From Desulfobulbus sp. (GTDB lineage Bacteria > Desulfobacterota > Desulfobulbia > Desulfobulbales > Desulfobulbaceae): a DNA stretch of 64,000 nt. The position numbers and the translations under genes were made by a program. This document shows positions 1 through 64,000 of this stretch, in pieces; positions within the stretch are counted from its first letter, which is position 1, and the number at the start of each line of letters is the position of its first letter. The DNA lies in the NCBI GenBank assembly GCA_009780825.1, contig WQZH01000001.1:310001-374000 (forward strand). The letters run 5' to 3'. The notes beneath the pieces are model-generated. The model had not been told where the DNA came from and made no database searches. It saw only the letters and a list, made by a program, of their open reading frames with translations.

Positions 1-651
1 CGGGTTGTAATAGTTGGGCCTTTTAACGCTTCCTGCAATGAAGGCGCATTCCAACAAGGTCAGGTCCTTGGGCTCCTTATCGAAAAAATAGCGGGCCGCC
101 ACACCGAGTCCGTGGCCATTGCCGCTGACAAAAAACTGGTTGGCGTAAAATTCGAAAATCTTTTCTTTGCTGTACTTGTGTTCCAGACGCAAGGCGTACA
201 GCAACTCCTTGATTTTAGCCTGAAGATCACGCGATTCCCGTTTGAACAGATTCTTTGCGGTCTGCTGCGTGATCGTACTGCCGCCTTGCACCACTTTGCC
301 GGCCTTGAGGTTAACCAGCATCGCCCGGACAATCCCTGGGACATCGACCCCGAAATGGCTGAAAAACTGACTGTCCTCCGCTGCGGTCAACGCTTTGACA
401 AAATACTTCGGGATTTCGTTGTAGGTGAGGTATTGCCGGTGGACATCCTCAAACAGCACCCCCAACTTGTCCTGGCCGTTTCGGTAATACACCGGGCTTT
501 CCCTCGCGAGGATTTCGCTGATGGCCGACTCTTCGATCTCCGGCGCGGGCACCATGGCGACCAAATAATAGAGCCCGCCGACTCCCATCGCGGCGGCCAA
601 CACAAAGAGCATCACAAAAAATATGCAACAATATTTCAACAATTTAAACAT
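1..651 (-). CDS. Class A penicillin-binding protein, N-terminal part (runs off the window)
   Basis: Bifunctional peptidoglycan synthase that polymerises and cross-links glycan strands at the outer face of the inner membrane. The 217 visible codons are open to base 1, so the gene is partial. They give a short cytoplasmic start, one membrane anchor (about residues 8-34), then a glycosyltransferase family 51 domain with the catalytic glutamate motif AEDSQFF (E92) and GGSTITQQ (123-130). The transpeptidase domain lies outside the window, so a stand-alone transglycosylase cannot be excluded. In-frame ATGs also occur at 660 and 684; none has a strong ribosome binding site. The gene points away from the MltD-type gene across an AT-rich spacer. 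Confidence 0.85.
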   Translation of the reverse strand, partial: MFKLLKYCCIFFVMLFVLAAAMGVGGLYYLVAMVPAPEIEESAISEILARESPVYYRNGQDKLGVLFEDVHRQYLTYNEIPKYFVKALTAAEDSQFFSHFGVDVPGIVRAMLVNLKAGKVVQGGSTITQQTAKNLFKRESRDLQAKIKELLYALRLEHKYSKEKIFEFYANQFFVSGNGHGLGVAARYFFDKEPKDLTLLECAFIAGSVKRPNYYNP

Positions 652-1186
652 AAGTTCCATGCGTTCCCAACAAAACGCCCACATGTTTCACGGCGGGCGA
701 TCAAAACCACTCCATCACTCCAGCCGTCCGTTTCACAGGCCCTATTCGCACCACCAGCCGATTATTGATCATACAGCTTCCCATGCATGTGCTGCAGCCA
801 ACGATGCGATGGAATTATTATCATGTTCAGCAAAAAAAAAAGCGTTTTTTTCTTTGTCGCCAAAAACAAACGATCCCCTGCCGCGAGAAAAAAACGAACA
901 AACGACCGCGCCAGGACTGGCGGACAAGTAACTGTCCACGATATTCATCGGAAAAATTATTTATTTTATAATATAATCAAATAATTAAATGGGGAATAAC
1001 CTTGAGGCGGCCGCGAGGTCTTCTCCGACCTCGTCCCCCTGTTGTCCACCTGTACGAAAAATCGGAAAACATCACCCCCATGGTAAAAATTCAAAGAAAA
1101 AGTCGACTCTCCAGAAGAATAAAACAACGCAATCAGACACTTTTGCTTGTCATTCTTTTTGTTAAAAGTTAAAAAGGACTCACTAT
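652..1186. other. AT-rich intergenic region between two divergent cell-wall genes
   Basis: No credible gene is seen. The region holds an A10-GCG-T7 tract at 832-851, two overlapping TATAAT hexamers at 967-972 and 972-977 that could serve as -10 elements for the plus-strand transglycosylase (no good -35 seen), and a 7-bp hairpin cgaggtc/gacctcg at 1014-1033 with a 6-nt loop. The divergent flanking genes both act on peptidoglycan, so the promoters of both should lie here. Confidence 0.5.
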
Positions 1187-3082
1187 TTGCGCATATCTGT
1201 ATCTTCAGCGCCGCTTTGTTCGCAGAAAAACAATATTATTTCAATGCAATATAAGGTTGCACAAACCCGACTACTCCATATGAGAATATTGCCGACTCTG
1301 CCGTTCTACTGTCTCATCGTCCTTCTCTGTTGCTCCCTTTCCGCCTGTTCATCGCATAATAAATCAGCACTGCGCTCATCCGGAAACGAGGTGGCCATCA
1401 CCGACACCCCGGATGAAGAGGTCTCTTCGGCTGAACCGGAAGAAACCGCTGAAGAGGAGTTGGAAGCCCTCAATGCGCCCGGCGCCTGGGAATACGGCAT
1501 CAACAAGACCTATTCTCTGGAAAAGCTGGGCATTGACCCCGCCAAATACGATTTCCCCATTATGGTGAACAAGCAGGTCCTGTACTATCTTGAGCTGTTC
1601 CAGGGGAAGCAAAGGAATTATTTTACCCAATGGTTGGCCCGCTCCTCAATGTACCGGCCTTATATCGAAGCTGAACTGAAAAAGGCTGGCCTCCCTTCCG
1701 ACCTTGTCTTCCTGGCCATGATCGAATCGGGATACAATCCATCGGCTTATTCGCCGGCCAAAGCGTGCGGGCTGTGGCAATTCATCGAAGGCACTGGCGG
1801 CAGATACGGCCTCAGGATCGACTCCTGGGTTGACGAGCGTCGACAGCCGGAAAAGGCCACGAAAGCGGCGGTGCGTTATCTCTCCAATCTCCATACGCAG
1901 TTTGGCGACTGGTATCTTGCCGTGGCAGCGTATAATGCGGGCGAGAAAAAAATCGATACCGCCTTGAAGACAATAAATGCCAAAGATTTTTGGGAGATAG
2001 CGGCATCAGAAGGGATTTTCATGGAAACGAAGCGGTATGTGCCGAAGTTGATTGCCGCTATCATCATTGCCCGCAACCCGGAAAAATACGGCTTCACCGA
2101 CATTGCCTACAAGAAACCTCAAGAATACGAAACGATCGCGGTTCCAGGCGGGGTGAGCCTTGAAGCTGTGGTCGTCACCTCCAACACTACAATCAAGGAA
2201 TTGCGGTCCCTCAACAATGAATTAAAAAAAGGCCAAACCCCGCCCAAGCACGAGTATACCCTGCGTATCCCCTTGGGGACCAAAGAGTTGATCGCCGGCA
2301 ATCTTGACAAGCTCCATCCTGTGACCACGACCGTGTACACCACCCACACGGTTAAAAAAGATGAGACCTTGGATACCATCTGCAGCCTGTACAATATCAG
2401 CAAGACCACGCTCCTGAAAGCCAACAACCTGAGAACCGCGCAGTTGCCGAGAGGGTTGCGGCTCCAGATCCCTACGACCACGACCAAATATGTCCTTGCC
2501 AAGGACAGGCTGTCGCCTGAGGAGCGCGTGGCCAGGAACAACGCTAAGGGCAGCAAGCGGCAGCAGATGGTGAAACACACGCTGAAACCTAACGAAACCC
2601 TGGTTTCTGTGGCCAAACAATATCACGTTTCGCCGCAGCAGATACTGCACTGGAATAACATTTCCCACCAGGGCAAGGTGAAACAGGGCCAACACCTTGT
2701 GCTTTACCCTGCTCTTGCCAAACCGGTTTCTGCCGAGAAACCCGAAGGCGCAACCGATGCCGCCAAGATTGTCGTCGCCAAGAACATGGGAGGAGACAAG
2801 GCATCCGCTGCTGTTCCGGTGCTGGAGTCAGCCAAAAAACGAAGCGTTGCCAAGGCGCAGCCACAACCAGCCAGCGGGCAAAAATCTGCCGTGCCGTCAA
2901 AAGTGGTGGCCGCACAATCGATGAAGGACCAGCCTCCTACTTGGTACGTGGTGAAAAATGGAGACACCTTGGCAACCATCGCCAAAAAATTTCAATCTTC
3001 ACCCCAAAATATTCGAGACTGGAACAAGCTCAGCAGCAATGCTCTACAGACGGGTGATAAACTGATTGTCAAGAAAGGATAG
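1187..3082 (+). CDS. mltD: Membrane-bound lytic murein transglycosylase D-like protein with three LysM domains
   Basis: Cleaves the glycan backbone of peptidoglycan to 1,6-anhydro ends; predicted outer-membrane lipoprotein. A hydrophobic stretch ending in lipobox LSAC (C54 of the longest form) is followed by an acidic linker, an SLT lysozyme-like domain with AMIESGY (catalytic E180), GLWQFI and AYNAGE motifs, and three LysM domains near residues 390-435, 465-512 and 586-631. The longest frame opens with TTG at 1187, 8 nt after AAGGA at 1174-1178. ATG 1280 places the signal peptide exactly at the N-terminus and is biologically attractive but has no clear ribosome binding site. A strong terminator follows directly. 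Confidence 0.9.
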   Translation: MRISVSSAPLCSQKNNIISMQYKVAQTRLLHMRILPTLPFYCLIVLLCCSLSACSSHNKSALRSSGNEVAITDTPDEEVSSAEPEETAEEELEALNAPGAWEYGINKTYSLEKLGIDPAKYDFPIMVNKQVLYYLELFQGKQRNYFTQWLARSSMYRPYIEAELKKAGLPSDLVFLAMIESGYNPSAYSPAKACGLWQFIEGTGGRYGLRIDSWVDERRQPEKATKAAVRYLSNLHTQFGDWYLAVAAYNAGEKKIDTALKTINAKDFWEIAASEGIFMETKRYVPKLIAAIIIARNPEKYGFTDIAYKKPQEYETIAVPGGVSLEAVVVTSNTTIKELRSLNNELKKGQTPPKHEYTLRIPLGTKELIAGNLDKLHPVTTTVYTTHTVKKDETLDTICSLYNISKTTLLKANNLRTAQLPRGLRLQIPTTTTKYVLAKDRLSPEERVARNNAKGSKRQQMVKHTLKPNETLVSVAKQYHVSPQQILHWNNISHQGKVKQGQHLVLYPALAKPVSAEKPEGATDAAKIVVAKNMGGDKASAAVPVLESAKKRSVAKAQPQPASGQKSAVPSKVVAAQSMKDQPPTWYVVKNGDTLATIAKKFQSSPQNIRDWNKLSSNALQTGDKLIVKKG

Positions 3083-3089
3083 GCTTCAC

Positions 3090-3129
3090 CGGCAGAGGCC
3101 CCGGCTCTCCTTGGCCTCTGCCGTTTTTT
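3090..3129 (+). terminator. Rho-independent terminator after mltD
   Basis: An 11-bp perfect stem (cggcagaggcc at 3090-3100 with its complement at 3113-3123) encloses a 12-nt loop and is followed by six T. It starts 8 bases after the mltD stop. Confidence 0.93.
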
Positions 3130-3329
3130 CCGCAGCTTCTCTGCTCCTTCACTTTCCATTTCCTGCTCCGTTTCACCTGCTCAGCAGTTGGTGCGCGCCA
3201 GCCCCTCATCTCAAGAAACACAACCGCGCCGCAAATAGACGAGCAGGCCGCACCATCGCGGTTCGACACAGGCAAGCGTGCGGCTCCGCATCCCACATAT
3301 CCGATTGACCATGTATCAGCGTGACAGCA

Positions 3330-3734
3330 ATGAGTGAACAGGCCGACGAAACAGTCATCTTGACCAGTCAGGAGAAGAAAGCACTACGGAGTTTAGGGCA
3401 CCACCTTGAACCCATGGTCTATGTGGGCAAAGAAGGAATGTCCCCTGCTCTGCTCAACTCGCTGCAGGCCGCGCTCACGGCGCATGAACTGATCAAGATC
3501 AAAATCGGACAGAACTGTCCGGTGGAGCGGAACCAAGCGGGACAAGAGTTGACCAGAAGAACTGGAGCCGCCTTGGTTCAAGTCATTGGCCGGATGCTTC
3601 TTTTGTACCGGCCCAATCCAGATCTTCCCGAAGCGCGGCGGATATCGCTGACATCCGGCTCATCCATCCATCATTCGGAGAAGATTATGCAAAAAACAGG
3701 CGGCAGAACTGCCGCCCGGACCAAAAGGCCATGA
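3330..3734 (+). CDS. yhbY: YhbY-family (CRS1/YhbY, CRM domain) RNA-binding protein
   Basis: Small protein that associates with pre-50S ribosomal particles in bacteria where it has been studied. The CRM fold is visible throughout: an LTSQEKKALRSLGHHL start, the VYVGKEGMS loop (the family GxxG element), HELIKIKI, and VIGRMLLLYRPNP near the C-terminus. The last 25 residues form a basic tail rich in K, R, T and G that is longer than in the E. coli protein and may add RNA affinity (inference). ATG 3330 is used; an in-frame GTG lies at 3321 and neither has a good ribosome binding site. No operon partner is visible. Confidence 0.9.
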   Translation: MSEQADETVILTSQEKKALRSLGHHLEPMVYVGKEGMSPALLNSLQAALTAHELIKIKIGQNCPVERNQAGQELTRRTGAALVQVIGRMLLLYRPNPDLPEARRISLTSGSSIHHSEKIMQKTGGRTAARTKRP

Positions 3735-3757
3735 CCAGCCCTCTGCACGGGGGCTGG
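3735..3757. terminator. Hairpin between convergent genes, possible weak terminator
   Basis: A perfect 7-bp stem ccagccc/gggctgg with a 9-nt loop sits between the ends of yhbY (plus) and the GGCT-like gene (minus). Only a short broken T run (atgtttt) follows on the plus strand, so function as a terminator is uncertain. Confidence 0.35.
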
Positions 3758-3798
3758 CCAAATGTTTTCCAGGCTTGTCCCCGGCAAACGGAGATGAA

Positions 3799-4239
3799 TC
3801 AGAGATCGCCCCGGTCAAACAGGTCCCGGCGGTCCTCGACAAACCAGTGAATAAACTTCTCCAAACCATTTTGGAGGAAGCGGTCAAAATCCCAAGGGTC
3901 GTCCGACAGCATCTTGCGGCAATCGTTTCGAATCGCATAGACATAGGCATCTTCCTGCGTCCCGTCGGCCATGGTCACCTGGACAATAACCCGTTCATAC
4001 TTGTCGCCTTCAAAGTCATCGAGTTTTTCCATGGCCCGTTCGTCCAGCCCCCAATACAACTTGCCGGAAACAACCGAATCCGCCTCGCGGATGATGCCGG
4101 GATACTCGGAACCGCGAACGCGATACCGGGCCCAGTGACGCAAGGACGCCTCCTTGCCCTCATAGGACTGACCGGTGACGGCCTTCATCACCAGTGGCGA
4201 CTGCAACGTTCCATAACAAAATAATGCTGTTGTCTCCAT
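3799..4239 (-). CDS. Gamma-glutamylcyclotransferase-fold (AIG2-like) protein
   Basis: The 146-aa product has the fold of gamma-glutamylcyclotransferases, which cleave gamma-glutamyl groups to 5-oxoproline; the true substrate is unknown here. Seen are the substrate-loop motif FCYGTLQSP (residues 7-15), SGKLYWG in the middle, and the catalytic-glutamate segment DDFEGDKYERV, the typical AIG2/GGCT signature. The start is well supported: a purine-rich AGGGGGT lies a few bases before ATG 4239. It stands alone, convergent with yhbY. Family membership is clear; the reaction is not established. Confidence 0.85.
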   Translation of the reverse strand: METTALFCYGTLQSPLVMKAVTGQSYEGKEASLRHWARYRVRGSEYPGIIREADSVVSGKLYWGLDERAMEKLDDFEGDKYERVIVQVTMADGTQEDAYVYAIRNDCRKMLSDDPWDFDRFLQNGLEKFIHWFVEDRRDLFDRGDL

Positions 4240-4816
4240 TCCACCCCCTGTTGTCCATTCAACATCCGTTGTTACTCACACGCTTTTTTCCGCGTCGCCC
4301 ACTCTCTTTGCATCACCTCTTGGTTGCCGTTTTTCCGTAACAAAGCAATCTTCACTGCTTCGTGGCCTTCCGGATTTTCCCGCCCGCCATCTTTCGGATA
4401 CAGACGCCAGCCACCGCACAGCGGCCTTCAAGTATCCCAAGATCGCTACGAACAGGATAGATATGACTTTCAAAATACTCTACCGACACTGTTTTTCCAA
4501 GGCCATAAGCGCATATCAAAAAAATCGAAAAACGAGCAACAGGTCGCAGGGGCCTTACACAGCTTTTTCCTCGTATGGGTTTCAAGGACCACATTGTTCC
4601 ACCTCAACCTCATCGAGCCGGCCCAAAACGCATCTGTCATTTTCTCCTGTTCAACAGGGGGCAGGTTGGGTATGATATTTGTTTCGCAATACGGTTTTCC
4701 CAAGCTGCTATTCCATGCAAGCTGCGGAAAAACCGCACCGTATTGTCCCTTTCTTCGGCCGCCTCCGCAGGACAGACCGCGTCCAGCCAACATACTGAGC
4801 CATCCAAGGAGTCAAA
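4240..4816. other. Long intergenic region upstream of glyA
   Basis: 577 bases without a convincing gene. The only conserved-looking part is the structured segment at 4687-4745 just before glyA. A minus-strand frame at 4276-4473 opens with TTG, has no ribosome binding site and has a composition unlike a protein. The glyA ribosome binding site AAGGAG at 4806-4811 is well placed. Confidence 0.5.
4687..4745 (+). promoter_or_regulatory. Structured glyA leader (imperfect inverted repeat)
   Basis: The arms caatacgg (4687-4694) and ccgtattg (4738-4745) are complementary. The inner cggttttcc (4692-4700) can pair instead with ggaaaaaccg (4726-4735), so two exclusive pairings share the same left arm. 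This resembles a switchable leader or an operator. It has no match that I can see to the ZTP, glycine or S-adenosylmethionine riboswitch cores. The role is inference. Confidence 0.3.
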
Positions 4817-6067
4817 ATGAGCAGCTTACAACAATGTGACCCAGAACTCTTTGCCCTGATCAAGCAGGAAGAACAGCGGCAGAAAAACAAGATTCGCCTG
4901 ATCGCCTCGGAGAACTACGTCTCCCGCGCGGTCATGGAAGCCACTGGTTCGGTGTTGACCAACAAATATTCCGAAGGATACCCCGGCAAACGGTATTACG
5001 AAGGGCAGCAATACATCGATCAGATAGAAAGCCTGGCCATTCAGCGGGCCAAGGATCTGTTTGGCGCTGAGCACGTGAATGTGCAGCCCTATTCCGGCTC
5101 ACCGGCCAACCTGGCAGTTTACCTTGCCTTCCTCAAACCCGGCGACACCTTTCTCGGCATGGCCCTGCCCCACGGCGGGCATTTGACCCACGGCGCCAAG
5201 GTCTCGATCTCCGGCTTGTACTTCAACGCCGAATCCTATTCTCTTGACCAGAAAACAGGTCAGCTCAATTACGATGCCATCCGCGAAAAAGCCTTGGCCT
5301 GCCGGCCCAAGATCCTGATCGCCGGCCACTCCGCCTACTCCCGTATTCTCGATTTTCCCACCTTCCGGGAAATCGCCGACACCTGCGGGGCCTTGCTCCT
5401 GGTGGACATGGCCCATTTCGCCGGGTTGGTGGCTGGCGGCGTCCATCCCTCGCCCATCCCCTATGCCGACGTGGTCACCACCACCACCCACAAATCGCTG
5501 CGCGGACCGCGGGGCGCCATGATTCTGTGCAAAAGCGCGCATGCCGCCTCCATCGACAAGGCGGTCTTTCCGGGGCTCCAGGGCGGTCCGCACAACAGCA
5601 CCACCGCCGCCATCGCCGTCGCCCTCAAGGAAGCCTCCACCGATGCCTTCAAGCAGTATGCGGCCCAAATCGTCAAGAACGCCCAGGCGCTGGCCCGCAC
5701 ACTGATCGACCGGGGTTTCAATCTGGTGACCGGCGGCACCGACAATCACCTGATGCTGATCGATCTCACCAACAAGGGCGTGACCGGCAAGATCGCGGCC
5801 AAGGCTCTAGATGCGGCCGGCATTGTCCTCAACTACAATGCCGTTCCTTACGATACGCGCAAACCCTTTGATCCGAGCGGCATCCGCCTGGGGACCCCGG
5901 CCGTCACCTCACGCGGATTCAAGGAGGAGCAGATGGTGCAGGTGGGCAAATGGATCGACGCGGTGGTTGCCGATCCGGCCAACACCGCCCTTCAGGCCGA
6001 AATCGCTACAGCGGTGCAGCACCTCTGCGCCGATTTTCCTGCACCGGGGCTGGAGTCTGTACGCTGA
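4817..6067 (+). CDS. glyA: Serine hydroxymethyltransferase
   Basis: Pyridoxal-phosphate enzyme that interconverts serine and glycine with tetrahydrofolate, the main source of one-carbon units; cytosolic. The 416-aa length is standard. The PLP lysine is K226 in [25 protein letters not shown] and [11 protein letters not shown] near the N-terminus are family signatures. The ATG at 4817 follows AAGGAG by 5 bases. It appears to be transcribed alone, with a possible structured leader in front and no clear terminator behind. Confidence 0.97.
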
Positions 6068-6151
6068 TCTGGACGCTGACACGTAAAACTTCAATCAAAA
6101 CATCATCAAAGACAAGATTAACCTTCTGAACTTGGCAGCCGAGCTGAGCAA

Positions 6152-6193
6152 TATATTCAAGGCCTACCGGATTATATTCAAGGCCTACCGGAT
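6152..6193. repeat. Perfect 21-bp tandem duplication
   Basis: Two identical head-to-tail copies (6152-6172 and 6173-6193) of a unit that begins tatattcaagg and ends taccggat. It lies in the spacer between glyA and the RDD gene, 36 bases before the RDD start codon. A third copy starts (tatt) and then diverges. Confidence 0.95.
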
Positions 6194-6229
6194 TATTATT
6201 TAATATCCATCGCGTTGAGGGGAGAACAC

Positions 6230-7261
6230 ATGAACAACGAAGCCATCCCCCAGCGAAGCGTTGCGTTAGGTGGTTATTGGCGTCGCTTCGGAGCCTTTGC
6301 AATCGACATGCTCCTGCTCTCCGCTGTGGCTCATCTCATGGCTTGGGCATTCCGAGATGGTTTCATCCATCTCGGACCCCACGGACGGCTAGTTGGCGGG
6401 CTACTTTTCCTCGCCTATTTCCTGCCGCAGGATAGTGCTCTCAAGGGAGGGCAAACTCTCGGCAAGCGGCTGCTCGATTTAAAGGTCGTCGACACGAAGA
6501 ACAAGCCTCCAAGTGTTGTGCGTACTCTTGCACGTACCATGGTGCTGGCGGTTCCTGTTTTTTTGAACGGTTATTATTTTGCCTGCGACGGTTTTGCACC
6601 GTCGTGGTGGATGATGGCTCTCTCTTGTCTCCTTTCCCTAATCGTTTTTGGCAGCTTTGCCGCATTTGTGTATCTTTGGCTGTTTAACCGCAGGTCTAAA
6701 CAGCTTTTACACGACCTGGTAACAGGTACTGTTGTCGTCCGCGCATCCTCCGAGTCCGCGACTGTTGTCACCGCCCATGTCCATAAAATCATTGCTGGTG
6801 TACTGTGCATTTTGGGGATTGTTCCTGCTTTGGTAGGGACGAACCTGGCTAAACAAATAATTGGCCAAGGTTCCTTCCCGGGCATGGTTGCCGCTCAAAA
6901 AGAGATTCAAACACTTCCCGAAGTAACGCAGGCTTCTATAACCGAGCAACATGCTTTCATCACTGACAGCACTGGGACACGCGAAAATGTGGTGCTCATC
7001 GTTACAGTTACGCTCAATCAAAAATACGATGACCTGAAACCGGAGGCTATCCGCGTGGCCTCAAAAGCAATTTCAAGCCTGAAAATAGCGGATAATATGC
7101 GGGTATCGGTAATCGTATGCTATGGCTACGATCTAGGAATCGCGACGTCATCCTATAACATGAGAGAGACACACACTGCCAAGACCTGGAAGGAAGCGGC
7201 CTCCAGTGGACTACTGCCTGACGAGACTGCTGCCCCACCTTCGAAAACTGTTCCCATCTGA
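6230..7261 (+). CDS. RDD-family membrane protein with extra C-terminal domain
   Basis: Integral membrane protein of unknown function. The N-terminal RDD domain shows the typical YWRRFGAFAIDMLLL motif with its Arg and Asp, then about four hydrophobic helices, and TLGKRLLDLKVV, a hallmark of the family. A fifth helix (about residues 190-208) leads into a soluble C-terminal part of about 130 residues (EIQTLPEV, LIVTVTLNQKYDD) that I do not recognise. ATG 6230 follows GAGGGGAG by about 6 bases; an upstream TTG at 6215 lies inside that site and is rejected. By eye the gene is more AT-rich than glyA and the nuo genes on either side. It could be an acquired gene; function unknown. Confidence 0.75.
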   Translation: MNNEAIPQRSVALGGYWRRFGAFAIDMLLLSAVAHLMAWAFRDGFIHLGPHGRLVGGLLFLAYFLPQDSALKGGQTLGKRLLDLKVVDTKNKPPSVVRTLARTMVLAVPVFLNGYYFACDGFAPSWWMMALSCLLSLIVFGSFAAFVYLWLFNRRSKQLLHDLVTGTVVVRASSESATVVTAHVHKIIAGVLCILGIVPALVGTNLAKQIIGQGSFPGMVAAQKEIQTLPEVTQASITEQHAFITDSTGTRENVVLIVTVTLNQKYDDLKPEAIRVASKAISSLKIADNMRVSVIVCYGYDLGIATSSYNMRETHTAKTWKEAASSGLLPDETAAPPSKTVPI

Positions 7262-7546
7262 AATGGGAGTCATACTTCGGCCAGAGTATACGGTTTGAGA
7301 GCCATGTTCTCAATGTCTCCAAGACATTGGGTTGAGCACTACCGATATTGAGATACAGACCGATCTAGATGCCTGGATAGAACACGGAAAGAACCCGTCA
7401 GGGAGAATGTGCTGCTTACTAGTTTCACCCCTACATCCCTAAGCCCAGAGTGAAACTCTTCTAAAAGGTGATTGAAAGGATTTATCGGAGCAAAACCCCT
7501 CGAAATGACGAAGAAAAAACGTGTCAATATTCGGGAATAAACACAC
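7262..7546. other. Intergenic region between convergent RDD gene and nuoN
   Basis: No gene is seen. It contains a perfect 8-bp hairpin caatgtct/agacattg with a 3-nt loop at 7311-7329 and a second, wider inverted repeat agtttcac/gtgaaact (7421-7428 and 7450-7457). Neither is followed by a T run, so no intrinsic terminator can be called for the nuo operon. Confidence 0.5.
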
Positions 7547-8962
7547 TCAATACAAATTCTGCACCACCGTGCTGGCAAAATCGATGAACCTGGCGGGCAG
7601 GGCGCCAAGCAAGATAATGGCGAGCACCAGCACCACTCCGGTCAACTGAATGGCCGGATGCACATCAACCTGCGGCCGCTCTCCAGGTTCGGCGGTATAG
7701 GCCGCTTTCACCACGGAAAGATAATAGTAGAGAGCAATGGCCGTATTGATGGCGGCCAGACAGACGACCAGCACATGGTCGGCCCGCAGCGCCGAGGTCA
7801 GGATCATGAATTTGCCCATGAATCCGACAAAGGGCGGGATACCGGCCAGACCGAAGAGACCGACCGCCAGCACGAAGGCCAGCACCGGCTGTCTCTTGTA
7901 CAGGCCGTTGCAATCCTCGATTGTCACGTTTTCCCCTTCCTTCGAGACATTGCTGATCACCAGGAAACAGGCGAGATTCATCAGCACGTAACCGGCGATG
8001 TAGTAGATGGCGACCCCATACCCGTCGCGGTCGAGCGCAAGCAGACCCAAGATAATGAAACCGGCATGGGCAATGCCGGAAAAGCCGAGCATCCGCTTGA
8101 CGTCCTTCTGCATCAAGGCGCTGAGATTGCCGTAAAACATGGAGCAAAGCGCCAAGATCGCCATCAGCTCGATCAAAAACTCGGTATGACCGGTTGGCAC
8201 CGTGAGGAACCGGATCAAGAGGGCCACCGCGCCGAATTTCGGCAGCGTGGCGATGAAACCGGCGGTTTCGTTGGAAGCGCCCTGATAGACATCAGGCACC
8301 CAGAAATGCAAAGGGAAGGCCGCCAGCTTGTAGAAAAAACCGGCCAGAACCAGGAGCACCGCCACCGTCACCGTGGGCTGCAGTCCCCCCTTGGCGAGAA
8401 AGGCGATGATGTCCTTGAGATAGGTGGTGCCGGTGAGACCGAACAGCAGGCTCATGCCGTAGAGCATGAAGCCGGTCGCCATGACGCCAAAGAGCATATA
8501 CTTCATGCCCGCTTCCATCTGCGCGCGGCTGCCGGTGCGATCGTCGCGCATGGGGACCAGCAGATAGAGCGCAAAGGAGGAGAGTTCAAGCGAAATGAAG
8601 ATGGCTATCAGTTCCACCGAGCTGACCAGCATCATCAGGCCGAGGACGCTGAGCAACAAAAAGAGGTAATACTCCGGCCGGATATCCGGATCGATCCCCT
8701 TGAGGTTCTGGCCAAAGACCAGCAACAGGACCAGGGAGGATCCGATCAACGCCTTGAACAGTTGCGAGTACTGATCCACGACATACGCGCCGTAAAACAG
8801 GCTCCCCTGCGACTGAAACGCGAACAATGCGGCCACGCAGGTGGCAAAGCCGAAAACCATGGCCACCGCTTTCGCCATTTGGGCCGAAGGCGTCTTGCTC
8901 AGGCTGACGAGGAAGATCGCCAATGCACCGGCAGCCAGCACCAATTCAGGAAGAATAACCAT
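7547..8962 (-). CDS. nuoN: NADH-quinone oxidoreductase-type complex I, subunit N
   Basis: Proximal antiporter-like proton-channel subunit of the complex I membrane arm; last gene of the operon. The 471-aa product is almost wholly transmembrane. The conserved charged residues are present: Glu in FISLELSSF, the Lys of FFYKLAAFPLHFW (broken-helix TM7), and the Lys of IATLPKFGAV. ATG 8962 has only a weak AGG ahead of it. An 80-base gap separates it from nuoM, the widest in this cluster. No terminator is evident after it. Confidence 0.95.
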   Translation of the reverse strand: MVILPELVLAAGALAIFLVSLSKTPSAQMAKAVAMVFGFATCVAALFAFQSQGSLFYGAYVVDQYSQLFKALIGSSLVLLLVFGQNLKGIDPDIRPEYYLFLLLSVLGLMMLVSSVELIAIFISLELSSFALYLLVPMRDDRTGSRAQMEAGMKYMLFGVMATGFMLYGMSLLFGLTGTTYLKDIIAFLAKGGLQPTVTVAVLLVLAGFFYKLAAFPLHFWVPDVYQGASNETAGFIATLPKFGAVALLIRFLTVPTGHTEFLIELMAILALCSMFYGNLSALMQKDVKRMLGFSGIAHAGFIILGLLALDRDGYGVAIYYIAGYVLMNLACFLVISNVSKEGENVTIEDCNGLYKRQPVLAFVLAVGLFGLAGIPPFVGFMGKFMILTSALRADHVLVVCLAAINTAIALYYYLSVVKAAYTAEPGERPQVDVHPAIQLTGVVLVLAIILLGALPARFIDFASTVVQNLY

Positions 8963-9042
8963 ACATGTTGCCTATCTTCGTGTTGTCCGATCGTTCAAAA
9001 CGACCGGGACAGTGACGGGGCAATGCGGATGACACCGCACAA

Positions 9043-10560
9043 TTAGTACCACAGTACAGCCGCAACCTGTTGTTGTTGCTGCCAGTGGTGCAGTTGATCG
9101 ATCAGCGTGCTGACCGAGGTGTGGATCAAGTCGAGGAACGGTTGCGGTCCGAGGCCGATCCAGAAAACAAAAAGCAGAAAAGGTGCAAGCACGACGATCT
9201 CGCGCACGCCAAGATCTTTCAAGTAGGACTGATCCGGATTGGCGGTTCCTCCCCAAACGACTTTTTGCAGCATGCGCAGCATGTAGGCCGCGGCCAGGAC
9301 AGCGCCGGGGATGGCGGCCAGTGCCAAAAATGTATTGTGCTCAAAGGTTCCGGCCAGCACCAGAAATTCGCCAATGAACGAGTTGGTGCCCGGAAAGCCG
9401 AAGGAGGAGAGGGAAAAAAAGGCCAAAAAGGTGACAAACCAGGGCATATATTTCCCCACGCCCGTGGCCAACGCCAGCTCCCGGCTATGGGTCCGCTCGT
9501 AGATCATACCCACGCAGAGGAAGAGCGCCCCTGTGGTGACGCCGTGATTGATCATCTGCAGCATGGCGCCTTCGATCCCCCGGGTGTTGAGGATAAAGAG
9601 ACCCAAGGTGACGAAGCCCATGTGCCCTACCGAGGAGTAGGCAATCAATTTTTTCATGTCCTGCTGGGCAAGCGCGGTGAAGCCGCCATAGAGAATGCCC
9701 GCGATCGACAGCCAAAGGATCGGCTGGGCCAGGAGCATGGTGGCATCCGGGGTGATCGGCAGGCAGAAGCGGAGCATGCCGTAGGTTCCCATCTTCAGCA
9801 ATACCGAAGCCAGGATGACCGACCCGGCGGTCGGCGCCTCGACATGGGCGGCCGGCAACCAGGTATGGAATGGAAACATCGGCACCTTGATGGCAAAGGC
9901 CAGGAAAAAGGCGAGAAAAACCAGAACCTGAAACACGAGCGAATAGGGCTGCCACATCATTTCCGGGATGAAGAAGCTGCCCGACTTGAGATAGAGGGCG
10001 ATGATGGCCACCAGCAGCAGCACCGAGCCGGCCAAGGTGTAGAGGAAAAACTTGATCGAAGCGTATGCCTTGCGCGGCCCACCCCAGACAGCGATCAACA
10101 AATACATGGGAATGAGCATGAACTCCCAGAAAATGTAGAACAGGGCAAAGTCCAAGGCGACAAAGACCCCGATCATGGCGGTCTCCATCGTCAGCAGACA
10201 GAACATGAAGGGCGTCACCCGTTGCTGGATGTACTTCCAGGAGGCCAGGACACAGAACGGCATGATCAGGGTGGTCAGCAGAACCAACAAGATGGAGATA
10301 CCGTCCATGCCGACGATGTAGTTGATGTTCAGCCGGGGAATCCAGGTATAGGCTTCCGCAAACTGATACTTGCTGCTGGCCGGATCAAAGCCGGACAGCA
10401 GCGACAGCGAGCAGATTGCGGTCAGCGAAGTGATGACCAGGGTCCACAGCCGGGCAAAGGTCTCGCCGTGGCAGAAAAGCAGCACCAGCGCTCCGACCAG
10501 CGGCAGGAAGATGAGAAAACTGAGCAGGGGAAAACCTTCTTTGATAAGTAGCAGATCCAT
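9043..10560 (-). CDS. nuoM: Complex I subunit M
   Basis: Antiporter-like proton-pumping subunit of the membrane arm, 505 aa with about 14 helices. The essential residues are visible: Glu in IFWEFMLIP, Lys in FAIKVPMFPFHTWLPAAH, and Lys in ASVLLKMGTYG. Length and motif order match NuoM of other bacteria, and FPGTNSFIGEFLVL is a typical NuoM stretch. It starts 12 bases after the stop of the NuoL-like gene, so the two are co-transcribed and probably translated in series. Confidence 0.96.
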   Translation of the reverse strand: MDLLLIKEGFPLLSFLIFLPLVGALVLLFCHGETFARLWTLVITSLTAICSLSLLSGFDPASSKYQFAEAYTWIPRLNINYIVGMDGISILLVLLTTLIMPFCVLASWKYIQQRVTPFMFCLLTMETAMIGVFVALDFALFYIFWEFMLIPMYLLIAVWGGPRKAYASIKFFLYTLAGSVLLLVAIIALYLKSGSFFIPEMMWQPYSLVFQVLVFLAFFLAFAIKVPMFPFHTWLPAAHVEAPTAGSVILASVLLKMGTYGMLRFCLPITPDATMLLAQPILWLSIAGILYGGFTALAQQDMKKLIAYSSVGHMGFVTLGLFILNTRGIEGAMLQMINHGVTTGALFLCVGMIYERTHSRELALATGVGKYMPWFVTFLAFFSLSSFGFPGTNSFIGEFLVLAGTFEHNTFLALAAIPGAVLAAAYMLRMLQKVVWGGTANPDQSYLKDLGVREIVVLAPFLLFVFWIGLGPQPFLDLIHTSVSTLIDQLHHWQQQQQVAAVLWY

Positions 10561-10572
10561 TCTCTTTTCCCC

Positions 10573-12366
10573 TCAGAGCAACTGGGAGACAACAAAAGTG
10601 ACCAAGACGATCGCAGCGAGCGAAGAAACGTAGAACAGGGCGATCTGAATCTGGCCACTCTGGAGGACGCGCACCTTGCCGCCCAGTGCCCGCACACCGC
10701 GGGCGATACCGTCGACCACCCCGTCGATGGCGTTCCAATCGAACCAGCTCCAGAAACGGCTGACCGTCATCAGGGAGCCGAGTCCAACCACCCGATACGC
10801 CTCGCCCCAAGCGGTGTCGCACCACTGTAGCGGACGTCTGATCAGCCAGAGCAGGGCACGGCCAGCCTGACGGTACAGCCAATCGATGTCGAGACAAATC
10901 CGATCCACCGGTTCCACGTACCGCTTGAGCAAAAAGAAGGCCAGCGCGGCAAAACCGAGCAACTGCAGGGTTTCCATCAGATGATAGACCGTGTGTGGCG
11001 TGTAATCGACCGGATAGGGCAATAGGGCATAGAGGAAGCCGGGCGCGGTCCCCACCAGGATGCACAGGGTGGCGCCCAAGGTCATGGCGATCAACATGTT
11101 CCCCGGAGGGTCGCCCGCCTTCTCCCAGGTGGCCTTGCTGCACCTGTTGCCGCCAAAGAACAGGAAATAGGGCAGCTTGAGGCCGTTGTACATTAAGGTG
11201 CCGGTGGCGCCGAACATCAATAACCAGCCGGCCCAGTTGAGATGGTGCTCAAAACCGGCGGTGATGATCATCGATTTGCTGGCATAGGCGGCAAAGAAAG
11301 GAGCGGCGGAAATCGACAGGCAACCGATCATGGTAAAGAAAAAGGTGGCCGGCATCTTGCCATGCAAGCCGCCCAGTTCGGTGAATTTGGTTTTGCCGGT
11401 CATATACAGGACCGAACCTGTCCCCATGAACAGCAGGCTCTTGTACAGAATGTGGACCACGGCATGGGCCACGGCACCGTTTATGGCCATGTCCGTACCG
11501 ATGCCGATACCGGCGACCATATACCCCACCTGAGAGACGATCGACCAGGCAAGCAGCTTGCGGATGTCATTTTCCATCACCGCGTAGATCACGCCGTACA
11601 GCGCCATGATCACCCCGAGCACCACTAGGATCTCCATGCCGGCACAGGCCCGGGCCAGGGCGTAGACCGCAGTCTTGGTGGTGAAGGCGCAGAGAAAGAC
11701 CGCGCCGTTGAACGATGCCTCGGAATAGGCCTCGGGCAGCCAGGAGTGGAGCGGCACCATGGCGGCGTTGAGGCCGAAGCCGATCATGATCAGCCAGGTG
11801 AAGGGCTCGGGATGGGCAACATCGAGCAGATCAAAGACGATGCTGCCTGTCGCTTGGTAGCGAAGCAGAATTCCGGCCAGAAGGATGATGCCGCCGATGG
11901 TGTGAATGATCAGATAGCGGTAGCCCACTGCCAGCGAATTCGGCCCCCGTCTGAACCAGACGAGAAAGACCGAGGCAAAGGCCATCATTTCCCAGAAGAG
12001 GAAAAGCGTCAGATAATCGCCGCCGTATATGACTCCCAGGGAACCGGCCGCATAGAACCACGCGGCCATGTGCTCACCGGCCCGGTCCACATGCAGCCCA
12101 TAGAGCGTGCCAACCACCGCCATCAGGCTCATGATCAGGGCAAAGACCGAGGAGAGCTTGTCCACCCGGCCGAAAACCACTTGCCAGTCCAGGAAGTTCA
12201 TCAGGCCGTAGTTGTCGGCCGACAAGGTGGTGTTGTACAGTACGGCGAACAGGCCCAGCAGCGGCACCAGGAAAAGATAGGGCCTGCGCAGCGGTCCCCG
12301 GATGAACGGCAGGAGCAGCGCGCCCGCGATCAGGAACGCGGATGGATGGAGAAAGCCGGTGGTCAT
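10573..12366 (-). CDS. nuoL: NuoL-like antiporter subunit with C-terminal lateral-helix region
   Basis: Antiporter-like membrane subunit in the NuoL position. The 597 aa divide into an MrpD/NuoL core of about 14 helices (to about residue 420) and a long C-terminal extension ending in an amphipathic segment and a last helix; VDGIARGVRALGG and VLQSGQIQIALFY resemble the end of NuoL lateral helices. The TM5 Glu is kept (LFLFWEMMAFA). The usual TM7 Lys is replaced by Asn (GFGLNAAMVPLHSWLPEAY), while the TM8 Lys (AFTTKTAVYALA) is present. It overlaps the preceding small gene by 4 bases (ATGA). It could equally be named an MrpD-family subunit; the C-terminus is the reason for the NuoL call. Confidence 0.8.
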   Translation of the reverse strand: MTTGFLHPSAFLIAGALLLPFIRGPLRRPYLFLVPLLGLFAVLYNTTLSADNYGLMNFLDWQVVFGRVDKLSSVFALIMSLMAVVGTLYGLHVDRAGEHMAAWFYAAGSLGVIYGGDYLTLFLFWEMMAFASVFLVWFRRGPNSLAVGYRYLIIHTIGGIILLAGILLRYQATGSIVFDLLDVAHPEPFTWLIMIGFGLNAAMVPLHSWLPEAYSEASFNGAVFLCAFTTKTAVYALARACAGMEILVVLGVIMALYGVIYAVMENDIRKLLAWSIVSQVGYMVAGIGIGTDMAINGAVAHAVVHILYKSLLFMGTGSVLYMTGKTKFTELGGLHGKMPATFFFTMIGCLSISAAPFFAAYASKSMIITAGFEHHLNWAGWLLMFGATGTLMYNGLKLPYFLFFGGNRCSKATWEKAGDPPGNMLIAMTLGATLCILVGTAPGFLYALLPYPVDYTPHTVYHLMETLQLLGFAALAFFLLKRYVEPVDRICLDIDWLYRQAGRALLWLIRRPLQWCDTAWGEAYRVVGLGSLMTVSRFWSWFDWNAIDGVVDGIARGVRALGGKVRVLQSGQIQIALFYVSSLAAIVLVTFVVSQLL

Positions 12367-12638
12367 GCGTCCTCCTCGCAGGGTAAAAGGGTACGGTCAT
12401 ACGCATCGGCCGGGGCCTGAATGCCGGATCGGCCGAACCAGCGAGCAGCCCCGATGATCAGGGCCGCAGCCGCAAAGCCGAACCACGACCAGAAAAAGGG
12501 CACATGCTGCTCGGCCCAGGTATGGGCGTGGTGCGTGTCGATCAACAGCGAGGCTACGGCAATCACTGCCAGCAGCACGACGCAGACCGCCACCACGGTT
12601 TTCATCCTGGCCTTAAGATATGCGATCAGCGTGGTCAT
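12363..12638 (-). CDS. Small two-helix membrane protein embedded in the complex I operon
   Basis: 91 aa. Two transmembrane helices (about residues 13-33 and 47-67) are joined by a short His-rich loop (DTHHAHTW); the tail is acidic (CEEDA). It overlaps the gene before and the gene after by ATGA, so it is translationally coupled on both sides and must be made in step with the antiporter subunits. I know no named family for it; I recall similar small proteins beside MrpD-like genes in related bacteria, but cannot verify this. It is possibly an accessory subunit that packs between antiporter modules (inference). Confidence 0.75.
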   Translation of the reverse strand: MTTLIAYLKARMKTVVAVCVVLLAVIAVASLLIDTHHAHTWAEQHVPFFWSWFGFAAAALIIGAARWFGRSGIQAPADAYDRTLLPCEEDA

Positions 12639-14131
12639 CCTGTCACCATCCAGACGAATTGCATCATGAAATTGGGGTAAATGCCGATGATCACCGAAAC
12701 AGTGACCGCGATCAGCAAGGGAATCAGCATACTCAACGGCGCCTCCTTGATCCCGGTCTCGGCCTGCCCGGCCGGGCGCTTGCCGAAAAAGGCCTTGTAG
12801 GTCACCGGCACGAAATAACCGACATTGAGTACGGTCGAAGCAATGAGAATCAGCAGAATGCCGACCTGGTGCGCCTCCATCGAGCCAACCAGCAAATACC
12901 ACTTAGAAACGAAACCGGCCACAGGCGGCGCGCCGATCATCGAGAGCGAGGCCACGGCAAAGGCGCCAAAGGTGAACGGCATGGTTCTGCCCAGGCCGCT
13001 CATCTCCGAGATATATTTTTTGTGGGCGGCGATGTAGATGGCGCCGGCGCAGAAGAACAGGGTAATCTTGGAAAAGGCGTGATTGACGATGTGGATCAGG
13101 CCGCCCTCAATGGCATGGGGCGTCAACAGCGCCACGCCCAGGATGATGTAGGAAAGCTGGCTGACGGTAGAGTACGCCAGCCGGGCCTTGAGATTGTCCT
13201 TGGACAGGGCGATCATTGAGGCAACGATAATGGTGAAACCGACAAAATAGGCGGTGGGAATACCCAGATTGAGCCGATCCATGGTATCGACGCCAAAAAC
13301 ATAGAGCATGGTGCGGGTAGTGCAGAACACGCCGACCTTGACCACGGCCACCGCATGCAGCAGCGCCGAAACCGGCGTTGGGGCCACCATGGCTCCGGGA
13401 AGCCAGTGATGAAACGGCATAACGCCGTTTTTGGCAAAGCCGAAGATACAGAAGATGTACAGCATGGTCACCATCCAGCCGGAGGCTGAAGCGGGGATGA
13501 TGCCGGTATTGATGTTATGCGGAAAATCCAAGGTGCCGGCCAGGACGTAGATCAGGATCAGGGCCGGCAGGAGGAAAAATTTGGCGGTGGTGGTCAGATA
13601 GACGATGTACTTGCGCGCCCCTTCGTAGGACTCTTCGTCCTGATGATGGGCGACCAGCGGATAGGTGCACACCGAGACGATCTCGTAGAAGAGATAGAGG
13701 GTCAGAAGGTTGTCGGAAAAAGCCACGCCGATGGCCCCGAAGATGGCCAGGGCGAAACAGGCGTTGAACCGGGTCTGACAGGGCTCGTCATGAGCCCGCA
13801 TGTATCCCATGGAATAGAACACGGCGATCACCCACAGCGACGAAGCGACCATGGCGAAGATCATGGAAAAGCCATCGGCGCGCAGGGTGATCGACAATCC
13901 GGGCAGGAGCTGAAAAATCGGATAGACCAGGGTTTTTCCCGCCTTGAGGGCCGGGATGAAGGAGAGGACCATGCACAACAGCAGAACCGAGGCGCTGGCA
14001 GAGACGAACTCGCGCAGGTTCGGGTTGTTTTTCATGGTCATGACTACCAGGCTGCCGAACAACGGGATGATCACCGCCAGCAGCAGGTTGGCGTTTGCGA
14101 CGATGTCGGTGGTGGAGGCAACGAGATCCAT
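12635..14131 (-). CDS. Additional MrpD-like cation/proton antiporter subunit of complex I
   Basis: 498-aa polytopic protein of the MrpD/NuoN/NuoM family, placed between nuoK and the NuoL-like gene. All key charges are present: Glu in LYLFYEIVSV, Lys in FGFAKNGVMPFHHWLPGA, Lys in HAVAVVKVGVF and Lys in FVSKWYLL. The sequence is closer in style to MrpD than to NuoM or NuoN. It makes a fourth antiporter-type subunit in this operon, beyond the usual L, M and N. It ends in an ATGA overlap with the 91-aa gene. It probably forms an extra proton (or sodium) path in an elongated membrane arm; a separate Mrp-like complex is the alternative. Confidence 0.85.
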   Translation of the reverse strand: MDLVASTTDIVANANLLLAVIIPLFGSLVVMTMKNNPNLREFVSASASVLLLCMVLSFIPALKAGKTLVYPIFQLLPGLSITLRADGFSMIFAMVASSLWVIAVFYSMGYMRAHDEPCQTRFNACFALAIFGAIGVAFSDNLLTLYLFYEIVSVCTYPLVAHHQDEESYEGARKYIVYLTTTAKFFLLPALILIYVLAGTLDFPHNINTGIIPASASGWMVTMLYIFCIFGFAKNGVMPFHHWLPGAMVAPTPVSALLHAVAVVKVGVFCTTRTMLYVFGVDTMDRLNLGIPTAYFVGFTIIVASMIALSKDNLKARLAYSTVSQLSYIILGVALLTPHAIEGGLIHIVNHAFSKITLFFCAGAIYIAAHKKYISEMSGLGRTMPFTFGAFAVASLSMIGAPPVAGFVSKWYLLVGSMEAHQVGILLILIASTVLNVGYFVPVTYKAFFGKRPAGQAETGIKEAPLSMLIPLLIAVTVSVIIGIYPNFMMQFVWMVTG

Positions 14132-14146
14132 GGATATTCTCCCCGC

Positions 14147-14473
14147 TTATCCCTGCAGATCGACCAGGTCGTCGGTCTCGATGGACTTGTAATTTCTGTA
14201 GACCGCGATCATGATGCTGACGGCGATGGCCGCCTCGGCGGCGGCAATGGCCATGATGAACAGGGTGAAGATCTGTCCCACCACTGGATTGGGGGCCAGA
14301 AAACGGTTAAAGGCCATGAAGTTGGTGGAGGCTGCGGCCAGGATGAACTCCGAAGAGATCAGCATGCCGATCACCGTGCGACGGGCCACCATGCCGTAGA
14401 CCCCGAAGGCGAACAGCAGGGCGCCGATCACCAGGTAGGTCGACAGACAGTTGCAGAGATTCAGCAGTTGCAT
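14147..14473 (-). CDS. nuoK: Complex I subunit K
   Basis: 108-aa, three-helix subunit at the joint between the quinone module and the antiporter subunits (homologous to MrpC). Conserved glutamates lie in the second and third helices (ISSEFILAAAS and AIAAAEAAIAVS), as in NuoK. It lies 3 bases after nuoJ and 15 bases before the MrpD-like gene. A K-then-D order is also the order MrpC-MrpD of Mrp antiporters, which fits the nature of the next gene. Confidence 0.95.
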   Translation of the reverse strand: MQLLNLCNCLSTYLVIGALLFAFGVYGMVARRTVIGMLISSEFILAAASTNFMAFNRFLAPNPVVGQIFTLFIMAIAAAEAAIAVSIMIAVYRNYKSIETDDLVDLQG

Positions 14474-14476
14474 CGA

Positions 14477-15031
14477 TTAGTTTCTCCCCCTCCGCGCGAG
14501 CACCAGGGCGCCAATGATGGCCAGGAGCAGGACGATGGAAATGAGTTCGAAGACAAAGCCGTGGGTGGTCAGCAGCGACAGCCCCACCGCCTTGATGTCA
14601 AAGGTTCCTTGCCTGGGGAAGACCTGCCACTCGGTTTTCAGTCCGAGCACGGTCAAGGCGGCGAAGATCAGGGCCGCAACGCTGAAGCCCAGCGGACCGG
14701 CTAGGGCGGCGCGGTGTTTCATGCCCGCCGTCTGCTGCTCTTCAGGCGTGGCCATCATGATGCCGAAGGCGATCAGGATGGAAACCGCGCCGACGTAGAT
14801 GAGCAGTTGCATCATGGCCAGAAAGGGGCTGAGCAAAAAGTAATAGACGCCGGCCAAGCCGGTGAAGCAGACGGCCAAGCCGGCAACGGAGCGGACCAGC
14901 CTCCGGGTGCTGACCGCGATCGCCGCGCCGGCCACGACCAGGGCCACAGTGAGCAGAAAAATAATCCCGACCATGCCCTCGGCGGAAAAAAGGGCCGGAG
15001 AACCTGTCGGCTGACAGATTAGCGCTTGCAT
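14477..15031 (-). CDS. nuoJ: Complex I subunit J
   Basis: 184-aa, five-helix membrane subunit next to the quinone site. The third-helix motif MQLLIYVGAVSILIAFGIMM is the NuoJ signature and contains the pi-bulge Tyr-Val-Gly. It overlaps the end of nuoI by 13 bases, which suggests coupled translation. Confidence 0.95.
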   Translation of the reverse strand: MQALICQPTGSPALFSAEGMVGIIFLLTVALVVAGAAIAVSTRRLVRSVAGLAVCFTGLAGVYYFLLSPFLAMMQLLIYVGAVSILIAFGIMMATPEEQQTAGMKHRAALAGPLGFSVAALIFAALTVLGLKTEWQVFPRQGTFDIKAVGLSLLTTHGFVFELISIVLLLAIIGALVLARRGRN

Positions 15032-15471
15032 CTGTTCTGTTCCTCCAGCCTTTTCATCAGATCCATGACGAAGTCATTCTTGTCGAAACTGGCCAAGTTA
15101 TATTCCTTGGAAAACCGCAGGGCATTGAAGTTGCAGCTCTCCACGCAAAAGCCACAGAGGCTGCACTTGGTGAAATCAAGCATATAACTGGTCAGCACCT
15201 TGCCCTTGCCGCCCTCGTTCTTCTTGCCGTCTAAGCTGATGCATGCGGATGAGCAGGCGCGTTGGCACATGCCGCAGACCACGCAGTTGGGCTCGCCGGT
15301 CTCCTCATTGCCGACCAATTCGATATGCCCCCTGAACAGCGGCGTCATGGTCGGTACTTCCCATGGATACTGTTCGGTCACCACCGGCTTAAAGAACTCG
15401 CGGGCGGTGATGGCCAAGCCGGTCACCAGACTTTTACTGCCGGTCACGATATCATGCCAATATCCGCTCAT
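15019..15471 (-). CDS. nuoI: Complex I subunit I, two [4Fe-4S] clusters
   Basis: 150-aa ferredoxin-like subunit that carries electrons to cluster N2. Two motifs of form CxxCxxCxxxC are present (CVVCGMCQRAC and CSLCGFCVESC). The start is ATG 15471 (MSGYW), two bases after the nuoH stop. A much longer open frame continues upstream through nuoH in another phase and is not coding. With NuoE, NuoF and NuoG missing, NuoI together with NuoB is the likely entry point for electrons from ferredoxin or another partner (inference). Confidence 0.95.
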   Translation of the reverse strand: MSGYWHDIVTGSKSLVTGLAITAREFFKPVVTEQYPWEVPTMTPLFRGHIELVGNEETGEPNCVVCGMCQRACSSACISLDGKKNEGGKGKVLTSYMLDFTKCSLCGFCVESCNFNALRFSKEYNLASFDKNDFVMDLMKRLEEQNRCKR

Positions 15472-15473
15472 AC

Positions 15474-16466
15474 TCAGAACACCTTGATGAGGGCTGCCGT
15501 TACCAAGAGATTGGCCAGGGAAAACGGAATCAGTATTTTCCAGGAAAGGTTGAGCAGTCGATAAACCTGGACCCGCGGATAGGTCCAGCGGATCCAGATG
15601 AAGGTAAAGATCAGGACGTAAATCTTGAGCAGGAACCACCAGATGCCGGGAGTCAGGCCAAAGGGGCAGTCCCAGCCGCCGAGAAAGAGGGTCGCGGTCA
15701 GGCAGGCCCCGACCACGATGTTGAGATACTCTCCCATCATGAACAGGCCAAAGCCCATGGAGCCGTATTCGGTCATGAAGCCGGCCACCAGTTCGCTCTC
15801 GGCCTCGGCCATGTCGAAGGGAGCGCGGTTGGTTTCCGCCACTGAGCAGATGAAGAAGATGATGAACGAGATCCACATGGTCAGAAAATGTCCGTTCTCC
15901 ACGCGGAAGATGTTCCAGTGCCAGAATCCTCCCTGCTGATTCAGGGCGATGTCGCGCAGGTTCATCGACCCGGAGATCATCACCACGGTAATCACCGTAA
16001 GCAGCATGGGAATCTCGTAGGCCAGGCTCTGGGAGACCGAACGGGCCGCGGAGATGAGGGCGTACTTGTTGCCCGAGGCCCAGCCGCCGAGCAGAATGGC
16101 GATCATGCCGATCGAGGCCAGGGCGAACAGGAGCAGCACCGAGAGTTCCATGGCCCGGGCGCCGACATTCTCCGCAAATGGGATCACCGCCATGGAGGTG
16201 ATGGCCGGGATCATCGCCAGGATCGGCGCCACCCGGAAGATGATCCCGTCTACGCCCTGGGGCACCAGCAACTGCTTGCTCATCAGCTTGAGGCCATCGG
16301 CCAGAGGCTGGAGCAGACCGGCGAATCCGGCCTCGCACGGTCCGATGCGCCGTTGGATACGAGCCGCCCCCTTGCGCTCGCACCAGCCGAGCCAGGCGGC
16401 GTTGACACCGGCAAAGGCCATAAGTCCCACCAGGTACAGCAGGGCTCGCCATATACTTGTTTCCAT
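15474..16466 (-). CDS. nuoH: Complex I subunit H
   Basis: 330-aa membrane subunit forming the quinone chamber and the heel of the L-shaped enzyme. Motifs seen include WCERKGAARIQRRIGP near residue 30, GWASGNKYALISAAR, and the acidic loop AETNRAPFDMAEAESELVAGF that faces the quinone channel. The length agrees with the family. It begins 15 bases after nuoD and ends 2 bases before nuoI. Confidence 0.97.
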   Translation of the reverse strand: METSIWRALLYLVGLMAFAGVNAAWLGWCERKGAARIQRRIGPCEAGFAGLLQPLADGLKLMSKQLLVPQGVDGIIFRVAPILAMIPAITSMAVIPFAENVGARAMELSVLLLFALASIGMIAILLGGWASGNKYALISAARSVSQSLAYEIPMLLTVITVVMISGSMNLRDIALNQQGGFWHWNIFRVENGHFLTMWISFIIFFICSVAETNRAPFDMAEAESELVAGFMTEYGSMGFGLFMMGEYLNIVVGACLTATLFLGGWDCPFGLTPGIWWFLLKIYVLIFTFIWIRWTYPRVQVYRLLNLSWKILIPFSLANLLVTAALIKVF

Positions 16467-16481
16467 CTTCTCCTCTCCCGG

Positions 16482-17600
16482 TCAGCGGTCGATTTCGGGG
16501 ATGACCAAATCCAGACTGCCCATGAAGGCCAGGGCATCGGCCAGCAACATGCCTTCGGCCACCTCGCCGAACAGGCTCAAGTTGGAAAAGGTCGGCGACC
16601 GCAGCTTGAGCTTGTAGGGGCTCTTGTCGCCGTTGCTGACCAACCGGTATCCGAGCGAACCCCGGGCGGTCTCCACCGCGACATAGTAGTAACCGGCCTC
16701 GGGCTTCAGCACCTTGGGAGCCTTGCCCATCACCGGTCCGCCGGGGAGTTTGTCCAGGGCCTGCTCGATGATCCGCATCGATTGCTCGATTTCATGCATG
16801 CGCACCATGTAGCGGGCCATGGAATCGCCCTCGCCAAAGACCGGCACGTCGAAATCAAATTCCGGGTAGACCGAATAGGGCTCGTTTTTACGGATGTCGT
16901 AGCTGATGCCGGAGCCCCGGGCCACCGGGCCGGTGGCACCGTAACGGCGGCACTGTTCGGCGGTGATGAAACCGATGTCCTTGATCCGTTTGATCAGGAT
17001 GATGTTATGGGTGACCAGATCGTGGTAGAGGCGGGGCAACCGTTCCCGAAGACGCTTGATGATGGCGCGGGTACCCGTGATGAACTCTTGGTCGATGTCA
17101 TTGTAGACGCCGCCAAAACGCATGTAGCAATAGGTCAGGCGGGAACCGGTGACGCGCTCAAGGAGATCGATGATCTGTTCGCGATCGTCAAAGGCGTAGA
17201 GCAAAGGAGAAAAACCGCCCAGATCGAGCAGGAAGGCCGCCCACCACAGCAGATGGCTGGCGATGCGGTTGAGTTCGACAGTGATGACCCGGATATACTC
17301 GGCCCGTTCGGGCACCTCGATGCCGGCGGCCTTCTCCACCACCAGGGCCCAGCCATGGTTGAACGCCAGGGCGTGCAAATAATCCATCCGGGCAGTATTG
17401 GGCATGAATTGGGCAAAGGTGCCGCCTTCGGCCAATTTTTCGTGCATGCGGTGGATGTAGCCCAAGACCGGCTCAGCCTTGACGATGTACTCGCCGTCCA
17501 TGGTGAGTTTGACCCGCAGGACGCCATGGGTGGCAGGATGCTGCGGCCCCAGGTTGAGGACAAAGGTCTCATCGTGTCGCAGATGAACGGGGACGGTCAT
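16482..17600 (-). CDS. nuoD: Complex I 49-kDa-type subunit D
   Basis: 372-aa quinone-reducing subunit related to the large subunit of [NiFe] hydrogenases. NLGPQHPATHGVLR near the N-terminus contains the His of the quinone pocket; YIHRMHEKLAE, TGSRLTYCYMRFGGV and the C-terminal VIPEIDR are family motifs. It overlaps nuoC by 4 bases (ATGA). C and D are separate genes here, unlike the fused nuoCD of E. coli. Confidence 0.97.
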   Translation of the reverse strand: MTVPVHLRHDETFVLNLGPQHPATHGVLRVKLTMDGEYIVKAEPVLGYIHRMHEKLAEGGTFAQFMPNTARMDYLHALAFNHGWALVVEKAAGIEVPERAEYIRVITVELNRIASHLLWWAAFLLDLGGFSPLLYAFDDREQIIDLLERVTGSRLTYCYMRFGGVYNDIDQEFITGTRAIIKRLRERLPRLYHDLVTHNIILIKRIKDIGFITAEQCRRYGATGPVARGSGISYDIRKNEPYSVYPEFDFDVPVFGEGDSMARYMVRMHEIEQSMRIIEQALDKLPGGPVMGKAPKVLKPEAGYYYVAVETARGSLGYRLVSNGDKSPYKLKLRSPTFSNLSLFGEVAEGMLLADALAFMGSLDLVIPEIDR

Positions 17601-18106
17601 GGCATATAGTCCTTGCGAAGGGGATGAAAATCGGCATCCTCCGGGAGGAGTATACGAGTCAGGTTGGGATGTCCCTGAAAATGGATGCCGTAAAAGTCGA
17701 AGGTCTCGCGCTCATGCCAGTCAGCGGCCGGAAAGACACCGAATATGGTCGGGACCGCCGGATCACTGCGGTCTGTCAAGGTGCGGACCATCACCCGGCA
17801 ATGCTCGCCGTCCAGCCGGTTATAGTCGTAGATGACCTCGAATTGGCCCTTGTCCAGCCAGTCGACTCCGGAGATGGACTCCAGGAAGTAGCCTTCGCGA
17901 TCCAGCACGCGCGCCACTTCTACCACCTGGTCAAGACGGCACAAGACATCGAGATGGCTGCCATGCCTGGCTTGGTCTGTGACCAGCACCCCTGCCTCTC
18001 GCGACGCCGCCCCCTGACAGCCCTCCTCTGTCTGCGGCGCGGCAGGGGAAGCCGGTTCGGGAAATAATCCGGCCAAAGCCGCCTGTGTTCGCTCCACCAG
18101 ACCCAT
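17597..18106 (-). CDS. nuoC: Complex I 30-kDa-type subunit C
   Basis: 169-aa structural subunit of the connecting module. The conserved core is ADWHERETFDFYGIHFQGHPNL followed by RILLPEDADFHPLRKDY at the C-terminus. The first 45 residues are a low-complexity, Ala/Pro/Glu-rich stretch that is not part of the usual fold. The gene starts 16 bases after nuoB. Confidence 0.95.
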   Translation of the reverse strand: MGLVERTQAALAGLFPEPASPAAPQTEEGCQGAASREAGVLVTDQARHGSHLDVLCRLDQVVEVARVLDREGYFLESISGVDWLDKGQFEVIYDYNRLDGEHCRVMVRTLTDRSDPAVPTIFGVFPAADWHERETFDFYGIHFQGHPNLTRILLPEDADFHPLRKDYMP

Positions 18107-18122
18107 TGCTCACTCCCCTGTT

Positions 18123-18620
18123 TCAGACCGGATGAACCCGCGGCCAGCGGCGTTTCCCGGTGATCTTTTCCTCAAGCATCATGATGCCCTCGAGCAAGGC
18201 CTCAGGCCGCGGCGGACAGCCGGGGATGTAGACATCCACCGGGAACAGTTTGTCCGCGCCCTCGACCACGTTATAGTTTTCCTTGACCTTGAACGGGCCG
18301 CCGGAAATGGCGCAATTCCCCATGGCGATGACCCATTTGGGCTCAGACATCTGGTCATACAGCGTCTTAACGGCCAATTCCAACTTCTTGTTGATGGTGC
18401 CGGCCACGATCATGACATCGGCCTGCCGGGGCGACGGCCGGAAGACCTCGGCGCCGAAGCGGGAGATGTCAAAACGGGAGCCTCCGGTGCACATCATTTC
18501 GATAGCGCAGCAGGCCAGCCCGAAGGTCATGGGCCACAGCGAGTTGGCCCGGCAGAGATTGAGCAGTTGATCGAGCTGGGCGAACTGCACTATTGATGCA
18601 GGTACGTTTTCTTCTCCCAC
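18123..18620 (-). CDS. nuoB: Complex I subunit B, cluster N2
   Basis: 165-aa subunit that holds the terminal [4Fe-4S] cluster N2, which reduces quinone. The cluster cysteines are in ACCAIEMM (the adjacent Cys pair), GNCAISGG and IPGCPPRPE. The start is GTG 18620, not an ATG: AAAGGAG lies 7 bases ahead of it, inside nuoA, so the two genes overlap by 31 bases. Confidence 0.96.
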
Positions 18621-18997
18621 GTGAACACTCCTTTACGCCAGGCATAGACAACGGCTAAAGACAGAATGGCGACAAACAGCAGAATCTCGTAAAAATCTCT
18701 GAGACCCAGCTCCGGGTTGTTGTAGGCCACGGCCACTGGAAACAAAAAAAGAACATCAACATCAAAAGCGAGAAAAATCAAGGCATAGAGATAATAGATG
18801 ATCCCGAACCGAATCCAGGCGCTGCCGATGGGCTCCATGCCGCATTCGATCAGCTGCCCGCTCCTGCCGGCGGATTGCCGGGTATGGGAAGACGGGCCGA
18901 GCAACTTGACAATGATGATCGGTCCGAACCCGAACAACAGGGCGCCGATCAAAAAAATGGCGACGTATATGATATTTGTCAGAAGAATCTGATCCAT
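18590..18997 (-). CDS. nuoA: Complex I subunit A
   Basis: First gene of the operon; a three-helix membrane subunit next to NuoH. Typical features are the loop containing [16 protein letters not shown] and the acidic second helix [16 protein letters not shown] 18997 is chosen because GGGAG lies 7 bases upstream; ATG 19003 and a TTG at 19015 are in frame but poorly spaced. It is preceded by a strong sigma70-type promoter and about 60 bases of leader. Confidence 0.93.
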
Positions 18998-19063
18998 TTC
19001 CATTCTCCCTGTCAAGGGCCACCGAGTGGCATCAATCAGACTGATGCGTTTAATCAGCGCACT

Positions 19064-19092
19064 TTATTAGACTACTGAAAATTCAATGTCAA
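19064..19092 (-). promoter_or_regulatory. Sigma70-type promoter of the nuo operon
   Basis: Read on the minus strand: TTGACA (19092-19087), a 17-base spacer, then TAATAA (19069-19064). The predicted transcription start is near 19057, giving a leader of about 60 nt before nuoA. A small hairpin gccac/gtggc at 19018-19030 sits in this leader. Confidence 0.7.
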
Positions 19093-19156
19093 GAACAATT
19101 TTAGCCATTGCTGCAAAAAATATACTGCCTCTTTGCCCGCAACGTCCGGCAACCCG

Positions 19157-19234
19157 AGGAATAATGCCTCCTAACAGCCACGGTGTGGTTTAAAATTCAG
19201 GCCACAGCGCCCGTCAACGCAAGGAATAATACCT
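19157..19234. promoter_or_regulatory. Pair of AGG-N7-CCT dyads upstream of nuo and lysR
   Basis: Two near-identical 13-base sites, aggaataatgcct (19157-19169) and aggaataatacct (19222-19234), each a short dyad AGG/CCT. Their starts are 65 bp apart, about six helical turns, so a bound regulator would sit on the same face of the DNA. They lie upstream of the nuo -35 box. That they are operators is inference. Confidence 0.5.
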
Positions 19235-19243
19235 CTTGATTTC

Positions 19244-19294
19244 GGAAATTGGTTGACCTATTTTTCGGAAGTGTTAGTTTGACCTCCAATTTCC
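19244..19294. promoter_or_regulatory. Nested inverted and direct repeats overlapping the lysR promoter
   Basis: Perfect 9-bp inverted arms ggaaattgg (19244-19252) and ccaatttcc (19286-19294) enclose two direct copies of ttgacct (19253-19259 and 19279-19285). The right-hand ttgacct is also the -35 box of the lysR promoter, and the right arm lies in its spacer, which is the layout expected for autorepression by a LysR protein (inference). Confidence 0.5.
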
Positions 19295-19308
19295 ATCGGG
19301 AATATATT
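19279..19308 (+). promoter_or_regulatory. Sigma70-type promoter of the LysR gene
   Basis: TTGACC at 19279-19284 and TATATT at 19303-19308 are separated by 18 bases. The predicted start, near 19315, leaves only about 20 nt of leader before ATG 19336. Confidence 0.55.
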
Positions 19309-19335
19309 CAGTTGAGTTGATACTAAACGTTTTTC

Positions 19336-20334
19336 ATGGCCATTACCTTCAGACAACTCGAAATTTTCATTGCGGTCGCCGAAACGCAGCAGGTCACGCG
19401 CGCCAGCAAAAAATTGCTGTTGACCCAATCGGCCGTGAGCATGGCCCTGGGTGAACTGGAAAATCAGTTGGGCGGCCCGCTTTTTGACCGGCACGGCCGT
19501 AGCCTGCTCCTCAACGACCGGGGCCGCTACCTGTTGCCCCTGTCCAAAAATATTCTCCATCAGGTAGCCAGCATCGAAACCGTCCTTACCGAACAGCAAG
19601 GGACGGTGGCCGGAGTCCTTGAGATCGTCGCCAGTTCGACCATCGGCAACTATGTCCTTCCCTATCTCGTTGGCGCCTTTATGCAGATCCATCCTGAGGC
19701 GCATATCAACATGCTGGTGGTCAACACCATGACCGCAGAGAAACTGGTGGCCAACGGCCAGGCCGACCTGGGATTTGTCGAAGGCGAGATCAACGTCGAT
19801 GCGCTGGAGGCCATCCCTTGGTTCGCGGACGAACTCGGGATTATCGTCAGCTCCAACCATAAGTTGGCCGAACGCTCGACCTTCCAGATTCCCGACGATC
19901 TCAAGGAAACCAGCTGGGTCATGCGCGAAGAGGGCTCGGGGACCGCTGAAGTGTTCACCAAAAAGCTGGGCCGATACACCTCCTTGCTCAAGGTGGTGAC
20001 CAAGACCGGTCATACCGAAGCCATCAAGAAGGCGGTGGAATCAGGGGTCGGCGCGGCCTGCCTGTCTATGCTGACCGTATACCGGGAAGCGGAAGAGGGA
20101 TGGTTGAAAATTCTGCCCATCGAGGGCATCGACATGCGCCGCCAGCTCTGGATCATCCAGCACAAGAACAAGATCATCACCCGCCTCATGGCCGAATTCC
20201 TGAAATTTTGCGAAATAGTGGCGAAAAATCACCTGGGCCGGGAGTTCCTCTCATCCCCATGGAAACTCCAGTCGCTGCGGATGGACAACAACGTCAATCA
20301 GGAAAACGGTCCACTTGTCGGGGAAGGAAAATAG
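19336..20334 (+). CDS. LysR-type transcriptional regulator
   Basis: 332-aa DNA-binding regulator. The N-terminal winged helix-turn-helix covers about residues 4-63 (TFRQLEIFIAVAE, LTQSAVSMALGELENQLG, LFDRHGR). The periplasmic-binding-like effector domain follows (residues 90-300, with VASSTIGNYVLPYLV and EGSGTAEVF), close in style to the CysB/CbbR-type regulators common in Desulfobacterota. It is divergent from nuoA and shares a control region full of repeats with it, so it probably regulates the nuo operon, itself or both (inference). The effector is unknown. A strong terminator closes the gene. Confidence 0.93.
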   Translation: MAITFRQLEIFIAVAETQQVTRASKKLLLTQSAVSMALGELENQLGGPLFDRHGRSLLLNDRGRYLLPLSKNILHQVASIETVLTEQQGTVAGVLEIVASSTIGNYVLPYLVGAFMQIHPEAHINMLVVNTMTAEKLVANGQADLGFVEGEINVDALEAIPWFADELGIIVSSNHKLAERSTFQIPDDLKETSWVMREEGSGTAEVFTKKLGRYTSLLKVVTKTGHTEAIKKAVESGVGAACLSMLTVYREAEEGWLKILPIEGIDMRRQLWIIQHKNKIITRLMAEFLKFCEIVAKNHLGREFLSSPWKLQSLRMDNNVNQENGPLVGEGK

Positions 20335-20370
20335 ACGGGCCATTCATCGGGAACAGCACAAAAAACAGCA

Positions 20371-20410
20371 AACCCGGACAGAGCGATACCGCTCTGTCCG
20401 GGTTTTTTTT
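20371..20410 (+). terminator. Rho-independent terminator after the LysR gene
   Basis: A 15-bp stem (aacccggacagagcg at 20371-20385 with its complement at 20390-20404) has a tetraloop atac and runs into eight T. An A run on the left side means it could also stop transcripts from the convergent aminotransferase gene. Confidence 0.96.
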
Positions 20411-20433
20411 ATGACTGCCGGCTGCGGGATCGG

Positions 20434-21642
20434 CTATTGCAAAGCAGCCAGGGCTCGTTTGATCCGCTCCATGCCTTTTTCGATAGTGGTGATCGAGGTG
20501 GCGAAGGAAAAGCGCACAAAATCATCAGCGCCGAAAGCGGCTCCAGGTACCGTGGCAATCTGGGCCTCGCTCAGAAAATAATCGGCCAAGGCAACGGAGC
20601 CGTCAATCACTTTGCCGCTGAACCGCTTGCCGTAATAAGCCGAAAAATTGGGAAAGACATAAAAAGCACCCATCGGCGCCACACAGCTTACCCCGGCAAT
20701 GGATTCCAGGGATTCGACAAAATAGGCCCGCCTGGACAAAAAGGCTTCGCGCATCTGCCGGGGAAAATCCTGCGGCCCGGTCAGCGCGGCCAAAGCCGCA
20801 TATTGCGAGGGAGCCGCCGGATTTGAGGAGGATTGGCTCTGGATTTTATTCATCGCCTTGATCACCTTGCCCGGGCCGGCGGAATATCCTATCCGCCATC
20901 CGGTCATGGCAAACGACTTGGACACCCCGTTGGACAGCACTGTCTGCCCCTGCAACTGCGGATCGGCGTGCAGGATATGCGGCACTTTCCCCTCGCCATA
21001 AAACAGCTCCTCATACATGTCGTCACTGATCACCAGCCAGCCGCCCGCAAGCGCCATCTTGGCGATCTCGGCCAGCGCCGCCAGCGAATACACCGCCCCG
21101 GTCGGGTTTGAAGGACTATTGAGGATAATGGCCTTGGTCCTGCTGGTGGCGTATCGGGCCACCACGGCCGGATCGATATCGAACTGCCGCTCCTGCTGCA
21201 GGGGAACGAGCACAGGAGTGCCTCCGGCCAGCAACACCATGGGCGGGTAGGACACCCAATACGGCGCGGGAATGAGCACCTCGTCCCCTGGGTTGAGTAT
21301 GGCCTGAAAGATATTGTACAGCCCATGCTTGCCGCCGCAACTGATCTGCACATCCTCCGGCTGGTACTCCCACCCCTGCTCTTTCTTCAATTTCGCGCAA
21401 ACCGCTTCCCGTAGCTCGGGAATACCAGGCACCGGAGTATAGCGGGTATGCCCGGCATCGATAGCTCTCTTGCCCGCTTCGCACACATGGGCAGGAGTCG
21501 GCATATCGGGTTCGCCCACACTGAAATTCAGGATATCCGCTCCCGCGGCCCTCAGAGCCTTTGCCTTGGCATCGACCGCTAACGTTGGCGAGGATGGCAC
21601 TTTCAACACTCTATCTGCAAGTACAAACTGTTCAGAAAACAT
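20434..21642 (-). CDS. aspC: Class I pyridoxal-phosphate aminotransferase, aspartate aminotransferase type
   Basis: 402-aa fold-type I aminotransferase, likely acting on aspartate or a related amino acid with 2-oxoglutarate. The PLP lysine is K242 in SNGVSKSFAMTGWRIGY; NSPSNPTGAV holds the cofactor-binding Asn. ATG 21642 is chosen because GGGAGGAG stands about 6 bases ahead; the open frame extends about 120 codons further upstream without homology-like sequence. It is the last of three minus-strand genes (nadE, cytochrome, this gene), but 119 bases separate it from the cytochrome gene. Confidence 0.92.
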   Translation of the reverse strand: MFSEQFVLADRVLKVPSSPTLAVDAKAKALRAAGADILNFSVGEPDMPTPAHVCEAGKRAIDAGHTRYTPVPGIPELREAVCAKLKKEQGWEYQPEDVQISCGGKHGLYNIFQAILNPGDEVLIPAPYWVSYPPMVLLAGGTPVLVPLQQERQFDIDPAVVARYATSRTKAIILNSPSNPTGAVYSLAALAEIAKMALAGGWLVISDDMYEELFYGEGKVPHILHADPQLQGQTVLSNGVSKSFAMTGWRIGYSAGPGKVIKAMNKIQSQSSSNPAAPSQYAALAALTGPQDFPRQMREAFLSRRAYFVESLESIAGVSCVAPMGAFYVFPNFSAYYGKRFSGKVIDGSVALADYFLSEAQIATVPGAAFGADDFVRFSFATSITTIEKGMERIKRALAALQ

Positions 21643-21761
21643 CCTCAACTCCTCCCTCGTATCCTTAAGTGACAAAAAACAGTGCGCTGTAACGCTTTCA
21701 TTCAAATTCCACAAGTATAAATCGGCTGTGAAACGAACATTTTTCCACGGGTCGTCACCAT

Positions 21762-23534
21762 TCACGGCCCCTTGAATACCGGGCAGGGACGCTGACGATC
21801 GTAATTGCGATAGACCGGGTCGCCAGCCTCGCGGTGGCAATCGAGGCAGAGACCGACGCGCAGGATACGCCGCAGCTCCTCGCCGTTGAACGGCCGCAAA
21901 TTCGGCCGGGAACCGTGTTGGAGCGGTGTGCCGTCGATGGTCACGAAGGTATCGAATCCCACCGTTTGCCCTTGTTCGCTCCGCACCCCCCGATCCACCG
22001 GAAAAAACTGCCATTGCCCGTCCCGCACGGCCACGGTGCCCTCTCCCAGCCCAACGGTCTTCGGTTCGGCATGGCAGTCCTTGCAGGGGCGCCCCTTGGC
22101 CTGAATCGTGTGCGGATTGATCGCCGCCATGGTGAACCGGTTGAACCCTCCCTCGGAATCACCATGTTCATCGATCAAGGTCACCATATCCTGACAGCCG
22201 GGCGTCACCACCACCACCTTGTCTCCCCAAACCGCCAGCATCGGTTTTTCATAGCGGATATAGGAGCGCCCCTCCTCCCACCAGCCGGCTGTCTCCTTGA
22301 AGGTCAACTTGTCGAGATGCGTCTCGCGCTTGTCCCGTTTGATATGACAGCCGTAACACTGCGGCACGGTTGTGGAATGGCAGGCAGCGCAGGTAAGGCG
22401 CTGGTGGCCGGGCGCCAGACAGGCCTGTCTGGCCGGTGGCTGCAAGGGATGCTGTCTGCCGTCAATCTTGCCGGTCAGGATGGACTGCCCCTGGTGTTTA
22501 GTGACATTGGTCAGCGGTTTCCCTTGGCGCGAGACACCCGGTTGGGCGTCGTGACAACTCCGGCAGGTGATCTCCACCTGGTCTTCGTAATGGGCATGGT
22601 TGGTGCCGTCTCCCATGATCTCGTCGCGGATATGGCAGTCAATGCAAACCATTCCCTTGGTATGATGGACATCTTCGGCGATCTTGAGATAAAAACGGTC
22701 GCCAGCCAGCCGTTGCGACGAAGGCTGTCCCTGCTCGTAGGGCGTCCCATAGCCCTCTGACTCGAATATGCCGACGTAGGATAACCCGATGCGGCCGGAA
22801 CGGTTATGGCAGCGAATGCAGTTTTCCTCAGGAACCTGCTTGACCACTTGGGGATGCGGCCGGTCTTTTCTGTGCTCCTCCTGGACGGGTTGTGCGCGTT
22901 CCGAGGTGATAGTGGGCTGCGGCGCGCCCGGCGGCAAAATGTAATGGCAGGCAGAGCACCCGCCGCCTTTTTCGTTGAAGAAGGCTGGAGCGCCTGGCAG
23001 ATCCCCTTTCTGTTTCCATAGATGGCAGGTGGCGCAGAGCTTCCGGTAATAGTCAAGCGCCACAGAGGTCTCGCCACTGGTCAGTAAACGCTCGACCGTG
23101 ATATCGGCATACTGGTCTTTCCTCTCTCCCCAATAATAGAGCAACGTCGCCAGAATGCCGCGATTCGTGGCCATAAGGGAATTCTTCACCTTGCGGATGT
23201 CCTCCGGGTGACAGCCTTCGACGCCGCACGTCCTGGCCGCCCATCGCAGATCGCCGGGATTGAGGACCATGCCTTTGTGCGCCTTGTCCTTGTCGATGGC
23301 CAAAGGGTCACCCAAATGACAGGGCGAACAGCCGACCACCTGGTTGTCGTGGGCGCCGTCCAGTTTTTCCTTGGTGTGGCAATGCAGGCACATTTCCACC
23401 ATACCCGCCGTAGTGACAGCCAACTGTCCGGGGCGCTCGGTGGTTTGTTCGCGGAAAACGAGGTAGCCGATCAACAGCAGGCAGGCTGGGACAAAGAGAA
23501 CGGCAGGGATGAGACGATGGGGTGTTCGGGTCAT
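21762..23534 (-). CDS. Multihaem cytochrome c with up to 12 haem sites
   Basis: 590-aa exported electron carrier with an N-terminal hydrophobic anchor or signal (IPAVLFVPACLLLIGYLVF). There are eleven CxxCH motifs: CLHCH, CSPCH, CATCH, CSACH, CIRCH, CIDCH, CRSCH, CAACH, CYGCH, CKDCH and CLDCH. A twelfth site is CGVEGCH (CX4CH) between the second and third. A stretch without haem motifs (about 110 residues, containing GWWEEGRSYIRYEKP and VVVVTPGCQDM) separates haems 9 and 10 and may form a distinct domain. I cannot assign it to a named cytochrome family. The start is uncertain: ATG 23534 fits the signal peptide; ATG 23570 is in frame. Confidence 0.88.
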   Translation of the reverse strand: MTRTPHRLIPAVLFVPACLLLIGYLVFREQTTERPGQLAVTTAGMVEMCLHCHTKEKLDGAHDNQVVGCSPCHLGDPLAIDKDKAHKGMVLNPGDLRWAARTCGVEGCHPEDIRKVKNSLMATNRGILATLLYYWGERKDQYADITVERLLTSGETSVALDYYRKLCATCHLWKQKGDLPGAPAFFNEKGGGCSACHYILPPGAPQPTITSERAQPVQEEHRKDRPHPQVVKQVPEENCIRCHNRSGRIGLSYVGIFESEGYGTPYEQGQPSSQRLAGDRFYLKIAEDVHHTKGMVCIDCHIRDEIMGDGTNHAHYEDQVEITCRSCHDAQPGVSRQGKPLTNVTKHQGQSILTGKIDGRQHPLQPPARQACLAPGHQRLTCAACHSTTVPQCYGCHIKRDKRETHLDKLTFKETAGWWEEGRSYIRYEKPMLAVWGDKVVVVTPGCQDMVTLIDEHGDSEGGFNRFTMAAINPHTIQAKGRPCKDCHAEPKTVGLGEGTVAVRDGQWQFFPVDRGVRSEQGQTVGFDTFVTIDGTPLQHGSRPNLRPFNGEELRRILRVGLCLDCHREAGDPVYRNYDRQRPCPVFKGP

Positions 23535-23655
23535 GATACGTGCCGCTTGCTTCGGATAGAGTTCTTGCATCCAGGCAGGGTCTGACCACAATAACGGGGG
23601 AAAGATACGCCGTCAAAAAAACTTTGAATGGCCCGCCTGGCATGCCAGGGAACGC

Positions 23656-25284
23656 TCACTCCACAAAGCCATGGACCAGGGGATAGCAGCGCCTCGGACC
23701 GAACGCCCTGCTGGTGACCATGATGCCGGGCGGGGACTGCTTGCGTTTGTATGCACTGAGCGTAAACCGGCGGATGATATCCCGCACCAATCGGATATCC
23801 ACGCCACCGGCGGCAATCTCCGCGACGCTCTTGTGTTCTTCGAGATAGGCATGGAGAATCGCATCCAGCACATCGTAGGGCGGCAAATCGTCTTGGTCGA
23901 CCTGATTCGGTTTCAGTTCAGCGGTCGGTGGCCGGGTGATGATCTGCTCGGGAATAATCTCCCGTTCCCGGTTAATCAGCCGGGCCAACGCGTACACCAT
24001 CTTTTTGGAAAGGTCGGCAATCACGGCCAGAGCGCCGCTCATATCGCCGTACAGGGTACAGTAACCCACGGACATCTCCGACTTATTGCCGGTGGACAGC
24101 AACAGCCGGTTGCATTTATTGGACAGGGCCATGAGCAGATTGCTCCTGATCCGCGCCTGGATGTTCTGCTCGGTAGTGTCCTCCGCCAGTCCGGCAAACA
24201 AGGGCGCCAAGGCCGTTCGATAGACATCCATGGCGGCGGCGATATCGATGATCTCAAAGTCGCAGCCCAGATTGTTCGCCAGCTGCCGGGCGTCGTCAAC
24301 GGATTGCCGCGATGTGTATGGAGAGGGCATGCCCACGCAGAGCACGTTTTCCGGCCCTAGGGCCTTGCAGCCGATCACGGCTGTGACTGCCGAATCGATG
24401 CCGCCCGACAACCCAAGCACCACCTTGGTATGGCCGGTCTTGCGCAGGTAATCGCATACCCCGAGCACCAGCGCCGCCTCCACATCGGCGATACTGTCCT
24501 GCAACTGCTCGCCCAGGCCCATGCCATACCATTCCCCGCTGTCGACAACCAGCATGTCCTCGGCAAAACCAGCGGCGGCTTTACCCAAGGTGCCGGCCGG
24601 CGTCATCACCATCGAATGGCCGTCAAAAATCAAGCTGTCCTGGCCACCGACCTGATTGACGTAGAGCAAGGGCACATTGTTCTGCCGGCACACCTGGCCG
24701 AAGACCTGTTGGCGCGTCTGTAATTTGCCGTGATAATAGGGCGAGGCGGCGATATTAATCAGGCAGTCCGGCACAACCGGCCCGATGGCCATCCCGGCCA
24801 GGGGGTTGGCAGAGGGTGCCGTACTGCTCCACCAGCTATCCTCGCAGATGGTCAAACCATAGTGCAGCCCGTGCCAAGGAAAGACTGTGGCCGTGTCCCC
24901 GGGTTCGAAGTAGCGCGTCTCGTCAAAGACATCGCAGGTGGACAGCAATTGTTTGCGTGCCCGGCAGACGATCGTGCCGCGTTCGATGACATAGGCGGCG
25001 TTATACAAAGGCTTTCCCGCCCCTTGACGTCGCTCCGGCACGCCCATGATGCAGGTGATGCCGTCCACTCCCATGATCAGGTCGGCAAGAACACGATCAT
25101 GGGCTGCCATGAAGGCGGAACACGCCAGCAGGTCACGCGGGGGATAACCGCACAAGGTCAGTTCGGGAAAAACCGCCAAGGCGCATCCGGCCTGTTTGGC
25201 TTTCTCGATCCAGGCAGTGACTTGCCGAGAATTGCGCTCAAATGCGCCAATGACTGGATTCGTCTGGATAAGGGCGATTTTCAC
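23656..25284 (-). CDS. nadE: Glutamine-dependent NAD+ synthetase
   Basis: Converts nicotinate adenine dinucleotide to NAD using ATP and glutamine-derived ammonia. The N-terminal nitrilase-type glutaminase has the catalytic triad E41 (FPELTLCGYPPRDLL), K111 (KQLLS) and C147 (LTICEDSWW). The C-terminal synthetase has the PP-loop SGGIDS at 293-298 and LSTGNKSEMSVGYCTLYGD. The 542-aa length fits the two-domain form. The start is GTG 25284, with only a weak ribosome binding site. Confidence 0.97.
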   Translation of the reverse strand: MKIALIQTNPVIGAFERNSRQVTAWIEKAKQAGCALAVFPELTLCGYPPRDLLACSAFMAAHDRVLADLIMGVDGITCIMGVPERRQGAGKPLYNAAYVIERGTIVCRARKQLLSTCDVFDETRYFEPGDTATVFPWHGLHYGLTICEDSWWSSTAPSANPLAGMAIGPVVPDCLINIAASPYYHGKLQTRQQVFGQVCRQNNVPLLYVNQVGGQDSLIFDGHSMVMTPAGTLGKAAAGFAEDMLVVDSGEWYGMGLGEQLQDSIADVEAALVLGVCDYLRKTGHTKVVLGLSGGIDSAVTAVIGCKALGPENVLCVGMPSPYTSRQSVDDARQLANNLGCDFEIIDIAAAMDVYRTALAPLFAGLAEDTTEQNIQARIRSNLLMALSNKCNRLLLSTGNKSEMSVGYCTLYGDMSGALAVIADLSKKMVYALARLINREREIIPEQIITRPPTAELKPNQVDQDDLPPYDVLDAILHAYLEEHKSVAEIAAGGVDIRLVRDIIRRFTLSAYKRKQSPPGIMVTSRAFGPRRCYPLVHGFVE

Positions 25285-25429
25285 GATACGTACAACCGGC
25301 AGGCACTATGCGGTTTACTGTTTGCCGGAGACATTCGCCACGCACGACAAGCGTCTGCGGCGCAGGGGACAAAAAACCGACAGAAAGAAGGGATGAGGCC
25401 AAGGGCCGACATCCCGCCGTGCTGTTGGC

Positions 25430-25459
25430 AAAAAAAACCCGGCAGAGGGTCCCGCCGGG
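25430..25459 (-). terminator. Rho-independent terminator after the cold-shock gene
   Basis: On the minus strand, stem CCCGGC/GCCGGG (25459-25454 and 25443-25438) with a 10-nt loop is followed by eight T. It lies 20 bases past the stop codon. Confidence 0.9.
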
Positions 25460-25478
25460 CACAAACAACAGGTCTGAA

Positions 25479-25679
25479 TTATTGCTTCGTGACGTTGGCG
25501 GCCGCCGGTCCCTTGGGTCCGTCAACGATTTCAAATTGTACCTTATCCCCTTCATTGAGTGTTTTGAAGCCCGCTCCTGCAATCGCGGAGTAGTGGACAA
25601 AAACATCCTTGCCAGATTCCTGCTCGATAAAACCGAAACCTTTCGACTCGTTAAACCATTTGACCGTTCCTTTCAGCAT
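25479..25679 (-). CDS. cspA: CspA-family cold-shock protein
   Basis: 66-aa single OB-fold RNA chaperone. Both RNA-binding motifs are intact: KGFGFI (RNP1) and VFVHYSAI (RNP2), with W8 in VKWFNE. ATG 25679 is preceded by AAGGAG. It is a single-gene unit with its own terminator and a probable promoter about 110 bases upstream; a long leader is usual for this family and may regulate it after temperature shift. Confidence 0.97.
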
Positions 25680-25790
25680 TGCTTCCTCTTCTCCTTGTCT
25701 TGGACTGAATGTTCCATCTACGCGATATTACCGGCACAGCTGACCGTAATCTACTCCGCTACGATAACGTCTATTCTGTTTCTGGGCGCG

Positions 25791-25818
25791 AACATACCAT
25801 TAATTGAGTGAAAAACAA
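25791..25818 (-). promoter_or_regulatory. Candidate promoter of the cold-shock gene
   Basis: On the minus strand, TTGTTT (25818-25813), a 16-base spacer and TATGTT (25796-25791) predict a start near 25785, giving a leader of roughly 105 nt. Both boxes match the consensus at four of six positions. Confidence 0.4.
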
Positions 25819-25938
25819 GGAATTTGATAACGGCTTGTCTGTCTCGCGCATTTTTATCGCCCAGCCAAGGCGATAGCATGCCTGCCGGGAAAGAATCGCG
25901 CCGGATCAACTGGCGTTTCCCTGCTTCCCGGCGGTGGC

Positions 25939-26940
25939 TCAAGGTGGTGGTTGCTGCGCCCGCTGGTAGCGTTGCACAGCCCGGTTATGATCGGCCAAGT
26001 CAGAGGAAAAGATGTGCGTGCCGTCGTTTTTCGAAACAAAATAGAGGGCGTCGGAGTCAACGGGATGCAGAACCGCTTCCAGGGCTGCGCGGCCTGGATT
26101 GCAGATGGGTCCGGGCGGCAGACCTGGAATGAGATAGGTGTTGTACGATGTCTCCCTTTTCAAATCCGCCTTGGTCAGGTTGCCGCTGAAATCGGGAAGA
26201 CCATAGATCACGGTCGGATCGGATTGCAGGCGCATCTTTCTCGCCAGCCGGTTGCAAAAAACCCTGGCAATGAGCGGCCGCTCGGCCCCTATTCCGGTTT
26301 CCTTCTCGACAATCGAGGCCAGGGTCAGGAGCTGATGACGATTCAGTTCGTGGGCCCCCGCAACATTCAGAGTCTGCCAGACCTGCTGGAAGCGCGCGAC
26401 CATCATCCGGATCACCGCAGCCTCGTCGGTCTCGTTGCGGACCAAGGTATACGTTTCAGGAAAAAGATACCCTTCCAGACTGCGGGCCTCTATCCCGAGT
26501 TGACGAACAAAGGCGTTATCTTCGACCAGGGCAAGGAACCGCTCCCGCTTGACCCAGCCGTCCTGTGCAAAAACAGCGGCGATCTGGGCCGCGGTCATGC
26601 CTTCAGGAATGGTGACATGATGCCGGAGGGTACGGCCCGAAGCCAGCAATTCCAACACATCGGGCGGAGTCATTCCCAGGGGAATGCTGTATTCTCCGGC
26701 CTTGAGCCTGGTTCTCAGGCCGGAAAAATAGACCAAGGCGAGATAGCGGAGGTCGTTTTGCAGCACACCATGCGCCGCCAACAGGGAACCGATGCCCCGC
26801 ACCCCGGTTCCCTTGGGGATCTCGACCACCGCCTCGCCGTGCCCCGGAGCAGGAGTGAGCAAGTAGGACCGATACCAGAGCCCGGCCCCTCCGAGGGCAA
26901 CGAGCGCGATCAGGAACAGAACTGTCAGCAGGCGGCGCAT
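25939..26940 (-). CDS. mltG: Endolytic murein transglycosylase MltG
   Basis: 333-aa inner-membrane enzyme thought to cut nascent glycan strands and so end their elongation. One N-terminal membrane helix (residues 4-22) is followed by a LysM-like part and the YceG catalytic domain with LASIVEKETG (E213 and E215 region) and VIYGLPDFSGNLTKADL. It lies 50 bases after lon on the same strand and may be co-transcribed with it. This is the third peptidoglycan enzyme in the window. Confidence 0.95.
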   Translation of the reverse strand: MRRLLTVLFLIALVALGGAGLWYRSYLLTPAPGHGEAVVEIPKGTGVRGIGSLLAAHGVLQNDLRYLALVYFSGLRTRLKAGEYSIPLGMTPPDVLELLASGRTLRHHVTIPEGMTAAQIAAVFAQDGWVKRERFLALVEDNAFVRQLGIEARSLEGYLFPETYTLVRNETDEAAVIRMMVARFQQVWQTLNVAGAHELNRHQLLTLASIVEKETGIGAERPLIARVFCNRLARKMRLQSDPTVIYGLPDFSGNLTKADLKRETSYNTYLIPGLPPGPICNPGRAALEAVLHPVDSDALYFVSKNDGTHIFSSDLADHNRAVQRYQRAQQPPP

Positions 26941-26990
26941 GCGAGGCGGACGGATGAGAAAAATGAGGGAGCGCGGTACAAACGATCTGC

Positions 26991-29417
26991 CTACTTTTCT
27001 TCTTTTCCGGTCTGCTTGGCAGCCGCCTTGCTTTTGAGGATATTGCCCAAGGTCAGTTCGATGACCTCATCCATGTGCTGAACCGGAAAAAAGGTGATTT
27101 TCTTGCGCAACTCTTCCGGAATCTCAACCAGATCTTTTTGGTTTTCCTCGGGGATGATGATCTTGGAGAGACCGGCGCGCAGGGCCGCCAGGGCTTTGTC
27201 CTTGAGCCCGCCGATGGGAAGAACCCTGCCGCGGAGGGTCACCTCGCCGGTCATGGCAATACCGCGCTTGACCGGATTGCCGCTGATGGCTGAGAACAGG
27301 GCCGTCGTCATGGTGATGCCCGCCGACGGCCCATCCTTGGGAATGGCCCCGGCCGGGACATGGATATGAATATCGACCGTATCGAAATAGTCGGGCTCAA
27401 CTCCGAGCGCCTGGTTGCGGCTGCGACAATAGCTGAGCGCGGCCTGAGCGGATTCCTTCATCACCTCGCCCAACTGGCCGGTCAGCAGCAGCTTGCCCTT
27501 GCCGGGCAGGACCGAAGTCTCGATATGCAACAATTCGCCGCCCACCTCGGTCCAAGCCAGACCGATCACCAGACCGGGCTGGCCGCTGGTGTCGATATCC
27601 TTTTCCGGTATATATTTCGGAGGCCCCAGATATTTTTCGATGGTTTTATCAGAGATGACATAGGCGCCCTTGCCGCCCTCGGCCGCCTTGCGGGCGAGCT
27701 TGCGGCACACCTTGCCCAGTGCCCGCTCCAGATTGCGCACGCCGGCCTCGTGGGTATATCTGCTGATGATAGTCTTCAAGGTGGCATCGTCGATCTTGAG
27801 TTGACTGGCCTTGATGCCACTCTCCTTGATCTGCCTCGGCAACAGGAATTTGTTGGCGATGACCACCTTTTCCTCCAAGGTGTAGCCGGAAAGCTGAATC
27901 ACCTCCATGCGGTCGAGCAGAGGCCCGGGGATGGTATCGGTGCGGTTGGCCGTGGTGATGAACATGACCTTGGAGAGATCGAAGGGCAGGTTCATGTAAT
28001 GATCGGAAAAGGTATTGTTCTGCTCCGGGTCGAGCACTTCCAGCAGGGCCGAAGAGGGATCGCCCCGGTAATCGTCGCCGACCTTGTCGATCTCGTCCAT
28101 CATGAACACTGGATTGTTGGTGCCCACGCTTTTGAGCCCCTGGAGAATCCGCCCCGGCATGGCACCGATATAGGTACGGCGATGACCCCGGATTTCGGCT
28201 TCGTCGTGCATGCCACCCAATGACAGCCGGTAAAACTTGCGCCCCATGGCCTTGGCGATGGCCTGCCCGAGCGAAGTCTTGCCCACGCCGGGAGGGCCGA
28301 CGAAGCAGATGATCGGCCCCTTGGTGTCGGCATTGAGCTTGCGCACCGACAGATATTCGAGGATGCGCTCCTTGATCCGGTCCAGACCGTGATGATCTGC
28401 GTCGAGCACCTCTGCCGCCACCTTGAGATCAAGCATATCGGTGGAGGATTGCCGCCACGGCAGGTCGAGGAACCAGTCGAGATAGGTGCGGACAATGGTG
28501 GCCTCGGAGGCGTCGGGATGCATCATTTCAAGCCGCTTCAGCTGCTTGCGCGCCTCTTTCTTGGCGTACTTCGGCATCTTTTTCTTCCGCAGCTGCTTGC
28601 GCAATTCATCGATTTCCTGGGAGTAGCCGTCCTCGTCGCCCAATTCCCGCCTCAGAGCCTGGATCTGCTCGCGCAGGAAGTATTCCCGCTGGCTGCGCGA
28701 CATTTCCTCCTTGGCATCCGACTGAATCTTGGCCTGAACTGTGGACACCTCCAATTCCTTATGGAGCAGATCGGCCACCAGGCGCAACCGTTCCGACGGA
28801 TCGACGGTCTCAAGGATCTTCTGTGATTCCGATATCTTCAACCGCAGATTGGAGCCAACCAAATCGGCCAGACGTCCCGGTTCTTCGATATTGTTGATGA
28901 TCATCATCAAGTCCGAGGAGAGCAGACCGCGCAGTGACATGATCTTCTCGGCATGCTCGCGGACGGTTCGCATCAGGGCCTCGACCTCGACCGTGATCTC
29001 CGGAGGTTCGGGCTCCTCGATCAGATCGATCTCCACCCGGTAGAACGGTTTCTTCTGCTGAAAAGACCGGATCTTGGCTTTGGCAAGGGCTTGCACCAGC
29101 ACCTTGAGCCGGCCGTCGGGTAGCTTGAGGGTCCGCATGATCATCGATACCATGCCCACCTGATAGAGATCCTTCTCCTCAGGTTCGTCCTTGGTCGGAT
29201 CCTTCTGGGTCACCAGCATCAGCAGCTTGTTGCTGTTCAAGCCATCGTTGACCGCCTCGATCGATCCGGGCCGGCCGACAAACAACGGGATGATCATGTA
29301 GTTGAAGATCACGACATCCCGGACAGCCATCATGGGCAGAGACTCAGGAATCTCCAGATCCTGCGTCTGTTCGCCGAAATCTCCCATGCTGGTCGATAGT
29401 GAATCGTCAAATTCCAC
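26991..29417 (-). CDS. lon: ATP-dependent protease Lon
   Basis: Cytosolic AAA+ serine protease that removes damaged and regulatory proteins. Domains in order: LON substrate-binding N-domain (IPESLPMMAVRDVVIF), coiled coil, AAA+ with Walker A GPPGVGKTS (about residue 375) and Walker B VFMMDEIDK, and a protease domain with the Ser of KDGPSAGI (about 695) and the Lys of GGLKDKALAA (about 738). The start is GTG 29417: AAGGAGG lies 6 bases ahead. The longer open frame back to 29504 runs through the promoter and is rejected. The product is 808 aa. Confidence 0.97.
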   Translation of the reverse strand: MEFDDSLSTSMGDFGEQTQDLEIPESLPMMAVRDVVIFNYMIIPLFVGRPGSIEAVNDGLNSNKLLMLVTQKDPTKDEPEEKDLYQVGMVSMIMRTLKLPDGRLKVLVQALAKAKIRSFQQKKPFYRVEIDLIEEPEPPEITVEVEALMRTVREHAEKIMSLRGLLSSDLMMIINNIEEPGRLADLVGSNLRLKISESQKILETVDPSERLRLVADLLHKELEVSTVQAKIQSDAKEEMSRSQREYFLREQIQALRRELGDEDGYSQEIDELRKQLRKKKMPKYAKKEARKQLKRLEMMHPDASEATIVRTYLDWFLDLPWRQSSTDMLDLKVAAEVLDADHHGLDRIKERILEYLSVRKLNADTKGPIICFVGPPGVGKTSLGQAIAKAMGRKFYRLSLGGMHDEAEIRGHRRTYIGAMPGRILQGLKSVGTNNPVFMMDEIDKVGDDYRGDPSSALLEVLDPEQNNTFSDHYMNLPFDLSKVMFITTANRTDTIPGPLLDRMEVIQLSGYTLEEKVVIANKFLLPRQIKESGIKASQLKIDDATLKTIISRYTHEAGVRNLERALGKVCRKLARKAAEGGKGAYVISDKTIEKYLGPPKYIPEKDIDTSGQPGLVIGLAWTEVGGELLHIETSVLPGKGKLLLTGQLGEVMKESAQAALSYCRSRNQALGVEPDYFDTVDIHIHVPAGAIPKDGPSAGITMTTALFSAISGNPVKRGIAMTGEVTLRGRVLPIGGLKDKALAALRAGLSKIIIPEENQKDLVEIPEELRKKITFFPVQHMDEVIELTLGNILKSKAAAKQTGKEEK

Positions 29418-29475
29418 CTTTTCCCTCCTTGTAAAACCGCCTGATGCGGTGACGCGTCCGTTGAATTGTCCCCCG

Positions 29476-29504
29476 ACAGTAAACACAACCTCATCCGAAG
29501 TCAA
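29476..29504 (-). promoter_or_regulatory. Candidate promoter of lon
   Basis: On the minus strand, TTGACT (29504-29499), a 17-base spacer, then TACTGT (29481-29476). The -35 is good and the -10 weak. A 5-bp hairpin accgc/gcggt (29436-29450) lies in the leader just before the ribosome binding site. No CIRCE element is present. Confidence 0.4.
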
Positions 29505-29540
29505 GGCAACGCTCCGCCGGGACCGGGACGAAGATTTTTC

Positions 29541-29569
29541 TTGAATAATTGCCGGGCCGCCAATATAGA
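29541..29569 (+). promoter_or_regulatory. Candidate promoter of the beta-helix acyltransferase gene
   Basis: TTGAAT at 29541-29546, a 17-base spacer and TATAGA at 29564-29569 predict a start near 29577 and a leader of about 40 nt. Confidence 0.4.
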
Positions 29570-29617
29570 AAAGGCTGTTAGCTCACCTTTTGTCCACCCG
29601 CATTTCTGGAGCCGATC

Positions 29618-30418
29618 ATGCTGACCATCGGGTCACTTTTCGATCTTGCCGATTTCCCCGACCACGAGCTCTTCGCCGACTGTCCCACGGTCTGGACGCC
29701 TCTGCAAAGATTGAAGGCCTATATCGCCGGCCAGGCTATCCCCTCTTTTCAGCACCTCTGCATCACCGACGGGGTGCCCCTGGACAGCCCCTATATCTGG
29801 TTCAACGGCAGGCTGCGCAATGCCCGCGAATGCATCATCACCTACGGCGACGCGACCAAAGGCAGTCTGACGGTTTGGGAGAACGGCCAACTGCTGCGAG
29901 GGGCTTCGGTGATCATGGCCGGTGCGGTCATCGTTGGTAAAAACGTCAAGATCGGCAAAGGAGTTTTGATCGAATCCGGTGCCATGATCAAATCTCCGGC
30001 CATAATCGGTGATCAATCAGAGATCCGCCAGGGAGCGTATCTGCGCGGCAACTGCCTGGTCGGCAAGCGCTGCGTGGTGGGTCATGCCACCGAGGTCAAG
30101 CACAGTATCCTGCTCAACGATGCCAAGGCAGGCCATTTCGCCTACCTGGGCGATTCGATCCTTGGGAATCGGGTCAATCTCGGCGCCGGAACCAAGTGTG
30201 CGAATCTTCGATTTTCCTCTGGAAACATCACGGTACGGAACGGTGAGCTTACCCTGGACACCGGGATGAAGAAGCTGGGAGCCATCATCGGCGACGATTC
30301 CCAGACCGGATGCAACTCCGTGACCAATCCTGGCACCATCTTGGGCCCAGACAGCCTGCTCATGCCCAATACTACCGCACCCGCCGGAGTATATCCTCGA
30401 AAAAGCGTGCTGCGCTAG
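29618..30418 (+). CDS. Left-handed beta-helix acyltransferase, GlmU C-domain-like
   Basis: 266-aa protein. The N-terminal 85 residues (LADFPDHELFADCPTVW) precede a run of hexapeptide repeats from about residue 100 to 260 (VIMAGAVIVGKNVKIGKGVLI and so on), the coil of a left-handed parallel beta-helix. EVKHSILLNDAKAGHFAYLGDSILGN closely resembles the acetyltransferase active-site region of GlmU, including its His. It lacks the pyrophosphorylase domain of full GlmU, so it is likely a sugar-phosphate N-acetyltransferase or a related enzyme of envelope precursor synthesis; the substrate is inferred. GGAG lies 7 bases before ATG 29618. Its end overlaps the convergent next gene by 47 bases. Confidence 0.82.
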   Translation: MLTIGSLFDLADFPDHELFADCPTVWTPLQRLKAYIAGQAIPSFQHLCITDGVPLDSPYIWFNGRLRNARECIITYGDATKGSLTVWENGQLLRGASVIMAGAVIVGKNVKIGKGVLIESGAMIKSPAIIGDQSEIRQGAYLRGNCLVGKRCVVGHATEVKHSILLNDAKAGHFAYLGDSILGNRVNLGAGTKCANLRFSSGNITVRNGELTLDTGMKKLGAIIGDDSQTGCNSVTNPGTILGPDSLLMPNTTAPAGVYPRKSVLR

Positions 30419-30737
30419 AGTCCGACTGCAACACGCGGTCCTCCAAGGGCTTGCCTTGCCCAGCGTATTCGTAGAGCGCAAAAAAAAAGGCAAAAAGGAT
30501 GCCGACGGTGAAAAAAATCCGAAACAACCGGTCCCAGGGCAGCCATCCCTTGCCGGCGAGCCTCCGGAACACGACGGCGACAATATACGTGAACCCCAAG
30601 GCATAGGGAGCGGTGAGGAGCATCTGGTACGCCGTGCCGCTCGCCACTGTGCCGATGTCGGCGCCCAGGCGCAGATGAAAGAGCAAATAGGCCAGGGCCG
30701 TCAGAATAAATGTGATCTTTTCCCGTAGTGTACTCAT
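30372..30737 (-). CDS. Small membrane protein of unknown function
   Basis: 121 aa. About three hydrophobic helices (near residues 8-24, 38-58 and 70-91) separate a short N-terminus from a charged, probably cytoplasmic tail (KPLEDRVLQSDSSAARFFEDILRRVR). No family is recognised. The start at 30737 is back to back with the start of the plus-strand neighbour (30741), only 3 bases between; its ribosome binding site would lie inside the neighbour and is not obvious. Its 3' end overlaps the beta-helix gene. It could be an annotation artefact, but the helices and tail look protein-like. Confidence 0.6.
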   Translation of the reverse strand: MSTLREKITFILTALAYLLFHLRLGADIGTVASGTAYQMLLTAPYALGFTYIVAVVFRRLAGKGWLPWDRLFRIFFTVGILFAFFFALYEYAGQGKPLEDRVLQSDSSAARFFEDILRRVR

Positions 30738-30740
30738 ATC

Positions 30741-31811
30741 ATGAAAAACAGCATTGCCTGCGTGTTTCCGGAAACCCTGCCCACCGAGCGCTTCCTGCTG
30801 CCCCTTGTACAGGTTTTCGGACAGGTTGTCCACATGCAAGCCATTGAAAACGAGCCCCCGGAGCAAAGAACCGCAACCGCGTTCATCGAACAGTGCCGGC
30901 AACAGGGACGCCTTTGCCCATTCACGCCCGTACCCCTTGGGGACCAACGGGAGCGATTTCTCGCCCTGGCACAGGAGTTACACCGTCGTGGCGACGCCAA
31001 GACCAGTCAACTGAGCATGCTCACCCTGGCTGGTCTTGGCCGGCGGGACAATGCCGAACCTGCCCACACAATCCTATCCCGCCTCCTGCACGGAGCCGAA
31101 ATTCGGGAGCGCGAGCAGACCGAACTGATGCTCTGGCAAGCACGGTTGCTGATCAAGCTGGGAGAAGCGTACGACATTGAGCAGGCCGAACTGCACCACG
31201 CCTTGCATGCCATTTCCCGGAAACAGGACAGCCTGTTTGCCGAGTTGTGCGGAGAAAAGGAAAACCCCTTTGTCCTGTCCGTTACCGGGCAGGACGACGG
31301 TCCCGAAACAGACAACATCCTCCGCCATCGACTCAAGGCCTGGAGTCGGCTGTGTTTTCACGGCAGCATTCCTGCCCCCGGACTCCTGGTCACCCACCAC
31401 CGGACAGCTGTCGACCTGTTACAGGAAGTGTATGAGCGAAGGTGGCGGCAGAGCGCTCGCCTGCTGGCCTCTCTTCCGATACCCATCCCGGCATCGGCGC
31501 CAACGGCCTGTCCCGGTGAGCCGCCTGGACGAGCATGTCCCGATTTGGGCAGACTGCTGGCCGGGATCGCGGCAGCTGGTTCATACCTCCGGCTCGCAGG
31601 TGAGTGCGAACTGCTGCTGCAAGCAGGGCTGGAGGAATGGTCACGGGTTGCGGCCGACCCGGCGGAACCAGCCATTCTTGATTTGTTCTATTTCCCCCAA
31701 GCGCTCCCGGCTCAATTATTTGCGGCAAGCTTCGCGGACTCGGTCTCCAGCCGTTTGGACAGCGGTGAAGAGGGTACAGGTGGCGTTGTCGGGCTGCTCA
31801 GGATGTCCTGA
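30741..31811 (+). CDS. Conserved-looking protein of unknown function
   Basis: 356 aa, soluble, Leu/Arg/Gln-rich and mostly helical by eye, with no signal peptide or membrane helix. It opens with a short hydrophobic strand-like segment (SIACVFPETLP) and has several helix pairs (REREQTELMLWQARLLIKLGEAYDIEQAELHHALHAI split over two helices). No motif I know is visible. Start ATG 30741 abuts the divergent small membrane protein gene. The two may form a functional pair because of the shared start region (inference). Confidence 0.7.
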   Translation: MKNSIACVFPETLPTERFLLPLVQVFGQVVHMQAIENEPPEQRTATAFIEQCRQQGRLCPFTPVPLGDQRERFLALAQELHRRGDAKTSQLSMLTLAGLGRRDNAEPAHTILSRLLHGAEIREREQTELMLWQARLLIKLGEAYDIEQAELHHALHAISRKQDSLFAELCGEKENPFVLSVTGQDDGPETDNILRHRLKAWSRLCFHGSIPAPGLLVTHHRTAVDLLQEVYERRWRQSARLLASLPIPIPASAPTACPGEPPGRACPDLGRLLAGIAAAGSYLRLAGECELLLQAGLEEWSRVAADPAEPAILDLFYFPQALPAQLFAASFADSVSSRLDSGEEGTGGVVGLLRMS

Positions 31812-32047
31812 ACAGGTTCTCTAAACCGTTCAGCGGCATTCCGGGGCTCCAGCGAACGCACATATCCAACCCCGAAACCATTCCCCGCAGCCCGTAGACA
31901 TATCGCTGCCCGTGTCACTGATCGTCATGCGCCGATCTCGGTGTTTTTCCACACCATTTTCTCGAGAACTGTCATCGCCGCTAATCAACCGCCAGCGCTG
32001 CAACCCGATCGCGGCCTTCTCCCCGTGTTCGCCCTCTGAAAGGCGGA
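31812..32047. other. Intergenic region between convergent genes
   Basis: 236 bases with no gene, terminator or repeat that I can support. Frames here on either strand lack ribosome binding sites. Confidence 0.4.
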
Positions 32048-32533
32048 TTATGCCGTATGGCTCTCACATTCCTCCCGGTAAGGATTGATCGTCATCACCG
32101 GGCAGCAGGCTGATTTCACGACTTTTTCGGCAACGCTGCCGAACATGATCCGTTCAACCCCCTTGTAGCCATGCGTTCCCATGACGATCAACTGCACCTT
32201 CTTCTTGGCCGCATAGCTCAAAATTTCTCCGGCAATGTCCCCGGCCAGGACCTTGCCGATCACATTCGATACACCAGCCTCGGTAAATTTCGCTCTGTTT
32301 TCCTCGAGATATGTTTCCATCTGCTGCTGCGCCGAAGCGAACAGTTCTTCCTCTAAATGGGGCAGATTGATGGGCGGAACGAAAAAACCGCTGTAGTCCT
32401 CGAAGGTCTGAGCCACAAACACCAGATAGAGTTCCGCCTTGAACGTCCCGGCCATGTAGGTCGCCGCCTGAATAATTTTGCCGACATTGTCCGAAAAATC
32501 CACCGGGGTCAAGATCCGCTTAATCGCCTGCAT
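32048..32533 (-). CDS. Universal stress protein (UspA family)
   Basis: 161-aa protein with a single Usp domain. The start RILTPVDFSDN and the nucleotide-binding motif GTHGYKGVERIMFGSVAEKVV (G-2x-G-9x-G-S pattern) near the C-terminus indicate the ATP-binding subgroup. An insertion around residues 45-70 (FFVPPINLPHLEEEL) is common in Desulfobacterota members. Single gene, with no partner visible. Confidence 0.93.
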   Translation of the reverse strand: MQAIKRILTPVDFSDNVGKIIQAATYMAGTFKAELYLVFVAQTFEDYSGFFVPPINLPHLEEELFASAQQQMETYLEENRAKFTEAGVSNVIGKVLAGDIAGEILSYAAKKKVQLIVMGTHGYKGVERIMFGSVAEKVVKSACCPVMTINPYREECESHTA

Positions 32534-32812
32534 ACACGACCTCCTTATCTGGGCATAGATGAACGAATTCAGATTGATTCCATTAGATTATATCGTTTGC
32601 GCATTTTTCACCACGAATAACTACATCGGCCTCGCCGCAAGCCGGGGAATCAGTCAAAGCTGTTGACCATGACTTGCATCATGCCTATACTGCCTTCCAT
32701 TCGTCGCACATCGTCATGCCGCTGTCATCCGCCGGGACAGGAACCCTTTCCTGCTTCGCTTGTTGGCGGCACCACCCAGATTTTCTTGCTCTCCGGTCAT
32801 GCGGACATCACT

Positions 32813-33865
32813 ATGGAATTCACCCCGAAATGGATTGCCTGGGAGATCACCCGCCGGTGCAATCTCAACTGTGTGCACTGCCGCTCCTCGTCCCAGCTCG
32901 AGGCCAAGGGACACCCCGACTTTCCCCTGGCCGAGGCCAAACGGATACTGGACGAAATCAGCAACCGGGCCAATCCGGTCATGGTGCTGTCCGGAGGCGA
33001 ACCGCTGCTGCGCCCGGATGTCTTTGACATAGCGGCCTACGGCACCGACCTGGGATTACGCATGTGCCTGGCCACCAACGGTTCCCTGGTCACCGGCTCC
33101 GTTTGCCGCGCCATCAAGGAAACCGGCATCAAGATGGTTTCCTTGAGCCTCGACGGGGCCACAGCCGAAGTGCATGACGACTTCCGCAGCCAGGCAGGAT
33201 CTTTTGCCGGTGTGATGCAGGCCATCCGCCTCTTCAACGAGCACAAGATCGAGTTTCTCGTCAACTCCTCCTTCACTAGGCGCAATCAAAAAGAGATCCC
33301 CAAGATCTATCAGCTGGTGAAGGGCCTGTACGCCACGGCCTGGTACCTGTTCATGATCGTCCCCACAGGGCGGGGAGAGGCGATCATGGAGGAACTGATC
33401 CCGGCCGACGAGTACGAGGATATTCTCAATTGGCATTACGACATGGAAAAGGAAGAGCGCGAGATCCTGGTGCGCCCTACCTGCGCTCCCCAGTATTACC
33501 GCATCGTCCTCCAGCGCTCAAAGGCTGAAGGGGAACAGTTCACGCGGCGTACCCTCAAGTTTTCCACCGGTGGCTCCAAGGGATGCCTGGCCGGTCAGCT
33601 GATCTGCATGATCGATGTCGACGGCAATGTCCTGCCGTGCAGCTATTTTCCCCTGCCGGCAGGCAACCTGCGCACCCAGTCGTTCTGGGAAATATGGGAA
33701 AATTCGAGACTTTTTCTCGACATGCGCGACTTTGCCGGATACAAGGATCATTGTGGCCGTTGCGGGTATGTGCGCGTTTGCGGCGGCTGCCGGGCCAGGG
33801 CCTATGCGGTGACCGGCGACTACCTGGCCGGCGAGCCGTTTTGCTCCTACCGGCCCGGGCGATAA
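32813..33865 (+). CDS. ahbD: Radical SAM protein, AhbD-like haem b synthase
   Basis: 350-aa radical S-adenosylmethionine enzyme. The cluster motif CNLNCVHC follows WEITRR at the N-terminus; SGGEPLL is the SAM-binding GGE. A C-terminal SPASM-type cysteine set begins with GCLAGQ and ends with [26 protein letters not shown], a tail typical of AhbD, which oxidatively decarboxylates Fe-coproporphyrin to haem in the sirohaem-dependent pathway. The hemE neighbour supports a role in haem synthesis. ATG 32813 is used; the frame is open back to 32663 but that part does not look like this family. Other NirJ/PqqE-like members remain possible. Confidence 0.75.
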
Positions 33866-33926
33866 GAAAACGCGCCGCAACGCACCGGATTGCCCCGGCT
33901 CGCTAATTTCAACCGACATCTCCCCC

Positions 33927-34952
33927 ATGAACGAGACCTTTCTTCAAGCCTGTCGAGGCGAACATACGGCCTACACCCCTGTCTGGTTCATGCGTCAAGC
34001 CGGCAGATATCTGCCCGAATACCAGCAAGTCCGCAGCAAGGTGAGCTTTCTCGAATTGTGCAAGACACCGGAACTCGCCGCCAAAGTCACCCTCCAGCCC
34101 GTTGACATCTTCGGGTTCGACGCCGCCATCCTCTTTTCCGATATCCTGATTCCGATGGAGGCCATGCGCCTTGACCTCGAATTCCATGAGGGCAAGGGCC
34201 CCATCTTCTCCCGGCCGGTCCGCAGTCAGCGGGCAGTCGATGATCTGGTGGTTCCGGTCCCGGAGGAATCGCTGCCCTTCGTGCTTGAGACCATTCACCT
34301 GCTGCGCGGCTGTCTGCGCGTGCCGCTCATCGGTTTTGCCGGAGCGCCCTTCACCCTGGCCACCTATCTCATCGAGGGCGGCAGCTCCAAGGTATTCCTG
34401 CACACCAAAAAGATGATGTATCAGGAGCCTGAACTGTATCATAACCTGCTGACCAAGATCACCGCCTGCACCAGCGCCTATCTGCAGGCACAGGCCCGGG
34501 CAGGCGCCCAGGCCCTGCAGTTGTTCGATTCCTGGGGTGGAATTCTCGCCCCCTGCGATTACGAGGCCTTCGCCCTGCCCTATGTCCGCTCGATCATTGC
34601 TGAGCTGCGGGCCATGACCGATGTGCCGATCATCTATTTCATCAACAACGGCGCCACCCTCACTGCCCTGACCACCACTGCGGGCGCCGATGTCCTCGGC
34701 TTCGACTGGCGATTGCCGATCGTCGAGGCCGTGGCGTGCTCCGGCCGGCATGCCGTGCAGGGCAACATCGACCCCCTTGCCCTTTTCCTGCCCAAAGAAC
34801 GCCTGGAAGAACGGATCAGAACCATGCTGCTCGATGCCCGCGATGCCCGCGGGTACATCTTCAATCTCGGCCACGGTATCCTGCCGGAGACTCCCCCCGG
34901 GCAGGTCCGGATCGCTGTCGATGCCGTGCACCGATTCAGCGGCAAGCCCTGA
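33927..34952 (+). CDS. hemE: Uroporphyrinogen III decarboxylase
   Basis: 341-aa cytosolic enzyme that removes four carboxyl groups from uroporphyrinogen III to give coproporphyrinogen III. The N-terminal signature [15 protein letters not shown] and the catalytic region [12 protein letters not shown] are complete, as are [14 protein letters not shown] and the C-terminal [13 protein letters not shown]. This is a true HemE, not one of the HemE-like methyltransferases. It follows the AhbD-like gene by 61 bases and precedes the HD-domain gene by 26. Confidence 0.97.
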
Positions 34953-34978
34953 CCGGGGCCTTATCGGAAAACACCGCC

Positions 34979-35554
34979 ATGGATCAATCCGGCTCTGCCA
35001 TTCCCTCGCTCGCCGACTGCATCGATTTGATGGAGCAATACGGGATGTTGCCCAACATCCGCCATCATTCGCTGACCGTCGCCCGGCTGGCGGAGCAGTT
35101 GCATCGTGGCCTCTGTGCCATGGCCCCGGAGCGTCCTCAAGCCGATCGCCACCTGGTCATCAGCGGTGCCCTGCTCCACGATATTGCCAAAACCCCCTGC
35201 CTCAACAGCACCTGCGACCATGCCAAGGCCGGCGCCGAAATCTGCCGTCGTCACCATTACCCGGAGATTGCCGCCATTGTCGAACAGCATGTCCGCCTCT
35301 GGGATTTTGATCCCGCCCGCTACGAACAGGGCTGCTTCACTGCCCGCGAGATCGTCTACTATGCTGATAAACGGGTGCAGCACAACATGGTGGTCGATCT
35401 TGACCAGCGGCTGGCATACATCCTCGACCATTACGGCCAGGGGAATCCCACGCGGCAGGAACTGATCCGGGAAAACTTCGGCAAATGCCTCACCTTGGAA
35501 CGCTACCTGTTCCACTGGTTGCCCTTCGCCCCCGCTGACTTGGGCCAATTCTGA
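34979..35554 (+). CDS. HD-domain phosphohydrolase-like protein
   Basis: 191 aa. The HD metal site is visible as NIRHHSLTVARLAE (first His), GALLHDIAKTP (His-Asp) and a later His/Asp (VEQHVRLWDFD, then VVDLDQRLAYIL). Such small HDIG proteins hydrolyse phosphate esters or nucleotides; the substrate is unknown. Start ATG 34979 lies 26 bases after hemE, so it is probably in the same transcript. The frame is open further upstream inside hemE, but that is out of phase with a sensible start. Confidence 0.85.
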   Translation: MDQSGSAIPSLADCIDLMEQYGMLPNIRHHSLTVARLAEQLHRGLCAMAPERPQADRHLVISGALLHDIAKTPCLNSTCDHAKAGAEICRRHHYPEIAAIVEQHVRLWDFDPARYEQGCFTAREIVYYADKRVQHNMVVDLDQRLAYILDHYGQGNPTRQELIRENFGKCLTLERYLFHWLPFAPADLGQF

Positions 35555-35606
35555 CTGCCCACTGTTTGGCCCGAATGAGGAGACAGGATACCCGGCGCAA
35601 CCTCGC

Positions 35607-36185
35607 CTATTGCGCGACCGGAGGCGTTGCCGGGGCGGTCGGTTCAGCGGGCGGATCCGGGGCGGTCGCCTCGTGGATCAGCGCTTTCCCCTTCTCCCAG
35701 GCGTTCTTTGATCCCTCCTTGGTCGCCTGCCAGGCCTCCTTGGATTTGTCCCCCACCATCTCGTACGCTTCCCGTGACCCGCTTTTGGTCTTTTCCCACA
35801 TTGATGACGATTCGCTTTTCACGGTATCCCAAGCTGTTCCCGTGCTTTCCCTGGTGGCTTCCGCCACCGATCCGGCCGCCGCCTTGACGTCCCTGCCCGC
35901 CTCGCTCCACTTGCTCTCCTGTTGCGGAGTTGTGGCCGGCTGATCCTGTTGCGGAATTCCGGCTTGCTGATCCTGTTGTGGGGTTCCGGCCCGCTGTTCT
36001 TGTTGCGGAACTCCGGCCTGCTGTTCCTGTTGCGGGGTTCCGGCCTGCTGCTCTTGTTGCGGAACTCCGGCCTGCTGACCCTTGGCAACGGCTTGTTCAT
36101 CCGCCTGACTCGCAATCGGGAGACTCACCATGGCCACGGACCAGCCGTACAACAACGTCTTTTTGAGCGCACACTTCATGTTCAT
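35607..36185 (-). CDS. Secreted repeat protein resembling LEA hydrophilins
   Basis: 192 aa. A signal peptide ends at IASQA/DEQ (residue 28). Next come six 9-residue repeats of the form QQAG(V/T/I)PQQ(E/D) at residues 37-90, then seven 11-residue repeats at about 96-172 (for example AWDTVKSESSS, MWEKTKSGSRE, AWQATKEGSKN) with an aromatic residue often at position 2 and Lys/Glu elsewhere, like group 3 LEA or apolipoprotein helices. The tail is Pro/Ala-rich. It is expected to be periplasmic or envelope-associated; a protective or membrane-coating role is inference. ATG 36185 is preferred to ATG 36188 because AGGAG is better spaced. Confidence 0.85.
   Translation of the reverse strand: MNMKCALKKTLLYGWSVAMVSLPIASQADEQAVAKGQQAGVPQQEQQAGTPQQEQQAGVPQQEQRAGTPQQDQQAGIPQQDQPATTPQQESKWSEAGRDVKAAAGSVAEATRESTGTAWDTVKSESSSMWEKTKSGSREAYEMVGDKSKEAWQATKEGSKNAWEKGKALIHEATAPDPPAEPTAPATPPVAQ
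35670..35900 (-). repeat. Seven 33-nt coding repeats (11-residue amphipathic units)
   Basis: Seven consecutive 11-residue units within the LEA-like gene. They are diverged in sequence but keep the period of 11 and the aromatic/basic/acidic pattern, best seen in the last five. Confidence 0.75.
35916..36077 (-). repeat. Six 27-nt tandem coding repeats
   Basis: Six units of 27 bases encode Gln/Gly/Pro 9-mers. At DNA level the copies are close (gttgcgg, ccggcctgctg recurring), so copy number may vary between strains by slippage. Confidence 0.92.
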
Positions 36186-36296
36186 CATTTCTCCTCAACC
36201 TTTGCGGGAAAACAGGTTCTGTTTCAAGGCTTGATACGCGTTATTCCTGCAATATTCAAGCGAAGAATCTCTTGTGGACCTGTCTCTGACGACAAT

Positions 36297-36314
36297 CTGC
36301 CGCATACGCGGCAG
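36297..36314. other. Perfect 7-bp hairpin with tetraloop
   Basis: ctgccgc/gcggcag with loop atac. No T run on either side. Confidence 0.6.
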
Positions 36315-36350
36315 CAGATAGAGTATCGGGCATTGGGCAGTACAGACGAG

Positions 36351-36385
36351 CGCGGCGCGGACGCCGTTAGCGTTGCCGCGCCGCG
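36351..36385. other. Large GC-rich hairpin
   Basis: cgcggcgcgg (36351-36360) pairs perfectly with ccgcgccgcg (36376-36385); inside it acgc pairs with gcgt (36361-36364 with 36370-36373) across a 5-nt loop, leaving a 2-nt bulge. The stem is too strong to be chance, but no T run follows. Confidence 0.65.
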
Positions 36386-36774
36386 TGTACGAATAAGTGG
36401 ATATACTCAGAAGTCGTAGCGGAAGAGCAAAGTGCCGCTCACCCCCTCTCGCGTGCCCCCATACCCCTACCCGCCCAACTGTCGCCGCAATGCGGTGAAT
36501 TGCCCAGGATCAATACTCCGGCCGCCTGGTTGTTGTTTACTTACCACCGGAGTTTGGCTATGGTGCAAACCGGTTTTACTCCATGACCTGACCGATTTGC
36601 GGCTGACCACACGCCGGCGCGGGCCGGGTTGGTCATACCGGCTTATTCCTTTTTGCCAGGCGATGCGGCTGGCCAAGGTGCTGTTGCGGGGGCGTTTTCG
36701 GCAATCCGCTTTCGATCTGGTCCCTGGGCGCATCCCGCCATCTATCTTCCGTTCAACCGCCACCTCAAAAATTC

Positions 36775-38982
36775 ATGCAGCCCGCTTCCGCCACCGCCAG
36801 AAAAAAGAAAAAACAGCCTCTGTGCTTCACGGCTACCTGCGGCTTCGGCCTGGAACCATTGGTGCAAGAGGAAATCACCGCGACCGGCGGTGAAACGATC
36901 TCCGTGCACCCGGGGGCAGTCACCTGGAGCGGCAGCCTGGAGACAGGTTATCGCGCATGCCTCTGGTCCCGCTTTGCCTCGCGCATCCTCCTGGAATTAG
37001 CCCGTTTCGACGCCCCAACCACAGACGCCCTCTACGCGCATGCGAGCAGTATCCTCTGGGATGACCATTTTACCTGGAAATCGACCTTTGCCGTGCATAC
37101 CACTTTGGTCAACGCCGCCTTGTCTCACAGTCAATTCGCCTCGCTGCGAGTCAAGGACGCCATTGTCGACCAGTTCCGCAAGCGGTTCGGCAAGCGACCG
37201 GACGTGGACGCCCTACATCCTGATCTCCGCTTCCACCTCCATGTCCAGGGGACCGGCGCCGTGCTGTCTCTCGACCTCTCCGGCGACAGTCTCCACCGGC
37301 GCGGCTACCGGGTCGGCAGCGGTGATGCGCCTCTGAAGGAAACTCTGGCGGCTGCCATTGTCCGCCTTTCCGGCTGGCTCGACCGGACCGGAAACGAGCC
37401 GGTCTTGCTCGATCCGATGTGCGGCAGCGGCACCCTGCTCATCGAGGCAGCTCTGATGCTCAGCGACAGCGCCCCTGGCCTGCTCCGCAAAACCTTCGGT
37501 TTCATGGCATGGAACAAGCACGATCCGCAACTCTGGGACCGGCTGATACAGGAGGCGGTGGAGCGGGAAAGTCTGGGCATGCCTGCCGTCTGGCCGCAGT
37601 TCATCGGCTACGACGCCGATCCCAAGGTGGTCGCCGCAGCCAGAAAAAACGTAATCGCCGCCGGCCTGCGCGAAGTGATCGTCATCAAGCAGCGTCAACT
37701 GGCCCGGCTGCACAGTCCGGCCCCTGCCGGCTGCCTGCTGACCAACCCACCTTATGGCGAACGGCTCTCAGAAAAGGAAGCGGTCAAATATCTCTACCGC
37801 TGCCTGGGCCGCGTCTTCCGGGACCAGTTCGCCGGCTGGACGCTGGCCTTTTTCACTGCCAATCCCGATCTGGCCGAAATGACCGGCATAGAGTGGCAGG
37901 AACGGCACCGGCTGTTCAACGGACCGATCAAATGCCAGTTGCTGGCGGGTCAGGAAAATACCTTGCAGGAACATCCCGCCCACCGCTGGACTCCGGTCCC
38001 CTTGCCTGCCGGTATGCCCGGCCAGGATTTCGCCAACCGGCTGCTCAAGAACTGCGAGACTATCCTGCGATGGGCGCAACAGGAGGGTATTGCCTGTTTT
38101 CGCATCTATGACGCCGATATGCCGGAATACAATCTGGCCATCGATTTCTATGGGGAATGGGTTCATGTCCAGGAGTATGCTCCACCGGCCACCGTTGATC
38201 CCACCAAGGCGGAGCAGCGGTTCACCCTGGCCTTGCAGGTTATCCGCGCCGTTTTCGGCGTCCCGCGCAGCCGGCTGTTCATCAAGACCAGGAAAAAACA
38301 GAAGGGCTCGCAGCAGTATCAGAAAAAAGATGGGACCGGGACGCTCCACGAGGTCCGGGAAGGCAACTGCCGCTTTCTGGTCAACTTCACCGACTATCTC
38401 GATACCGGCCTGTTTCTCGACCATCGCCTGACCAGGGAACGATTGGGGCAACTCGCTGCGGGCAAAACGTTTCTCAACCTGTTCGCCTATACCGGCACGG
38501 CTACGGTCCATGCGGCCTTGGGCGGAACCACAGCCACCACCTCGGTCGACATCTCCGCCGCCTATCTCGCCAGGGCCCGGACCAATCTGGCGCTCAACGG
38601 GATCGGCGGCCCGCAGCACCAGACCATCGAGGCCGACTGCCTCACGTGGTTAACGCACTCCCAGGAACGCTACGGGCTGATTTTCGTTGACCCGCCCACG
38701 TTTTCCAATGCCCGGCACCGAAAACAGACCTTCGAGGTCCAGAACGATCATCCTGCCCTGCTCCGCCTGGCCATGCAGCGGTTAGCCAAAGACGGCATTC
38801 TGCTGTTCTCCAGTAACTTCCGCACATTCACCCTGGAGGCATCACTGGCCCGCGATTTTGCGGTCCGGGAAATCAGCGACGAAACCATCCCCTTTGATTT
38901 TCAGCGCAATCGCCGCATTCATCGATGCTGGGAATTTCGTCATCATCCGCAGCCTCTTGCCACCGGACAGGATATGCCGTGA
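36775..38982 (+). CDS. rlmL: Bifunctional 23S rRNA methyltransferase RlmKL
   Basis: 735-aa enzyme that, in E. coli, makes m2G2445 (RlmL half) and m7G2069 (RlmK half) in 23S rRNA. An N-terminal THUMP domain (about residues 10-160) is followed by a first methyltransferase with SAM motif LDPMCGSGTLLIEAALM and catalytic NPPYGERL. The second methyltransferase has FLNLFAYTGTATVHAALGG and IFVDPPTFSNA. The length is that of the fused form. No strong ribosome binding site precedes ATG 36775. Its stop overlaps the start of the Nudix gene. Confidence 0.95.
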   Translation: MQPASATARKKKKQPLCFTATCGFGLEPLVQEEITATGGETISVHPGAVTWSGSLETGYRACLWSRFASRILLELARFDAPTTDALYAHASSILWDDHFTWKSTFAVHTTLVNAALSHSQFASLRVKDAIVDQFRKRFGKRPDVDALHPDLRFHLHVQGTGAVLSLDLSGDSLHRRGYRVGSGDAPLKETLAAAIVRLSGWLDRTGNEPVLLDPMCGSGTLLIEAALMLSDSAPGLLRKTFGFMAWNKHDPQLWDRLIQEAVERESLGMPAVWPQFIGYDADPKVVAAARKNVIAAGLREVIVIKQRQLARLHSPAPAGCLLTNPPYGERLSEKEAVKYLYRCLGRVFRDQFAGWTLAFFTANPDLAEMTGIEWQERHRLFNGPIKCQLLAGQENTLQEHPAHRWTPVPLPAGMPGQDFANRLLKNCETILRWAQQEGIACFRIYDADMPEYNLAIDFYGEWVHVQEYAPPATVDPTKAEQRFTLALQVIRAVFGVPRSRLFIKTRKKQKGSQQYQKKDGTGTLHEVREGNCRFLVNFTDYLDTGLFLDHRLTRERLGQLAAGKTFLNLFAYTGTATVHAALGGTTATTSVDISAAYLARARTNLALNGIGGPQHQTIEADCLTWLTHSQERYGLIFVDPPTFSNARHRKQTFEVQNDHPALLRLAMQRLAKDGILLFSSNFRTFTLEASLARDFAVREISDETIPFDFQRNRRIHRCWEFRHHPQPLATGQDMP

Positions 38983-39491
38983 CCGCCGATCTCGCCGCCA
39001 GAGAACTGGTCGAAATCGTCGACCGAGACAACCACTCCATTGGCGCGGTCACCCGTCAGATCATGCGCCAGCAGAATCTGATCCACCGGGCATCCTATGT
39101 GCTGGTGTTCAATCGGAACGGACAACTGTTCATCCAGAAACGGACCCGCACCAAGGACATCTATCCTGGCTGCTGGGATCTGGCCGCCGGGGGCGTGGTG
39201 CTGGCCGGAGAATCGTACCTGGAATCGGCGCAACGGGAACTGCGGGAAGAGCTGGAGCTGACCGGGGTCAAACTGACCCATCTGTTTGACCAGTATTTCG
39301 AGGAGAGCGACAACCGGGTGTGGGGCCGTATCTTTTTCTGCGTCAGCGAGGGCCCCTTCACCCTCCAGAAAGAGGAGATCGACCACGGCCGGTTCATCGA
39401 TCTCGACGATATCGAGGCGCTGCACCAAACAGAACCGGTCACCCCGGATGGCATGGCCCTTCTCCGACGCCTGCCGCGCAACCGGCGGTGA
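38979..39491 (+). CDS. Nudix hydrolase (YfcD-like)
   Basis: 170-aa pyrophosphohydrolase. The Nudix box is complete: G-x5-E (GVVLAGE), then seven residues, then RELREELELTG. The start GTG 38979 overlaps the rlmKL stop as GTGA, with AGGA 6 bases ahead, so the two genes are translationally coupled. The N-terminal VEIVDRDNHSIGAVTR and HRASYVLVFNRNGQLFIQKR are typical of the YfcD/isopentenyl-isomerase-like Nudix branch. The substrate is unknown. Confidence 0.93.
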   Translation: MTADLAARELVEIVDRDNHSIGAVTRQIMRQQNLIHRASYVLVFNRNGQLFIQKRTRTKDIYPGCWDLAAGGVVLAGESYLESAQRELREELELTGVKLTHLFDQYFEESDNRVWGRIFFCVSEGPFTLQKEEIDHGRFIDLDDIEALHQTEPVTPDGMALLRRLPRNRR

Positions 39492-39630
39492 TGGTGGAGC
39501 GGATCGAATAAACGTTTGCGTTTCCTGCTGTCTCGAATTATTCAACAATGAAAACTACGGAAAAACATCACGTTGAATTGGAAGGGGGTTAAGCAGTTCG
39601 AGCAAATCTCTTCTGGCGCAGAACAGGCGT

Positions 39631-40347
39631 CTACCCTCTCCAGCCTTCCTGCTCCCACAGCATGAACAACCGGCGGATGCCTTCCGTGGCCAGATCTGCC
39701 ATGGCGGGAAACAACTCCGGACGAAACGGGGCGCCTTCGGCGGTGGCCTGCACCTCGATCCAATATCCATCGCGGCGCATGACGAAGTTGGCGTCAACAT
39801 CGGCAGCGGAATCCTCGCTGTATTCCAAATCCAAGACCGGCTGTCCGCCGACCACGCCGACGCTGACGGCCGCCACCGGCAACAGCGGCGGCATGGCGGC
39901 CAGCTTGCCCTGTTGCACCATCTTGTGGATCGCCATTCGTATTGCCAAAGCTCCACCGGTGATCGAGGCACAGCGGGTGCCGCCGTCGGCGTTGAGCACA
40001 TCGCAATCCACCCGGAGCGTATGCTCTCCCAAAAGCCGCAGATCAACCATCATCCGCAGGGAACGGCCGATCAGACGTTGGATCTCATGGGTCCGGCCGG
40101 AAGGACCGGACATCGTCTCCCGCCGGCTGCGCCCATGGGTGGCGCAAGGCAGCATGCCGTATTCGGCGGTGATCCATCCCTGTCCCCGATTCTGCAAAAA
40201 GGGTGGAACCTTCTCCTCGACACTCACGCCGCAGAGTACATGCGTCTGTCCCATTCGGATCAGGACCGAACCGCCGGCATGGGGCTGGACACCGTATTCG
40301 ATACTGACCGGGCGCAATCCGTTGGCCGGGCGATGACCATTTCGCAT
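39631..40347 (-). CDS. rph: Ribonuclease PH
   Basis: 238-aa phosphate-dependent 3'-5' exoribonuclease that trims tRNA 3' ends. The start [14 protein letters not shown], the phosphate-binding [13 protein letters not shown] and [21 protein letters not shown] are all standard. ATG 40347 is preceded by GGAGGAGCC. It is the last gene of the long minus-strand run, 41 bases after the Smr gene. Confidence 0.97.
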
Positions 40348-40388
40348 GGCTCCTCCATTAATGCAATGTGGTTATCCCGCTGCCGGAA

Positions 40389-40838
40389 TCAGAGAATTAC
40401 CAGGGTAATGCCGGGGTTGGCGCGATTGAGATCACGGTGTCCGGCTAGGAAAGGAAAGCGGCGCAGCAGGTGCCTGCCACGTTTGGAACGCCCCTTGAAT
40501 TCTTCACTGTACACGATCTCCTTGATCCGGCCCTGCAGGAAAAGAAGGTGCAACTGCCGTTGGACCGCCGCCTTGATGGCCCCACCTCTACCACTGGAAC
40601 CGTAACCATGGATCAAGGTGAGCACTTTGGCGCCCTGGCTGTTGGCCTCGACAATGGCCATCTCAAGCCGGTCAAGCGCCTGTTGCACCAGCGGCATGCC
40701 TCTTTCCAGGTTGATCACCCGATGGAACGGGCCAACCGCGCTCATCCTGCCGGAGCCGCAGGAGGCCTGGCAATAGGGACATCGACCCTGGCCGGGGTCG
40801 AACTCGTTCCCGCAAATCTCGCACAGCAGCGATGCCAT
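40389..40838 (-). CDS. Zinc-ribbon Smr-domain protein
   Basis: 149 aa. N-terminal CEICG...CPYC (residues 6-23) is a four-cysteine zinc ribbon; the C-terminal Smr domain spans about residues 38-115 and has LIHGYGSSGRGGAIK. The first Smr motif, usually DLHG, reads NLERG here. Smr domains bind or cut nucleic acid, in SmrB as part of ribosome rescue. Placed between the (p)ppGpp synthetase and RNase PH genes with gaps of 33 and 41 bases, so likely part of the same operon. Nuclease activity is doubtful because of the altered motif. Confidence 0.85.
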   Translation of the reverse strand: MASLLCEICGNEFDPGQGRCPYCQASCGSGRMSAVGPFHRVINLERGMPLVQQALDRLEMAIVEANSQGAKVLTLIHGYGSSGRGGAIKAAVQRQLHLLFLQGRIKEIVYSEEFKGRSKRGRHLLRRFPFLAGHRDLNRANPGITLVIL

Positions 40839-40871
40839 GTCTAGTTCACGCAGGCTTCCGTGTGCGCATCG

Positions 40872-43061
40872 CTACCGGCGCCGGACCTCGATCACATCGG
40901 GCATCTGCAGCAGATGCTGCTGCAAGGTGTGCAAATGTTTGATATGCGTCACTTCGAGCAGAACATCGAACTCGGCGATGTTCTCCACCGTGGTGCGGGC
41001 ATTCAGTTCGACGATATTGGCATCATCGACGCTAATGGCGGCACTGATGTCGGCCAACAAACTTTTTCGGTTTTCCGCCCTGATACGCAGCGCAACCCGA
41101 TACACGCCCTGCGGCGATCCAGACCAGGAGACTTCCAGCCAACGGTTAGGATCGACGGCCAGCAGGTTGGGGCAATCGGTGCGATGGATGGAGACGCCGG
41201 TGCCGGTGGTGATGAAGCCGATGATCGGATCGCCTGGAACCGGATGACAGCATTGACTCACCTTGACCAGTATGTCGTCGACACCATCGATGTCGATGGC
41301 GGTACGCCGGGCTGAGACAGCGGCGCGCTGCTCTTCGCCCGCGCGTTGGGCCCGCTCGACCATTTCCGCCATCCGCCGTTTTTCCTCGGTTTCGCGGAAT
41401 TCCTCGGGTTGCAGTGTCCGCAGCAGATGGGGCACGGTAATGGAGCCGTTGCCCACCCGGGTCAGCAACTCCTCCAGGGATTGGCAGTTGAGCTGCTTGA
41501 GCAGCAGGCGCAGCTGCCCGCTCTTGAGCAGCCGGTGAAAATTGATATCGTGCTTCTTCAGCTCACGCTCGCAGATTTCGCGGCCCAGCTTGAGCGACCG
41601 TTCCTTTTCCTCCCGCCTGAGATACTGGCGGATCCGGGTCCGGGCCCTGCTGGTCTTGACCAGTTGCAGCCAAGCACGGCGGGGATGCTGATTCTTCTGG
41701 GTCAGGATCTCGACGATGTCGCCGCTCTGCAGCTCATGTTTCAATTGGACGATATGGCCGTTGACCTTAGCACCGACACAGGTATCGCCGATCGCCGTAT
41801 GGATGGCGTAGGCAAAATCGATCGGCGTGCTACCCTTGGGCAGTTCCCGGACCTCGCCGGTGGGGGTCAGAGCGAAGACATCGGGCTCAAACAACTCGCC
41901 GCGCACGGTTTCCATGAACTCGTTCGGGTCTTCGACTTCCTGCAGGGACTGCACCAACCGCTTCAAATTCTTGAACAGCTTGGCATCGTTGCCGGTAATC
42001 TTCTGCCCTTCCTTGTAGGCCCAATGGGCGGCCACGCCCTCCTGAGCGACCCGGTCCATCTCCTCGGTCCGGATCTGAATCTCAATGAATTGACCCAGCG
42101 GGCCAGCCACCGTGGTGTGCAGCGACTGGTAGTTGTTCGATTTGGGCGCGCTGATCCAATCCTTGATCCGGCCGGGGACTGGCGTCCAGTCGGCATGGAT
42201 CGTACCCAATACCTGGTAGCACTCCTTGACCGTGCGGACGATGATACGGAAAGCCACCTTGTCATATACCCGCTCAATCGATATCTTCTGCTCCACCAAT
42301 TTCTTGTAGATCGAATAGATGTGCTTGGGCCGGCCGACCATCCGCACCGGTTCGATTTTATTCGCCCGGAGTTTGGCGGCCAAGACGCCGATCACTTCAT
42401 CAACATAGGCCTGGCGTTCGTCGGTGGTGCTCTCCAACTGGGCGGTCAGATCGGCATATTCCACCGGCATGAGATACTTGAAGGAGAGATCCTCCAACTC
42501 GCGCTTGATCCATTCGATCCCGATGCGGCTGGCCAGCGGAGCGTATAGATCCATTGTTTCCCTGGCCCTGATCCGCCGCTCCTCCTCATCGACCGCGTCG
42601 AGGTTGAGCATATCGTGCAGACGGTCGGCCAGCTTGACCAGGAGCACACGGATGTCCGCGCCCACGGCCAACAGCAGTTTCCGAAGGTTCTCCGCCTCAT
42701 GGGCCAGTTGGGAATTGTAGCGGACGTTGGTGATCCGGCTGGCACCATTGACGATATTGGCGATGGTCTCGCCGAACTTCTTCTTCAGCTCATCTAAGGT
42801 GGCGACCTGTTCCTTGATGGTGCCATGCAGCAGGCCGGCGACAATGGTGTCCAGGTCGAGCCTCATCGAGGCCAGGGTCGAAGCCACGGCCAGGGGATGA
42901 TCGATATACGACTCGCCGGTCACGTAGCGCTGCCCGGCGTGCCGTTCTTTGATGAATTCGTATGCCCTGATCAGTGGCTCCAGGTCAACCCCATGGAGGT
43001 AGGCCGAGGCAAGAGAGAGAAGATGCTTGATGTCTGACATGGCGCAATTGGATATGATCAT
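40872..43061 (-). CDS. relA: RelA/SpoT-family (p)ppGpp synthetase with degenerate hydrolase domain
   Basis: 729-aa stringent-response protein. Order: HD hydrolase-like domain (residues 30-160), synthetase (220-340), TGS (about 385-445), helical linker and C-terminal ACT. The synthetase is intact, with VYDKVAFRIIV, the RIKD form of the RxKD motif, and SNNYQSLHTTV. In the HD domain H55 and H79 remain, but the motif HDxxED reads HGTIKE (79-84), and the Asn of DRLHN is Asp (D150). The hydrolase is therefore predicted inactive. ATG 43061 is taken; ATG 43040 is in frame. It lies between proS and the Smr gene. Confidence 0.95.
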   Translation of the reverse strand: MIISNCAMSDIKHLLSLASAYLHGVDLEPLIRAYEFIKERHAGQRYVTGESYIDHPLAVASTLASMRLDLDTIVAGLLHGTIKEQVATLDELKKKFGETIANIVNGASRITNVRYNSQLAHEAENLRKLLLAVGADIRVLLVKLADRLHDMLNLDAVDEEERRIRARETMDLYAPLASRIGIEWIKRELEDLSFKYLMPVEYADLTAQLESTTDERQAYVDEVIGVLAAKLRANKIEPVRMVGRPKHIYSIYKKLVEQKISIERVYDKVAFRIIVRTVKECYQVLGTIHADWTPVPGRIKDWISAPKSNNYQSLHTTVAGPLGQFIEIQIRTEEMDRVAQEGVAAHWAYKEGQKITGNDAKLFKNLKRLVQSLQEVEDPNEFMETVRGELFEPDVFALTPTGEVRELPKGSTPIDFAYAIHTAIGDTCVGAKVNGHIVQLKHELQSGDIVEILTQKNQHPRRAWLQLVKTSRARTRIRQYLRREEKERSLKLGREICERELKKHDINFHRLLKSGQLRLLLKQLNCQSLEELLTRVGNGSITVPHLLRTLQPEEFRETEEKRRMAEMVERAQRAGEEQRAAVSARRTAIDIDGVDDILVKVSQCCHPVPGDPIIGFITTGTGVSIHRTDCPNLLAVDPNRWLEVSWSGSPQGVYRVALRIRAENRKSLLADISAAISVDDANIVELNARTTVENIAEFDVLLEVTHIKHLHTLQQHLLQMPDVIEVRRR

Positions 43062-43144
43062 CCGGCCAACCGCCTGCTTGATCAGCCAGGCGATATTCCA
43101 GAAAAATTTTGTTTTTCCTGCCCGTTTTCTTCTTTGCTACACGT

Positions 43145-44857
43145 TCAAGCGGGTACTTGCCGGACAAGTCCGGCAATATGGGCAACCGCTTCATCTAAGG
43201 CCCAGACCTCGGTCGCGCCGGTTCTGCGTGACCGCAACTCCACCTTGCCTTCCTTTTCGTAGGTCTTGCCCACGGTCAGCCGGTAGGGGATGCCAAGGAG
43301 GTCGGCGTCGTTGAATTTGGAACCGGGCCGCTCGTCCCGGTCGTCATAGAGGACATCCAGCCCATGGGCTCGCAGATCGTTGTAGAGGCCATCCGCAACG
43401 CGGCAGAAGGTCTCGTCTTTGGGATTGAGGTTGAGGACGATGACCTGAAAGGGCGCCAGGGGTACCGGAAAGATAATGCCCTTGGCGTCATGGTTCTGCT
43501 CGATGGCCGCCGCCACCACCCGGCTGACGCCAATGCCATAACAGCCCATGATAAAGGGGTTTTGCTGGCCGTCGCTGCCCTGGAAGGTGGCGTGCATGGC
43601 CTCGGAATAGTTGGTGCCGAGTTTGAAGATATGGCCGACCTCTATCCCTTCCTTCAGCCGCAGGCCGCCGCCGCAGACGGGACAGCGGTCATCAGCCGCG
43701 ATCTGCCGCAGATCGCCCGCCACATCGGGTTGGAAATCGCGGCCCGGATTGACGCCGGTGCAATGGAAGCCCTTTTCGTTGGCGCCGGCTACCGCATCCA
43801 CCATGCGCATCACCTCCTGATCGGCCACCACCTTGATGCCGAGCCCCATCGGCCCCAGGTAGCCGACAGGCAGGCGGGTCCGCTGCCAGACCTGTTCCTC
43901 GTCGAGAACCTCGACCTCATTGGCCCCCAGCAAGTTCTTCATCTTGACCGGCTGCACCTCACGGTCGCCGCGCACCAGGGCGGCCACCGGTTCACCGTCC
44001 GCCAAATATATCATGGTCTTGATCACGCCGCTCTGGCTGATCTTAAAAAATTCCGCCACCTTGTCCACCTGCTTCAGCCCAGGAGTGGCCACCTTGCGCA
44101 CCTCTGACCGCATGGAGTCCGCACCGGTCTCGTCCGGCGGAGCAATGGCGGCTTTTTCGACATTGGCGGCATAGGGGCAGGTATCGCAGATAACCAGGGT
44201 ATCCTCGCCGGTCTCGGCTAGGACCATGAATTCATGGGAATAGGAGCCGCCGATGGTGCCGCTGTCGGCCTCCACCGCCCGGAACTCCAAGCCGCACCGC
44301 GCAAAGATGCGGGTATAGGCCTGGCGCATGATCTCGTAGCTGCGGTTGGCGCCGGCATCGTCGACATCAAAGGAATAGGCGTCTTTCATCATGAATTCGC
44401 GACCCCGCATCAGACCGAAGCGCGGCCTGATCTCGTCGCGGAATTTGGTCTGAATCTGGTACAGATTGATCGGCAGTTGCCGATAGGATTGCAGTTCCCG
44501 GCGGGCAATATCGGTGACCACCTCCTCATGGGTGGGGCCAAGGCAATAATCGCGGTCGTGCCGGTCCTGGAAGCGGAGCAGTTCCGGACCATATTTTTTC
44601 CACCGGCCCGATTCCTGCCACAGGTCGCCGGGCTGAACCATGGGCATGAGGATTTCCTGGGCCCCGGCTCGATTCATCTCCTCGCGGACAATCCCAACCA
44701 CCTTCTGGAGGGCGAGAAATCCCAGGGGCAGATAGGTATACATCCCCGAGGTCAATTTCCGGATGAACCCTCCCCGCACCAGGAGCTGGTGGCTGACGAC
44801 CTCGGCCTCGGCAGGGGTTTCCTTGGTGGTGGGCAGCAACAACTGTGAATAGCGCAT
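43145..44857 (-). CDS. proS: Prolyl-tRNA synthetase
   Basis: 570-aa class II aminoacyl-tRNA synthetase of the bacterial form with an editing (INS) domain between motifs 2 and 3. Seen: MRYSQLLLPTTKE start, GMYTYLPLG, LGPTHEEVVTDIA, FRDEIRPRFGLMRGREFMMKDAYSF (motif 2 region split over two strands), and GCYGIGVSRVVAAAIEQ (motif 3). GGAG stands 7 bases before ATG 44857. It is 52 bases after ispG. Confidence 0.98.
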   Translation of the reverse strand: MRYSQLLLPTTKETPAEAEVVSHQLLVRGGFIRKLTSGMYTYLPLGFLALQKVVGIVREEMNRAGAQEILMPMVQPGDLWQESGRWKKYGPELLRFQDRHDRDYCLGPTHEEVVTDIARRELQSYRQLPINLYQIQTKFRDEIRPRFGLMRGREFMMKDAYSFDVDDAGANRSYEIMRQAYTRIFARCGLEFRAVEADSGTIGGSYSHEFMVLAETGEDTLVICDTCPYAANVEKAAIAPPDETGADSMRSEVRKVATPGLKQVDKVAEFFKISQSGVIKTMIYLADGEPVAALVRGDREVQPVKMKNLLGANEVEVLDEEQVWQRTRLPVGYLGPMGLGIKVVADQEVMRMVDAVAGANEKGFHCTGVNPGRDFQPDVAGDLRQIAADDRCPVCGGGLRLKEGIEVGHIFKLGTNYSEAMHATFQGSDGQQNPFIMGCYGIGVSRVVAAAIEQNHDAKGIIFPVPLAPFQVIVLNLNPKDETFCRVADGLYNDLRAHGLDVLYDDRDERPGSKFNDADLLGIPYRLTVGKTYEKEGKVELRSRRTGATEVWALDEAVAHIAGLVRQVPA

Positions 44858-44909
44858 ATCTGATCTCCGTCCCAGGCGGACAAAACCGATGCGTCAGGCG
44901 GCGAATTGT

Positions 44910-45995
44910 TCACGCATCCGCGTTCCGCTCGGCTTCCAGTTTTTTCAATTCCTCAAGCAAGACCGGCAACAGATCCGCTTCCACGACTTTCCGGTAAATT
45001 TTCCCTTTCTTGAACAAAATACCCACGCCATGGCCGCCGGCGACACCGATATCAGCCTCCCTGGCCTCGCCCGGACCGTTGACCACACACCCCATCACCG
45101 CCACCTTGAGCGGTGAGCGCATGGTTTGCAGGTAGCGCTCCACCTGTTCGGCCAGGGTGAACAGGTCGATCCGGGTGCGGCCGCAGGTGGGGCAGGAAAT
45201 CAACTCCGGTCCCCGTTCGCGGATGCGCAGGGCGCGCAGCAACTCAAACCCGACCCGCAACTCCTCCACTGGATCACGGGTCAACGAGATGCGCAGGGTA
45301 TCGCCGATGCCCTCGGCCAACAAGATCCCCAGAGCCACGCTCGACTTGACCGTGCCGGCGATCAGACCGCCCGCCTCAGTCACCCCAAGGTGGAGAGGGT
45401 AGTCGGTCCTGCCCGACAGCAGACGATAACCGGCGATGGTGGTCAGCACATCCGACGACTTGATCGATATCTTGATATCGCAGAAACCGCGCTCCTCCAG
45501 CAGGCGGACATTATTGAGCGCACTTTCGATCAAGGCGTCCGGTCGCTCTGGAGTGGGATAGCCGTAGCGGGCAAGCAACGCTTTTTCAATGGAACCGGAG
45601 TTGACCCCCACCCGGATCGGCACTTGGTGCAACCTGGCCGCGTCCACCACCCGGGCCAGCTTGGCCGGCCCGCCGAGATTGCCCGGATTGATGCGGATGC
45701 CTTGGGCGCCATGTTCCATGGCTGCCACCGCCAGCCGGGCATCGAAGTGAATATCGGCGATCAGGGGAATGGCGATCTGCTCCCTGATCGCGGTTATGGC
45801 ACAGGCAGCGGCCGTGTCCGGCACCGCCACCCGGATAATCTCACATCCGGCCTGCTCCAGTTCGTGGATCTGCCGGACCGTGGCCTCGACATCATCTGTC
45901 ATGGTATTGGTCATCGATTGGACGGCGATGGGCGCGCCGCCGCCGATGGCCACCGGCCCAACATGAATCTGACGGGTTGTTTTGCGCATGATCAT
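44910..45995 (-). CDS. ispG: 4-hydroxy-3-methylbut-2-enyl diphosphate synthase
   Basis: 361-aa [4Fe-4S] enzyme of the non-mevalonate isoprenoid pathway that reduces methylerythritol cyclodiphosphate. Cluster cysteines are in ISCPTCGRTRIDL and MGCVVNGPGE; VQSMTNTMTDD and INPGNLGG are family motifs. The start at 45995 overlaps the tsaB stop (ATGA); ATG 45989 is also in frame. With dxr, uppS and cdsA it places isoprenoid and lipid synthesis in one operon. Confidence 0.97.
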   Translation of the reverse strand: MIMRKTTRQIHVGPVAIGGGAPIAVQSMTNTMTDDVEATVRQIHELEQAGCEIIRVAVPDTAAACAITAIREQIAIPLIADIHFDARLAVAAMEHGAQGIRINPGNLGGPAKLARVVDAARLHQVPIRVGVNSGSIEKALLARYGYPTPERPDALIESALNNVRLLEERGFCDIKISIKSSDVLTTIAGYRLLSGRTDYPLHLGVTEAGGLIAGTVKSSVALGILLAEGIGDTLRISLTRDPVEELRVGFELLRALRIRERGPELISCPTCGRTRIDLFTLAEQVERYLQTMRSPLKVAVMGCVVNGPGEAREADIGVAGGHGVGILFKKGKIYRKVVEADLLPVLLEELKKLEAERNADA

Positions 45996-46720
45996 AGCGC
46001 CTCCTGGCCTCCCTCCCGCATCGTTCCTCCCTGCAGCTCAGCCTCCGAAGCCCGCACGTACAGGGGAACCGCCCTTGCCGCCGGATGGGCAGTCCCGTCG
46101 GCCAGCATCTGGCCGGCGCACAAACCGATCGTTGCCGCCCTGGGATGGAATAAACCCGTACCGGCGATCCGGGCCAGCGGCTGGGCGGCCACTTCGGCCC
46201 GGCAGGCTTGCAGGCCGGGACCAATCAGCAGGGTCGGCTCCAGAATGACCCGCCGGACCAAATCCGTGGGACTCACGACAAAAAAGGGACTGATCCGCTG
46301 CCATTGTGCCTGCCGGAATCGGTATACTCCAGCGTAGATCTGTTGTTTGCGCGCATCGAGCAGGCAGCAGACAGGCAAATCGCCCGGAGCGACCTGCGCG
46401 GCCAATCCGTCCAGAGTGGGCACGGGCACCAGGGGAGCGGCCAAGGCCATGGCCAGTCCCTGCGCGGCCGCCATGCCGATCCGCAATCCGGTGAACGAAC
46501 CAGGTCCCTGGCTGACCGCCACAGCCGTCAGATCCCCCCAGCCGACCCCGGCGGCCGCCATGACCGTGGCAACCGATCCCAGCAGGCACCTTGCATGGGT
46601 GATCTCGGGCTGCAGGGTGTACTCGGCCAGCACCTTGCCCGCTGCGCCGGCTCCCCGAGTCAGGGCCACACTCCCACAGCCGGTTGCCGTCTCAATGGCC
46701 AAGATCAGGAGATCAGCCAT
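45992..46720 (-). CDS. tsaB: tRNA threonylcarbamoyladenosine synthesis protein TsaB
   Basis: 242-aa partner of TsaD in making the t6A base of tRNA. LILAIETATGCGSVAL at the start is the ASKHA nucleotide-fold phosphate-1 motif, and VSQGPGSFTGLRIGMA is the TsaB hallmark. It overlaps rseP by 16 bases and ispG by 4. Confidence 0.95.
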   Translation of the reverse strand: MADLLILAIETATGCGSVALTRGAGAAGKVLAEYTLQPEITHARCLLGSVATVMAAAGVGWGDLTAVAVSQGPGSFTGLRIGMAAAQGLAMALAAPLVPVPTLDGLAAQVAPGDLPVCCLLDARKQQIYAGVYRFRQAQWQRISPFFVVSPTDLVRRVILEPTLLIGPGLQACRAEVAAQPLARIAGTGLFHPRAATIGLCAGQMLADGTAHPAARAVPLYVRASEAELQGGTMREGGQEAL

Positions 46721-47790
46721 CGCTTGACCAGCCGCAGGATGTCGTTATAAAAAACGAACACCATCAAGGTGCCCAGGATAGCGATGCCGATCTGCTGGCT
46801 GATTGCCATGGTCCGGTCGCTCAAGGGCCTGCGCCGGACAGCCTCCAGGGAAAGAAAAACCAGATGACCGCCGTCAAGCACCGGCACAGGCAACAGGTTG
46901 AGGATACCGAGGTTAACGCTCAACAGGCCCATGAAATAGAGCAGGTTCATCCAGCCGGCCTCCATCTGCTGCCCAGCCAGCTCGGCGATCCGGATCGGGC
47001 CGCCCAGTTCGCTGGCCGGGATAACCCGCTGGATCATCTTGACGATCCCCATCACGGTCAGATAGCCGAGGTTCCAGGTCTGCAGCAGGGCCGCCTCGCC
47101 CGATTCGCCGATGGTGGCCGCCCTATAGCGGACCTCGTCGCTACGGACAATGCCAAGCATGTATCGCTCGCCCACCTCCTCGCCGAGCAGGTTCTTTGCC
47201 TTCTGCAGTGTAGGCTTGGCAGTAAAAGTCAACTCCCGTCCCTGACGGTCCACGATCAACGTCACAGATGCGCCGCCGCTGTTTTTGATGCGTTCAGACA
47301 CATGCTCCCACGAGGTGACCGGGGCGGAGTTGATGGAACGGATCACATCCCCGGCCTTCATGCCGGCCTGATCAGCCACTGAACCGACGGTAACCTCACC
47401 AACCCGGGAGGAATCGATCGGTTCGGGAATACCGGCAAAAGCGAACATGCCGAAGAAGAGGACCACGGCAAACAGCAGATTGAAGAGCGGTCCGCCAAAA
47501 ACGATGCCGAACCGTTGCCACACCGTTTTGTGGGAAAAGGAACGATGACGCTCCGCCGGCAGCACCTCTTCCTCTTGATGTTCGCCATACATCTTGACAT
47601 ACCCCCCTAAAGGGAAGGCGCTGATGAGGTATTCGGTTTCGCCCCATTGTCGGGCAATCAGCTTGTTGCCAAAGCCGAGGGAAAATTTCAGCACCCGCAC
47701 TCCGAAGGCCTTGGCCAACAGAAAGTGACCCAGCTCGTGCACAAAAATCAGGACACCGAGAACAATGATGAAGGAGAGAACAGCATTCAT
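46705..47790 (-). CDS. rseP: Site-2 intramembrane metalloprotease RseP
   Basis: 361-aa zinc protease that cuts anti-sigma factors in the membrane to signal envelope stress. The zinc motif HELGH is at residues 18-22, the third ligand in LLPVPVLDGGHL, and one PDZ domain lies between (GSVADQAGMKAGDVIRSI). Membrane helices are at both ends. It lies 53 bases after dxr. Confidence 0.96.
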   Translation of the reverse strand: MNAVLSFIIVLGVLIFVHELGHFLLAKAFGVRVLKFSLGFGNKLIARQWGETEYLISAFPLGGYVKMYGEHQEEEVLPAERHRSFSHKTVWQRFGIVFGGPLFNLLFAVVLFFGMFAFAGIPEPIDSSRVGEVTVGSVADQAGMKAGDVIRSINSAPVTSWEHVSERIKNSGGASVTLIVDRQGRELTFTAKPTLQKAKNLLGEEVGERYMLGIVRSDEVRYRAATIGESGEAALLQTWNLGYLTVMGIVKMIQRVIPASELGGPIRIAELAGQQMEAGWMNLLYFMGLLSVNLGILNLLPVPVLDGGHLVFLSLEAVRRRPLSDRTMAISQQIGIAILGTLMVFVFYNDILRLVKRWLIS

Positions 47791-47843
47791 ACCATGCGCA
47801 AACAGTCGGATAAAAAATAGATACGAGGAACAGGAAAAATGGC

Positions 47844-49001
47844 TCAGGCCGCGCCAATGGCCCGCTCGGCCGCCAGCCGCGCCTGCTGATCAGCAGCCAG
47901 GATCGCCTGCAGATCCATCTCGTCTCCCTGATCGCTTGCTCCCAAGACGGTGGAGACGACGGCCGCGATCTGCGTGAATCCGATCCGGCCGGCAAGAAAG
48001 GCTTCCACTGCGACCTCATTGGCGGCATTGAGCACCGCTGGCTTCACGCCCCCCATGGCCAGCGCCTCGTAAGCCATCCGCAGGGCGGGAAACCGCTGAT
48101 GATCCGGCTGTTCGAAGGCAAGGTTGCCGCATTGCGCCAAACTGAGGCGGGACAGTCCCAGCTCCAGCCGCGCGGGATAGGAAAGCGCATAGGCGATGGG
48201 AATGCGCATGTCCGGTATGCCCAATTGGGCCATCACCGAGCCGTCCCGGTATTCCACCAGGGAATGCACGATGGATTGGGGATGTACGACCACTTCGATC
48301 TGCTCCGGCAGGACATCGAACAGCCAGCGGGCCTCGATGACTTCCAACCCTTTGTTCATCAGGGTCGCCGAATCGATGGAAATTTTGCGACCCATGCTCC
48401 AATTGGGGTGGGCCAGGGCCTGATCGGGGACGGCCGCGGCCAAGGCGTCGGTATCCCAAGTGCGAAATGGCCCGCCGGAAGCGGTGAGAATAATTTTGGA
48501 CACATCCTCCCGGCGTCTGGATTCCAGGACTTGAAAGATGGCGCTATGCTCGGAATCGATGGGCAAGAGGCGCACCCCGCGTGACCGTACCGTCTCCATA
48601 ATCAGCCGGCCGGCCATCACCAGGGTTTCCTTGTTGGCCAAGCCGAGATCCTTATCGGCCTGTATGGCCGCCAGTGCCGGCAGCAATCCTGCTGAACCGA
48701 CCACCGCGGAAATGACCATATCCGCCGAAGCAAGGGAGGCAACCTGGCAGTTGCCTTCCGTGCCCGAGACTATCCGCGAATGATAACGGGGAGGCAGCAG
48801 CGCTGCCAGGGTGGCGGCCAACTCCGGCTCCGCCACCGAAATGCATTCCGGCTCAAATTCCTTCACCTGGGCGGCCAGCAATTCGACATTTCGCCCTGCC
48901 GCAAGGCCAACGACCTTGAATTGCTCGGGGAACTGCCGTGCGACGGCTAACACGTTGCGCCCGATGGAACCGGTGGAGCCGAGCAGGGACAGGGCTTTCA
49001 T
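47844..49001 (-). CDS. dxr: 1-deoxy-D-xylulose 5-phosphate reductoisomerase
   Basis: 385-aa NADPH enzyme for the first committed step of the methylerythritol phosphate pathway. [11 protein letters not shown] binds [17 protein letters not shown] holds the metal ligands; TASGGPFR and [23 protein letters not shown] are signatures. ATG 49001 shares a base with the cdsA stop (TGATG), so coupling is likely; a GTG one codon earlier is possible. Confidence 0.97.
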
Positions 49002-49795
49002 CACACCACACCAAAACGCAGCAGATAATACAGCACCGGCGCCGTGAGCAAGAGGCTGTCGAGGCGGTCCAGAAGGCCGCCATGGCCAAAGAGAATGGCG
49101 CCCGAATCCTTGCAGTCCACCGACCGCTTGATCATCGATTCGGTCAGGTCACCGGCAATACCGACCACAACCAGGACAAGAGCCACCAGCAGCAGCGTCC
49201 CTGGATTGACCGGATGCGGGAATAGCAGGTTGATACCCTCGGCCGCAACCACTCCGGCAACCATGCCGCCCACACCGCCCGCCACCGTCTTTTTGGGGCT
49301 GAGGAGAGGAAAGAGCTTGCGTTTGCCAAAGGCCCGGCCCGCATAGTAGGCGCCGGTATCCGACCCGGCTACAATCGCGACCAGCATGATCAACCAGAAG
49401 CTTCCCTGCGGATGCGCGCGCAGAAGCACCATATGGGCCATACATCCTGAGATATAGATGCAGGAAAAACCGGCATACCCGGCATACCGCAGCGAATCAT
49501 CCATGCTGCCATAACCGTGAAGCGCCAGCGCAGCCAGCGCCAGCAGGCTGAACATCATCCCGGCAAGGACCGCGTCGCCATGCCCCCAAAAGGAAGTCAG
49601 GACAGGACCAAGGCAGCAACCGATGGTGACTGCCTGCCGCCAGCCCCACCTCATTCCCAAAGTCATGCGAAAAAATTCATGGAGCGCCAGCACGGCTCCG
49701 AGCAGGGTCACGCCCCAAAACAGCGCAAAAGGCCCGTAAAGCAGCAGAAGGAACCACCCGGCCGCCATGCATATCCCGGGGATGACACGGCTCAT
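49001..49795 (-). CDS. cdsA: Phosphatidate cytidylyltransferase
   Basis: 264-aa membrane enzyme that makes CDP-diacylglycerol for phospholipid synthesis. About eight hydrophobic helices are present, then the C-terminal signature S-x3-KR...KDSG...[11 protein letters not shown]. The Pro that usually precedes GHGG is Phe here. It starts 3 bases after the uppS stop. Confidence 0.95.
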
Positions 49796-49798
49796 AGC

Positions 49799-50545
49799 CT
49801 ATGCCTCCTTCACCTGCACCCCGGTCCGGCCAAAACGGCGCTGTCTGAGATGAAAGGTATGAATGGCGTCCAAAAACTGCTGTTTCCTGAAGTCAGGCCA
49901 GCGGATTTCGGTGAAATAGAGTTCGGCATAGGAAGACTGCCACAGGAGAAAATTGGACAAACGGTGCTCGCCGCCGGTCCGAATGAGGAGGTCAGGGTCA
50001 GGTTGACCGGCGGTAAACAGATGGTCACTGATGCTGGCTTCGGAGATCGCGCCCCAATCGAGCACCCCTTCCTGACATTTTCGCGCCATCTCCCGAACCG
50101 CGCCCAACAGTTCACTCCTGCCACCATAATTGAGCGCCAGGTTCAGGATCATCCCCTGACAGGAGCAGGTGTCGGCAACGGCCTGCCGCAGCACCGCGCC
50201 GACATCTGCGGGCAGACGATCCTGCCCGCCCAGACAACGCAGCCGAATGTTATTGCGCATCATGGTTCGCAGCTCCGACCGCAGATAGCTTTTCAACAGA
50301 CCCATCAGCCCGCTGACTTCGCGCGTGGGACGATTCCAGTTCTCCGTCGAAAAGGCATAGAGGGTCAGGATTTCGACTCCTATCTCGCTGGCCGTTTCAA
50401 CGATCTCCCGAACCGAATCCACCCCCACCTTATGCCCGAACAACCGGGGACGGTGCCGCTCCTCGGCCCAGCGACCGTTGCCGTCCATGATGATGGCCAC
50501 ATGGCGAGGGGCGGGTCTATGTACGTCTGGCGCATCCACGATCAC
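49799..50545 (-). CDS. uppS: Undecaprenyl diphosphate synthase
   Basis: 248-aa cis-prenyltransferase that makes the C55 lipid carrier of cell-wall synthesis. IIMDGNGRWAE contains the catalytic Asp; LYAFSTENWNRP and LIRTGGEHRLSNFLLWQ are signatures. The start is GTG 50545 or a GTG at 50539, neither with a strong ribosome binding site; it follows frr by 13 bases. Confidence 0.97.
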   Translation of the reverse strand: MIVDAPDVHRPAPRHVAIIMDGNGRWAEERHRPRLFGHKVGVDSVREIVETASEIGVEILTLYAFSTENWNRPTREVSGLMGLLKSYLRSELRTMMRNNIRLRCLGGQDRLPADVGAVLRQAVADTCSCQGMILNLALNYGGRSELLGAVREMARKCQEGVLDWGAISEASISDHLFTAGQPDPDLLIRTGGEHRLSNFLLWQSSYAELYFTEIRWPDFRKQQFLDAIHTFHLRQRRFGRTGVQVKEA

Positions 50546-50558
50546 AGAATGGACGGGA

Positions 50559-51116
50559 TCACACCGCCATGACTTCTTTTTCTTTGCCTGCGCCGATCTC
50601 GTCGACTTGATTGATATAGCCGTCGGTCACCTTTTGCGCCTCTTCCTGGAACCGGAACAGCTCGTCCTCGGAAATGGTTTTATCTTTCTTCAGTTTCTTC
50701 AAGGACTCGTTGGTATCGCGCCGGACATTGCGGATGGCGACCTTGTATTCTTCTCCGATCTTCTTGACCTGCTTCACCAATTCTTTGCGGCGTTCACCGG
50801 TAAGGGGAGGGATCGTCAGCCGGACGACATTGCCGTCACTTTGCGGGGTGAGCCCCAGCCCGGAACCCAAGATCGCCTTGTCAATGGCGGGCAGCAACTG
50901 CGGATCCCACGGCTTGATGGCGATCATGTTATTTTCTGGGATGGTCAACGTGCCGACCTGATCCATAGGCATCTGCGAGCCATAGGCGTTCACTTTGATA
51001 CCATCAAGCAAGGACAGTGATGCCCGCCCGGTCCTGATCTTCACCAACTCCCGTTTCAGCGCTTCGATGCTTGATGCCATTTTCTCTTGCAATTGATCGA
51101 TGAGTGCGTGTGTCAT
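50559..51116 (-). CDS. frr: Ribosome recycling factor
   Basis: 185-aa two-domain factor that, with EF-G, splits the ribosome after termination. LVKIRTGRASLSLLDGIKV and TIPENNMIAIKPWD (domain I and hinge), and the C-terminal RRDTNESLKKLKKD, agree with the family in order and length. It lies 95 bases after pyrH. Confidence 0.97.
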   Translation of the reverse strand: MTHALIDQLQEKMASSIEALKRELVKIRTGRASLSLLDGIKVNAYGSQMPMDQVGTLTIPENNMIAIKPWDPQLLPAIDKAILGSGLGLTPQSDGNVVRLTIPPLTGERRKELVKQVKKIGEEYKVAIRNVRRDTNESLKKLKKDKTISEDELFRFQEEAQKVTDGYINQVDEIGAGKEKEVMAV

Positions 51117-51211
51117 AGCATCCTCACTGCAGCAGCTCGCTATCCTAGAAGAAGAGTTGTCCGGGAGGCTCGTTACGCGCCTTTCCCGATTCAGCGGACC
51201 TGTTGTGGTTG

Positions 51212-51919
51212 TTAATTGGAGATGAGCGTGCCGACATCCTCGCCCATGACTGCCTTGACGATGTTGCCGGGCCTCGTCATGTCAAAAACAAAAATGGGCA
51301 GGTTATTGTCACGGGCCAGGGAAATGCCCGCCGCATCCATGATTTTGAGGTCATCGCGCAGGACAGTGGAGTAGGTCAGGGTATGATACCTGACGGCATT
51401 GGCGTCTTGCTCAGGATCACGATCATACACGCCGTCCACCCGGGTCGCCTTCATAATCACGTCGGCTTTGATTTCCAAAGCGCGCAAAACAGCGGCGGTA
51501 TCCGTGGTAAAATAGGGATTGCCGGTCCCGGCCGCGCAAATAACGATTCGCTTCTGCTCCAGGTGCTCAATCGCCTTCAGCCGTTCATAGGGCTCGCACA
51601 CGTTGTGCATGGTGATAGCCGACATCACCTTGGTCGGTATACCCAGGCTTTCCAGCCTATCTTGCACGGCAAGCGAGTTCATCACCGTGCCCAGCATGCC
51701 CATATTGTCTGCGGAACTCCGATCCATGCCGCTGGCGGCGCCGGCAACTCCACGAAAGATATTGCCGGCCCCAACCACCAGAGCCAACTCGATTTTGAGA
51801 TTGTGCAAGGCCTGGATTTCCTGAGACAAAAACTTGACCACTTCAGGACTGATCCCGTAGGCCTTCTCACCCATCAGCGCTTCACCGCTGATTTTCAAGA
51901 GCACGCGTTTAAATTTCAT
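51212..51919 (-). CDS. pyrH: UMP kinase
   Basis: 235-aa hexameric kinase converting UMP to [17 protein letters not shown] is the phosphate-binding start, [10 protein letters not shown] binds UMP, and [13 protein letters not shown] is typical. The start is ATG 51919; the frame is open to 52045 inside the spacer after tsf, but the family begins at MKFKRV. Confidence 0.97.
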
Positions 51920-51998
51920 CTTGCCGCCCTCTGCAACGTATCCGATTCCGATCCAGGAAAAACCTCGCCCTTGTCCTGAAAGCTTCTCGAACAGCCAA

Positions 51999-52589
51999 TT
52001 ATCCGATCTGGAACCTGGCAAATTTCTTGATCGAGATATTCTCACCCATCTTGGCGACCAATTCGTTCAACAAATCCTGAACGGTCAGGTCGGGATTCTT
52101 CACGTATTTTTGTTCCATCAGGCAGACTTCGGCGAGATACTTCTCGACCTTGCCGGCCACCATCTTGTCGACGATCTGCTGAGGTTTGCCGGAATCAAAC
52201 GCCTGATTGACGTAAATATCCTTTTCCCGCTGCAGGATATCGGCAGGAACCTCTTCCCGGGTGACCGCAACCGGGTTGACAGCGGCAATATGCATGGCGA
52301 CATTCTTGGCGAATGCCTTGAAATCATCCGTCTTGGCGACGAAATCGGTTTCACAGCCGACCTCCACCATCACCCCCAATTTCCCGCCGGCGTGGATGTA
52401 GCTTTCGACCACGCCTTCCTTGGTTTCGCGACCCGCCCGTTTAGCAGCGACCGCCAACCCCTTCTGCCGCAACAGATCGACAGCTTTCTCCATGTCACCT
52501 GCGGTTTCCGTCAATGCCTTTTTGCAATCCATCATCCCGGCATTGGTCTTATCACGCAGCTCTTTCACCATCTGGCTTGTAATCGTCAC
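51999..52589 (-). CDS. tsf: Elongation factor Ts, short form
   Basis: 196-aa nucleotide exchange factor for EF-Tu. [19 protein letters not shown] is the conserved N-domain and [10 protein letters not shown] the core motif that contacts EF-Tu. The start is GTG 52589, with AAGGAG ahead. The product is much shorter than the 283-aa E. coli protein, with a single core half, like the form in Thermus. Confidence 0.96.
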
Positions 52590-52725
52590 GTTCCCTCTCC
52601 TTATCCCAAAACTCGTTTTCTGCAATATACCAACAAATACTCAACCTCGCGGCAAAGAACCAGCAGGGACAAGCTCCCTACCGGTTTCCCGTACGCGCAA
52701 CATTGCCCGTCTTCAAGAGCGGCGC

Positions 52726-53505
52726 TCACTCTTCCTCATCCATTTTTGCCGCCAACTCTTCTTCGACCCCGGCACTCATGGCCGCTTCCAGACCATCGAC
52801 ATTGGCTTCGGCCTCTTCGCCGCGCCGCACTCTTCCCTCCAGGACCGCCTCGGACATCATTGAGGTAATCAGCTTGATGGCGCGAATCGCGTCGTCGTTG
52901 CCGGGAATGACGAAATCCACGCCGTCCGGATCACAGTTGGTATCGGTCAGAGCAATCACCGGGATGCCGAGTTTGTTGGCCTCGCCTACGGCAATGTCTT
53001 CCTTTCTCGGATCAATGACAAAAAGCGCATCTGGCAGGCTGCGCATATTCTTGATGCCGCCGATGTTGCGATCAAGTTTGACCCGCTCCTTTTCCATTTG
53101 CAATACTTCCTTCTTGGGGAAGCGATTAATCGACCCATCGGCCTGCATGGACTCGATTTTTTTGAGCCGATCAACGGAATGGCGGATCGTCTGGAAATTG
53201 GTCAGCATCCCGCCGAGCCAGCGATGGTTGATGTAGAACATGCCGCAGCGTACGGCTTCTTCCTGGATAATGGCCTGTCCCTGCCGTTTGGTACAGACAA
53301 AGAGCACCGAGCCGCCGTTCGCTACGATATCCACCATGGCGCTGCATGCCTTTTTAAACAGGCGCATGGTGATATCAAGATTGACAATATAAATGCCATT
53401 GCGAGGGCCGTAGATGAAAGGTTTCATTTTGGGATTCCATCGCCTGGTTTGGTGCCCAAAGTGGAGCCCTGCCTCAAGCATTTGCCGCATCGTGACCGTT
53501 GTCAT
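52726..53505 (-). CDS. rpsB: 30S ribosomal protein S2
   Basis: 259-aa small-subunit protein; first gene of the rpsB-tsf-pyrH-frr run. [18 protein letters not shown] and the middle [16 protein letters not shown] are standard. ATG 53505 is preceded by GAGGAG. The acidic tail (DEEE) is longer than average. The upstream stretch 53650-53690 is A/T-rich and holds a weak promoter-like TTGAAA-17-TAAGAA on the minus strand. Confidence 0.97.
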
Positions 53506-53728
53506 ACCTTCTCCTCTATTTTGGTTGTTCCTCCATCCCCCAGCCAATTCCACACTCAACACGGTGGAACACCAACGGCTTGTTTACGGGGATGTGTGTG
53601 ATAATGCCGGCGACCGTCTTTAACCTACCGGCTCCTGCAAAACAAATTTTTTTTCTTATCACGATAAATCATCAATTTCAAGAGAGTCTTGCCACCTTGC
53701 TGCATCAGCATACACAAGAACGGCTGCC

Positions 53729-54490
53729 TCACTTGGATCTGGTCAGTTTCCTGCGTCCTCCCAGAATGGTCTCCAGCCAATCAAAGCCAAAGCACAACAG
53801 GGCGCCATCATCCTTCTCGATTCGGCGCCTGTCTTCCTTTGCCAGCCTGTAGCGGGAGAGAAGCCTTTGCTTTTCTGCATAGGAACGAAACTCGTCGATA
53901 TTGTAGCACACCATGAATGCCAATTGCTGATACGGCCCGGCAGCGCCTTCCCCGGCCCAGGGATTTGAGGCGAACAAGGCATCCATCTCTGCCCAGAGGT
54001 TGTTATATTGATTGCATGCATCAAGCATTTGATCCCGTTCCCATTGCCGGACGGAATAGCTGCGGTCCTCAAAATGGCCCAGACAGTATGGATGATGCGT
54101 CAGGAAATAGTGAATACGAAGCGGCTGCCCACTGCCAAGGCGCTCCACCGCACGCTCAAGAGGATATGTCCGGCAGGCCGAGGGGCGATTGGCGTATACG
54201 CTGCAGCCCGCTTCATCCAGGAAAGGGCATGAGCGATCCTCCCGCATGTTCAGCTGCAATCCTGGAAAGAAAGGATGGCTCCCGGCACAGAGTCGGGTGT
54301 GTGCCCGGAGGAAATCAGACGAATGGATGCCTAACTGATTTTTCAATAAGATTATGTCATACGGGAACAAGAGCAACTCGACATTGCAGCAACAGCTCCG
54401 GAAACAACGCACCCCTGCATGACAATGAAACTGAAACGTTCCGTCCGAGATCAAAGTGCGGTCCGGCGGCACAAGATGATCACAATCCAT
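53729..54490 (-). CDS. YkgJ-family cysteine-cluster protein
   Basis: 253 aa. An N-terminal cysteine set CHAGVRCFRSCCC and a later CPFLDEAGCSVYANRPSACRTYPL match the Fe-S or zinc-binding cluster of UPF0153/YkgJ proteins; function unknown. The remainder is a helical region rich in aromatic residues. It lies between the rplQ terminator and the rpsB region on the same strand, but the terminator separates it from the ribosomal operon. Confidence 0.88.
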   Translation of the reverse strand: MDCDHLVPPDRTLISDGTFQFHCHAGVRCFRSCCCNVELLLFPYDIILLKNQLGIHSSDFLRAHTRLCAGSHPFFPGLQLNMREDRSCPFLDEAGCSVYANRPSACRTYPLERAVERLGSGQPLRIHYFLTHHPYCLGHFEDRSYSVRQWERDQMLDACNQYNNLWAEMDALFASNPWAGEGAAGPYQQLAFMVCYNIDEFRSYAEKQRLLSRYRLAKEDRRRIEKDDGALLCFGFDWLETILGGRRKLTRSK

Positions 54491-54502
54491 TGCGGCTCAT
54501 AC

Positions 54503-54541
54503 AAAAATAAAAAAAGCTGGCATGAACAACTCATGCCAGCT
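54503..54541 (-). terminator. Rho-independent terminator of the ribosomal operon
   Basis: On the minus strand an 11-bp perfect stem (54541-54531 with 54525-54515) around a 5-nt loop is followed by a T-rich tract. It sits 27 bases after the rplQ stop and closes the spc/alpha operon. Confidence 0.95.
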
Positions 54542-54567
54542 CAGATCAAGAGAAAACAACGACACAT

Positions 54568-54963
54568 TTATTGGGTCTGCTCGACTTTCGCGCCACTTGC
54601 TGATTCGCTATAGTCAACCAACTCGAGGATAGCCATTGGCGCAGCGTCACCCATCCGTGAACCGGTACGAATAATGCGTGTATATCCGCCCTGCCGTTCA
54701 GCATACTGGCTGCTCAACTGGTCGAACAGTTTGGCAACAATGCTTTTAGAACGGATATAGGCCAGTGCTTGTCGCCGGGCATGCAAATCGCCCTTTTTCC
54801 CAAGCGTGATCATCTGCTCAGCGACTCGCCGGGCTTCTTTCGCTTTCACTACAGTGGTTACGATCCGCTCTTGATCCAAGAGCGAAGTGACCATATTCCT
54901 CAACATGGCATCACGATGCGAAGAAGTTCGGCCAAGTCTACGGCCAGCTTTTCTATGTCTCAT
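54568..54963 (-). CDS. rplQ: 50S ribosomal protein L17
   Basis: 131 aa, last gene of the operon. [20 protein letters not shown] and the later [16 protein letters not shown] are family motifs. The C-terminus beyond the core ([13 protein letters not shown]) is a short variable tail. Confidence 0.98.
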
Positions 54964-55016
54964 GGTCTATCCTTTCGTCGTTAGCAAAAATTATATCCTG
55001 GGCGAAAAAGAAAAGA

Positions 55017-56057
55017 TTATTCCTCGATCCTGTCTTCTCGTTTTTCAGGGATAACCCAACCGTCGTACTTCATTCCCAAGGTCAAGTTATGTTCCGCCAG
55101 CAGCGCTTTGATCTCGTTTAAGGACTTGCGCCCAAAATTTTTCGTCTTGAGCATCTCGGCGTCTGTCTTGGTCACAAGCTGACCAATATACTGAATCTGC
55201 GCATTTTTCAAACAGTTAGCAGACCGCACCGACAATTCGAGATCTTCAACGTTTTTATCCAGAAAGGGCGGATAGGCCTTGCCGTCATCGTCACCATCGG
55301 AATTATCAGGTGCTTTGGCGATTTCTTCGTTGAAATTAATAAAGATGGTCATCTGCTCCTTCAGAATTTTGGCAGCGTATGCCAATGCATTCTGCGGTTC
55401 GACACTGCCGTCGGTCTCGATCTCCATGGTCAGGCGATCATAATCCGTTTGCTGTCCCACCCGAGCCTGGCTGACAACATATTGCACCCGCTTGATGGGC
55501 GAAAACGCTGAATCAACAGGAATAACACCTATCGGCTGCCCTTCTTTTTTATTATATTCAGCAGAGACATAGCCTTTGCCCCAATGCACTTCCAGTTCGG
55601 TGCGAAAAGTTGCTTCATTGGTTATCGTGCAGATCACCAATTCGGGATTCATAACCTCGACATACGCGCCACCATTAATATCACTGGCGTATACTTTTCC
55701 CGGACCCGTTTTTTCAAGCACAACAGTACGCATTTCCGGACCATTCAATTTCAAACGGACCTGTTTTAAATTCAGAATTATTTCAGCGACATCTTCATGG
55801 ACGCCGTCGATGGTTGTGAATTCATGCAACGCATTGTTCAACCGGACAGAGGTAATGGCCGCACCTCTGATGGAAGAAAGCATAATGCGGCGAAGAGAAT
55901 TACCAATGGTGGTTGCAAATCCTCTTTCCAAAGGTTGACAAACAAACTTACCATACCGACTGGTCAATGATCCATCATCGACCTCAAGTTTTTCAGGAAC
56001 GATAAGGGTATGCCAATTATTGTAAAAGGGATTCTCATCCAATAGTTCTTGTGGCAT
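55017..56057 (-). CDS. rpoA: RNA polymerase alpha subunit
   Basis: 346-aa subunit that starts RNA polymerase assembly and contacts UP elements and activators. The N-terminal dimer domain (FATTIGNSLRRIMLSSIRGAA spanning about residues 45-70) and the C-terminal domain (DLELSVRSANCLKNA, FGRKSLNEIKALL) are complete. The acidic linker DNSDGDDDG is clear near residue 265. Confidence 0.98.
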   Translation of the reverse strand: MPQELLDENPFYNNWHTLIVPEKLEVDDGSLTSRYGKFVCQPLERGFATTIGNSLRRIMLSSIRGAAITSVRLNNALHEFTTIDGVHEDVAEIILNLKQVRLKLNGPEMRTVVLEKTGPGKVYASDINGGAYVEVMNPELVICTITNEATFRTELEVHWGKGYVSAEYNKKEGQPIGVIPVDSAFSPIKRVQYVVSQARVGQQTDYDRLTMEIETDGSVEPQNALAYAAKILKEQMTIFINFNEEIAKAPDNSDGDDDGKAYPPFLDKNVEDLELSVRSANCLKNAQIQYIGQLVTKTDAEMLKTKNFGRKSLNEIKALLAEHNLTLGMKYDGWVIPEKREDRIEE

Positions 56058-56079
56058 GCGCTACCTATAACGATAAGAG

Positions 56080-56709
56080 TTACTTGGAATACAACTCTAC
56101 AATGAGTTGTTCCTGAATGGGCATCGTTATTTCATCGCGATTCGGCAATGCTGTAACAACACATCGAAATTTAGTTTGATCAAGATCAAGCCAACTCGGC
56201 AATCCTCTGCGGACAGCGCCTTCAAGATTATCGGCGATAACGGGATTTTTCTGATTCTTTTCCTTCAGAACAATCACATCTCCAGCCTTAACCTGATATG
56301 AAGGGATGTTGACTTTTTTCCCGTTGATCGTGAACAGGTTATGCCGAACCATTTGCCGGGCCTGGTCGCGTGAACTGGCAAAGCCCGCTCGATACAGAGC
56401 GTTGTCAAATCGGCGTTCCAGCATGACAAGCAAAATCTCACCAGTTACACCCTTTGCTCGATCGGCTCTTTCAAAATATCGACGAAATTGCGCCTCAAGC
56501 ATGCCGTAAATTTGCTTTACTTTCTGTTTTTCCCGGAGCTGCACCGCATAGTCCGAAATCTTTTTGAAACGATTCTGACCATGCTGCCCTGGTGCAAATG
56601 AACGTCTTTCGAAGGCGCATTTATCCGAATAACAACGATCTCCCTTGAGAAACATCTTCAGATTTTCTCGTCTGCACAGCCTGCAGGATGCTCCTGTATA
56701 TCTAGCCAA
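56080..56709 (-). CDS. rpsD: 30S ribosomal protein S4
   Basis: 209-aa assembly protein with an S4 RNA-binding domain ([23 protein letters not shown] region). A zinc-type Cys set is present (CRLCRREN...DRCYSDKC). The start is TTG 56709: GGAGG lies 6 bases ahead, and MARYTG matches the family start. The longer frame to 56808 overlaps rpsK and is rejected. Confidence 0.97.
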
Positions 56710-56777
56710 CTTATACCTCCAATAATCGCCTTGGATCACCAACAAGACATCAATAACAGATGAAAATGAAAGACCGT

Positions 56778-57176
56778 CTACACCCGCCTTCTTTTGGGAG
56801 GCTTGCAACCGTTGTGAGGCAAGGGGGTGACGTCGATGATGCGGGTAACATCAAGCTCAACTGTGGTCAAAGCGCGCAACGCTGCTTCGCGTCCCGGACC
56901 GGGCCCCTTCACCCGAACCTCTACTTTCCGCAGTCCATGTTCTTTGGCTTTGGCCACGGCATCGCTCAATGCGTTCTGAGCTGCAAACGGGGTTGATTTC
57001 CTCGATCCTTTAAAACCAAGAACACCGGCGCTTGCCCAAGACAACGTATTGCCTTGGCGGTCAGAAATGGTGACGACAGTATTATTGAACGTCGAATAGA
57101 TAAACACTATCCCTTCCGGGACGTTCTTCTTGTCTTTTTTCTTAACTTTTACGTTAACTTTCCCTGGTTTTGCCAT
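56778..57176 (-). CDS. rpsK: 30S ribosomal protein S11
   Basis: 132 aa. [18 protein letters not shown] and the C-terminal [13 protein letters not shown] are typical. A basic N-terminus ([12 protein letters not shown]) is lengthened a little. GGAGAGAAC precedes ATG 57176. Confidence 0.98.
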
Positions 57177-57225
57177 GTTCTCTCCTGATACCCCGCCTTC
57201 GTAAAGCGATCAGCAAAATATTCAC

Positions 57226-57594
57226 TTATTTCTTCCGAACAGCCGCCCCTCTGCGAGGACCTTTCCGTGTGCGGGCGTTTGTCTTTGTTCTCTGTCCGTT
57301 GACAGGCAACCCTCTTCTATGTCGCCGCCCGCGGTAGCAGCCGAGATCCATGAGGCGCTTGATATCCATGGATACCTCGCGCCGCCGGTCACCCTCGACG
57401 ACGTAGTCATTTTCAATGATGGTTCGAACCCGATTGATATCGTCAGCACTTAAATCATCGCTGCTCATCTGATAGGGAAGATCAGCCTTATCGAGAATTT
57501 GACGGGCCGTTGTCAACCCAATGCCGTAAATATAAGTCAGCGCTCGATCCATGTGTTTGTTGCGTGGTAAATCCACACCAGCTATGCGTGCCAA
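57226..57594 (-). CDS. rpsM: 30S ribosomal protein S13
   Basis: 122 aa. [12 protein letters not shown] at the start and [19 protein letters not shown] at the end are complete. The start is TTG 57594, with GGAG 8 bases ahead; there is no ATG nearby. Confidence 0.98.
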
Positions 57595-57640
57595 GTTCGT
57601 GCTCCTTTATCGAAACTTGCTCAGATGAATTACAAGAATG

Positions 57641-57754
57641 TTATCCTTGACGCTGCTTATGCTTTTTATTGGCACAAGCAACTCGAACGACACCTTTCCG
57701 TTTTAAAATTTTACATTCGCTGCATATCTTTTTAACAGATGACCGGACTTTCAT
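57641..57754 (-). CDS. rpmJ: 50S ribosomal protein L36
   Basis: 37-aa zinc protein: [19 protein letters not shown] and a second Cys/His set (CANKKHKQ) give the C-C-C-H zinc ligands, the zinc-binding form of L36. It sits between infA (18 bases) and rpsM. Confidence 0.96.
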
Positions 57755-57772
57755 AGCACGCCTCAAACTCCA

Positions 57773-58012
57773 TTATTTACTTTTTCCCTTTCCGCCCTTC
57801 GCTCGAAAAGTCACCCTTCCCCTGGTCAAATCGTAGGGGGAAAGTTCGACTGTCACCCTGTCTCCGGGTAAAATCTTTATATAATGCATCCGCATCTTCC
57901 CGGAAATATGCGCCAATACCTTATGCCCATTGTCTAACTCAACCTGGAACATGGCATTGGGCAGGGGTTCGATGATAGTACCCTCAACTTCGATGGCCTC
58001 TTCTTTTGCCAT
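57773..58012 (-). CDS. infA: Translation initiation factor IF-1
   Basis: 79-aa OB-fold factor that blocks the ribosomal A site in initiation. [22 protein letters not shown] and [13 protein letters not shown] are standard. It is about seven residues longer than usual through a Gly/Lys tail (AKGGKGKSK). Confidence 0.97.
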
Positions 58013-58106
58013 ATATGTATGCTACTCCTGATCAATCGAACGAAGCTGTAACTAATATCGGACTAAGATTGTTTTTTCAAGTTTTTTTAATTGCCGTCCG
58101 CAAAGC

Positions 58107-58892
58107 TCACCGAGACGGTCTCATACTGAGAATCCTTGGACCTTGGGAACCAATCGCAACAGAATGCTCAAAATGCGCCGAAGGCTCTCGGTCAGTTGTC
58201 ACCACTGTCCATTGGTCTTGAAGAATCTTCACTTTTGCCGCTCCCTTATTGACCATAGGCTCAATGGCCAAAACCATCCCTTCCATTATCCGCGGCGAAG
58301 CTTGTCGATGCTGATAAAAGTTAGGAATTTCTGGGGGCTCGTGGAGATGGGAGCCAATACCATGCCCAACAAATTGGCGAACCACAGAAAAACCGTGCAC
58401 TTCAACATGCTGTTGGATGGCGCGAGAAACATCGGAAATTCTGTTGCCAACCTTGGCTTGCTCAATGCCCTTGTACAGCGCAGTCTTTGTTACCTCAATC
58501 AACAGTGCGACTTCAGGGGCAACAGTTCCAACCGCAACGGTGATTGCTGCATCTCCGTAAAAACCTTTATAACAAACACCAAAATCAAGAGAAACGATAT
58601 CGCCTTGCCGCAGTACTTTTTTCTTTGAAGGAATACCGTGTACAACTTCTTCATTCACGGAGGCGCATAAGCTGGCCGGAAATCCCCGGTAGTCTTTGAA
58701 TGCAGGCAACGCACCATGGTCGCGGCAGTATGTTTCAGCCAAGCGATCCAGCTCAAGCGTGGAAATACCCTCAACAACTCTTGATTCTAAGAGATCAAGC
58801 ACCTCAGCAACAATTTGATTCGCCTGAAAGAGAAGTTCTATTTCTTCCGATGTTTTTATGGTGATTACTTGATCAGAATGACTATTAACCAC
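58107..58892 (-). CDS. map: Methionine aminopeptidase
   Basis: 261-aa type I enzyme that removes the starting methionine. Metal ligands are in SLDFGVCYKGFYGDAAIT (two Asp), FVGHGIGSHLHEPP (His), MVLAIEPMVN (Glu) and PSAHFEHSVAI (Glu). The start is GTG 58892 with a weak site. In the operon between secY (6 bases) and infA. Confidence 0.96.
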   Translation of the reverse strand: MVNSHSDQVITIKTSEEIELLFQANQIVAEVLDLLESRVVEGISTLELDRLAETYCRDHGALPAFKDYRGFPASLCASVNEEVVHGIPSKKKVLRQGDIVSLDFGVCYKGFYGDAAITVAVGTVAPEVALLIEVTKTALYKGIEQAKVGNRISDVSRAIQQHVEVHGFSVVRQFVGHGIGSHLHEPPEIPNFYQHRQASPRIMEGMVLAIEPMVNKGAAKVKILQDQWTVVTTDREPSAHFEHSVAIGSQGPRILSMRPSR

Positions 58893-58898
58893 AACAGC

Positions 58899-60203
58899 TC
58901 AATACCTTCCTCTGATGCGTCCAGATTTCATGAATCCATCATAATTGCGCATAACTAAATGAGATTCAATTTGAGCAATAGTGTCTATGGCAACACCAAC
59001 GACAATGAGCAACGCCGTCCCGCCAAAATAAAATGGAACATTAAGCTGTTGAATGAGCAATGTCGGCATAACGCATACTGCGCTCAGATACACCGCGCCT
59101 ACGACAGTGAGTCGAACGAGAGCATGATCAAGGAATTCCGCAGTCTTTTTTCCAGGTCTGATACCCGGGATAAAGCCACCGTTCTTTTTCAAATTTTCCG
59201 CCACATCGTCTGGCTTAAAGGTAACGGCGGTATAAAAGAAACAAAAGAAAACGATCAAGGCCACATCTATCATGTAATAATATAAAGTTCCCGGCGAAAG
59301 AGCGGCAGAAAATCGCTGCACCCAGTCAACATGAATAAAGGAACCAATGGTGGCCGGGAACATCATGATTGATGAGGCAAAGATTGGCGGGATAACTCCT
59401 GACACATTAATTTTTAATGGCAGATGCGAAGATTGACCACCATAAACACGTCGGCCCACAACGCGCTTTGCATATTGGATAGGGATGCGTCTCTGTGAAG
59501 TTTCAATGAAAATGATCAACCCGACCACCAGAAACATCATGGCCGCAATGATCGGAAGAAAAATCAATGACAGCTCACCTGATTTGATTAATTCAACCGT
59601 ATTGCCGACCGCCGCAGGCATTCGTGCCACAATACCGGAGAAAATAATCATCGAAATGCCGTTACCAATGCCGCGTTCCGTCATTTGCTCGCCAAGCCAC
59701 ATGATAAACGCTGTCCCCGATGTAAGCGTAAGAACCGTCATCAATCTGAATTGAAGACTGGGATCGATCACAATGGGAATCCCTGTCGGGCTGGCCATGT
59801 TTTCCAGGCCAGTGGCAATAAAAAAACCCTGGATTACAGAGAGGACGACTGTTCCATATCGAGTATATTTTGTGATTGTCCTTCTACCCGCTTCTCCCTC
59901 TTTGGAAAGGGCTTCGAGTTGAGGCACGACGACGGTGAGCAGCTGGATGATAATCGAAGCCGATATGTACGGCATGATCCCCAAAGCAAAGATTGAAAAA
60001 TGCTCCAGCGCGCCACCGGAAAACATATTGAACATGCCGAACAGCGTGCTCGCGTTTTTTTCAAAAAAAGCAGCAAGAGCTTCGCCATTGATACCGGGCG
60101 TAGGGATTTGCACTCCCATTCTATAGACCAAAAGCATCAAGAGAGTGAAAATCACTCTCTTGCGTAATTCCGGTATACTGGCTGCGCTGACGAGACCGCT
60201 CAT
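58899..60203 (-). CDS. secY: Protein translocase subunit SecY
   Basis: 434-aa, ten-helix channel of the Sec pathway. MGVQIPTPGI in the first helix region, the plug that follows, and NPTGIPIVIDP-like and PGIRPGKKTAEFL loops agree with the family. It lies 3 bases after rplO. Confidence 0.98.
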   Translation of the reverse strand: MSGLVSAASIPELRKRVIFTLLMLLVYRMGVQIPTPGINGEALAAFFEKNASTLFGMFNMFSGGALEHFSIFALGIMPYISASIIIQLLTVVVPQLEALSKEGEAGRRTITKYTRYGTVVLSVIQGFFIATGLENMASPTGIPIVIDPSLQFRLMTVLTLTSGTAFIMWLGEQMTERGIGNGISMIIFSGIVARMPAAVGNTVELIKSGELSLIFLPIIAAMMFLVVGLIIFIETSQRRIPIQYAKRVVGRRVYGGQSSHLPLKINVSGVIPPIFASSIMMFPATIGSFIHVDWVQRFSAALSPGTLYYYMIDVALIVFFCFFYTAVTFKPDDVAENLKKNGGFIPGIRPGKKTAEFLDHALVRLTVVGAVYLSAVCVMPTLLIQQLNVPFYFGGTALLIVVGVAIDTIAQIESHLVMRNYDGFMKSGRIRGRY

Positions 60204-60206
60204 CCG

Positions 60207-60644
60207 TTACTCCTCGACCGAACCACCTGCGGCGATTATTTTCTCTTTTGCCCCTTGGCTGACCTTATCGACCCGAACTGTGAGCGCCTTGCTGATTTCT
60301 CCGTTCGCCAAAATTTTGACCGGCCCTGGCTTGTTCACATACCCTGCGGTGACCAATGCCGCATAGTCCACAACAGTTCCAGCGTCAAACGCGTTGAGTT
60401 GATCCAGCGATACCAGGTTGCAGACCTTCTTGAAGATATTGTTAAATCCTCTTTTGGGAAGCCGGCGGTGCAGAGGCATCTGGCCGCCTTCAAAGCCTGG
60501 GCGAGCGCTGTACCCTGAACGGGCGCGCGCTCCCTTATGACCACGGGCCGCTGTCTTGCCGCTGCCGCCTCCTGGCCCGCGTCCCACACGCTTTTTGGCT
60601 TTTCGTGCCCCATCATTTGGTGCGAGATTATTTAGTGTGAGCAT
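60207..60644 (-). CDS. rplO: 50S ribosomal protein L15
   Basis: 145 aa. KRVGRGPGGGSGKTAARGHKGAR at the N-terminus (split by the basic RNA-binding tail) and FEGGQMPLHRRLPKRGF are the L15 signatures. It starts 3 bases after rpmD. Confidence 0.98.
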   Translation of the reverse strand: MLTLNNLAPNDGARKAKKRVGRGPGGGSGKTAARGHKGARARSGYSARPGFEGGQMPLHRRLPKRGFNNIFKKVCNLVSLDQLNAFDAGTVVDYAALVTAGYVNKPGPVKILANGEISKALTVRVDKVSQGAKEKIIAAGGSVEE

Positions 60645-60647
60645 GCG

Positions 60648-60827
60648 TTACTCCTCAATCTTGACAAGGTGTTGGACCTTGGAGAGCATCCCACGCAATT
60701 CAGGCGTGTCTTTTCTGGTCACAACTTTGTGCATTTTCGTAAGCCCAAGTCCAATGAGAGTTGACCGGATGGTCTTGGTGCTACCTATGTAACTTTTTAT
60801 CTGCGAATATGTGATTGTGTCCTTCAT
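60648..60827 (-). CDS. rpmD: 50S ribosomal protein L30
   Basis: 59 aa, ATG 60827 to TAA 60648. The translation includes YSQIKSYIGSTKTIRSTL, LGLTKMHKVV and LRGMLSKVQHLVKIEE, which is L30 from end to end. It sits in its usual place between rpsE and rplO. Confidence 0.97.
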   Translation of the reverse strand: MKDTITYSQIKSYIGSTKTIRSTLIGLGLTKMHKVVTRKDTPELRGMLSKVQHLVKIEE

Positions 60828-60854
60828 GATACGTTTCTTCCAGTGATAAGGATC

Positions 60855-61367
60855 TCAGGCAACCATTTCCTCGACCCTCAGATTGCGCAACTTCGCAATC
60901 TGCTCGGCGGTCCTCAGTTTCCTCAATCCGTCTAGGGTTGCCTTCACCAAATTGTGCGGATTATTCGAGCCAAGACATTTGGTCAGAATATTTTGTACAC
61001 CAGCTGCTTCAAGCACCGCGCGCACAGCGCCGCCGGCAATGACACCGGTACCGTCAGAAGCCGGCTTCAGCATCACACTCCCCGACTTGAATTTGCCGAC
61101 AATATCGTGGGGAATGGAAACAGTGGTCAACGAGACCTGCTGCATGTCCTTTCGTGCCTGCTCAATCCCTTTACGAATTGCTTCAGGAACCTGGTTGGCT
61201 TTACCCAAGCCGTACCCCACATTACCGTTGCCATCGCCGACCACGACAATGGCACTGAAACTAAAACGGCGCCCGCCCTTAACGACTTTTGCAACCCGAT
61301 TGATATAAACTATTTTTTCAATGAGTTCTTCCTGAACCCCTTCTTTTGCGCGCTTAAATTCAGCCAA
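60855..61367 (-). CDS. rpsE: 30S ribosomal protein S5
   Basis: 170 aa. The double-stranded-RNA-binding part ([22 protein letters not shown]) and GAGVQN-type loop ([12 protein letters not shown]) are standard. The start is TTG 61367 with GGGGGTG ahead. Confidence 0.97.
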
Positions 61368-61414
61368 GAAACACCCCCGTTCGCTTTATGTGATCAATGA
61401 ACGATAGAATACTG

Positions 61415-61780
61415 TTAAAATTCCAGCCCACCCTCGCGTGCGCCATCGGATAACGCCTTGACTCTGCCATGATACAAATAGCCGCTGCGATCAAAAACAA
61501 CTTTATCGATTCCCGCAGCCTTAGCCTTTGCAGCTATGAGTAGGCCAACCTTTTTGGCTTGTTCACATTTCCCATTCAACTCATTGCCATCAAAGTTCTT
61601 GTCTCCAGTGGACAGGGCAACCAACGTTCGATGTTGCATATCGTCAACAAGCTGCACATAGATGTGTTTATTGCTCCGATACACACTCATCCGAGGCCGT
61701 TCAGCAGTTCCGAAGATTTTGACGCGGATTCTTTGTATCCGCTTTTTCCTTGCTGTAACTTTTGGGTTTGTCTTAGCCAT
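61415..61780 (-). CDS. rplR: 50S ribosomal protein L18
   Basis: 121-aa 5S rRNA-binding protein. [20 protein letters not shown] and [26 protein letters not shown] are signatures. Confidence 0.98.
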
Positions 61781-61803
61781 GCTTGTTGACCACTTGTGTG
61801 ATA

Positions 61804-62346
61804 TTATTTTTTACCGCCAGCCTTACCAATCTTGCGGACGATGTGCTCATTCTCATAACGAATACCTTTGCCCTTATATGGCTCAGGTTTTCGGATGCTC
61901 CTGATTTGCGCCGCGGTCAAGCCAACGAGTTCTTTATCAATCCCTACCAAGGTGATCGAGTTGTCTTTATCCACTGTGGCCGAAATGCCTTCGGGCAGGA
62001 CAAAGTCAACCGCACTGGAATATCCGACGCTCAAGGAGAGGGTCCGGTCAGCGACGTTTGCCCGGTAACCAACACCCTCGACCATGAGCTTTTTTGAGAA
62101 ACCTTGGTGAACCCCGACAACCATGTTGCTCACAAGAGAGCGAGTCATTCCCCAAAACGCCATAACTCGCTTGCTCGTTCCTTTCGGAGTGCAGACAAGA
62201 AGATTATCTTGCAATACGATTTCGATCTCAGGGCGAACTGACCGCTCAATCACTCCCTTGCTTCCCGAAACCTTAATAGTTGTCCCCTGTATCTCAACCT
62301 TGACACCGCTAGGAACTGGTACCGGTTGTTTACCGATTCTGGACAT
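61804..62346 (-). CDS. rplF: 50S ribosomal protein L6
   Basis: 180 aa with two copies of the L6 fold. [18 protein letters not shown] at the start and [16 protein letters not shown] at the end are complete. Confidence 0.98.
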
Positions 62347-62378
62347 GCCGTTCTCCTTTTACAAAAACCTTTCGGATC

Positions 62379-62777
62379 TCACCAGATCTCGCACAGCACT
62401 TCGCCGCCTACATTCCGCTGCCGCGCTTCTTTGTCTGTTATTACACCTTGAGAAGTAGTCAGAATAGCGATACCGAGACCGCTCATGACTTTCGGAATTT
62501 TATCGCTCGGCCTGTATCGACGATGTCCTGGCTTGCTGACTCGACGAACCCCACTGATAACACGTTCATTATGGGCGCCATATTTCAAATCGATCTTCAA
62601 TGTGCCCTGAGGCCCATCACCAACAATGTGATATTCCTCAATAAATCCTTCACACTTCAACACATTGGCAACGCTTACTTTCAGCTTCGAAAGCGGCATC
62701 TCAACCGAACGAAATCGTGCCTTGGTAGCATTCCGTATTCTTGTCAGCATGTCTGCCAACGGATCACTCATGGACAT
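62379..62777 (-). CDS. rpsH: 30S ribosomal protein S8
   Basis: 132 aa. DPLADMLTRIRNATKA at the start and GLGIAILTTSQGVITDKEAR at the end are standard; the latter binds 16S rRNA. Confidence 0.98.
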   Translation of the reverse strand: MSMSDPLADMLTRIRNATKARFRSVEMPLSKLKVSVANVLKCEGFIEEYHIVGDGPQGTLKIDLKYGAHNERVISGVRRVSKPGHRRYRPSDKIPKVMSGLGIAILTTSQGVITDKEARQRNVGGEVLCEIW

Positions 62778-62828
62778 TGAACCTTCCTCTTGCTTGGATT
62801 AACACTGATAGCTCAAAGCGGATCAAGC

Positions 62829-63014
62829 TCACCAACTGGATTTGGTGACACCGGTAATTTCGCCTTGGGATGCGAGTTTGCGGAAGCATAGTCTACATAA
62901 CCCGAATTTGCGAAAATAGGCCCGGGCACGTCCACACAGAGGGCAACGATTGTATGTGCGCACAGAAAACTTGGGTTTGCGACTCGCCTTGGCAATGAGT
63001 GATTTTTTTGCCAC
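62829..63014 (-). CDS. rpsZ: 30S ribosomal protein S14, zinc-binding type
   Basis: 61 aa, C+ form of S14 with zinc ligands [20 protein letters not shown]. The start is GTG 63014, with GAGGAGGAAT ahead. The longer frame back to 63104 overlaps rplE and is rejected. Confidence 0.97.
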
Positions 63015-63048
63015 AGATTCCTCCTCAACAGCAGACAAACTGCAAATA

Positions 63049-63594
63049 TTATTTCTTTCTGAATGGCATCCCCAGAGCATCAAGTAACGCTCGGGCATTT
63101 TCATCGTTTTTGGCAGAGGTGACTATGGTAACATTCAAGCCACGGATCTGATCGATTTTGTCATAATCAATCTCCGGGAAGATGATATGTTCGGTAACTC
63201 CCATGGAGAAGTTGCCTTTACCGTCAAACCCTTTTGGAGAAACACCACGGAAGTCACGAACTCTCGGCAGGGCGATATTGATGAGTTTGGAAAGGAAGTC
63301 ATACATTCGTTCCTTACGGAGGGTGACTCGTGCCCCAATAGGCATACCCGCGCGCAGTTTAAAAGTGGCTATGGACTTTTTCGCTTTGGTCACCACAGCT
63401 TTCTGTCCTGCGATCAACGTAAGTTCCTGGGCAGCTTTCTCAACAATTTTGGGATTCTGAACTGCATCCCCCAACCCCATATTCAGAACAATTTTTTCAA
63501 TTCTAGGTATATCCATCACGTTGGTGACACCTAGCTGTTTCTGAAGGGCTCCTTTCAATTCATTGTCATATTGTTCTTTCAGCGTAGCCATCAT
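63049..63594 (-). CDS. rplE: 50S ribosomal protein L5
   Basis: 181-aa 5S rRNA-binding protein. [30 protein letters not shown] and [16 protein letters not shown] are signatures. Two adjacent ATGs (63594 and 63591) are possible; GGAG fits the second a little better. Confidence 0.98.
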
Positions 63595-63615
63595 GTACTC
63601 CGTAAACAGGCAAGA

Positions 63616-63954
63616 CTATTTGCTCGCAGTTGCAATTGTCGCTTGGCATTTTTTACATATACGGACTTTTGTTCCGTCTTCCAGCAATTTCTTTCCAATT
63701 CTAACTGTCTCAGCACACTCAGGGCAAACAAGCATCACGTTTGAGAGATGAATCGATGCTTCTTTTTCAACAATCTGCCCAGCCTGGCCGGCAGCAGTTG
63801 CCTTTTGATGTTTTTTAATCATGTTGATCCGCTCGACAACAACCCGGCGCTTTTCCTTGTCGATACGTAACACTTTTCCTACTCTTCCTTTGTCCTTGCC
63901 GGCAATTACTTCTACCTTGTCGTTGACCCGCAAGTTCGTATGTCCTTGACGCAT
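63616..63954 (-). CDS. rplX: 50S ribosomal protein L24
   Basis: 112 aa. The KOW motif [20 protein letters not shown] is at the start, and a C-terminal zinc-like CPECAETV...CKKCQ is seen, which is common in bacterial L24. The 46 bases beyond it to the window end show no L14 C-terminus, so rplN is outside. Confidence 0.97.
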
Positions 63955-64000
63955 TAGTATATGTCCTCAATCGCTCTGATGATAAAAGTTCAATTAGAGT

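Follow-up and report, generated by a model that had tools for sequence, protein, structure and literature searches.

A Rel orthologue with an altered hydrolase site

The window analysed here is a 64,000-nucleotide stretch of a Desulfobulbus sp. genome, from the class Desulfobulbia (hereafter, the class) of the phylum Desulfobacterota (hereafter, the phylum). On its minus strand, at 40872..43061, lies an open reading frame of 729 aa that encodes a long RSH, the Rel orthologue, here called SYN and predicted to be synthetase-only. SYN scores 710 bits against the general RelA/SpoT model TIGR00691 (cut-off 499), and the HD, SYNTH, TGS, helical/zinc-finger and ACT domains of a long RSH follow one another in order. 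In Pfam terms these are HD_4 (residues 33-182, 42516..42965, 149.8 bits), RelA_SpoT (PF04607, residues 243-353, 42003..42335), TGS (residues 397-454, 41700..41873), RelA_AH_RIS (the helical and zinc-finger, or AH/RIS, region, residues 466-640, 41142..41666) and ACT_4 (residues 651-728, 40878..41111), all on the minus strand. Residues are numbered below as in B. subtilis Rel/RelSeq unless A. baumannii SpoT is named.

The original prediction for this gene was that the HDxxED motif of the hydrolase had become HGTIKE and the Asn of DRLHN had become Asp. Both readings are correct. The complement of 42810..42827 reads CATGGCACCATCAAGGAA, which is HGTIKE (residues 79-84), and the codon at 42612-42614 is GAT, within DRLHD (42612..42626). 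Two further changes had not been mentioned: by alignment, the Arg of the RKS motif (R44) is a Tyr (Tyr46, codon 42924..42926), and the next Lys is a Val. The equivalents of His53, His77 and Asp144 are retained. The synthetase motifs were said to be intact and of the RxKD form, and indeed every synthetase residue looked at agrees with B. subtilis Rel. GRPKHIYS (42312..42335) keeps its Arg and Lys, YDKVAFRI (42243..42266) contains the catalytic Asp aligned with D264 (codon 42261-42263), and EIQIRT (42066..42083) contains the catalytic Glu numbered E324 in the B. subtilis enzyme (codon 42081-42083). YQSLHTT is at 42111..42131, and RIKD, at 42159..42170, is the RxKD motif of Rel/SpoT rather than the RelA form. 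SYN accordingly carries the synthetase signature of a bifunctional Rel[HS], RxKD included, and lacks the HDxxED plus DRLHN signature of its hydrolase.

The changed positions are among those at which hydrolysis is reported to be lost. In RelSeq, R44Q and D78A each abolish it (PMC13299517), and in A. baumannii SpoT so does substitution of Y51, E82, D83 or N147 (PMC9974481). SYN is altered at the equivalents of R44, D78, E82, D83 and N147 and keeps that of Y51. Because these five equivalents are changed, the hydrolase activity of SYN has very likely been lost, and the proposal that the protein makes and does not remove (p)ppGpp holds as far as sequence can tell. In RelSeq, His53, His77 and Asp144 are the Mn2+ ligands of the unoccupied pocket (PMC13299517); as all three are kept, the SYN pseudo-hydrolase may still bind metal.

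A second long RSH with the reciprocal pattern

A cell with such a Rel was predicted to need another hydrolase, and the genome search supplies one. In the assembly (2.75 Mb in 56 contigs; completeness rating 100%), PF04607 finds two matches and PF13328 also two, in the same two genes. One is SYN. The other, which we call HYD, is a long RSH on the plus strand of contig C50, outside the window (L109:4022-6124). Counted from the Met that we chose, HYD has 701 aa. Its hydrolase motifs, HDTVED and DRLHN, are intact, and its synthetase positions D264, R295, N306 and E324 are Ile, Ser, Ser and Leu. HYD falls under the cut-off of both the general model TIGR00691 (367 of 499 bits) and the SpoT equivalog PRK11092 (272 of 947 bits). 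We also considered a small alarmone hydrolase in this genome and rejected it, since PF13328 matches only the two long RSHs. On C50, HYD is flanked by an RNase R-like gene on the minus strand and, on the other side, by a tyrosine-integrase-like gene (1644-3851 and 6408-7640; names from reading of the open reading frames alone), and no tRNA was found on this contig.

SYN and HYD across the class

The two paralogues were told apart by BLAST against both, together with their motifs, which gave a clean separation; HD_4 bit scores were dropped for this purpose. The 55 genomes of the order, the window's included, gave 56 SYN-type rows, four of them halves of split genes, and 50 HYD-type rows. For SYN we added 20 further class genes, giving 76 rows, counted at each site over those with a letter there. 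D78 is replaced in 74/75 (68 by Gly), E81 in 74/75 (62 by Lys), D82 in 73/75 (59 by Glu) and N148 in 74/74 (70 by Asp). In the same rows the Mn ligands are kept at H53 in 74/74, H77 in 75/75 and D144 in 73/74, and so are the synthetase residues D264 (73/73), R295 (73/73) and E324 (73/74). The sole row with both D78 and E81, that of G042 (HDLLER), has lost D82 and N148. The one E324 exception is half of a frameshifted gene: in G027 (L011), a single-contig genome, SYN is split over two frames near residue 323, by error or by a real disruption.

HYD is the mirror image. H53, H77, D78, E81, D82, D144 and N148 are intact in 50/50 rows, D264 is lost in 50/50 and E324 in the 49/49 that have a letter there, so that all 50 (one of them without a letter at E324) show the residues of a hydrolase-only long RSH. 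At E<1e-100, 182 of 192 class genomes have a match to HYD and 183 to SYN; 175 have both, eight SYN only, seven HYD only and two neither. One of the SYN-only genomes, G156, carries an HYD fragment at a contig edge, and the remaining seven are draft assemblies, none of them closed. No HYD was found in either of the two genomes of genus g54 (90% and 82% complete), and SYN is degenerate in both.

HYD-type proteins also appear among the matches listed in a scan of named genomes, in Desulfopila sp. IMCC35008 and a Desulforhopalus MAG, both of the order Desulfobulbales, and both sequences nest within the class HYD clade of our tree. That scan looked for patterns with the hydrolase motif in its intact form (ADRLHN, LHD..ED); its matches are no fair sample of hydrolase states and did not serve as a control. 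A gene from BP5.bin10 (L195), labelled Myxococcota, lies inside the same clade; this MAG is possibly mislabelled. Separately, in some class genomes HD_4 matches fall within open frames that measure 467, 456 and 471 aa (L105, on C23 of G009; C174 of G163; C112 of G156), lengths that suit neither a long RSH nor a standard small hydrolase in any obvious way.

Both proteins are under constraint and are predicted to keep both catalytic folds

In comparisons with three relatives, the SYN hydrolase domain has a dN/dS of 0.125-0.153, which is purifying selection. The same holds for every tested domain of SYN and HYD (0.07-0.16, three relatives each). Purifying selection on all tested domains implies that the dead ones are kept for a reason, be it folding, allostery or binding. 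Together with the conservation across the class, it also rules out that the altered site of SYN reflects chance, a pseudogene or a sequencing error.

The AlphaFold models of SYN and HYD retain both catalytic folds, the SYN HD_4 domain included. The HYD model has a pTM of 0.74 (pLDDT 88) and the SYN model a pTM of 0.47, a difference that may hint, weakly, at a more compact enzyme in HYD. In comparison with PDB structures, the catalytic regions of the two models match Rel and SpoT; the whole HYD chain does not superpose on the compact SpoT 7qpr (rmsd ~25 Angstrom; 9.7 over 403 residues). SYN aligns structurally with B. subtilis Rel 6yxa at 39% identity. The Core linker, taken between B. subtilis positions 335 and 385, has a median of 43 residues in HYD and 49 in both SYN and intact Rel; a shorter Core linker has been linked to hydrolase specialisation (PMC9974481).

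Partner and damaged site go together in the phylum

We drew 247 genomes of the phylum, 236 of them outside the class, and searched 151 of the 236 with SYN. The choice was not random: preference went to the best HYD matches in the first batch (43) and to genomes with multiple matches in the second (80), and the third held leftovers and some further genomes (28). The hydrolase site of the main Rel could be read in 144 of the 151, in some cases from split or contig-cut genes, and counts over these 144 include related, non-independent genomes. Besides the main Rel, 23 of the 144 genomes, from eight families, carry another long RSH that has lost D264 and E324; each of these 23 partners keeps all seven hydrolase residues, the pattern of a hydrolase-only long RSH. 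The main Rel of every one of the 23 partner genomes has lost at least one of H53, H77, D78, E81, D82, D144 and N148. In the other 121 genomes no hydrolase-only long RSH was found, and all seven Rel residues are intact. Partner presence and a damaged Rel site are thus coupled with no mismatch in the 144 outside-class genomes. A table of 21 class and 114 other genomes has 44 with a partner and a damaged site, 91 without a partner and with an intact site, and again no mismatch. Among those 114 no family mixes the two states, eight families having the partner and 66 lacking it. The batch of 28 added 21 readable Rel genes, all intact and all without a partner. Aligned across Desulfobacterota, a comparison named with the original prediction, the hydrolase site of SYN is degenerate class-wide and that of the partnerless Rels read elsewhere is intact.

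The damage is slight in some outside genomes: D82E in G346, N148D in G422 and E81A in G424. Loss of activity is less sure for these three Rels, each with one residue of seven changed. G231 had looked like a mismatch and was rejected as one, its gene being frameshifted and the hydrolase fragment intact. G340 and G321 gave fragments outside the hydrolase site only. Neither long RSH protein found a match in five genomes rated 91-100% complete (G226, G244, G246, G398 and G419), an apparent absence of RSH or a gap. Two others, G435 (L354) and G252 (L350), have an intact Rel and a second RSH of another kind, in frames of 468 and 504 aa; its synthetase residues are intact and its hydrolase part is not alignable.

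Three kinds of partner and the number of origins

The partners are of three kinds. The first is HYD itself, which occurs in the class and also in three families outside it (f48, f81 and f98), in the latter at 34-40% identity to HYD of the window genome; together these form a single clade (support 99). The second is found in f32, f56 and f89. The third, whose open frames run to about 480-510 aa, is that of f71 and f90. In the tree both of these kinds sit on long branches, and how they relate to each other is uncertain.

For the Rel side, trees were built from the synthetase and later domains with the hydrolase domain left out, and without RelA rows. The class SYN proteins form one clade that groups with intact Rels (100 and 96 in one tree); in a second tree the clade has support of 100/100 and its grouping with intact Rels 97/85 and 98/93. 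The Rels of f48/f81/f98, of f32/f56/f89 and of f71/f90 form separate clades. On the best tree, partner presence and site damage both require four changes, which fall at the same places; the starred branches force only two. An independent-pairs test finds two pairs on the starred branches, too few for significance. The residues that replace the originals vary between the split groups and within them, which fits continuing decay after constraint was lost. Our best reading of these sequence-based trees is four origins of the split, and the safe reading is two. The split seems to have arisen separately from RelA/SpoT, the comparable pair of E. coli, and probably more than once among these sulfate-reducing relatives.

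It could instead be that the HYD-type split arose once, before the class and f48/f81/f98 parted, and that the adjacent intact Rels are misplaced in the tree. The single HYD clade suits such an event, and an AU test does not reject a tree with class SYN and the f48/f81/f98 Rels as one clade (p 0.279). Moreover, N148 is altered in every lettered row of both groups (D 70, L 2, F 1 and V 1 in the class; D 4, E 3, R 1 and V 1 in f48/f81/f98), so a shared first hit at this position is possible. No identical substitution, however, is common to all rows of both groups, D78 is still present in the class branch G042 and in 5/9 rows of f48/f81/f98, and the grouping of class SYN with intact Rels has the support values given above. 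A single HYD-type origin would also leave f32/f56/f89 and f71/f90, with their other partners, unexplained. We regard it as improbable, though it deserves to be carried along beside separate origins.

A probable division of labour between two long RSHs

The residues, their conservation and the coupling with the partner lead us to hold with considerable confidence that SYN is a Rel turned dedicated synthetase, with a folded, dead pseudo-hydrolase, and that hydrolysis is the task of HYD, whose synthetase would be dead. In the cell, SYN would make (p)ppGpp and HYD would remove it. The C-terminal parts of Rel and RelA sense starved ribosomes. Since SYN retains the synthetase, TGS, zinc-finger and ACT regions, it is likely the starvation-triggered source of (p)ppGpp, and it would keep the ribosome-linked starvation sensing of Rel. 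HYD would be the likely sink, working like the hydrolase-only SpoT of Moraxellaceae. Gain of a partner would have freed Rel from keeping a hydrolase of its own, and the site would then have decayed, probably on several occasions and by differing routes.

The dead domain of SYN could be more than a relic. A pseudo-hydrolase rebuilt as a regulatory domain, for example a module that binds alarmone or a partner and controls the synthetase, would account for the class-wide conserved substitutions and for a dN/dS (0.125-0.153) near that of the rest of the protein. Structural coupling alone could account for the same constraint, and RelA is reported to retain an inactive HD domain likewise (PMC3153485), which leaves a regulatory role a minority view in our judgement. 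A more elaborate version adds the history: three or four separate splits, with three unrelated-looking partners and the Rel site lost each time, after which the site in the class would have been rebuilt as a pseudo-hydrolase that has conserved HG-x2-KE / DRLHD motifs and serves a new function in regulation. This we advance tentatively, as something that may prove right and probably will not. Much weaker is the idea that bifunctionality was altered rather than lost, SYN still hydrolysing weakly or conditionally by means of the kept His53, His77 and Asp144 together with the newly acquired Lys and Glu. The kept Mn ligands, the conservation of the HG-x2-KE plus DRLHD replacement itself and the purifying selection on the domain would suit it. 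Kept ligands and selection are, however, also expected if the domain serves folding or allostery, and R44, D78, E81, D82 and N148 are all changed, where single changes are reported to abolish activity; we consider such residual hydrolysis very unlikely. That the split is the RelA/SpoT event of Beta- and Gammaproteobacteria, inherited or transferred, can be set aside as hardly credible: the division of labour is the same and SYN and RelA both have a dead HD domain, but SYN lies under the curated cut-offs for RelA (PRK10872, 512 of 728 bits) and SpoT (579 of 947 bits), keeps RxKD and groups with the intact Rels of its own phylum (in trees without RelA rows), and HYD is a separate long branch apart from the proteobacterial SpoT rows.

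Relation to known RSH systems

Beta- and Gammaproteobacteria are the best-known setting of the RelA/SpoT split. What we describe would be a complete, probably recurrent separation of synthesis from hydrolysis, with one long RSH for each, outside the groups where this has been described: a RelA/SpoT-like division of labour in an order of sulfate reducers that, on the best tree, appeared several further times in the phylum. Such lineages could serve as natural replicates in the study of what makes a bifunctional alarmone switch break in two, which step comes first and how dead domains are re-used. A close parallel is RelA[hS]/SpoT in the complete version that Moraxellaceae have, RelA + SpoT[Hs], which likewise pairs a synthesis-only long RSH with a pseudo-HD domain and a hydrolysis-only one with a pseudo-SYNTH domain (PMC9974481, PMC3153485), and in which the hydrolase again has the shorter Core linker (PMC9974481). 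The present pair differs from RelA/SpoT in its lineage and, on present trees, its separate origin, in the RxKD motif and Mn ligands that SYN keeps, in the distance of HYD from the SpoT cut-off and in the several kinds of partner within one phylum.

In 2011 Atkinson et al. (PMC3153485) gave the name RshD to the second long RSHs that occur in Desulfotalea psychrophila, Syntrophobacter fumaroxidans, Pelobacter carbinolicus and Magnetococcus. In the available portion of that paper, RshD and the delta-proteobacterial Rel are both labelled [HS], or bifunctional, with no functional division given. HYD, the commonest partner, is probably the RshD of Desulfotalea and Syntrophobacter, a match that we make by the similarity of the organisms and by the one clade in both analyses. 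Judged by the catalytic residues, it is probably a mistake to describe both proteins of these organisms as bifunctional. In the open-access literature searched we found no description of the SYN/HYD split in these bacteria. RshB of Bacteroidetes and the plant and algal RSHs are also second-copy long RSHs, and in some of them the HD domain is decaying or divergent; they differ in that the same available text describes no reciprocal hydrolase-only long partner for them (PMC3153485). Bifunctional Rel[HS], such as B. subtilis Rel (6yxa), is the orthologue of SYN and shares its full domain layout, and differs in the hydrolase site that SYN has lost. The small alarmone hydrolases (Mesh1/SAH) share the HD_4 hydrolase fold of HYD, which differs in being a long RSH with a pseudo-SYNTH domain and TGS.

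Two RSHs labelled as belonging to other groups also depart from the bifunctional pattern. In a Gammaproteobacteria bacterium (isolate COS2_bin_1, L267), an RSH with intact hydrolase residues has, as aligned, R241V, K243T, R295E and E324K, with D264 kept; it is possibly a hydrolase-only SpoT. The Rel of an uncultured Clostridium MAG (L225) has, as aligned, HDxxNF in place of HDxxED, and its synthetase residues are intact.
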